From a virus, in IMG/VR virus record IMGVR_UViG_3300020442_001111, positions 1-29,571 of that record: a stretch of DNA of 29,571 bases. One strand, written 5' to 3'. Shown here one piece after another: positions 1 through 29,571 of this stretch (position 1 is the first letter of the stretch; each line of letters opens with the position of its first letter). The position numbers and the translations under genes were made by a program. The notes under the pieces were generated by a model. It saw nothing but the letters and a program-made list of their open reading frames with translations, did no database searches and was not told the origin of the DNA.

Positions 1-964
1 CAAAGAACGGTGTATAAGAACCCGTATAATCTCCTTGGTATGTGCCTGCGTAAGCAGATGTTCCTGTATAGTTTCCTGTGTAGTCGCCTGAATAATCTCC
101 GGCGTAACTTCCTGCGTAGTTTTTAGCTCCTGTGTACCCACCTGTATAGTTACCTGTATAACTTCCTTCGTAACCCTGTGATGCTATTTCTTTTCTAGTA
201 TCGTAGTAATAGTCTCCCATTCTAACCCAAGTACCACCTGAAGGTGAGCTGGCCTGTAATTTATATGTACCTATTGTATTGTCGATAATTCTGTTTCTTA
301 AGTTAGGTGTTATTTGTTCCATCTCAGCTTCTGTCATTTCTTTAACACCTGAATCATATTTGACTGGCTTGTTGTTTGAAACTTTTGCTGTTGTAGCTGC
401 TGTCTTTTGCCAAATGTAATAATTTGTGGTTGTACCATCTACTTCTGTGTTTGTGATTGTATAACGTGAAGTCCAAGTTCCACCACTTGGTGCACTTGTT
501 GCTAGTTTATATTGGCCTACTGTATATGCGTTTTCTGTTACCATATCAGCAATAACTTTATCTAGAATGTCTGTATCTAATTCTGAATCATTAAATTGGT
601 TAGCGCCTGTTGTACCTGAAGTCTCATAACCAAGAGGTCTATTTGTAATACTCTCTGATGCTGCTGCACTAACTTGCTTTGCTGTGTATGTTGTAACAGT
701 TGTTGTACCACCACTTGCTGGGTGAGTACCTACGGCTTCTGTTCTTTTTGTATCTGTTGTCGTTCCTATTGTTGTACCTGAACCTGAACCGTCTGTTGTA
801 ACGTTTAGTTCTGCAGTACCTGTACCATCAGTATTAGTAGCAAAGTCTTCTGTTAGAACTGCTGCGTAGTAGTTTCTAATTTCCGCGTCTGTCATTTCCT
901 GCAACCCTTGGAAGTTACTAGAACTTACCGGATAACTTGATGCTTTTACTCTTAATGGTCTCAT
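1..964 (-). CDS. Partial virion structural protein with Tyr-Gly tetrapeptide repeats
   Basis: Open reading frame starting at an ATG at 964 and still open at the left edge, so the C-terminus is missing (321 full codons seen). A purine-rich AAAGGAAAAG lies just upstream as ribosome binding site. The N-terminal part (residues 1-255) is Ser/Thr/Gly-rich and has two related stretches around the motif PSGGTW, each preceded by YKL. From residue 264 on the protein turns into a run of x-Y-T/A/S-G tetrapeptides (SYTG, NYTG, DYSG, TYQG). Such repeats are seen in virion or fibre proteins of marine phages, but I cannot name a family. It is the last visible gene of the baseplate/fibre block, 11 bases after the fibre-adaptor gene, so a role at the virion surface (fibre, receptor contact) is an inference from position and composition. 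Confidence 0.75.
   Translation of the reverse strand, partial: MRPLRVKASSYPVSSSNFQGLQEMTDAEIRNYYAAVLTEDFATNTDGTGTAELNVTTDGSGSGTTIGTTTDTKRTEAVGTHPASGGTTTVTTYTAKQVSAAASESITNRPLGYETSGTTGANQFNDSELDTDILDKVIADMVTENAYTVGQYKLATSAPSGGTWTSRYTITNTEVDGTTTNYYIWQKTAATTAKVSNNKPVKYDSGVKEMTEAEMEQITPNLRNRIIDNTIGTYKLQASSPSGGTWVRMGDYYYDTRKEIASQGYEGSYTGNYTGGYTGAKNYAGSYAGDYSGDYTGNYTGTSAYAGTYQGDYTGSYTPFF
8..175 (-). repeat. Tyr-x-Gly tetrapeptide repeat array (coding)
   Basis: Residues 264-319 of the partial left-edge protein consist of about 13 copies of the pattern x-Y-x-G, with two short interruptions (AKNYAG, TSAYAG). At DNA level the unit is a degenerate 12-mer with different codons in each copy, so selection appears to act on the protein. 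It ends in SYTPFF just before the window edge. Confidence 0.85.
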
Positions 965-975
965 TTACTTTTCCT

Positions 976-1497
976 TTAGTTTAGTCTTGTACCTGAAGAA
1001 TCATAAATAATATTTGGTGTTAGTCTAACCCAGTTAGATGCGCTTGTGCAAACAAGTTTTAATGAATGTTTGCCTGCTAAATTAACTGCCGCATCTGCTG
1101 TACCACCGTCAATAGTTTCTCCACTATAAGGATACACCTTAATTGTAGTAGATGTATCGTTTAAAATTTCTACTGTAAGTCCCATAACTGCATCTGGGAG
1201 TACGACTCCTTCTGCTGAACTTGCTGTTGCGCTAGTTACGATATTAAATGTTTTTGCTAGGGCTGTCCCGCCTGATTGATCTGAACCGGCTGCTGCTACT
1301 CCTGAATTAATTGAACTAATAACGTACGCTTGTGCCGTAATATTACCTGAAGCTGTTACTGTTGTACCTGAAACAGTTCCAAGAGTTACATTACTTCCTG
1401 ACTCGTACTTATCATTATTCAGATTAGTGAAGTTAGCGTCAACCTCGTTATTCGTTAACGGACTACCTTTAGCTGATCTTAATGTAATGGTTGCCAT
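976..1497 (-). CDS. Short tail-fibre-like protein with conserved N-terminal adaptor
   Basis: 173 residues. The first 30 residues (MATITLRSAKGSPLTNNEVD and on through ANFTNLNNDK) are an N-terminal segment that I recognise from many fibre-like proteins of marine T4-like phages, where it probably attaches a fibre to the baseplate or neighbouring protein. The remainder is Thr/Ser/Gly/Ala-rich, predicted beta, with no transmembrane segment. The protein is short for a fibre and may be an adaptor or a whole short appendage protein. The start is supported by a TAGGAAAT ribosome binding site that overlaps the stop codon of the upstream gene (1503), so the two are probably translationally coupled. The exact function is inferred. 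Confidence 0.75.
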   Translation of the reverse strand: MATITLRSAKGSPLTNNEVDANFTNLNNDKYESGSNVTLGTVSGTTVTASGNITAQAYVISSINSGVAAAGSDQSGGTALAKTFNIVTSATASSAEGVVLPDAVMGLTVEILNDTSTTIKVYPYSGETIDGGTADAAVNLAGKHSLKLVCTSASNWVRLTPNIIYDSSGTRLN

Positions 1498-1502
1498 ATT
1501 TC

Positions 1503-1739
1503 CTACCTGTTAATTATTTTCTCTGAAATCATTGTGATTAAAGTACGAATCTCAGATATCTCTTCCTTTAGTGTATTTATATCTTTTTCATACTCTAAAA
1601 TTCTTTGCCTATGAATCTTTTGCATTTTATAGGCCTGTAAACCTTCTAAATCTCTACTAAGAACAGCTTTAGAGTTTTTATCTCTCACTAGATTTCTATC
1701 GTTTTCAATATTTATAATGTCTTTTTTAAACTGTTCCAT
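1503..1739 (-). CDS. Small charged coiled-coil protein, unknown function
   Basis: 78 residues, rich in Lys, Glu, Ile and Leu, with heptad-like spacing of hydrophobic residues (roughly residues 40-75), suggesting one long helix or coiled coil. There are no cysteines and no signal peptide. The ATG is one base after the TAA stop of the giant upstream gene (TAACATG), and the stop codon forms part of the ribosome binding site of the next gene, so it sits in a tightly coupled translation unit with structural proteins. I do not recognise the family. A small chaperone or trimerisation helper for the neighbouring fibre proteins, like gp57A or gp38 in T4, is possible by context only. Confidence 0.7.
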   Translation of the reverse strand: MEQFKKDIINIENDRNLVRDKNSKAVLSRDLEGLQAYKMQKIHRQRILEYEKDINTLKEEISEIRTLITMISEKIINR

Positions 1740-1740
1740 G

Positions 1741-4700
1741 TTATGCCTGCAACGCTATAGCTCTCAAGTCTTTCATCTTGGGAACTTCTACTGTATTTGA
1801 ACTTAATGGAACAACCTTAACAGCAAATGTTTTGTAACCTGTGTATGTAATTGTTCCTATTGTAGCTGTTGCTGTAGCATCAGAACTTGCTCCACCGCCT
1901 GATATTGTTATTGTTGGTGCGCTAGTATATTCTCTTCCTGGATTTTCTATAATCAACGAAGTTACTGCACCACTTGTAACCTCTGCTCTAATTTGAGCAC
2001 CGAAGCCTCCTCCGCCAGTAACACTAACTGTAGGTGTACTTGTATAACCGGCACCTCCGCCTGTTAAAGTAACTGCATTTACAACATCTAAATCATATTC
2101 AAATATTCCTGAACCATTTAATCCTTGTATGTTTTTACCTGAACTAGGTTTACTTGGTACTGTCCAATAATATTCTGCAAGTTCTTCTGTTGCTTCTGCT
2201 GGGTATCCTGTTTTGGTTAATTCAAACCAACTTAAATCCTCTTGGAAGTCTCCAGGATCTGCTGCATTTTGTAATTTAGCATATACTTTAATATCAGCAC
2301 TATTTGGCAATTCAGCATCTAAATATACTCTAAGATCCTCAGCATCCATACCTTCTTCTAGTATTGCACGTCTACTAATATATCTCGATGATGCGTTTCC
2401 TGCTCCTCTTCCTGCTTCACCTGTAGCATCATTGTTTATTTCGTTCTTAATACATAACAAGTCTGCTTGTTTCATATCTAATATTGGTGAAACATTATCA
2501 TTAATTGTATGGAATTTAATTCTAACTCCTGCAGTCTTAGTTCCTGAATATGTGGTTGCTTCATTAGAATAACCATATATTGTTTTTTGTACACTCAACT
2601 CTTTTGTTAAGTTTAAATCAATTGGTTCGTATGATGTTGTATTGGCTGCTGCTGCACTTGTTGTTGTAAGTGCAATTTCTGCATCTACTCTAACAGCATC
2701 ACCTGGTGTCATTAAACCAAAGTTTAGAGCTACTTCGTCTACTACTTTATCTGTAAATGAAGATAATGTAGCATAACCTGTACTATCTCCTACAAGCATA
2801 CCTGCTGTAAATGAATTTGATACATTAGTTGACAAATCAGGTTTGATTGCAAGTGCAGCATAATTATAAAGTTCATTCCAAAACTCTACAAGTCCTCTGC
2901 ATAGTGTTACTGTACCTGTTGCTTGTGTACCACCACCTTCTTGTGATATAGTAATTGTTGGTGCTTTTTTGTAGCCACTCCCTGGATTTGTTACTGTAAG
3001 TCCTGTTACCGTGTCTCCTGTGACTACTGCCGTCAACGCTAATCCTGTACCTGTATCTCCTGTTGCAGGTGTTACAGAAACAGTTGGTGTTGATCCTGTA
3101 TATCCTGTACCTGCTGTTGTGACCGATGTTGTAAATCCTACAACGTTGGCTCCAGGACTAAACTTTTTAACCGATGTAGAGAAATCTGTAAAGTTTGCGT
3201 AATCTACTTGGTCATTGTTTAGAGTACCTGTTAGTGTTGAACCCTTCTTAAATCTAGCTCTTCTAATTCGGAACATCATATCTTGATTCTGATATGGTGT
3301 CCAAGTTCTGTTGTTAGCAGAGCTAAAGAACATACCTAAATGAGGTTGTTTATCGATTCTATTGGTTGTACCAAATTGATTTGCACCGAGTTCTGCAATC
3401 CATATTTCAAAACCAGGATCGTCTAATTCTGGTTTAGGTACAATACAATATTCTGTGTCATTCTTAAGATAAACTAAATCATCAAACATGAAGTAAGTCG
3501 GGTTAAATGTTGTTACTCCATCAACTGTTGTTGATACGTTAATATTTGCTGAGCTTTTATATACTGATCCATTAGGAAGTATTCGAGGTCCTGGGACACC
3601 GTTTACTACTTCCCTAAGTTCCATTGTAACTCCTCTTGTTGCAGATTTTGTTTTAAAATAAATATCTACACCTGTTATAAAGACACCTCCAGGAAGCCCT
3701 TCAATTTTAAATGTCTGTGCTAATGGATCAAAACCAATTTCTCCTAGACCAGCTAATATAGAGTCTATATCTATCGGGGGAACGTCAGTTGGCGGATCTG
3801 GGGTTATTTCTACAGGTGGATCAGGTTCCGGAATCAATGGTGTTATTTCTTCAACGACCTGATCTACAATTGCATCTACGTCTGCTGGTTCTCCGTCTTC
3901 TCCTGCAGGTCCTGTTGGTCCTGGAGGCCCTGTTGGTCCAGGGGAACCAATTGGTCCGGGAGGTCCAATTATTTGTGTTGTATGGTGATGGATTTGTGGA
4001 GCAGGTGGCGGTGGCAACGGTGTGCCTTGGCCAATGCTTATATTTGTTCTTTGATCTGTAACTACTCTATCTTCAGTATGTGCTGTTGCTGAAACATTGG
4101 CAGTTTTAAGAGCAATAATATTTTCTTGCGTCTGTTGTCTTAGTCCTGTACTCTCATAGTTTGCCGTTGCAATAGTTCTAATAGGAGAGGATGATCCTTC
4201 TAATTGATCTACTAACTTAAATACTCTTAATCCTGATCTAAATCTTCCTGCAGGTAATTCAAATACTCCTACAAGAGTTCCGTTTCCATCTGTTACTAAG
4301 TTGGCTCCTAGTGCACCATCACTAGGCCTACATAGTTCATTTACATCTTCACCATCGAAGTATGCGTAAACTCTAGTATTAGGTTTCAATCTTCTAACAT
4401 TAAACACAACCGCTCTAGCTCTCATAAATGGTTGGAAACTTACGTCTACAACACTTGAACCTAAACTTTGTGTTTCAGTAGTTGCTGAAATATTTAATGA
4501 TGTGCCTTGTCTTGTTTGTGATTGTTCTATTGTTTGTGTAGTAAATGTTGAAGCGTTTGAAAAATTCTGTCCAGAATTACCTGTTCCAAATGTATTTAGA
4601 ACTTGTGTAGATTCTGCAACAACCTGTGCCGCTCCAACATCTTCCCACGATCCCCATTGTGTTCCCCAAGCATTCGCCATGTTTTCCCAAGCATCATAGT

Positions 4701-7700
4701 TACCATCAAAGTTTGTTGTGACTGCTGGTTGTACATCTGTTGCAACAAAGTTATCAATATCAGGTGTTAATGTTAAATCGCCTGTATAAACAAATTGTAA
4801 TTCTTTAACTAAGTTTTCTGTTTGCGATGCTTGTGTAGATTCTATAAAAGGAATACTTTCATAAGGTAATGATACCTGATGTTTTCCTCTTACTAATTTA
4901 TTATCTGCTAGTGGTGTATTTCTACCACCTATATCAGAAGATGTTTGTAAAGGGACATTTTCCAATGCAAAGAATGGACGTGCTAATTTACGTTTAGGAT
5001 CAATTGAAATTTTGTAATCTGGATCCGAAACAGCACCTGTTTTATGTCCTGTAAATTGGTCTACTAAAATACCATTTTTAAATCTATCAACACCTGTGCT
5101 ATCTACAATAGTTTGATTTTTAGCAAATGTTTCTAGTAAATTTAATGATGCGTAGTATTCAAGATTTTTAATTCTTTGTTCTAGTACACCAATATCTCGC
5201 ATAGTATATCTTCTATGGAATGTTTGTTGTACTCTAATTGCGTAATCTGGCCTATTAACTCTTTTAGCCGCTTCAGGGGCTAAACAAGGATAAGCCGGTA
5301 AATCTATTTTTGCAAGTTCCATACCTCCTGCGGGTACTTGTGGGAACAATGGTTTATCTGCGTATGCGCCTTCAATATATTTAATATCTCCATCTTTGGA
5401 AATATATACCGCTAGTTTTTTGCCTCTGTAAAATTGAAAGTCTGTTGTAAATGTTTTAACAGGAACAGGATTTTGTAAACCGCCTGAAGGTCTATTAATT
5501 TGTTCTGCTGTACTAGGATTAACCGTAGCTCCTGCTAATGTACTTGACGATGCCGCTGTATTTGTCATTTGCGGTCTAAAGTCAATTGTATTTCTTAAAT
5601 CAAAGTCTCCCATTTTTGAAGATCTGTAAATAGGAATTTCTTCTGTTCTTATTGTATTGGGTGCAGGACTTGTTGTATCGTCTACAGGATAACTGTCTAC
5701 ACAATGGAATCCTGCGCCTGTAACGTTATGTGAGAAATATTTTAGTTTAACAACGACATATCTATTTGTAGATAAATCTAATGTACTCGTTGACTTCTTA
5801 AATATTTTACAATGGCCATAATAGTTATCTGTTTGACCATTAAAGAATCTAAATTGGTCCGTTACATCTGTTTGTCCTGTTGCATAATCTCCGTTAGAGC
5901 CTGCTGTAATACTTTCAATGGCATAACCATCGCTAAGTCCTAATGGATACTCCCCTGTTGTTCCGAATGGGTGTGATGCTGTATCAATCTTAACATATAT
6001 ACCCTCTTCTAAGTTTTTATCTATAGGGGTATCATCTGATTTTAGTACATTTACCAGGATTTTAACTAGTCTTGATTGTGTTCCTGATGTTGTAATTGCT
6101 CCGCCCAAATCAATTTTCATTGATTGCGCACCTGTTAATGTTACATCAACGTTAGCATCTGTTAAATCTATATATTGTCCTGCTGCTATTGTTGCAGAGT
6201 TTTGATCAAAACCATCTTTAGCAATTACAATAATGTTTGCTTTTTTAATTGTATCCGATAAATCATTTCCATCAGTTGCATAAGGAAACGACTCTCCGTC
6301 TCCTGCGTTTACTGTTATTGTTGTATCGCCTGTTCCTGCGGCTAGTGTAGCATCAAATTCTTTTGTGAATTGATATGTGTAATCAAAGCCTGATATTGAT
6401 AATGTTTTAACATTTTCATAAGGCATTTGAAATAGTAATTTGTTTCTTTCTGTTTCTTTAAGTTCTGGTACAGTTCCTGTTAGGACTGCGTTTGCTACAC
6501 CATCTACAGTTGCATTTTCAGATCTTAAACCTCTAACAGATGTAAAATCTCCTGTTAGCATTTTAACATCATAAACATATAGTCTATAAACTGCTGCAGT
6601 TGCTCCTGGAGTTCCACTCTCATATACTAAGTGTCTAGCTTTTGCCGTTCCTATTTTTGTTCCTGCTGCTGAACTTGCTCCGTTTTGTACGGTGTCATAT
6701 AAATCTATAACATCTCCACCGTCAATATCAAATATACCTGAAACGTAATTAATTTGTACATAATTACCAACGGAAGTTGAGATTGGTAAGGATTCTTTTG
6801 TAACTATATCGCTAGTTTTTCTACCAATTAATTTTTTACTTTCTAATAGTGTTCTCTTTTTACCATCTACATAAGCTCTACCAGGTGATACTTGGAAAAC
6901 AAGTCCGTCTGCATCGCCGCCATTTGCTGCTGTAAATACGCCATTATTAGATGCTGTTTTTAAATGTTCCCTAACATCTGTTTGCATTCCTTGTACAACA
7001 TAATCCCCAGACTCATCATTAGTTCTTTCTGCTAATATGTTTCCTAGTTGTGCTAGGGGATTGTCTACTACTCTTGAAAATATTCTAGTTCCAAATTCTG
7101 CTTTATAGTAGATAAAAAAGTTTGCCGGTAAAGTATCTGTAGCACCATATGATGCTAACGTAACTACTTTCTTTAATCTATCCGCTCCAGGTGCATTATA
7201 GTTAAATGAACCTTGTGCAGGATCTAATAATGAGGTATCCTCTGCTGAGTTTACTGTGGATTCTGTAACAAGAAATCCTATATTTGCTGTTATGTCTGGT
7301 GAATATCTATTCTGTATAACTGATAAAGCGTCAGTTCTAATAAATGACCCTTGAGCAAAAATAATACCTGGTTTTAAAGATAATCTTTTTGTTTGTCCAA
7401 AATAGTTTGATTTAACAGATGTAGTAGATGTACCACTACCTACAACAAAAGTCTTTCCATTTCTACTAGAATCTGTTGATGTAACTGTTAAAGTTTCTGA
7501 TGCATTAAAATGCGTGTATGTTGTTTGACTACCAAAATTTGTATATTGAACATATATTTTCTTAAGAGCAGGTGAAGCGGCTTCTGTTCCTGTAGCAACT
7601 TCTACAATTTGACCTATAAGTCCCGATGTTCCACCTGTTACGGTGTCGCCAACAAAAGATGCTAATGTTGAATTATCAACTGCTGCACTTGATGCGTCTG

Positions 7701-7935
7701 TATCTAAAATTTTAACCCACTCAATATCAGTCCAAGTTTCTGCGCATCCTGTTACAATTGCACCTTCTTGCAATGTAAACGCCATTCCCTCATTAATTTG
7801 ATTTTGTAGTAATGATTGAACTTGCGTTAATTCTCTGGCCTGTACTGCTACGCCAGGTTTAAATAAGATACGATGAAAATCCTTAGATGCATTAAAGTCG
7901 TCGTAATATGGTGATGTGTTTAAATCTAATGCCAT
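1741..7935 (-). CDS. Giant DUF4815-type baseplate/fibre structural protein
   Basis: 2064 residues, the largest gene here. The N-terminus (LNTSPYYDDFNASKDFHR, then FKPGVAVQARELTQVQSLLQ, residues 5-45) is the signature of the DUF4815 family, found in virion proteins of large marine myoviruses. The middle holds a His triplet and nine uninterrupted Gly-X-Y triplets (residues 1324-1350), then a Pro/Asp/Glu-rich linker and a second conserved region starting DPLAQTF (about 1403), ending near FRIRRARF. Two Gly-Ser-Gly-Tyr-type beta modules lie at about 1595-1675 and 1954-2024. It follows gp8 with a 2-base gap, the place where T4 carries genes 9-12, so it may replace some of those wedge or fibre-attachment proteins; that is inference. 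It has no membrane segments. Confidence 0.85.
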   Translation of the reverse strand: MALDLNTSPYYDDFNASKDFHRILFKPGVAVQARELTQVQSLLQNQINEGMAFTLQEGAIVTGCAETWTDIEWVKILDTDASSAAVDNSTLASFVGDTVTGGTSGLIGQIVEVATGTEAASPALKKIYVQYTNFGSQTTYTHFNASETLTVTSTDSSRNGKTFVVGSGTSTTSVKSNYFGQTKRLSLKPGIIFAQGSFIRTDALSVIQNRYSPDITANIGFLVTESTVNSAEDTSLLDPAQGSFNYNAPGADRLKKVVTLASYGATDTLPANFFIYYKAEFGTRIFSRVVDNPLAQLGNILAERTNDESGDYVVQGMQTDVREHLKTASNNGVFTAANGGDADGLVFQVSPGRAYVDGKKRTLLESKKLIGRKTSDIVTKESLPISTSVGNYVQINYVSGIFDIDGGDVIDLYDTVQNGASSAAGTKIGTAKARHLVYESGTPGATAAVYRLYVYDVKMLTGDFTSVRGLRSENATVDGVANAVLTGTVPELKETERNKLLFQMPYENVKTLSISGFDYTYQFTKEFDATLAAGTGDTTITVNAGDGESFPYATDGNDLSDTIKKANIIVIAKDGFDQNSATIAAGQYIDLTDANVDVTLTGAQSMKIDLGGAITTSGTQSRLVKILVNVLKSDDTPIDKNLEEGIYVKIDTASHPFGTTGEYPLGLSDGYAIESITAGSNGDYATGQTDVTDQFRFFNGQTDNYYGHCKIFKKSTSTLDLSTNRYVVVKLKYFSHNVTGAGFHCVDSYPVDDTTSPAPNTIRTEEIPIYRSSKMGDFDLRNTIDFRPQMTNTAASSSTLAGATVNPSTAEQINRPSGGLQNPVPVKTFTTDFQFYRGKKLAVYISKDGDIKYIEGAYADKPLFPQVPAGGMELAKIDLPAYPCLAPEAAKRVNRPDYAIRVQQTFHRRYTMRDIGVLEQRIKNLEYYASLNLLETFAKNQTIVDSTGVDRFKNGILVDQFTGHKTGAVSDPDYKISIDPKRKLARPFFALENVPLQTSSDIGGRNTPLADNKLVRGKHQVSLPYESIPFIESTQASQTENLVKELQFVYTGDLTLTPDIDNFVATDVQPAVTTNFDGNYDAWENMANAWGTQWGSWEDVGAAQVVAESTQVLNTFGTGNSGQNFSNASTFTTQTIEQSQTRQGTSLNISATTETQSLGSSVVDVSFQPFMRARAVVFNVRRLKPNTRVYAYFDGEDVNELCRPSDGALGANLVTDGNGTLVGVFELPAGRFRSGLRVFKLVDQLEGSSSPIRTIATANYESTGLRQQTQENIIALKTANVSATAHTEDRVVTDQRTNISIGQGTPLPPPPAPQIHHHTTQIIGPPGPIGSPGPTGPPGPTGPAGEDGEPADVDAIVDQVVEEITPLIPEPDPPVEITPDPPTDVPPIDIDSILAGLGEIGFDPLAQTFKIEGLPGGVFITGVDIYFKTKSATRGVTMELREVVNGVPGPRILPNGSVYKSSANINVSTTVDGVTTFNPTYFMFDDLVYLKNDTEYCIVPKPELDDPGFEIWIAELGANQFGTTNRIDKQPHLGMFFSSANNRTWTPYQNQDMMFRIRRARFKKGSTLTGTLNNDQVDYANFTDFSTSVKKFSPGANVVGFTTSVTTAGTGYTGSTPTVSVTPATGDTGTGLALTAVVTGDTVTGLTVTNPGSGYKKAPTITISQEGGGTQATGTVTLCRGLVEFWNELYNYAALAIKPDLSTNVSNSFTAGMLVGDSTGYATLSSFTDKVVDEVALNFGLMTPGDAVRVDAEIALTTTSAAAANTTSYEPIDLNLTKELSVQKTIYGYSNEATTYSGTKTAGVRIKFHTINDNVSPILDMKQADLLCIKNEINNDATGEAGRGAGNASSRYISRRAILEEGMDAEDLRVYLDAELPNSADIKVYAKLQNAADPGDFQEDLSWFELTKTGYPAEATEELAEYYWTVPSKPSSGKNIQGLNGSGIFEYDLDVVNAVTLTGGGAGYTSTPTVSVTGGGGFGAQIRAEVTSGAVTSLIIENPGREYTSAPTITISGGGASSDATATATIGTITYTGYKTFAVKVVPLSSNTVEVPKMKDLRAIALQA
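3886..3966 (-). repeat. Collagen-like Gly-X-Y stretch (coding)
   Basis: Codes for nine consecutive Gly-X-Y triplets, mostly with Pro at X (GPP, GPI, GSP, GPT, GPP, GPT, GPA, GED, GEP), residues 1324-1350 of the giant protein, directly after a His-rich HHHTTQII segment. Collagen-like triplets in phage proteins usually form short trimeric rods, so this is a likely trimerisation or spacer element. Confidence 0.9.
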
Positions 7936-7937
7936 GT

Positions 7938-9545
7938 TTAAAACCTAATTATTGCCTTTATTTGTTCCACCTGATCCTCCGATCTAATAATGGGAGCCCT
8001 GTTGTCTAAATAAACTATTTCGCCGGTAGAGTTGTCTATTTCCGGATCTGTTACACTATTTATACTCAAATTGGATATACTTTGAGTGGTATTTTCCAAT
8101 GTTGATGAATTACTTATTAGCGGTACCTCTGCTGTGAGATATATATTATTGTTCGTTGTGTCTATTTGTATTACCTGAAACTTACCGCCGTCGTTTGTTG
8201 TAATAATATCATCAGCTGCGTAGTTAGCTGTTTGACCCGATGCCACGTTTATTATATGACATGCGGTCGCTGTAACACCCGAATAATTATCTGCTGATGT
8301 TGGTGTTACTTTTATGTTCTTTAGTAATGATAATTGTCTAAAATCATTACCTAAAATTAAATCTTTATTGTCGTTATCTGAGAAGTTTACTGTAATACCT
8401 AAATTATGTGCAAACAATTCTCTGGTTACGTTTGAACCATGTCCCCCTTGAGGACCTACAATAGCTCTTGCTGTTGCGTTAATACCTGGAGCCGATGTAT
8501 TTGTAATTGTAACATTGGCATATGAATAGCCTCTACCAGGATTTGTAACTGAAATACTTGTTATTGCTCCTGTCGCTGCGTTTACATAAGCACTTCCTTC
8601 TGCTCCTGTGCCATCTCCTGTTATACTAATTACAACATCACCTTGCGCGTAATCTTGTCCTGCGTTTGTAACTTCTATTCTATCTACAGTTCCCGATACT
8701 GCGGCACCTTCTACTGCACTTTGTAATGCTGGTAAACTATCTGCGTCACCTAAATTAACTGTACCTGTTGCACCTGAGCCTCCGCCTCCCGTAAAATCTA
8801 CGTGGGCAAAACTATATCCAGATCCTGCGTTTGTCATTGTTACACCTGTTACTGCATCTCCTGTCAAAGTAGCTGTACCATCAGCTGGACTATTTACGTC
8901 ACCGTCTCCAGTAATAACTACTTTCGGTGCACTAGAATATCCTGATCCTCCTGCAGTAATAGTAACTCCGTCTATTTCACCGTTGACATCTCCATAAGGA
9001 GTTGATGTTAGTTTTCTAACAGGAATAAAATCGGCATCCAAAAATTTGTTTTGATCGGATGCCGATATTTGAAATAAAAATTTCCAAACGTAGCCATCTA
9101 CATCAGCATCACCATAATCGACACCTGTAAATGATGGCTCCACAGTGCTAAGCGCATTATTATTGTTATTAATGCATTTGTACACCTTAAATTCAGACGT
9201 CACAATAAAAAATTTAGCGTCTGCTAAAGTTGTGGCGCCTGAATAGGCTGGATTAGTAGTTGAGTACGCATCGTCGTATTGGTCATATACTGTATTAGCA
9301 GTCCATGTATGTCTTTTTGCTAACATACAGATATCTGCTGAGTCAACTCTTTGTATAAACATCATTGACCTTCTAAATTTTGATATATAACTATCGGAAT
9401 CTATTGGCGTCTCAGGATTTGTGTCATCCTCCCACGCTGTTGTTTTTCCTACAGCAAAATGAAAATAGTCTAAGTTATTTTTGATATCTCTTAAATAACT
9501 ACGAGCTAATTCTACTCTGCCTAATCTACGAAGTACGAGTGCCAT
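7938..9545 (-). CDS. 8: Baseplate wedge protein gp8 with inserted beta modules
   Basis: 535 residues against 334 in T4. The C-terminal GEIVYLDNRAPIIRSEDQ (508-525) matches the T4 gp8 ending (GEMIYMENRPPII), and GYVWKFLFQIS (151-161) matches GYVWEYLFEIP. gp8 is a wedge subunit that joins gp7/gp10/gp6 in the baseplate. The extra length is an insertion at about residues 190-350 made of four copies of the Gly-Ser-Gly-Tyr type module (GGSGY, GSGY, GQDY, GRGY). The gene follows the small structural protein by 8 bases and precedes the giant protein by 2, in T4-like order (6-7-8). Ribosome binding site is weak (TAGGTT), consistent with coupled translation. Confidence 0.88.
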   Translation of the reverse strand: MALVLRRLGRVELARSYLRDIKNNLDYFHFAVGKTTAWEDDTNPETPIDSDSYISKFRRSMMFIQRVDSADICMLAKRHTWTANTVYDQYDDAYSTTNPAYSGATTLADAKFFIVTSEFKVYKCINNNNNALSTVEPSFTGVDYGDADVDGYVWKFLFQISASDQNKFLDADFIPVRKLTSTPYGDVNGEIDGVTITAGGSGYSSAPKVVITGDGDVNSPADGTATLTGDAVTGVTMTNAGSGYSFAHVDFTGGGGSGATGTVNLGDADSLPALQSAVEGAAVSGTVDRIEVTNAGQDYAQGDVVISITGDGTGAEGSAYVNAATGAITSISVTNPGRGYSYANVTITNTSAPGINATARAIVGPQGGHGSNVTRELFAHNLGITVNFSDNDNKDLILGNDFRQLSLLKNIKVTPTSADNYSGVTATACHIINVASGQTANYAADDIITTNDGGKFQVIQIDTTNNNIYLTAEVPLISNSSTLENTTQSISNLSINSVTDPEIDNSTGEIVYLDNRAPIIRSEDQVEQIKAIIRF

Positions 9546-9553
9546 TTACTAAC

Positions 9554-9997
9554 CTACGAAATTGTTATTGTCCAAGTAACTGTCATTGAGTCTGAAGCGC
9601 CTTTATTAATAACAGAAAAAACTGTTCTACATAGTAAAGTACCTGCTGATGCTGCATTTAAAATACCTGCCTCAGTAATAGCTCCTGTACCTGTGCCCGC
9701 TGCAAATGTTGCAACGTATGCTACTGCGTTTGAAGTAACAGTTGTAGAAGTTAATGCCTGTCTAGCTGCCTCTGTCCCTAAAGCGGAATCTCCTGCTGCT
9801 GCCGCTGTGGCGGATGTACCAATTGCCATGTGAGACATAGCCGTTGCTGTTGCATCTTTCATTCTAGATGCAATAAAATCCAATCCATCATCAACAACCA
9901 AGTTTGTTAAGTTTCTTTTATCCTTAACATTTCCGTTTTCGTCTTTGATCTCAATGGTAAGCTTACCTGTTGCTTTAAATCCATCTTCTCGAATCAT
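9554..9997 (-). CDS. Small virion structural protein (appendage-like), unknown
   Basis: 147 residues. It starts with a charged segment (GKLTIEIKDENGNVKDKRN), then NLVVDDGLDFIASRM, followed by an Ala/Thr/Gly-rich beta region ending DSMTVTWTITIS. The combination of a short 'LTNLVVDDGLDFIASRM' motif and a beta tail is familiar from small structural proteins near baseplate genes of marine and other tailed phages, but I know no assigned function. A good AGGAG ribosome binding site lies 6-10 bases before the ATG. It sits between the gp7-like gene and gp8, where T4 has no gene, so it is an addition to the wedge cluster. It may be a minor baseplate decoration protein (inference). Confidence 0.75.
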   Translation of the reverse strand: MIREDGFKATGKLTIEIKDENGNVKDKRNLTNLVVDDGLDFIASRMKDATATAMSHMAIGTSATAAAAGDSALGTEAARQALTSTTVTSNAVAYVATFAAGTGTGAITEAGILNAASAGTLLCRTVFSVINKGASDSMTVTWTITIS

Positions 9998-10021
9998 GTT
10001 TGTCTCCTAGTATTCTTTTTC

Positions 10022-12391
10022 TTATGCAAGTGTTCTAACGTCACCTACATAGTCTTCTGAAAGATATGTGTTATTCACATAATCTTGATTAATAATAGTT
10101 CCACTTTGTGATGTTGTAACTGTATCTAATGGGTTTCTAATTATACCAAACGTACTATCAAATACATCACTTACTGTAGCTGTATTATTAAAGACTACAT
10201 TCGTATTTATACTCGATATTGTCTCAGTTATAGAAGTATTGGTAGAAACTGCCTTCGCATAACTTATCTCAAATGCAGGATTACCTACGTTGTAGTTGTC
10301 TGCATCGTTACCATCTGTGGAATCGTTCCAATAACCATCTTCACAATACGGATCAGCTGTCTGGTCTGCTGCCAACGGAGTCTCTGAGATGTTCCCCATA
10401 TTAAAGGCAATAGCATGACTTTCTGTTGCATTGTGAGTATCGGTTAAAATTTTGCTAATATCTATAGCACGTGATGTATCATTTGTAGTTACCATTTCTA
10501 CATTAATTAATTTGTAGAATACATAACCAGGAGAGCTTATGCTAAATCCTGTGTCAAAGAATACATCACTTTTAATTAATAGATCTCCAAATACCTGCAT
10601 ACCTGCTGGATGCACCGTATCTCTTATTCTTCTGTCCCACTCTGTTTGTGGAACACCAGATTTAACTACATAAGAATAAGGTTGGAATCTATTATTGTCT
10701 TGTAAGACGTTGACGTCTGATATTTTACCTCTATCATCTTTCCATTTACCTTCGTACTCAAACAAGTAACCTGTTCTCATTGTAACAATTATTTGCTCGC
10801 CACTAGGCGATGTTAATGGAATGTCTGTCTCCGCTTCTAAGAATGTTGAACCAGGATTGATAACTTGGAATGCTGTAGGAAGTCCTGCAGTAGAAATCGC
10901 TGTTACTCTTACAAACGCATCATTAGCTCCACCTTTGAAAGTATAGTTATCTGATGCACTTGTATGGTTAAAGAAATAACCACCACCGGAACCGTTTGTT
11001 CCGTCACCTGTAATGGCATAACCTCTGCCATCATCTCCTGTTTCATTAACTAAATAAACTTGTCCTACTTTAAATCCAGCATCACTTGCTGAACCCGAGT
11101 AAGATTTGTAGGTTACTCCTGTTAGAACTCTAACCAAATAACCATATATATTTTCTGTTTCGTTTGATTTACCGTCATCAACTACATAGGATCTTAAATC
11201 AGAACCTTGTGCTGTACCCGATGAATCATTATATTTTTCTGTATGAAAAATTATTCCTGCTGTTGTATAACCTGAACCACCTGCTGTAACTGTGACTCCT
11301 GTTACTTTACCGTTTGCTACGGTTGCTACACCTGTTGCACCTGATCCATCTCCTGTAAACTGTACAATAGGCGCTGCCTCATAATCATCACCTTGATTTG
11401 TCATTGTTACCGAGGAGACGGCACCGCCTGACAAAGTTACTGTTCCTGCTGCCTCTGCTCCCGGGCCAAATACCTGAGTAACACCGGCGTCATCAAATGT
11501 GACGATTAATTCGAATCTTTGTAATGTCAAACCATTTGTTTGATACGCGTTCTTTTTAACTCTTCTTACAGTAGCATTATGTTGTTTTAAAATTGTAACA
11601 GAACCTGTAGTAGAAAAATATCTAATATCTATCTTTTTACCTGTAAGTGATAATGGTTCTAAACTTCCTGCACCGTGTACAGCTTCTTGTATTTTAACTG
11701 CTTTTTCTTTATTGTATATACCGTCAGATGCTCTTAAAACATAGTTATTAGGATAACTTACGACAACATTTTCGTTAAAAAGTAATCTAAAAAATAACTC
11801 TATGGATTCTCTGGATCCTTTTGCTTCGTAAAAGTCTTTTGCTCTTTTGTAAAAGAAAGCTTTATCTACTTTTAATGATTTTGGAAAATCATATGCTAAA
11901 GCTCCTCTCCATTTATCTAAAAATTCTTCGCTTGCTACATCTATATCAGCAGAGTAATTTCTTAAAGCGTCACCTTGTTTTCCTTCTTGGTCCATATAAG
12001 CATAATATTTTTCCAAAAATGTAACAAATGTAGGATATTCCTCTTTAATAAAATCAGGTACTTGTGACTTTAGTAAAGGTGAAAAGTTTCTGTGTTCGTA
12101 TGTTGGTGTTTCGTTACCTACGTCTAATACAGCTGTAGCTGCTGCATTTTGTGCTGATGTATCACTTGCATGAGGTGTTATTGTAACCGTTGGGGCCGAA
12201 GTATATCCTGACCCTTTATTTGTAATATTAATAGATGTAATTACGCCACTAAATACTGCGGCTGTTGCTTCTGCTCCTGTTCCACCACCGCCTGTAAATG
12301 ATATCGTAGGTGGGTTATTATAACCCGTACCGGCGTTCGTAATTGTAACGCTTTTTACATATCTATAAAATGATGGGACTATATCTGCCAT
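10022..12391 (-). CDS. 7: gp7-like baseplate wedge protein
   Basis: 789 residues (T4 gp7 has 1032). The region at about 95-235 carries FFYKRAKDFYEAKGSRESIE followed by LFFRLLFNENV, which aligns by eye with the C-terminal half of T4 gp7 (FFESRSYDFYSTKGIEASYK, then FLFKVLYNEEV), and DTVHPAGMQVFGDLLI (591-606) with T4 RFVHPVGFGFI. In T4, gp7 bridges gp10, gp8 and gp6 in the wedge. The long N-terminal part of T4 gp7 is missing; instead residues 12-90 and 312-380 are Gly-Ser-Gly-Tyr-type beta modules. The start overlaps the gp6 stop codon by one base (TAATG). Gene order 6-7-8 supports the call. The alternative is an unrelated structural protein that has kept only this fold. Confidence 0.75.
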   Translation of the reverse strand: MADIVPSFYRYVKSVTITNAGTGYNNPPTISFTGGGGTGAEATAAVFSGVITSINITNKGSGYTSAPTVTITPHASDTSAQNAAATAVLDVGNETPTYEHRNFSPLLKSQVPDFIKEEYPTFVTFLEKYYAYMDQEGKQGDALRNYSADIDVASEEFLDKWRGALAYDFPKSLKVDKAFFYKRAKDFYEAKGSRESIELFFRLLFNENVVVSYPNNYVLRASDGIYNKEKAVKIQEAVHGAGSLEPLSLTGKKIDIRYFSTTGSVTILKQHNATVRRVKKNAYQTNGLTLQRFELIVTFDDAGVTQVFGPGAEAAGTVTLSGGAVSSVTMTNQGDDYEAAPIVQFTGDGSGATGVATVANGKVTGVTVTAGGSGYTTAGIIFHTEKYNDSSGTAQGSDLRSYVVDDGKSNETENIYGYLVRVLTGVTYKSYSGSASDAGFKVGQVYLVNETGDDGRGYAITGDGTNGSGGGYFFNHTSASDNYTFKGGANDAFVRVTAISTAGLPTAFQVINPGSTFLEAETDIPLTSPSGEQIIVTMRTGYLFEYEGKWKDDRGKISDVNVLQDNNRFQPYSYVVKSGVPQTEWDRRIRDTVHPAGMQVFGDLLIKSDVFFDTGFSISSPGYVFYKLINVEMVTTNDTSRAIDISKILTDTHNATESHAIAFNMGNISETPLAADQTADPYCEDGYWNDSTDGNDADNYNVGNPAFEISYAKAVSTNTSITETISSINTNVVFNNTATVSDVFDSTFGIIRNPLDTVTTSQSGTIINQDYVNNTYLSEDYVGDVRTLA

Positions 12392-14583
12392 TAAACTTCA
12401 TCTACTTCTTGTGTTGCATTTAGTCTGAGACCTATTCTACTATTAATAACTGAATCTGTAATAGAATCATCTAACGCTAATACAGTATTTCTACTTGGTT
12501 TTGCTATTACTGCTGCTGTACTTGTATCAGAAGTTCTAATTAATGCTTGCGTTGTAATATCAGAAACTGTATCATGTGTTTTAGCATTTATTCTTAAATG
12601 TGTTTCTGTTCCGTATAAAGCTGCTATTGTCATTGATTGTATTGTAATAGTACCTGAATCGTAATCAATTGATCCTACTTCTGAAATAATTGTTCCGTCT
12701 CCTTTAACTGCATTTATAACACCTGTACCTGAGTAGAGAGGGGCAACTACTGTTGAACCAGGAACGTCTTTTAGTGTAACTTTATGATTTTGCCCGCCTA
12801 CTGTAATATTAAAGTGTGTGCTTGAAACTTCCCTTGGATTTAATTTATGATTAAATTTAACTGTATAATTTTTACTGCTATTCAGTTCAACTTCAACTCT
12901 TTTTTGTAGGCTAGTAACAATATTTAAAGATTTTATAGAATCACTACTAGCTAAAATTCTGTTATGTAGTTCTGTAAAATAAAAACTTTTATTAAGTTTA
13001 TTTAAATTTGTATTAAAATATCCATTGATTGCATCTCTAACTACACCTTCTACACCACCTTTAGATAGTGTTGTAATTTTAGGATTATAAACAATACCTA
13101 TATCTAAACCTATATAAGTGTATTCTGGATCTACAAATTCAGGCATAATAGCAACAGGTGTTTTAGGTTCTATTACCTGTGTTTTAATATTATCTTTATC
13201 TGCGTCTGTTATAATAGACCCTGGTTGAGGGTTTAAGGAAATAAACACCTTACCATACATAGGAGGATCGTTCTTTTCTCCGCCCCATACAGAAACAGAT
13301 GCAACGTTAGCATTACTTGCTAATATTAGTGCTTCGTAATCTGCTGATGTAACTGCTCTATCTCTTGTAGCATTATAACGTGGTGCATTAAATCTAATTG
13401 AATCAATGTTTTCTTTTCTTTTACCACCTGAAGATTGATACGCTAAATCGACTGTTGTAGTTTCTCCACTTCCTGATATTGAAGTAGGTAAACTAAATGT
13501 TCTACCAAAATTACCTAATTCTCCTGAACTGACAATATAATCAACAGTAATAACATTATCTACAGTTAACGCTTTACCTATTACACCGTCACCAAATCTT
13601 AGTTGATATAAACCATCTGGGCCTTCTTCTAAGAAAAATGCTTTTGTATCGTTTTTAACATTTAAAAATTTATCTGCTTTATTAAATGTATCTACTGTCA
13701 ACGAAGTTAAAGACTCCTGTACTCTAACTCTTAATGTACTAACATCAACATTTTTATTTGGTATTGTAAACGGTCCTTGTAAGTTTGTTAGGTTTACAAC
13801 AAATTGATTGGATACTCTTACTCCCTCTTTTACTTCTAAACTATTAAAATTAAATTGTGTTTGTGTAGTTGAACTTGCAGCTTGTCCTGTGTATCTACCA
13901 TATGTAAGTTCTGATTCTATTTTTACACCAGAGTCTGTTAAATTATAAGTTCCTAAAGTTGACTTAGCGTGATTCATAATACCACTAGGCATATAAAATG
14001 TAACTCCAGGATATTCAGAGAATGTATGTGTATGTGCTGAAGGATTTGACGCTGTGTCAGCAGCAACTGCTGCCGCTTCTGTTAAATAAAGAGGATAATA
14101 ATAACCTTTTCCGTGTGTTGCGTCTGTTCCAAATAGATAGTAAGGGCCTACTCCGCCTGCTGTAACAGCATTAACTACTGTGGATTCTAATGGATAAAAT
14201 GTATATACTACTTTATCTATTGTAGTTGTGAAACCTTTATCTCTACTTATTTCTAGTGAAGTAGATGTATAAGAACTGTCTGGAATAATACTAATATTTA
14301 ATTTTGCTACTGCTCCTAATCTAGAACTTGGTGTATAACCAATCGCTCTAGCTAGAGATACAACGGATTCTCTTTTTACCGCTGTGTCTAAAAACCCTTC
14401 ATTAGCAAGCATGTGTGCTAACATACCATTATAATGTGTATTATATGCTAGCAACTCAATTAAATGAGAAAGTCCTGAACCTTCAAAATTATAATCGCTA
14501 AACTCTGTTTGTGCTTTGAGATAATTTTTTAAGTTTGCCTTAATTTCATCAAAGTCTAACTCTGTTACGTTTAATTGTGCCAT
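12391..14583 (-). CDS. 6: Baseplate wedge subunit gp6
   Basis: 730 residues, near the T4 gp6 size (660). The N-terminus (LNVTELDFDEIKANLKNYLK) followed by SGLSHLIELLAYNTHYNGML is the conserved opening of gp6/baseplate J-like proteins, and RDRAVTSADYEALILAS and PMYGKVFISLNPQPGS are further gp6-family stretches. gp6 dimers form the inner ring that joins the six wedges and controls sheath contraction. The start is one base after the gp25 stop codon and the stop overlaps the next start, as in a coupled operon. No membrane segment or insertion is evident. The assignment is firm from motif content and from gene order 25-6-7-8. Confidence 0.93.
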   Translation of the reverse strand: MAQLNVTELDFDEIKANLKNYLKAQTEFSDYNFEGSGLSHLIELLAYNTHYNGMLAHMLANEGFLDTAVKRESVVSLARAIGYTPSSRLGAVAKLNISIIPDSSYTSTSLEISRDKGFTTTIDKVVYTFYPLESTVVNAVTAGGVGPYYLFGTDATHGKGYYYPLYLTEAAAVAADTASNPSAHTHTFSEYPGVTFYMPSGIMNHAKSTLGTYNLTDSGVKIESELTYGRYTGQAASSTTQTQFNFNSLEVKEGVRVSNQFVVNLTNLQGPFTIPNKNVDVSTLRVRVQESLTSLTVDTFNKADKFLNVKNDTKAFFLEEGPDGLYQLRFGDGVIGKALTVDNVITVDYIVSSGELGNFGRTFSLPTSISGSGETTTVDLAYQSSGGKRKENIDSIRFNAPRYNATRDRAVTSADYEALILASNANVASVSVWGGEKNDPPMYGKVFISLNPQPGSIITDADKDNIKTQVIEPKTPVAIMPEFVDPEYTYIGLDIGIVYNPKITTLSKGGVEGVVRDAINGYFNTNLNKLNKSFYFTELHNRILASSDSIKSLNIVTSLQKRVEVELNSSKNYTVKFNHKLNPREVSSTHFNITVGGQNHKVTLKDVPGSTVVAPLYSGTGVINAVKGDGTIISEVGSIDYDSGTITIQSMTIAALYGTETHLRINAKTHDTVSDITTQALIRTSDTSTAAVIAKPSRNTVLALDDSITDSVINSRIGLRLNATQEVDEV

Positions 14584-14584
14584 T

Positions 14585-14980
14585 TTACCTGATCCTGTCT
14601 AGTATTACTGATAGTTGCGTTGGTTCATTAACTCCTACCACTCTATAAAATATATCTATTTTCCAATATAAGTTGTCTATATTTTCTGTAAGTTTTACCC
14701 TTTCAATCAATGCTCTCGGCTCGTATGCCTCAAGTATTTCTTCGATTTGTCTTTCTACCATTGGCCTTACAACCATGCTATTTTCAAATAACATTCTATA
14801 TACAGGGGACTCTATTGTAGGATTAAACTTTCTATCATATTTCTTTGTTAAAAGTAAGTTTTTTATTGATTGTTTAACCGCATTTACATCTATCTTTTTA
14901 TTTACGTCGAGAGATACTGCATTTGCCGTAAAGGCCATGTCAATATCCTTATATATTCTTGTAATCTCGCCCTTTGCCAT
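14585..14980 (-). CDS. 25: Baseplate wedge subunit gp25
   Basis: 131 residues, the family's usual length (T4: 132). It has the gp25/W family pattern: ITRIYKDIDMAF at the N-terminus, SIKNLLLTKKYDRKFNP, then MVERQIEEILEAYEPRALIE with the conserved EPR, and a C-terminal beta strand. gp25 binds gp6 and gp53 in the wedge core and contacts the sheath. The ATG at 14980 lies exactly 5 bases below a TATAAATA box and no Shine-Dalgarno sequence is present, so its mRNA from that promoter would be leaderless. The N-terminus starts as expected for the family, which supports this start. Confidence 0.93.
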   Translation of the reverse strand: MAKGEITRIYKDIDMAFTANAVSLDVNKKIDVNAVKQSIKNLLLTKKYDRKFNPTIESPVYRMLFENSMVVRPMVERQIEEILEAYEPRALIERVKLTENIDNLYWKIDIFYRVVGVNEPTQLSVILDRIR

Positions 14981-14985
14981 AGTAG

Positions 14986-14993
14986 TATTTATA
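14986..14993 (-). promoter_or_regulatory. T4-type late promoter for gp25 onward
   Basis: TATAAATA on the minus strand in the 24-base gap before gp25. In T4, this box spans -13 to -6, so transcription would start at about 14980, which is the A of the gp25 ATG. It would restart late transcription of the downstream wedge genes. Confidence 0.75.
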
Positions 14994-15004
14994 ACGGTTT
15001 TTTG

Positions 15005-16678
15005 TTAAATTCTAATTTTAGGAACGTCAAACTGTAAAAAGTCGTCTGTAGCTTCTTTTGTAATAGCTTCTATATCTAAATCTAGTTCAAACTTAGGAAA
15101 GTCTGGTAGTTTTCCTGATTTTAAAAATGCTACCGGATCTATTTCCGGGAATTTTGTAGGTATTCCTTTAAGTGTAAACCCTACACCTCCAGCATCTGGC
15201 ATAAAGTTAGGAATCATTTCACATATTTTACTTATTTCTAATGATCCATTTCTAAGTGCTGATACAACATCATCTAAAGAATCAAAATCTCCTAAATCAA
15301 CATCTGCAAATCTTTCTTTCATATAATCAAGTTGTTGCTCTAATGCAGGTAGTGCGGCCGCTCCTGCTAATACCATACCTGCTATATCTCCTACAGCATC
15401 TTGTAATCCTTTCAATTCCTCAGGAATAAGACCATCTACAATACCTAAACCTATTTCAGGTATTAATATTTGTATAGCATCTAAAGTTCCGTTGATTGCT
15501 GCCTCAGCTTCTTGTTTAAGTTCATTTAATTTTCCTAAAGGAGACTCCTCAATTAATTCATCAATTTTATCATCGATTATATCAATTGCATCTGCTAGTC
15601 CCATTAGTCCTTCTGCGGGACCACAAGCATCCGCACCACCTAAAGCACCTTTGAATGCTGAAAGCGCTGCTGCTCCTGCTGCAATTCCAAGGGCAATATC
15701 TTTTATATCAGTGCCGCTATCGCCGCCACTGCTACCGCTACTTACACCTGTAGATCCAGTGGCCGAGCCCGTTGTAGTTGTTACGTTTTGTGCAACTACT
15801 ATACCAGGGTCTTGTTTAAGTGCAGTTTGTCTATTTACTCTGAATAATCTAAGTGTTACATCAAAGTCGTCGAATCTATCATTTGTATCGCCTTCTTTGT
15901 GTAAATAAAAATTTAGAAACCCTTGTCCGCCTCTAGTAGGAATATGAAGTTTACCTCTTCCCGCCGGTGAGTCGCTTTGGTAAATTAATAGTCTTCTTCT
16001 ATCTTGTTCTCCCCACGGTTGCTCGCCAAATTTAAATTTAACTTCGCCGTTTTGTTTAAGTCCAAAACCAGTTGGCGCACCGTATGCAACTTTACTTATG
16101 GTCGCCGTAAGCACATAGCCAGATAAATTTATACCAACAGGAAATTTAATATTAAATTGATCAAATCCTTGCCACCCCTGCTTAACATCTATTGGTATCG
16201 CTAGACCTTTTCCTTTTAAAAGTGTATAATTAGAATAATGTTGCGCTAGATCTTCATATCTAGGATCCACTCTAGAGGGTTGGAATAACTCTTTCATTGT
16301 TCCACCAACAGTTGGACTGTCTGGCGGAGTATAACCTGTCTGAGATTCTTTGACTGCAGTGACTTCGAAATAACCGTATAGTTGCCCACCAAAACTTACT
16401 GATGAACATTCAAATACATCACCCACTTTATAATTTCTTCCGGGGTCTACAATAGTTATTTTGCCATCTTGTAGTGTTGCGGTCGGGGCAGTATCTATTT
16501 CGAATATTGCACCAGAACCTGTTTTATCATAGAATGTTTGGGTGTAGGTAGGTGTTGCTACTATTTCTGGTTTTCCGAGGTACCTTGCTCCTGTTACATT
16601 GCTATTGTCGCTAAGTAACTGACGGCCAGGATCGGTAACCTTAACTTGTAATATTCCACCTCTACTAATAGTTGCCAT
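15005..16678 (-). CDS. Baseplate-region structural protein, 557 residues
   Basis: The N-terminus (MATISRGGILQVKVTDPGRQ) and residues 55-110 resemble one unit of the Gly-Ser-Gly-Tyr-type beta module (VDPGRNYKVGD). Residues 140-285 look like a conserved beta domain. A Ser/Gly/Thr linker (300-325) leads to Ala/Gly/Ile-rich helices (326-347, 395-420, 430-445) that are hydrophobic but broken by charged residues, so they are more likely packed or amphipathic than true membrane spans. Proteins of this kind sit between gp5 and gp25 in marine T4-like phages and are annotated only as structural. The start has an AGGAG site (GGAGATTAA before the ATG) and the gene is 8 bases after gp5. A central hub or spike-associated role is inferred from position. 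Confidence 0.8.
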   Translation of the reverse strand: MATISRGGILQVKVTDPGRQLLSDNSNVTGARYLGKPEIVATPTYTQTFYDKTGSGAIFEIDTAPTATLQDGKITIVDPGRNYKVGDVFECSSVSFGGQLYGYFEVTAVKESQTGYTPPDSPTVGGTMKELFQPSRVDPRYEDLAQHYSNYTLLKGKGLAIPIDVKQGWQGFDQFNIKFPVGINLSGYVLTATISKVAYGAPTGFGLKQNGEVKFKFGEQPWGEQDRRRLLIYQSDSPAGRGKLHIPTRGGQGFLNFYLHKEGDTNDRFDDFDVTLRLFRVNRQTALKQDPGIVVAQNVTTTTGSATGSTGVSSGSSGGDSGTDIKDIALGIAAGAAALSAFKGALGGADACGPAEGLMGLADAIDIIDDKIDELIEESPLGKLNELKQEAEAAINGTLDAIQILIPEIGLGIVDGLIPEELKGLQDAVGDIAGMVLAGAAALPALEQQLDYMKERFADVDLGDFDSLDDVVSALRNGSLEISKICEMIPNFMPDAGGVGFTLKGIPTKFPEIDPVAFLKSGKLPDFPKFELDLDIEAITKEATDDFLQFDVPKIRI

Positions 16679-16686
16679 TTAATCTC

Positions 16687-18324
16687 CTATGATCCCCCGT
16701 TTGGTGCGCTTGTGTCTGCTCCACCACCTGCATCATTACCATCATTCTGCGGGTGTGTATGAGTATGTAATGTCACATCATTAGATGTAATATTTCCAGC
16801 TGGTCCATCTATACTTAAATCTGGAGCATCTATCTCCATTGATGTTGTTGCATCAATATCAATTTCTGGTGCGTCTGTATCAATTTTACCTTCTGCTTCA
16901 ATAACTTGTTTGTAATCTGTATTTGTTCCGTCTCTGTCTTCAAATCCTTTAGCTTTTATTGGAGCATCAGCATCGCCTATAAACTTAGGCCCTACAAGTA
17001 TAAATTGATTTTTAGCTGTCATAAGAACTTGGTCTTTTGCTGACATTAATTTTGAAACACCGCCTGCTGCTAGAACTAAATCTTGACCAATGGTTGTTCT
17101 ATCATTTTCACCAACACTTGTTATACGATGTTTTTTAATATTTGTACTTAGGAAACTTCCATAGTTTTCTTTTACAGAACCATTAACTGTTGTTCTTTTT
17201 GTTCCGCCAACAGATTTAGTTTGATTAATTGTAATAGTTTCCATATCATCTTTAGAAACACGAGCCTGCCTATTTCCTGCGATTGTATAGTTTTGATCTG
17301 TACCTACCACTTTCATATGGTTACCATTAATTTTCTCGTATTTAGTTCCTGCTACAGACAAATGATAATCGCCATCTACTTCTTGTATATAATTTCCTTT
17401 AACAAGCATATTACAATCTCCTTCGATAGTTACATTACATTTTCCTCTAATCAATACACTATCATTACCTGCAATTATTTGATAATTATTTTTTGTAATA
17501 TTTTCTACTTTACTTCCATCATTATGTATTTCATACCATGTTCCTGCTGGGTGAAATTCATGTATTCTAATATTTTTAGGGGAGTTGTCTCTTTCGTGTA
17601 TGATTCCCGCTCTTGTTTCGTTTACAACATTAAAAGGATAAATTGAAGTTTCATCACCTGTTGCAGGTTCGTATTGCTCTACATATTTAGGTTCATAATC
17701 CTCTGCAGGATCATTGTCTGTAGGATTTGCTCTAGGGTGTGGTTCGTCCCATGTTTTATTTTCGTACGCTGTTCCTGGCCTATTATTACCCGACGCTCCA
17801 AATCCATCTTCAGACATATCAGGAGCTTTAGCTATTAATATTCCTGTTTCTCTATTTGATCTTCTATTTTTTAAGTTGTAATGGTCCTCTGCATTTCTTC
17901 TCGCTAATCTAGAAACATCAGGTTCTCCTTTACCCGCATATCCATCTGGTTTATCTTTTTCTCTGGGCCAGTTACCGTTAGGATCTTCATAACCTACTCC
18001 ATCAAATTGATGATTTTCAGGTGTTTGCCCTGCAATTGATCCCATTATCATTGGTATTTGTCCTTCTTCACCGTCAGCAAAGAAACCAACTACTAATGAA
18101 CCACAAACCAAACTGTGGTTTTCCATAATACCATTTACACCCGCATTACTTACAGGCATAATAGGTGTAGCAAAAGGTAAATCTTTTACAGGCAATTCAT
18201 TGAGATCTGCACTATGGTAACCGTATATTCTTACTTTTACTCTGCCTGTTTCTAATGGATCTACAATATCTTCTACAACGCCTGTCCACCATCTGAAAAC
18301 TGGGCCTTCAATATTTGTTATCAC
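16687..18324 (-). CDS. 5: Baseplate hub/spike protein gp5-like, no lysozyme domain
   Basis: 545 residues starting with GTG in TAGTG, overlapping the gp27-like stop by one base. Residues 8-100 form an OB-fold (FRWWTGVVEDIVDPLETGRV), as in gp5/VgrG. Residues 255-415 are a beta-helix with repeated short strands ending in Gly (VRIRG-like, VTIEGDC, LSVAG, YTIAG). Residues 488-520 form a narrowing Asp/Ile-rich spike stem, and the tip carries H520-T-H-T-H524, like metal-binding His pairs at the apex of other phage spikes. The T4 lysozyme domain between OB-fold and helix is absent: residues 105-250 are a Pro/Asn/Asp-rich linker without the Glu-Asp-Thr lysozyme signature. Role: central membrane-puncturing spike on the hub. 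Confidence 0.88.
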   Translation of the reverse strand: MITNIEGPVFRWWTGVVEDIVDPLETGRVKVRIYGYHSADLNELPVKDLPFATPIMPVSNAGVNGIMENHSLVCGSLVVGFFADGEEGQIPMIMGSIAGQTPENHQFDGVGYEDPNGNWPREKDKPDGYAGKGEPDVSRLARRNAEDHYNLKNRRSNRETGILIAKAPDMSEDGFGASGNNRPGTAYENKTWDEPHPRANPTDNDPAEDYEPKYVEQYEPATGDETSIYPFNVVNETRAGIIHERDNSPKNIRIHEFHPAGTWYEIHNDGSKVENITKNNYQIIAGNDSVLIRGKCNVTIEGDCNMLVKGNYIQEVDGDYHLSVAGTKYEKINGNHMKVVGTDQNYTIAGNRQARVSKDDMETITINQTKSVGGTKRTTVNGSVKENYGSFLSTNIKKHRITSVGENDRTTIGQDLVLAAGGVSKLMSAKDQVLMTAKNQFILVGPKFIGDADAPIKAKGFEDRDGTNTDYKQVIEAEGKIDTDAPEIDIDATTSMEIDAPDLSIDGPAGNITSNDVTLHTHTHPQNDGNDAGGGADTSAPNGGS

Positions 18325-19742
18325 TATCCGCCTCCTGCATTATCATAGGACACATTCATTTCATCTTTTGTTGGTCCTGCTTGTTCTAATAATCCGTTTT
18401 TAACTATATTCATATTCATTGTATAATCTGTTGGTTTGAATCTATGTGCAATAGATGTTATTAAATAATTTCCACTTAATACAGGATCTAGTGCCTCGTC
18501 TTGATCTTCTATTCCTGCCTTTGATGTTCCTTTAGGATATACCAATTTAACTAATCTTCCTACTTCTATATCTGTTCTTCCTGGTACTATAACTTCAAAG
18601 GAATAATCTTTAAACGAATAAAGATATTGTCTTCTAAAGGCCTGACTGTAAGAGTAGCCTCCTGCTCCTTGTACATAGGCTCCGTCTAATACTCCAAAAC
18701 CTACTTTATTTGTTGTATTTAGTATTGAATTTCCATACATCATAAAAGTTTTTTGTAATGAATTACGAGGTACAAAAGCAGGAACTCCTAAACCTGAATC
18801 TGTTTTCTTAAATGATGCCATATCGCCACGTACATCAGATGCAATTGTTTGTCTTTCCTTACTAAAGAAATCTATCATCATTGTATTACTTGCATATTGA
18901 CCTGATGCCTGTCCCTCCAATACATCTATTGTTCTAGGTATATCAATTTCATTAAATTGTGAAAACTTTGGAGGTAAAATATCATTTGTTAAACTTTCAC
19001 CGTCTTTAGTTACTGGAGGTTGACCTTCCTGTACATAAGAATATTGGTCAAAAGGTGATTCCTTTTGTGATTCTATCATTTCTGAAATAGATCTAAAATG
19101 ATAACCTTTATTACTTTCAAAGAATAAGTAATCAGGTATGCCATCACCACTCTTAGCAAATTTTGTTAGATACATCATGTTTTGTATAGGCGACCAATTA
19201 TTAGACATATAAGCAAATTCTGATTCTTCAGGATCTGGTTGTATATCTATATCATTAGATGCGCCATCTTCGGTTCTGTCTCTGCCACCAGAGATTTTAT
19301 CATCATATAATTTTTGTATAGCGTCTTTAAAATTTCCTTCAACTGTTTGAATGCCTGCCATAGGTTTTGTTTGATCATCATAACCTTCAGGCGAACAAAA
19401 TTTTAGAGTATATGTTTGTTGTCTATCATTTATCATACCTCTGTTATAAATTCCTGAGACTATAAAAGTTCTTTCTAGTATATTTTCTGGTGCGTCTTCT
19501 AAACTTGTTGTGCGAAATTTAATTGTAATGGATTCTCCGCCGTGTATTCCTAAACCATTAATTAAATCTTTTGAGTCTGCAATTAAAATATTGCCGTGCA
19601 TATAGGGAGAAAAAATATCCTCATAGATAGTCATCTCAACCATAAAGTTACTGAGAATTAAAGGGTCAGAACCATAATTGTTTTGAAGTTTGAATTCTTC
19701 TACTTCATACTGTCCAACTTTCTGAATTATTTCTTCAGACAT
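18324..19742 (-). CDS. 27: gp27-like baseplate hub subunit
   Basis: 472 residues (T4 gp27 has 391). N-terminal YEVEEFKLQNNYGSDPLILS followed by FMVEMTIYEDIFSPYMHGNI and FSPEGYD-like strand patterns fit the tube-like hub fold shared by gp27, P2 gpD and VgrG N-domains; the late segment FEVIVPGRTDIEVGRLVKLV fits the C-terminal beta domain of these proteins (compare T4 NLTPGVKIIF). Its stop codon overlaps the start of gp5, its structural partner in the (gp27)3(gp5)3 hub. A weak AAGG site precedes the ATG. Overall sequence similarity to T4 gp27 is low, so the symbol rests on fold pattern and on pairing with gp5. Confidence 0.75.
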   Translation of the reverse strand: MSEEIIQKVGQYEVEEFKLQNNYGSDPLILSNFMVEMTIYEDIFSPYMHGNILIADSKDLINGLGIHGGESITIKFRTTSLEDAPENILERTFIVSGIYNRGMINDRQQTYTLKFCSPEGYDDQTKPMAGIQTVEGNFKDAIQKLYDDKISGGRDRTEDGASNDIDIQPDPEESEFAYMSNNWSPIQNMMYLTKFAKSGDGIPDYLFFESNKGYHFRSISEMIESQKESPFDQYSYVQEGQPPVTKDGESLTNDILPPKFSQFNEIDIPRTIDVLEGQASGQYASNTMMIDFFSKERQTIASDVRGDMASFKKTDSGLGVPAFVPRNSLQKTFMMYGNSILNTTNKVGFGVLDGAYVQGAGGYSYSQAFRRQYLYSFKDYSFEVIVPGRTDIEVGRLVKLVYPKGTSKAGIEDQDEALDPVLSGNYLITSIAHRFKPTDYTMNMNIVKNGLLEQAGPTKDEMNVSYDNAGGG

Positions 19743-19751
19743 ATTATAACC

Positions 19752-20267
19752 TTACTTAATTAATTTTTTGAACTGACTCTTCATACTAAATATGTATTCA
19801 GAACCTAATACTAATATTTGTCTTTTTTCTTCGTTCAAATTTTCTTCGTACTCAAAATTTGTTACTTCCTTATAAGTACCGTTGCTTACTTTTGTTGCAT
19901 CCCAATCTACAATGACTGTATTGTCTGATGCTAAAACATAATGGTGCGTATCTTTAATATTGTTAGCACCATATTTATCTTCACAATATGTTACCAAATC
20001 TTCTTGTGATAAAGGCCATTCCTTATTAACGTCTACAATATTATTAATTAACAATATTACCCAATGATATTGAGCATTACCATATAGTTTGTGAGATAAA
20101 ATTTCGGGTGTATCTCCATCGCCTACATAATGCTTTCTTAATCTAGATGCGTCAGGTATAAATTTACTTACAATAACTCTTCTAAATATATCTGTGACTG
20201 CCGTAAAATTTTTCTTACCGCCTTTAGTATAAGAATACATTGTTTTAGGAAATTGTTTAAAATACAT
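19752..20267 (-). CDS. 53: Baseplate wedge subunit gp53
   Basis: 171 residues (T4 gp53: 196). The motif GDGDTPEILSHKLYGNAQYH followed by WVILLINNI (residues 49-77) is the hallmark of the gp53 family, which resembles LysM-type folds and clamps gp6 and gp25 in the wedge core. The N-terminus (MYFKQFPKTMYSYTKGGKKN) is also typical in marine relatives. The ATG overlaps the gp48 stop codon by one base (TAATG), and the gene is 9 bases before the gp27-like gene. No unusual features. Confidence 0.92.
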   Translation of the reverse strand: MYFKQFPKTMYSYTKGGKKNFTAVTDIFRRVIVSKFIPDASRLRKHYVGDGDTPEILSHKLYGNAQYHWVILLINNIVDVNKEWPLSQEDLVTYCEDKYGANNIKDTHHYVLASDNTVIVDWDATKVSNGTYKEVTNFEYEENLNEEKRQILVLGSEYIFSMKSQFKKLIK

Positions 20268-21592
20268 TAGAAACCTGCCTGTATATGATCGCCTGTAAGA
20301 ACTTCAAGTTCTGTAAATTGCAATTCCATTGTTATTTCTGTTGGTTTACCGCCCGAATTTTTAAATGTTGTAAAGAAACCATCGGGACCATATGTGACTT
20401 TAACATTAGTTAATGCACAATTTGCTATTCTAGGTAAGTTTTCATTTCTTACTACCTCATTAACAGGTGGTTCTGGGGGCTCTTTATCTCCGTCTTCTTC
20501 TGTGTTGTCATTAGCATCCTCAGCGGGTGGGGGTGGCTTGCCTGGTTCTGTTCTTAAAAATTCAATTACAAATTCTGATGGATATTGTAAAAATACTGTT
20601 TCGGGTGACATATCAGGGTGCATATGAAATTTAAATATTTTAATAATTTGTTCTACTTGTGCCATTTCTTCTCTATTTTTAGGAGAGAAAATATATTGAA
20701 AACTAAATTTTCTAAAACCCATACTTCTAAATAATTGTTCTTTGAATGGGTTGTCTGCTAACCTACTTGTTGCTTGTAATGCTGATGCAAAGTCTGCATT
20801 TACTCCTAAAGCTCTTGGTAAGTTAGCTGCTGCACCAATAACTCCTCTACCTGCTGCACCGCCCGCTTCACCTAGTTCTTCAAGATTAAAATCTAAACCG
20901 CCTGCTACCATTCCTGCCATTCCTAAATCTGTTTCATCATAGTTAGCTTGATATGCAGTTATAATTGATTGAGGAACATATAAGTATATTCCTTGTGTTG
21001 TAAATTCTCCTACATTGTCTTTAAATATATCACTCATAAAAAATGTGGTTACTGCTGCTGCTCCAACAGCTCCTGCGGCAATGTTTGTAGCAGTAAGTTT
21101 CTTATCTAAAAGAGCACTGGCTGTTCCTCCAACTGCTAATGCACCAAGAGTTGCTCCTGCTGCTGCTGTAGATGTTACATTTTCTGCTGAAGCTCTGTTT
21201 CCTTCACTAGCTCCTTCTGCATCTCCACCGAAGTAATCTGCTAAATAATTATCTGCTGCTGCCTTTGCATTTACTCCTGAGCTAGTTGCCCCTGAACCTG
21301 ACAAAGAAATACCTCTATTAGCTTCACCGGTTCCTAATTTCTTTTTAGAAATGATATAAAATCCTACTGCATTTACTTGATTTGCTTGAAATAAATCTTG
21401 TGGGTAAACACTTGTAGTAGCGCCTAAATCTGCTCCTCTTGCAGTTCCTGCTGAAGGTGCTTTTCCGCCAGTAGTGGTACCACTTGTTTGACCTGATTGT
21501 GCGTCTGTTGTTTTAGTGGAGCCACTGCCAGGTTGCCCCGAACCAAAGGATACTCCTAAGGCATCTCCTACTTTGTCTACTAATGAACTCAT
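20267..21592 (-). CDS. 48: Tail tube cap/baseplate protein gp48
   Basis: 441 residues (T4 gp48: 364). The conserved core is FSFQYIFSPKNREEMAQVEQ (297-316), FLQYPSEFVIEF (334-345) and the C-terminal ITMELQFTELEVLTGDHI (420-437), typical of gp48, which sits on the hub and starts the tail tube with gp54. The N-terminal 140 residues are a Gly/Ser/Thr-rich low-complexity region, residues 143-186 an Ala/Gly-rich hydrophobic stretch, and 350-380 a Pro/Glu/Asp insertion; these account for the extra length. First gene of the leftward block, expressed from the divergent late promoter at 21621-21628 with a leader of roughly 20 bases and only a weak TAGG-type binding site. Confidence 0.85.
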   Translation of the reverse strand: MSSLVDKVGDALGVSFGSGQPGSGSTKTTDAQSGQTSGTTTGGKAPSAGTARGADLGATTSVYPQDLFQANQVNAVGFYIISKKKLGTGEANRGISLSGSGATSSGVNAKAAADNYLADYFGGDAEGASEGNRASAENVTSTAAAGATLGALAVGGTASALLDKKLTATNIAAGAVGAAAVTTFFMSDIFKDNVGEFTTQGIYLYVPQSIITAYQANYDETDLGMAGMVAGGLDFNLEELGEAGGAAGRGVIGAAANLPRALGVNADFASALQATSRLADNPFKEQLFRSMGFRKFSFQYIFSPKNREEMAQVEQIIKIFKFHMHPDMSPETVFLQYPSEFVIEFLRTEPGKPPPPAEDANDNTEEDGDKEPPEPPVNEVVRNENLPRIANCALTNVKVTYGPDGFFTTFKNSGGKPTEITMELQFTELEVLTGDHIQAGF

Positions 21593-21596
21593 CTGA

Positions 21597-21604
21597 TATA
21601 AATA
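21597..21604 (+). promoter_or_regulatory. T4-type late promoter for gp4 (rightward)
   Basis: TATAAATA five bases upstream of the gp48 start and on the opposite strand. Predicted transcription start near 21610, 18 bases before the gp4 ATG. It lies inside the leader that the opposing promoter gives to gp48. Confidence 0.72.
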
Positions 21605-21620
21605 CCTATGTTATTTACTT

Positions 21621-21628
21621 TATTTATA
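21621..21628 (-). promoter_or_regulatory. T4-type late promoter for gp48 (leftward)
   Basis: TATAAATA on the minus strand (TATTTATA as written). Its last base on the plus strand is the A of the gp4 ATG. Predicted start near 21615, leaving a leader of about 23 bases for gp48. It faces the rightward promoter 16 bases away. Confidence 0.72.
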
Positions 21629-22074
21629 TGGTCTACGCTAAAGAAATATATAAAGGAAAGTTCATACCTAAAAATTATTCGAAATATTTAGGTGATGTCA
21701 CAAAGATAACGTACCGTTCTAGTTATGAACTGAAGTTTATGAATTGGTGTGATATGAACGAATCCGTATCAGGATGGGTGTCAGAAGAGATTGCTATACC
21801 TTATCGTAACCCTATGGATAATAGAATACACAAATATTTCGTAGATTTTTATGTAGAAGTAACCGATAAAGGTGGTCATAAGAAGTCATATCTAATAGAA
21901 GTTAAACCCAAACGCTTTACAAAGCCCCCAGAAAAAAGAAGAAAAACCAAAAAATATTTACAAGAAGTTGCTAATTATGCTGTAAACGAAGCAAAATGGA
22001 AGGCAGCGGAGTCTTTTTGTAAAGAAAAGAATTTAAATTTTATGCTTGTTACTGAAAAGGAACTTGGCATTTAA
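21628..22074 (+). CDS. 4: Head completion protein gp4
   Basis: 148 residues (T4 gp4: 150). FIPKNYSKYLGDVTKITYRS (residues 12-31) followed by SYELKFMNWCD matches T4 gp4 (WVPKNISKYRGDPKKITYRS), and YLIEVKPKRFTKPP plus YAVNEAKWKAAESFC match FIEIKPKKETQPP and YSVNTDKWKAAQSLA. gp4 finishes the filled head before tail joining; the VDFY...IEVKPK pattern looks like a nuclease fold (Asp ... Glu-x-Lys). The ATG at 21628 gives the family's N-terminus (MVYAKEIYKGKF); an ATG 15 codons further upstream would place the start inside gp48 and upstream of the promoter. No Shine-Dalgarno sequence is seen. Confidence 0.92.
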   Translation: MVYAKEIYKGKFIPKNYSKYLGDVTKITYRSSYELKFMNWCDMNESVSGWVSEEIAIPYRNPMDNRIHKYFVDFYVEVTDKGGHKKSYLIEVKPKRFTKPPEKRRKTKKYLQEVANYAVNEAKWKAAESFCKEKNLNFMLVTEKELGI

Positions 22075-22076
22075 CT

Positions 22077-22084
22077 TATAAATA
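22077..22084 (+). promoter_or_regulatory. T4-type late promoter, predicted leaderless start
   Basis: TATAAATA two bases after the gp4 stop codon, followed by CTTAC and then ATG. With the T4 spacing the first transcribed base is the A of the ATG at 22090. No ribosome binding site is present. Confidence 0.75.
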
Positions 22085-22089
22085 CTTAC

Positions 22090-22707
22090 ATGGCGACCAA
22101 TGAATTTAGACAAATTAGACTAGAAGCTGGTGATGTAGATCGCTCTGACCGTTGGTATATAAACGCAGTTAGAGAGTTTGCAAAGGGTGTAGATAATCCT
22201 ATGTCTGTTTTTAGTTCTGATTTAGGAAAATTTGAGACAAGTGTTGATACAGGAAATATGATGATGTTTACTTATGACGCTAAACACGCAGAAACATTAC
22301 CATATTACGATAAGTTTCCTCTATCAATTATTATTGAACCACTTCCTAATATAGGTGGTTTTAGTGGTATTAACTTACATTATTTACCGCCTTTATTTAG
22401 AGCAGAAGTTTTAGGGGCGTTGAGAGAAACCACAGAAAAACTTACAGACGAAAAAGCACAATTAAGATCTAGTTGGGAGGTTGTAAAAAGATTCTCACAA
22501 TATCCACAAATTAAGGGTGCTGTTAAAAAATATATTTTTGGTCAAGTAACAAGTAGATTTTACAAAGTAAATCCTATACATTGGAGATCGGCAGTATTTT
22601 TACCGACACAACAATTTACAGGAGCAACAGACAGAACAGTTTATAGAAGAACAATGTTAAAAGAAGAAAGAAAGAAAAAACCTAGTATGGGTATGGGGAG
22701 CGTATAA
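22090..22707 (+). CDS. Conserved virion protein of unknown role (possible gp2-like)
   Basis: 205 residues, no membrane segment, basic C-terminus (KEERKKKPSMGMGS). The central stretch LPYYDKFPLSIIIEPLP followed by GGFSGINLHYLPPLFRAEVL is a motif I recognise from structural proteins of marine and other T4-like phages, without a firm function. In T4, gene 2 (protein that protects packaged DNA ends) is next to gene 4, so a gp2-like or neck/tail-completion role is possible from position only. Expressed from its own late promoter 5 bases before the ATG; the stop codon overlaps the next start (TAATG), so it is coupled with the gp54-like gene. Confidence 0.75.
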   Translation: MATNEFRQIRLEAGDVDRSDRWYINAVREFAKGVDNPMSVFSSDLGKFETSVDTGNMMMFTYDAKHAETLPYYDKFPLSIIIEPLPNIGGFSGINLHYLPPLFRAEVLGALRETTEKLTDEKAQLRSSWEVVKRFSQYPQIKGAVKKYIFGQVTSRFYKVNPIHWRSAVFLPTQQFTGATDRTVYRRTMLKEERKKKPSMGMGSV

Positions 22708-23498
22708 TGGGCTGGTTAGACTTTAAAAAACCATCAGTTAAGGTAGGCGGAGAAGAAATAGAAGGACCAGTTACCCAATTAGGTAATCAACGTTGGGACG
22801 CTACTTCGTTTATGTCAGAAATAAGACGTAGACAATTAGCACGTTCAGAGAGATTTGAGGTACAAGTTTCTTTCCCACCCGCTTTACAAGATAAAGAAAC
22901 AATAGGTGACTTCTCAATATTTTGTGAAGAAGTCCAAATACCTGGTATGGTATTAACAAATAAAGAATTTAATGTAGGACCCTGGACACATTATAGAAAC
23001 AACAATATAGGGTTCTTAGGAAACGAAATAAATTTAACTTTTTATTGTGATGTAGATTGGAGACTTAGACATCATTTTGAAAGATGGATGTCTCATTGTG
23101 TAGACACTACATCAAAACAAGTTGAATTCCCAGCAGACACATGGGGTAGAATTGTAATTGCTTCTTTAGATATGAAGGACCGTTACAGAAAAGCTTGGGT
23201 GTTACATGAAGTCACACCTAAAGTTCTTAACCTTATACCTCTTTCAATGGGTAACTCAGGTATAGCGAGAGCTACATTGATTGTATCTGCTACTTACTGG
23301 GAGTCTACTGCTATTAATGTTGGTATAGGTTCAAGTGACCCCTCGAACTTTGATAGTAGTATGAACAAAGCAGAAGAAAATTCTACAAGAACAGCAGTAA
23401 GAGATTGGGTGTTAGACTTGTTTAGAGGCGATAGCGAGAAAAAGGAAAACGAGGAACAGAATCAAGATCCAGAATTACAAAATGGATCAGGTGGCTAG
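22707..23498 (+). CDS. 54: gp54-like baseplate-tail tube initiator
   Basis: 263 residues (T4 gp54: 320). Residues 38-202 fit the tail-tube fold shared by gp19, gp48 and gp54: RFEVQVSFPP, EEVQIPGMVLTNKEFNVGPW, EINLTFYCDVDWRLRHHFER and WMSHCVD, then a strand ATLIVSATYWES. The 'DVDWRLRHHFERWM' segment parallels T4 gp54 'DSEACNYRAMQDWV'. The acidic, Glu/Asn/Gln-rich tail (210-263) is likely disordered. gp54 sits on gp48 to nucleate the tube. The gp54 identity is favoured over the tube protein gp19 by proximity to gp48, gp26 and the tape measure, but gp19 or another tube-fold protein cannot be ruled out. Confidence 0.68.
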   Translation: MGWLDFKKPSVKVGGEEIEGPVTQLGNQRWDATSFMSEIRRRQLARSERFEVQVSFPPALQDKETIGDFSIFCEEVQIPGMVLTNKEFNVGPWTHYRNNNIGFLGNEINLTFYCDVDWRLRHHFERWMSHCVDTTSKQVEFPADTWGRIVIASLDMKDRYRKAWVLHEVTPKVLNLIPLSMGNSGIARATLIVSATYWESTAINVGIGSSDPSNFDSSMNKAEENSTRTAVRDWVLDLFRGDSEKKENEEQNQDPELQNGSGG

Positions 23499-23518
23499 TT
23501 ATATTATAGGAGAAAATT

Positions 23519-24202
23519 ATGGCATTACCAAAAATTGATACGCCAACATTCGAACTAGAAGTACCGTCAACAAAAGAAAGACATACTTTTAGGCCGTGGT
23601 TGGTAAAGGAAGAGAAAGTTCTCATGTTAGCAAATGAGGGCGGACAATTCGAAGACATGGTACAAGCGTGTAAAACGGTTGTACAAAACTGTTCATTTGG
23701 AAAAGTTGATGCAGGCAAAATTACAATGTTTGATTTACAACATTTGTTCATACGTTGTAAGGAAAAGTCTGTAACAGGTACACAGCAGTTCACTTTAATT
23801 TGTGGAAACTGTGAACATAAAATTCCATATGAAATGAAACTAGAAGAGCTTGCCGTAAATGGCGAAATTAAAAAAGGTAGATTGGATTTAGATGATGGTA
23901 TCGTATTACAATTAAAATACCCTACTGTCAATGATACTTTAAATTCTACAAATAATACATTTGATTATATTAAAGCGTGTTTAGCTTCTGTAACAGTAGG
24001 AGAAGAAACTATTACAGTAGAAGACGAAACACCTGAAGAAATTGAAAATTTTATAGATAGTCTACCCGTAAAAGCATATAATGAAATGTTAGAATATTTC
24101 GATAGTATGCCAATGATGTCACATGAGGTTAATTATAAATGTCCTGAATGTGATACTGAGAATTCTATTAACATTAATGGAGCAGAACATTTTTTCGGAT
24201 GA
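23519..24202 (+). CDS. 26: gp26-type baseplate hub/tail assembly protein with zinc ribbon
   Basis: 227 residues (T4 gp26: 208). It has the T4 baseplate (gp26) family layout: N-terminal beta strand (FELEVPSTKERHTFRPW), helix EEKVLMLANEGGQFEDMVQA, then a Cys pair CGNC (95, 98) and a second pair CPEC (208, 211), which together look like a zinc ribbon with a long helical insert. Strong AGGAG ribosome binding site 6 bases before the ATG. Its 3' end contains a slippery heptamer and overlaps the next gene by ATGA. Position directly before a small helical gene and the tape measure equals that of tail-assembly chaperones in other tailed phages; a chaperone role for the tape measure is therefore proposed here. 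Confidence 0.75.
   Translation: MALPKIDTPTFELEVPSTKERHTFRPWLVKEEKVLMLANEGGQFEDMVQACKTVVQNCSFGKVDAGKITMFDLQHLFIRCKEKSVTGTQQFTLICGNCEHKIPYEMKLEELAVNGEIKKGRLDLDDGIVLQLKYPTVNDTLNSTNNTFDYIKACLASVTVGEETITVEDETPEEIENFIDSLPVKAYNEMLEYFDSMPMMSHEVNYKCPECDTENSININGAEHFFG
24190..24196 (+). promoter_or_regulatory. Candidate -1 ribosomal frameshift site (T TTT TTC)
   Basis: In the gp26-type frame the sequence reads CAT TTT TTC GGA TGA, so T TTT TTC fits X XXY YYZ with the stop codon one codon further on. A -1 shift leads into CGG ATG ACT, exactly the frame of the 63-residue gene. The GGAG at 24179-24182, about 11 bases before the A-site codon, could act as a stimulator. No convincing 3' stem is visible; only a 4-bp TTCT/AGAA pairing. 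Confidence 0.55.
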
Positions 24203-24390
24203 CTCTTTCTCAGGAGAATCTTGAAAACTATTATAAAACAAATTTCTTGTTAATGCAGGAACACAAATATAGTTTAACAGAGTTGGAGAATATGATGCCT
24301 TGGGAAAGAGAAGTTTATATAACATATTTGGTAGAGCACTTAAATAAAAAGGCCGAAAGGGCACAAACGAGAGCAAAGCAACAGGTTTAA
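24199..24390 (+). CDS. Small helical partner of gp26-type protein (GT-like/gp51-like)
   Basis: 63 residues if started at the ATG of the ATGA overlap with the previous gene. Mostly helical, with the motif MMPWEREVYITYLVEHLNKK (33-52) that is typical of small ORFs preceding tape measures (compare the T domain of lambda GT). It lies in the -1 frame relative to the gp26-type gene, directly after a slippery heptamer, so it may be produced as the tail of a 290-residue fusion (226 shared residues, Arg, then these 63) as well as, or instead of, a free protein. The best SD-like sequence (GGAG) is 16 bases from this ATG, too far to be ideal. T4 gp51 has a comparable baseplate hub assembly role; homology is not shown. 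Confidence 0.7.
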   Translation: MTLSQENLENYYKTNFLLMQEHKYSLTELENMMPWEREVYITYLVEHLNKKAERAQTRAKQQV

Positions 24391-24395
24391 AATAA

Positions 24396-26765
24396 ATGGA
24401 CGAGAAAGATTTAAAGAAAGTTATTGATGAAGCAACAGATAACGAAGATCTGAAAAAACTTCATGCAGATACCAAAGAAGATCTAGGTAATTTTGGCGAC
24501 GAAATTAAAGAAAGAATATCAACTATAGAAAGTCACGCTGCAACCAATAAGGTAATGAATCTTGCTCAGGTTGCAGACGTAGTTCAACGTCGTGAAGGTG
24601 ATAAAGTTCTAAGAGGTATCGCAGACAGAACTGAAGAAGGAATAAGAGCTGAGGCATCACATAACAAAGGCGCAAAATCCTCTCGTAAAAGAATAGAAGC
24701 TAGTTTAGATAGTTTACATAAAAAAGTAGATACCGGTGTAGGAATGGGAGGCGGATCTGGGGGTGGTGGAGAAGGTCCTAGAATCCGTAATATAGGAGCT
24801 GTGTTAGGTAATTTAATGCCTACAAAAATTAGTTCCGATCAAATTAAAGGTGGTGCAGGTACTAACTTAAAATTAATGGCACAGGCAGATTCTAGTGTTT
24901 TAGAACAAGCAATGTTAAAGGATTCTGAAGGTGAAGGTGAGTTAGGTAAAAGAATAAGTAAACTTTTAGAAGCCACAAGAAAACAACAAAAGACAGGAGA
25001 TGCTACTGAAGCAAAAGAAGAACTAGCAAAACTAACAGCCTACCAACAAAGAACTGGTATTGATACTGGATTAGATTTAGAAGCTTTACAAAAAGGTACA
25101 CAAAAACAAGGAATGTTTTCTAAGCAAAACATAAAAGAAAAATTAGGTGTATCACAAGGTGACGATTTAAGTGTTTCAGGTTTTGTAGAACAAAAGAGCC
25201 AAAATTTATTAGACAGTATAGATAAGTTTAAAGAAAAACTTAAAGATCCTTTTGGTGGTCAAAGTAGAGCAAACGAAAAAGAATTTCAAGGTATGGTTGG
25301 CACAGCAGTTGCCCAACAAGATCAAAAATCTGTTAGTGAGACTTTAGAAAAATTCTTTAAAGGAGAAGATTTCCAAAAACGTGATCCTGATAAAATAGAT
25401 CCTAGAAAAGCGTTAGTAAGTAGTAGAACAGGACAAGATACAGAAACAGTACAAGAGAAACAATTAGAAGTTCTAGAAGAAATAAGAGATATACTTTTAG
25501 ATATGCAAGGTGGTATGGACGAAGGTGGTGGTATGCCATTGGTACCAAGAGGTGGTCCAACTAGAACTAAAACACCAAGAACTAAAACACCAAGAACTAA
25601 AACTCCGGGACCAAGAACTAAAGCACCTAACGTAAAACCATCAGGACCTAAAGGACCTAAAGTACCTAAAGGAGGATTTACAAGTCCCGCTCAGGCACCT
25701 AAGGGAGTTGATTTAGTAAAATCTAAGAGTGGTAAGTTGTTCCCAGCTAATAGTCCTCAAGGGCAAATGATTCAAAACATGACTAAAAATGCCGATGTAG
25801 TCGACGATGTCGCTAAGGCAGCACCTAAACCTAGTGCAACAGGAAAAGTAGTACGAGGAGCGGCTAAAGGACTAGGTGTTCTTGGTGTAGCAGTAGATGC
25901 AGGTTTTAGAATTAGTGATGATATGGCTCAAAGAGATCTATTAGAAAGAGCACAAGCAGGAGACGAAACTGCCACAGATCAAAGAACAGGAGACATTTAT
26001 ACTGAAGAAAGCGCAGATGCTGATAGAGTAGAAAATGTATCTGGTTTTGCAGGAGGACTTGCAGGAGCGGCAGCAGGTGGTGCAGCAGGTGCCAAGGGAG
26101 GAGCAGCATTGGGTGCTGCTATTGGTAGTATTATACCAGGTGCAGGCACAGTAGCGGGTGCAGCTGTTGGTGGTTTTATTGGTGGTGTTGGTGGTAGTGT
26201 AATGGGTTACTTTGCTGGTTCAGCAGCGGGTCAGGAAGCAGGTGATGCTCTTACAACAAACGATGCAGAAAAAGAAATTGAAAAACTAGAATCAGATGGT
26301 GCTTTTGAAAAAGTTATTTTTGGTAACTCTACAATTAATAGAGAGAAAATGAAGGAAGTGGGCACCGTAAAAAATATTACATCACTACTATCACAAGAAG
26401 GCGATGATTTATCAGAAGATGATATTGCATTCCTAACAGACTTAAAAGATCAAAAAGCAAATACAGCGGCAACAATGGAACAAGTTCAATCTAGTACAGC
26501 AGGAACAGTTGGTATGACTACAGATCCTATTACAGGACAAGCTGTTGCTGAAACAAATCCTACAGCAGATGCAGTAGCTAATATGACTGATTTAGCAGAA
26601 GGTTTAGACTTTGCTGCAATGCAACCAGTTATTAATATTGCTAATAATAGTGTTGCAGGTGGTCAAGGCGGACAAGATGCTATTGCTGCTGTAATGAAAG
26701 CTACATCTAGATTCCCACTAGATGATAACATGACAAAAGTTCTAAGTAATTATAAAATCGTTTAG
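24396..26765 (+). CDS. Tape measure protein candidate (gp29-like)
   Basis: 789 residues (T4 gp29: 590). Residues 1-115 and 170-370 are charged, Lys/Glu/Gln-rich helices with coiled-coil character. A Gly-rich break lies at 115-127. Residues 385-440 are Pro/Lys/Arg/Thr-rich with three KTPR-type repeats, and 549-618 form an Ala/Gly zipper (GAAAGGAAGAKGGAALGAAI and on), the hydrophobic section found in many tape measures and thought to interact with the host membrane after ejection. The position right after the chaperone-like pair is that of a tape measure. The ATG lies 5 bases after the previous stop with no clear SD. Overlaps the convergent lysozyme gene by 4 bases. Sequence similarity to gp29 is not apparent, so the symbol is left empty. 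Confidence 0.78.
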   Translation: MDEKDLKKVIDEATDNEDLKKLHADTKEDLGNFGDEIKERISTIESHAATNKVMNLAQVADVVQRREGDKVLRGIADRTEEGIRAEASHNKGAKSSRKRIEASLDSLHKKVDTGVGMGGGSGGGGEGPRIRNIGAVLGNLMPTKISSDQIKGGAGTNLKLMAQADSSVLEQAMLKDSEGEGELGKRISKLLEATRKQQKTGDATEAKEELAKLTAYQQRTGIDTGLDLEALQKGTQKQGMFSKQNIKEKLGVSQGDDLSVSGFVEQKSQNLLDSIDKFKEKLKDPFGGQSRANEKEFQGMVGTAVAQQDQKSVSETLEKFFKGEDFQKRDPDKIDPRKALVSSRTGQDTETVQEKQLEVLEEIRDILLDMQGGMDEGGGMPLVPRGGPTRTKTPRTKTPRTKTPGPRTKAPNVKPSGPKGPKVPKGGFTSPAQAPKGVDLVKSKSGKLFPANSPQGQMIQNMTKNADVVDDVAKAAPKPSATGKVVRGAAKGLGVLGVAVDAGFRISDDMAQRDLLERAQAGDETATDQRTGDIYTEESADADRVENVSGFAGGLAGAAAGGAAGAKGGAALGAAIGSIIPGAGTVAGAAVGGFIGGVGGSVMGYFAGSAAGQEAGDALTTNDAEKEIEKLESDGAFEKVIFGNSTINREKMKEVGTVKNITSLLSQEGDDLSEDDIAFLTDLKDQKANTAATMEQVQSSTAGTVGMTTDPITGQAVAETNPTADAVANMTDLAEGLDFAAMQPVINIANNSVAGGQGGQDAIAAVMKATSRFPLDDNMTKVLSNYKIV
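25563..25606 (+). repeat. Three tandem 15-base repeats encoding PRTKT
   Basis: The unit AGAACTAAAACACCA occurs three times in tandem (last copy with ACTCC), giving RTKTPRTKTPRTKTP in the tape-measure candidate. Near-identical DNA indicates recent slippage or duplication. Confidence 0.85.
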
Positions 26766-26772
26766 ACGTTTT
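26754..26772. terminator. Possible bidirectional terminator at convergent stop codons
   Basis: AAAA-T-CGT / TTAG / ACG-TTTT: a 7-bp stem with a one-base bulge and a TTAG loop. The loop contains both stop codons (TAG of the rightward tape measure, TAA of the leftward lysozyme). A and T runs flank it on both strands, but only three pairs are strong, so termination would be weak. Confidence 0.35.
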
Positions 26773-27208
26773 CTAATCTTACCATTAATCTTTCAGCACG
26801 GTTAGTAACTTGGTTATACCAACGACTATCTCTTCCTTCTATTGCTGCAGTTTTCCAATCACCTTCTAGTATTGCTGCGTGCATTTTCTTAAATTTAGAT
26901 AGTCTAGTTCTACCCATGTTGAACATCATATTAACTAGGATTTGTTGGACTTCATCTGGTAAATTTGTAAACACTCCTTCTTCATAAAGTAGTTCACATT
27001 CATTTATTGCTGTATCCAGATCTTTCTCGAAACAATCCTTAACTCTCTCTTCTGAAACTGGTGTGCCGACTTCTTGTCCTTGCTCAGGATCGGATTCGGT
27101 AACCAAGTGTCCGACTCCAAATGTCGGGTAGCCCAGGTGGTCTTTGTAAATTTCATATACTACACCCTCGTCTATTTTTAGTTGTTCAAATACTGCTTCT
27201 CTATTCAT
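26762..27208 (-). CDS. e: T4-lysozyme-like muramidase (endolysin)
   Basis: 148 residues (T4 lysozyme: 164), glycoside hydrolase family 24. The catalytic trio is in place: E14 in KIDEG, D23 in IYKDHLG and T29 in YPTFGVGH, equal to T4 E11, D20 and T26. NMMFNMGRTRLSKFKKM and SRWYNQVTNRAERLM match T4 NMVFQMGETGVAGFTNS and SRWYNQTPNRAKRVI. It cleaves peptidoglycan glycan strands. There is no signal peptide, so a holin from elsewhere or virion delivery is needed. It could be the endolysin (T4 gene e) or a replacement for the lysozyme domain missing from gp5. The start overlaps the oxygenase gene by 8 bases, with a GAAGG ribosome binding site, so both are one late operon. Confidence 0.92.
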   Translation of the reverse strand: MNREAVFEQLKIDEGVVYEIYKDHLGYPTFGVGHLVTESDPEQGQEVGTPVSEERVKDCFEKDLDTAINECELLYEEGVFTNLPDEVQQILVNMMFNMGRTRLSKFKKMHAAILEGDWKTAAIEGRDSRWYNQVTNRAERLMVRLENV

Positions 27209-27971
27209 TTTTACCTTCTAAATATTTTACCATGTAACCAAACAATTCTGCTGGTTTCATGTAGTTTATTGTGATACTCTTTCTTATTGTATCGTACGGT
27301 GTATTTATTGTATCTACACCTGCTACTGCTTTGTTAAAATTTCCACCTCTGTGATATCTAGCATCAGGATCATTGTTTCTTTCTAAATCCCACAATGTTC
27401 TATTATATACAAAGTGTTCTAACCAAGCAGGCCAAATCATTAAATCTCCTGTCTTAGGTTTTACAATAACTTCTGTATCTATGCCTGTCATTTTACCGGG
27501 TAACCAAGACTCTAATAAATTTCCTATAGGATTTCTAAATGCTATAGGGCTATGTTCCTCTTCGTTTTCTACATAGTAAGTTGCTATAAGAAAAAACTGA
27601 CTGTGGTTATGCCATGAATAACTATCTCCACCGTCGAAACAAGTCCACCAGGCATAATTATGCCAATTCCTTTCTAACATTTTTGAGAAAGGAAAATCAC
27701 TAAGACTATTTAAATAATCTATTGCGTGTGTATGAATAATTTTTTGTAGTTTAGGAAAACTGCTAATATTAACCATAGGATTATCACCTGTAACAATAGC
27801 ATGCTGTCCTTGTTCGTTATATACTGAGAGTTTTCTATAATGTCTGCCCATCTCAGGATTGGCATCTAAATAAAATTTACGTCTTTGATATTCAGCAAAT
27901 ACTTCTGATTGCAAGTTTGGAATTAAATCCATTGCAACATTTGATTTGTGATAAATTGGTATATCGAACAT
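27201..27971 (-). CDS. 2OG-Fe(II) oxygenase family protein
   Basis: 256 residues. SWHNHSQFFLIATYYVEN (119-136) and KTGDLMIWPAWLEHFVYN (173-190), followed by TIRKSITINYM (228-238), match the pattern of the TIGR02466 / 2OG-FeII_Oxy_5 group: iron ligands H121 or H123 and H186, 2-oxoglutarate-binding R230. These enzymes hydroxylate or otherwise oxidise a substrate using 2-oxoglutarate and O2; the phage substrate is not known. They are frequent in marine T4-like phages. The second ligand of the usual HxD is His/Asn here (HNH), as in this subgroup. The ATG is exactly 5 bases below a late promoter with no SD, so the mRNA would be leaderless; it is co-transcribed with the lysozyme. Confidence 0.82.
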   Translation of the reverse strand: MFDIPIYHKSNVAMDLIPNLQSEVFAEYQRRKFYLDANPEMGRHYRKLSVYNEQGQHAIVTGDNPMVNISSFPKLQKIIHTHAIDYLNSLSDFPFSKMLERNWHNYAWWTCFDGGDSYSWHNHSQFFLIATYYVENEEEHSPIAFRNPIGNLLESWLPGKMTGIDTEVIVKPKTGDLMIWPAWLEHFVYNRTLWDLERNNDPDARYHRGGNFNKAVAGVDTINTPYDTIRKSITINYMKPAELFGYMVKYLEGKNE

Positions 27972-27976
27972 AAAAA

Positions 27977-27984
27977 TATTTATA
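27977..27984 (-). promoter_or_regulatory. T4-type late promoter, predicted leaderless start
   Basis: TATAAATA on the minus strand followed by TTTTT and the ATG of the oxygenase gene; the predicted start is the A of that ATG (27971). It lies directly downstream of the gp32 terminator and makes oxygenase plus lysozyme a separate late unit. Confidence 0.78.
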
Positions 27985-27987
27985 TCT

Positions 27988-28015
27988 AAAAAAGGAAGGC
28001 TCCGTTGCCGGAGCC
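27988..28015 (-). terminator. Intrinsic terminator after gp32
   Basis: On the minus strand: GGCTCCG-GCAA-CGGAGCC (7-bp GC-rich stem, 28015 to 27998, GNRA-type GCAA loop), then TTCC and six T (27993-27988). It lies 18 bases beyond the gp32 stop codon. This is the strongest hairpin seen in the window. Confidence 0.9.
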
Positions 28016-28032
28016 CCCAAAACTTTAGAAGT

Positions 28033-28965
28033 TTAACTGTCTTCTGCTAAGGATTTGAAATAAGATAAAGTATCATCTTCGTCTTCATCTTCCGTTGTAA
28101 CAGGAGACGCTACAGGTGCTGCTTGGACTGTTTTCACCTTTTCCATAAAATGTTCGTCCTCGGCATCTATATTGTTGTCTGCTTGGCTAATAGCTTCAGC
28201 AGTTGGAGCTGGTTTCTTGCTACCTAAAACCATGTCTAGTTTAGCTTTCAACTCCTCATAGGTTTTGAAGTTTTTAGGATCAACCAATTCAGCCAAGCTG
28301 TGTTGTTGTCCCCAAATTTCTTCAATTTTTGCATCGTCTGATGCAATAGGTGAAGGTGAATCAAATTCACTTTTATCATAATTACGATAACCTTCTACCT
28401 GTCTAATTTTTAATTTAAAGTTTGCACCTTCCCAGAAATCAAAAGGATTTACAGGAGTTTCATCTTCAAACTGTGGTTGCATAACATCTTTAATTTTGTC
28501 AAAGATCTTTTTACCAAACTTGTATGTAAAAACTTTACCTACATTGTCTGGATTAGCAGAATCCTCAACAACCATGATGTTAGCCCAATAGTTAAGACGT
28601 CTTTTTTGCTTACGTGCAATGTCTTTATTAGCTTCAACACCTGAATTCCAAAGTTCGGAGTTTAGTTCCGAAACAGGATCTTGTTTGTTGAGTGTTGTAA
28701 GAGAGTTTTCAATGTACCATTTGCCTCCAGGACCTTGGAACCCATGATTCCAAATTCTTACCCAAGGCATATCCTCTCCTTTAGGAGCAGGCAAAAATCT
28801 AATAACGGCGTAACCGTTACCTGCTTTGTCTACTGTGGGTTTCCACTCTTTACCATCATCTTGATTGAAGTTGGATTGTGGATTTGAGATTTTCTCGACT
28901 TCTTTCATTAGATTATCGAACTTACCGCGAGAATTCCTAAGTTCACTAAGTGTATTAAACGACAT
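28033..28965 (-). CDS. 32: Single-stranded DNA-binding protein gp32
   Basis: 310 residues (T4: 301). NGYAVIRFLPAPKGEDMPWV (49-68), IWNHGFQGPGGKWYIENSLT and ARKQKRRLNYWANIMVV, FTYKFGKKIFDKI and NPFDFWEGANFKLKIRQVEG followed by YRNYDKSEF are typical of marine gp32. It coats single-stranded DNA in replication, recombination and repair and interacts through its acidic tail (TTEDEDEDDTLSYFKSLAED). There is no cysteine anywhere, so the T4 zinc site (His64, Cys77, Cys87, Cys90) is absent; only the first His (NHGF) remains. Strong GGAGG ribosome binding site 4 bases before the ATG. Follows gp59 by 33 bases, as in T4. Confidence 0.95.
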   Translation of the reverse strand: MSFNTLSELRNSRGKFDNLMKEVEKISNPQSNFNQDDGKEWKPTVDKAGNGYAVIRFLPAPKGEDMPWVRIWNHGFQGPGGKWYIENSLTTLNKQDPVSELNSELWNSGVEANKDIARKQKRRLNYWANIMVVEDSANPDNVGKVFTYKFGKKIFDKIKDVMQPQFEDETPVNPFDFWEGANFKLKIRQVEGYRNYDKSEFDSPSPIASDDAKIEEIWGQQHSLAELVDPKNFKTYEELKAKLDMVLGSKKPAPTAEAISQADNNIDAEDEHFMEKVKTVQAAPVASPVTTEDEDEDDTLSYFKSLAEDS

Positions 28966-28969
28966 ATTT

Positions 28970-29008
28970 CCTCCGTATTGCGTTGTATTAATCGTATTTT
29001 ACGTTGTA
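28970..29008 (-). promoter_or_regulatory. gp32 leader: strong RBS and two direct repeats
   Basis: GGAGG (28974-28970) is preceded by two related units, TACAACG..AATACG at 29008-28993 and 28987-28974 (13-16 bases, differing by a two-base gap). The first unit covers the gp59 stop codon. The mRNA here is AU-rich with no clear hairpin. T4 gp32 represses its own translation by binding its leader; these repeats are candidate operator elements, which is inference. Confidence 0.45.
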
Positions 29009-29571
29009 TAAGAAACATTTCTGTTTCTTGCAATATTATTTATAAGGTCTGTATGTTTTACATACAACGGATTGGTACTCTTTTTAGAAACAAATGGTGT
29101 ATATTTCTCAACCAAACGAACAAAGTCTGATAGTACCAAGTCCTCCTTATACTCATTACAAAAGTCCAGATTTCTGTTTAATATAACAACCGTTTCTAGG
29201 GTAATCTGACTCCCTAGTAACATCTTTAATATAAGAGGATGGTCACCTTGTGTGGCATCTTCTATATTATCTTTTTCCATTCTTAACTGAATAGAATAAA
29301 GATCCTGTTCAAATTGATATGCTAGTTTTTCTTGTTTTGATTGCCAATGTTTGTAAGTGTCAAATGCCTGGGCATCAAATACGCCTCCCCACCTGTCACC
29401 ACTAACAAAGTTAGCAACAAGCATATCAATAATTTCTTGTCTACTAAAGTCTCTTGCAAGTTTTCGTATAACAATTAAATCCTTCCGTTTTAAAAATGTA
29501 TCTTTTCTACCTTTGGCAGCAAATTTATGTTTAGTTATATCGTAGCTATCAGTTGTAAAATGTAACTTTAA
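28999..29571 (-). CDS. 59: Helicase loader gp59, N-terminus cut by window edge
   Basis: The frame is open from the right edge (29571) to the TAA at 28999, 190 residues seen; the internal ATG at 29424 is not the true start. YDITKHKFAAKGRKDTFLKR, then RQEIIDMLVANFVSGDRWGG and KLAYQFEQDLYSIQ match T4 gp59 (YDVIKYNW..., LALIFISNLVANQDAWIGDI, IKFKFEEDIRNIY), as does ILKMLLGSQITLETVVIL (T4 IFKLLQSNIISFETFIL). T4 gp59 has 217 residues, so only some 20-30 are missing. gp59 binds gp32 and forked DNA and loads the gp41 helicase. Its position just upstream of gene 32 is as in T4. Confidence 0.88.
   Translation of the reverse strand, partial: LKLHFTTDSYDITKHKFAAKGRKDTFLKRKDLIVIRKLARDFSRQEIIDMLVANFVSGDRWGGVFDAQAFDTYKHWQSKQEKLAYQFEQDLYSIQLRMEKDNIEDATQGDHPLILKMLLGSQITLETVVILNRNLDFCNEYKEDLVLSDFVRLVEKYTPFVSKKSTNPLYVKHTDLINNIARNRNVSYTT
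29037..29044 (-). promoter_or_regulatory. Possible late promoter for gp32 inside gp59
   Basis: TATAAATA on the minus strand within the last codons of gp59 (codes for LINN), predicted start near 29031, 66 bases before the gp32 ATG. T4 gene 32 has late promoters among others, so it is plausible; but an 8-mer of this kind is expected by chance several times in AT-rich DNA. Confidence 0.4.

Follow-up and report, generated by a model that had tools for sequence, protein, structure and literature searches.

When a gp51-like reading frame begins at the very end of a gp26-type gene, in the -1 frame, is it translated as a separate protein or as an extension of gp26? This question is raised by a marine T4-like virus record of 29,571 nucleotides (IMGVR_UViG_3300020442_001111), referred to here in its entirety as the window, which carries T4-like tail and baseplate genes over its 29.6 kb and is probably a fragment. 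A sequence-only reading of the window had proposed a programmed -1 frameshift of the G/GT type, with re-initiation as an alternative.

The gp26-gp51 junction and its setting

The gp26-type ORF occupies positions 23,519 to 24,202 on the plus strand, encodes 227 residues, and was identified by PF12322 (T4_baseplate, E=1e-49) and phrog_150. Direct reading of its 3' end gives GAA CAT TTT TTC GGA TGA. The heptamer T TTT TTC (24,190–24,196) lies in the X XXY YYZ phase of the gp26 frame, with TTT (24,191–24,193) as the P-site codon and TTC (24,194–24,196) as the A-site codon, and the 0-frame stop TGA (24,200–24,202) follows one codon later. The -1 frame is free of stops from 24,178 and contains, also on the plus strand, a 63-residue ORF (24,199–24,390) matching phrog_634, ‘baseplate hub assembly catalyst’ (E=3e-24). 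Its ATG (24,199–24,201) overlaps the gp26 stop as ATGA. A frameshift at the heptamer would produce a fusion of 290 residues, reading EHFF-RMTLSQENLENYYK across the junction, and HFFR-MTLSQENLENYYK is the predicted junction peptide. A Shine-Dalgarno (SD)-like GGAG (24,179–24,182), a candidate upstream stimulator, is situated 11 nt before the A-site codon. The bases, heptamer phase, stop position, -1 ORF and fusion length of about 290 residues given by the sequence-only reading were all confirmed, as was its placement of GGAG about 11 bases before the A-site codon.

Counted simply as a string, TTTTTTC shows no excess over the whole window (8 found, 13.3 expected). No window gene other than gp26 has an in-phase XXXYYYZ sequence within its final few codons. 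One other gene, at 21,583–22,074, has near-end heptamers, 10–11 codons ahead of its stop.

The pair sits between a gene for a tail tube-type protein (22,707–23,498, plus strand; phrog_45 tail tube, E=5e-22) and a plus-strand ORF of 789 residues (24,396–26,765), the next one downstream, which had been proposed as the tape-measure gene. We retain this ORF as a tape-measure candidate on the basis of its position, a match to phrog_1047 (tail-associated lysin), and the annotation ‘tail tape measure protein’ of the gene one or two ORFs past gp51 in phages Cr30 and RHph_I1_18. No extra small ORFs lie between gp51 and this large gene in the window; one or two, of about 40–145 residues, do so in loci L011, L012, L017, L019, L020, L025, L027 and L196. 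Elsewhere in the window, a gp5-like hub/tail-lysozyme protein (16,687–18,324) seems to be missing its lysozyme part, and a separate lysozyme-like ORF of 148 residues, matching the lysozyme part of phrog_430, is encoded on the opposite strand beyond the tape-measure candidate (26,762–27,208).

The AlphaFold2 model of gp26 has a pLDDT of 94, and the gp51-like ORF is modelled as three helices with a pLDDT of 88. A Foldseek search of the gp26 model against the PDB gave no match at E≤0.001 and retrieved no known tail-chaperone structure, nor did the sequence profile have a credible match in the PDB. Among viral folds the gp26 model matched baseplate hub proteins or subunits only. The chaperone role that we propose for this TAC-N-like protein thus derives from its position, from the layout of the locus and from T4 genetics rather than from its fold. 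T4 gp26 and gp51 are both listed as hub assembly chaperones (PMC3004832).

Conservation of the heptamer and absence of start codons

Relatives were collected as 10 loci found by searching viral contigs for gp26, 20 named phages, and 160 loci from gp51 and gp26 profile searches; the tests covered 191 loci and, beyond these, 7 additional named phages. The 191 loci were searched with HMMs over all six-frame ORFs, without regard to frame, and clustering of gp26 at 85% identity left 161 representatives. Because these share descent and are treated as independent, the counts below are descriptive rather than true probabilities, and nominal probabilities overstate the evidence.

Both genes were detected in 186 of the 191 loci, and in all 186 the gp51 frame was -1 relative to gp26, overlapping, and open through the heptamer. 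The remaining five include a T4-type phage with gp51 on the other strand (L022), the Vibrio phage VP-1 (L024), and Bhz51 (L018), where the heptamer is present and gp51 is too divergent for the profile. Among the representatives, 160 of 161 carried an in-phase T TTT TTN; Vibrio phage YC was the one that did not. The seventh base was C in 115, T in 28, A in 14 and G in 2, to which one locus with overlapping TTTTTTA/TTTAAAC is added; the gp51 profile, from which half of the sampling derives, also takes in the residue directly after the heptamer and may favour C at the seventh base, not the six Ts. That additional locus (L025, Rhizobium phage RHph_I1_18) reads T TTT TTA AAC, two overlapping slippery heptamers placed 8–9 codons before the gp26 stop. 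The heptamer was likewise present in six of the additional named phages, from Nitratidesulfovibrio, Aeromonas, Rhizobium and Pseudoalteromonas hosts, and, as in VP-1, was missing from the seventh, Vibrio phage BX-1. The heptamer-less exceptions are Vibrio Ackermannviridae and a true T4-like phage of the Tevenvirinae. Homologues with the genes in other phases, or with no slippery site, had been named as what would speak against frameshifting, and this survey favours it.

The distance from the heptamer to the 0-frame stop ranged from 0 to 9 codons among representatives, and therefore it is the heptamer that is conserved and not an overlap with the stop. In Mosig the distance is 8 codons and the -1 frame still keeps the family sequence RIALSHDSLENFF; the tryptic peptide right after the FFR junction of its predicted fusion would be IALSHDSLENFFK.

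In the three Ackermannviridae (VP-1, YC and BX-1; L024, L026 and L198), gp51 keeps the -1 phase relative to gp26, the two genes overlap in a TAATG, and T TTT TTN is missing. Their junctions read CAC GTT TTT CGC TAA TG in VP-1 and BX-1 and GCT TTC ATG TAA TG in YC. These phages have possibly switched to re-initiation or to another slippery site.

Such overlaps bring us to translational coupling, in which ribosomes would stop at the TGA and start again on the ATG that overlaps it, yielding a separate 63-residue gp51 with no frameshift. ATGA is present in the window and in its clade (L001–L005), where it arises because the stop is TGA preceded by A, and ATG or TAATG overlaps also occur in Cr30, phiM7, phiM9, EniLVp02 and QD01, besides the three Ackermannviridae. 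However, two close relatives have ATA or CTA instead of ATG at the same spot, reading ATAA (L006, 59% identical) and CTAA (L007, 52% identical). Within -7 to +14 of the gp26 stop, an ATG was found in 45 of the 160 heptamer-bearing representatives and was absent in 115. Pelagibacter phage Mosig and cyanophage S-RIM12 are among the isolates whose junction has no ATG for gp51. Between the heptamer and the conserved gp51 core, 104 of the 160 had no ATG, and 65 had none of ATG, GTG and TTG, leaving no usable start. Re-initiation therefore cannot be the general mechanism. Coupling would also leave unexplained the invariant heptamer, the wobble constraint described below and the -1 phase in 186 loci, and the 16 nt from GGAG to the ATG are far for an SD sequence serving initiation. 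We consider it improbable that coupling accounts for the locus. As for the re-initiation alternative in the sequence-only reading, its ATGA overlap stands and could still permit some re-initiation, supplying additional free gp51 in the window clade; as a general account it fails on the frequent absence of starts.

The missing start codons also explain how gp51 appears in public records. It is short in P-HM2 (30 residues), starts well inside the domain in Melnitz, Mosig and C48C1, and is absent from the records of Ah1 and Aeh1; many public records of cyanophages, pelagiphages and Aeromonas phages have it truncated or unannotated. No joined gp26-gp51 CDS was present in the annotated regions of the public phage records examined.

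Selection on the RNA around the heptamer

Conservation of the nucleotides at the junction exceeds what the protein demands. Away from the junction, an in-phase T TTT TTN was seen at 17 of the 36,575 codon positions in these genes and encoded 6 of the 138 Phe-Phe pairs. The codon preceding TTT ended in T in 160 of 160 representatives (the codon usage of these genes predicts 100±6), even though the residue that it encodes varies among Ser, Asp, Asn, Ala, His and Gly. The first Phe was TTT in all 160, against 73% elsewhere. The wobble bases thus show selection acting on the RNA.

We also examined the stretch upstream. The family mean for the duplex between the SD-like stretch and the anti-SD sequence was -6.0 kcal/mol, compared with -1.9 kcal/mol for control stretches and -4.6 kcal/mol for synonymous re-codings, and the Glu codon in this stretch was GAG in 65 of 92 cases, against 26% elsewhere. 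For the GGAG of the window the value was -5.6 kcal/mol, compared with -3.6±2.1 kcal/mol for synonymous versions. The signal is clear for the family and modest for the window. Downstream, folding of 60 nt from +10 was stronger than in dinucleotide shuffles (mean z of -1.77, with the peak at +10), and it faded to -0.07 by +70 and stood at -0.11 at -60. The SD-like stretch and, on average, the downstream folding point to selection on the RNA. In the window itself the downstream structure is weak; a predicted hairpin (TCAGGA/TCTTGA; 24,210–24,224, plus strand) has a z of about -0.9 and is not significant.

We considered the possibility of a shared stem-loop of 8 bp, 5 nt past the heptamer. Perfect stems of this geometry were in slight excess across the 160 representatives, pairing otherwise did not rise above permuted pairing and no single stem is common to the family, so that hairpins are regarded as lineage-specific. 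In loci L064 and L087 the sequence at this spacing can pair perfectly over 8 bp, and L054 has the same hairpin with compensating changes; in all three it is encoded by a near-palindromic -1-frame motif, LSHES(L).

Every heptamer-bearing junction has a run of at least six Ts on which, in principle, RNA polymerase could stutter, so that a subpopulation of mRNAs in the shifted frame would encode the fusion. Six Ts are, however, short for polymerase slippage. TTT TTT after a base other than T would suit the polymerase equally well, yet the preceding T is kept in 28 of the 28 cases that have a seventh T, and the conserved SD-like element, which would act on the translating ribosome, would have no role. 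Transcriptional slippage is accordingly judged very improbable. Least credible of all is that the heptamer is a by-product of a conserved Phe-Phe in an AT-rich gene followed by an unrelated gp51, for although Phe-Phe at the gp26 C-terminus is kept even in T4-type gp26, there as TTC TTT, this reading is contradicted by the counts above for other Phe-Phe pairs, for the invariable NNT codon and for gp51 lacking a start, and by T4-type gp51, which holds both parts in one ORF.

Relation to T4 gp51 and proposed mechanism

That frameshifting would connect this layout with the separate gp26 and gp51 genes of T4 had been suggested from the sequence, and profile comparisons bore this out. T4-type gp26 is homologous end to end to our gp26 profile (hhalign E of 5e-22). 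In T4-type gp51 the N-terminus aligns to the gp26 profile (E of 3.7e-8) and the C-terminus to the gp51 profile (E of 6e-4). T4-type gp51 covers positions 13–281 of the 282 in phrog_150, and the predicted fusion of the window covers 5–278 in one stretch, scoring 217 bits compared with 182 for gp26 alone. As both span the same profile, T4 gp51 represents the fusion as a stand-alone protein, its natural single-gene counterpart. T4-type phages have no heptamer and give the long form a gene of its own, which in the copy that we examined lies on the opposite strand. Outside T4-type gp51, no natural in-frame gp26-gp51 fusion was found among the 186 loci.

The locus shares with lambda G/GT, and with P2 E/E', Mu and other long-tailed phages, two overlapping ORFs in a -1 relation, with tail tube-type genes on their upstream side and the tape-measure gene directly downstream. 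Also shared with lambda G/GT are a slippery heptamer where the first ORF ends and two isoforms, one short and one long, which are predicted here. Lambda-type chaperones have no detectable sequence or solved-structure similarity to the window pair, and the lambda slippery site is G GGA AAG, in contrast to the almost invariant T TTT TTN of the gp26 family. As in dnaX, the A-site codon is preceded at about 11 nt by an SD-like sequence, which in this family is under synonymous selection; the dnaX heptamer is A AAA AAG rather than a T-run, and the downstream hairpin of the gp26 family differs in being lineage-specific.

Programmed -1 ribosomal frameshifting of the lambda G/GT kind, yielding a short and a long isoform of a tail-assembly chaperone, is by a wide measure the best explanation of these results, and we hold it with high confidence. 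Ribosomes probably slip by -1 at the six Ts in the window and in nearly all examined T4-like relatives outside T4's group. We infer slippage itself, its rate and the chaperone role as follows. Ribosomes translating gp26 would arrive at T TTT TTC, where in a minority of passages both tRNAs would re-pair one base upstream, on TTT TTT. The SD-like sequence about 11 nt upstream would act as a dnaX-type stimulator by pairing with 16S rRNA in the ribosome as it translates, with help from a downstream hairpin in some lineages. Ribosomes that do not shift would stop one codon later and give an abundant short protein, and those that shift would produce the gp26-gp51 fusion. By analogy with lambda gpG/gpGT, the two would be isoforms of a chaperone coating the tape-measure protein and bringing in the tail tube subunits.

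This class of mechanism is already known, and what is added here is the test of its breadth, the start-codon evidence and the SD signal. A 2016 review described the tail-chaperone frameshift as conserved in long-tailed phages except T4 (PMC5009743). According to papers citing Vladimirov et al. 2022, that study reported short and long chaperones in T4-like phages, some encoded as a short gene plus a separate fusion gene (PMC10885494), and poly-T slippery sequences in T4-like TAC-N genes (PMC12846349). Judging from these citing papers, it probably already contained frameshifting in T4-like chaperone genes. In the open literature we found no paper on gp26/gp51 frameshifting in cyanophages or pelagiphages.

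Taken further, we think it likely that, outside T4's group, gp51 exists solely as the frameshift-encoded tail of gp26, kept by the near-invariant T TTT TTN and a co-evolved SD stimulator; that the free-standing gp51 of T4 is derived, a duplicated, pre-fused gene that replaced the frameshift; and that the Ackermannviridae moved to re-initiation or another site. If so, the annotation of gp51 would be corrected in hundreds of genomes. In the present comparison, the site is kept by relatives of T4 from marine, soil and animal-associated hosts, and T4 gp51 matches the predicted frameshift product made into a stand-alone gene.
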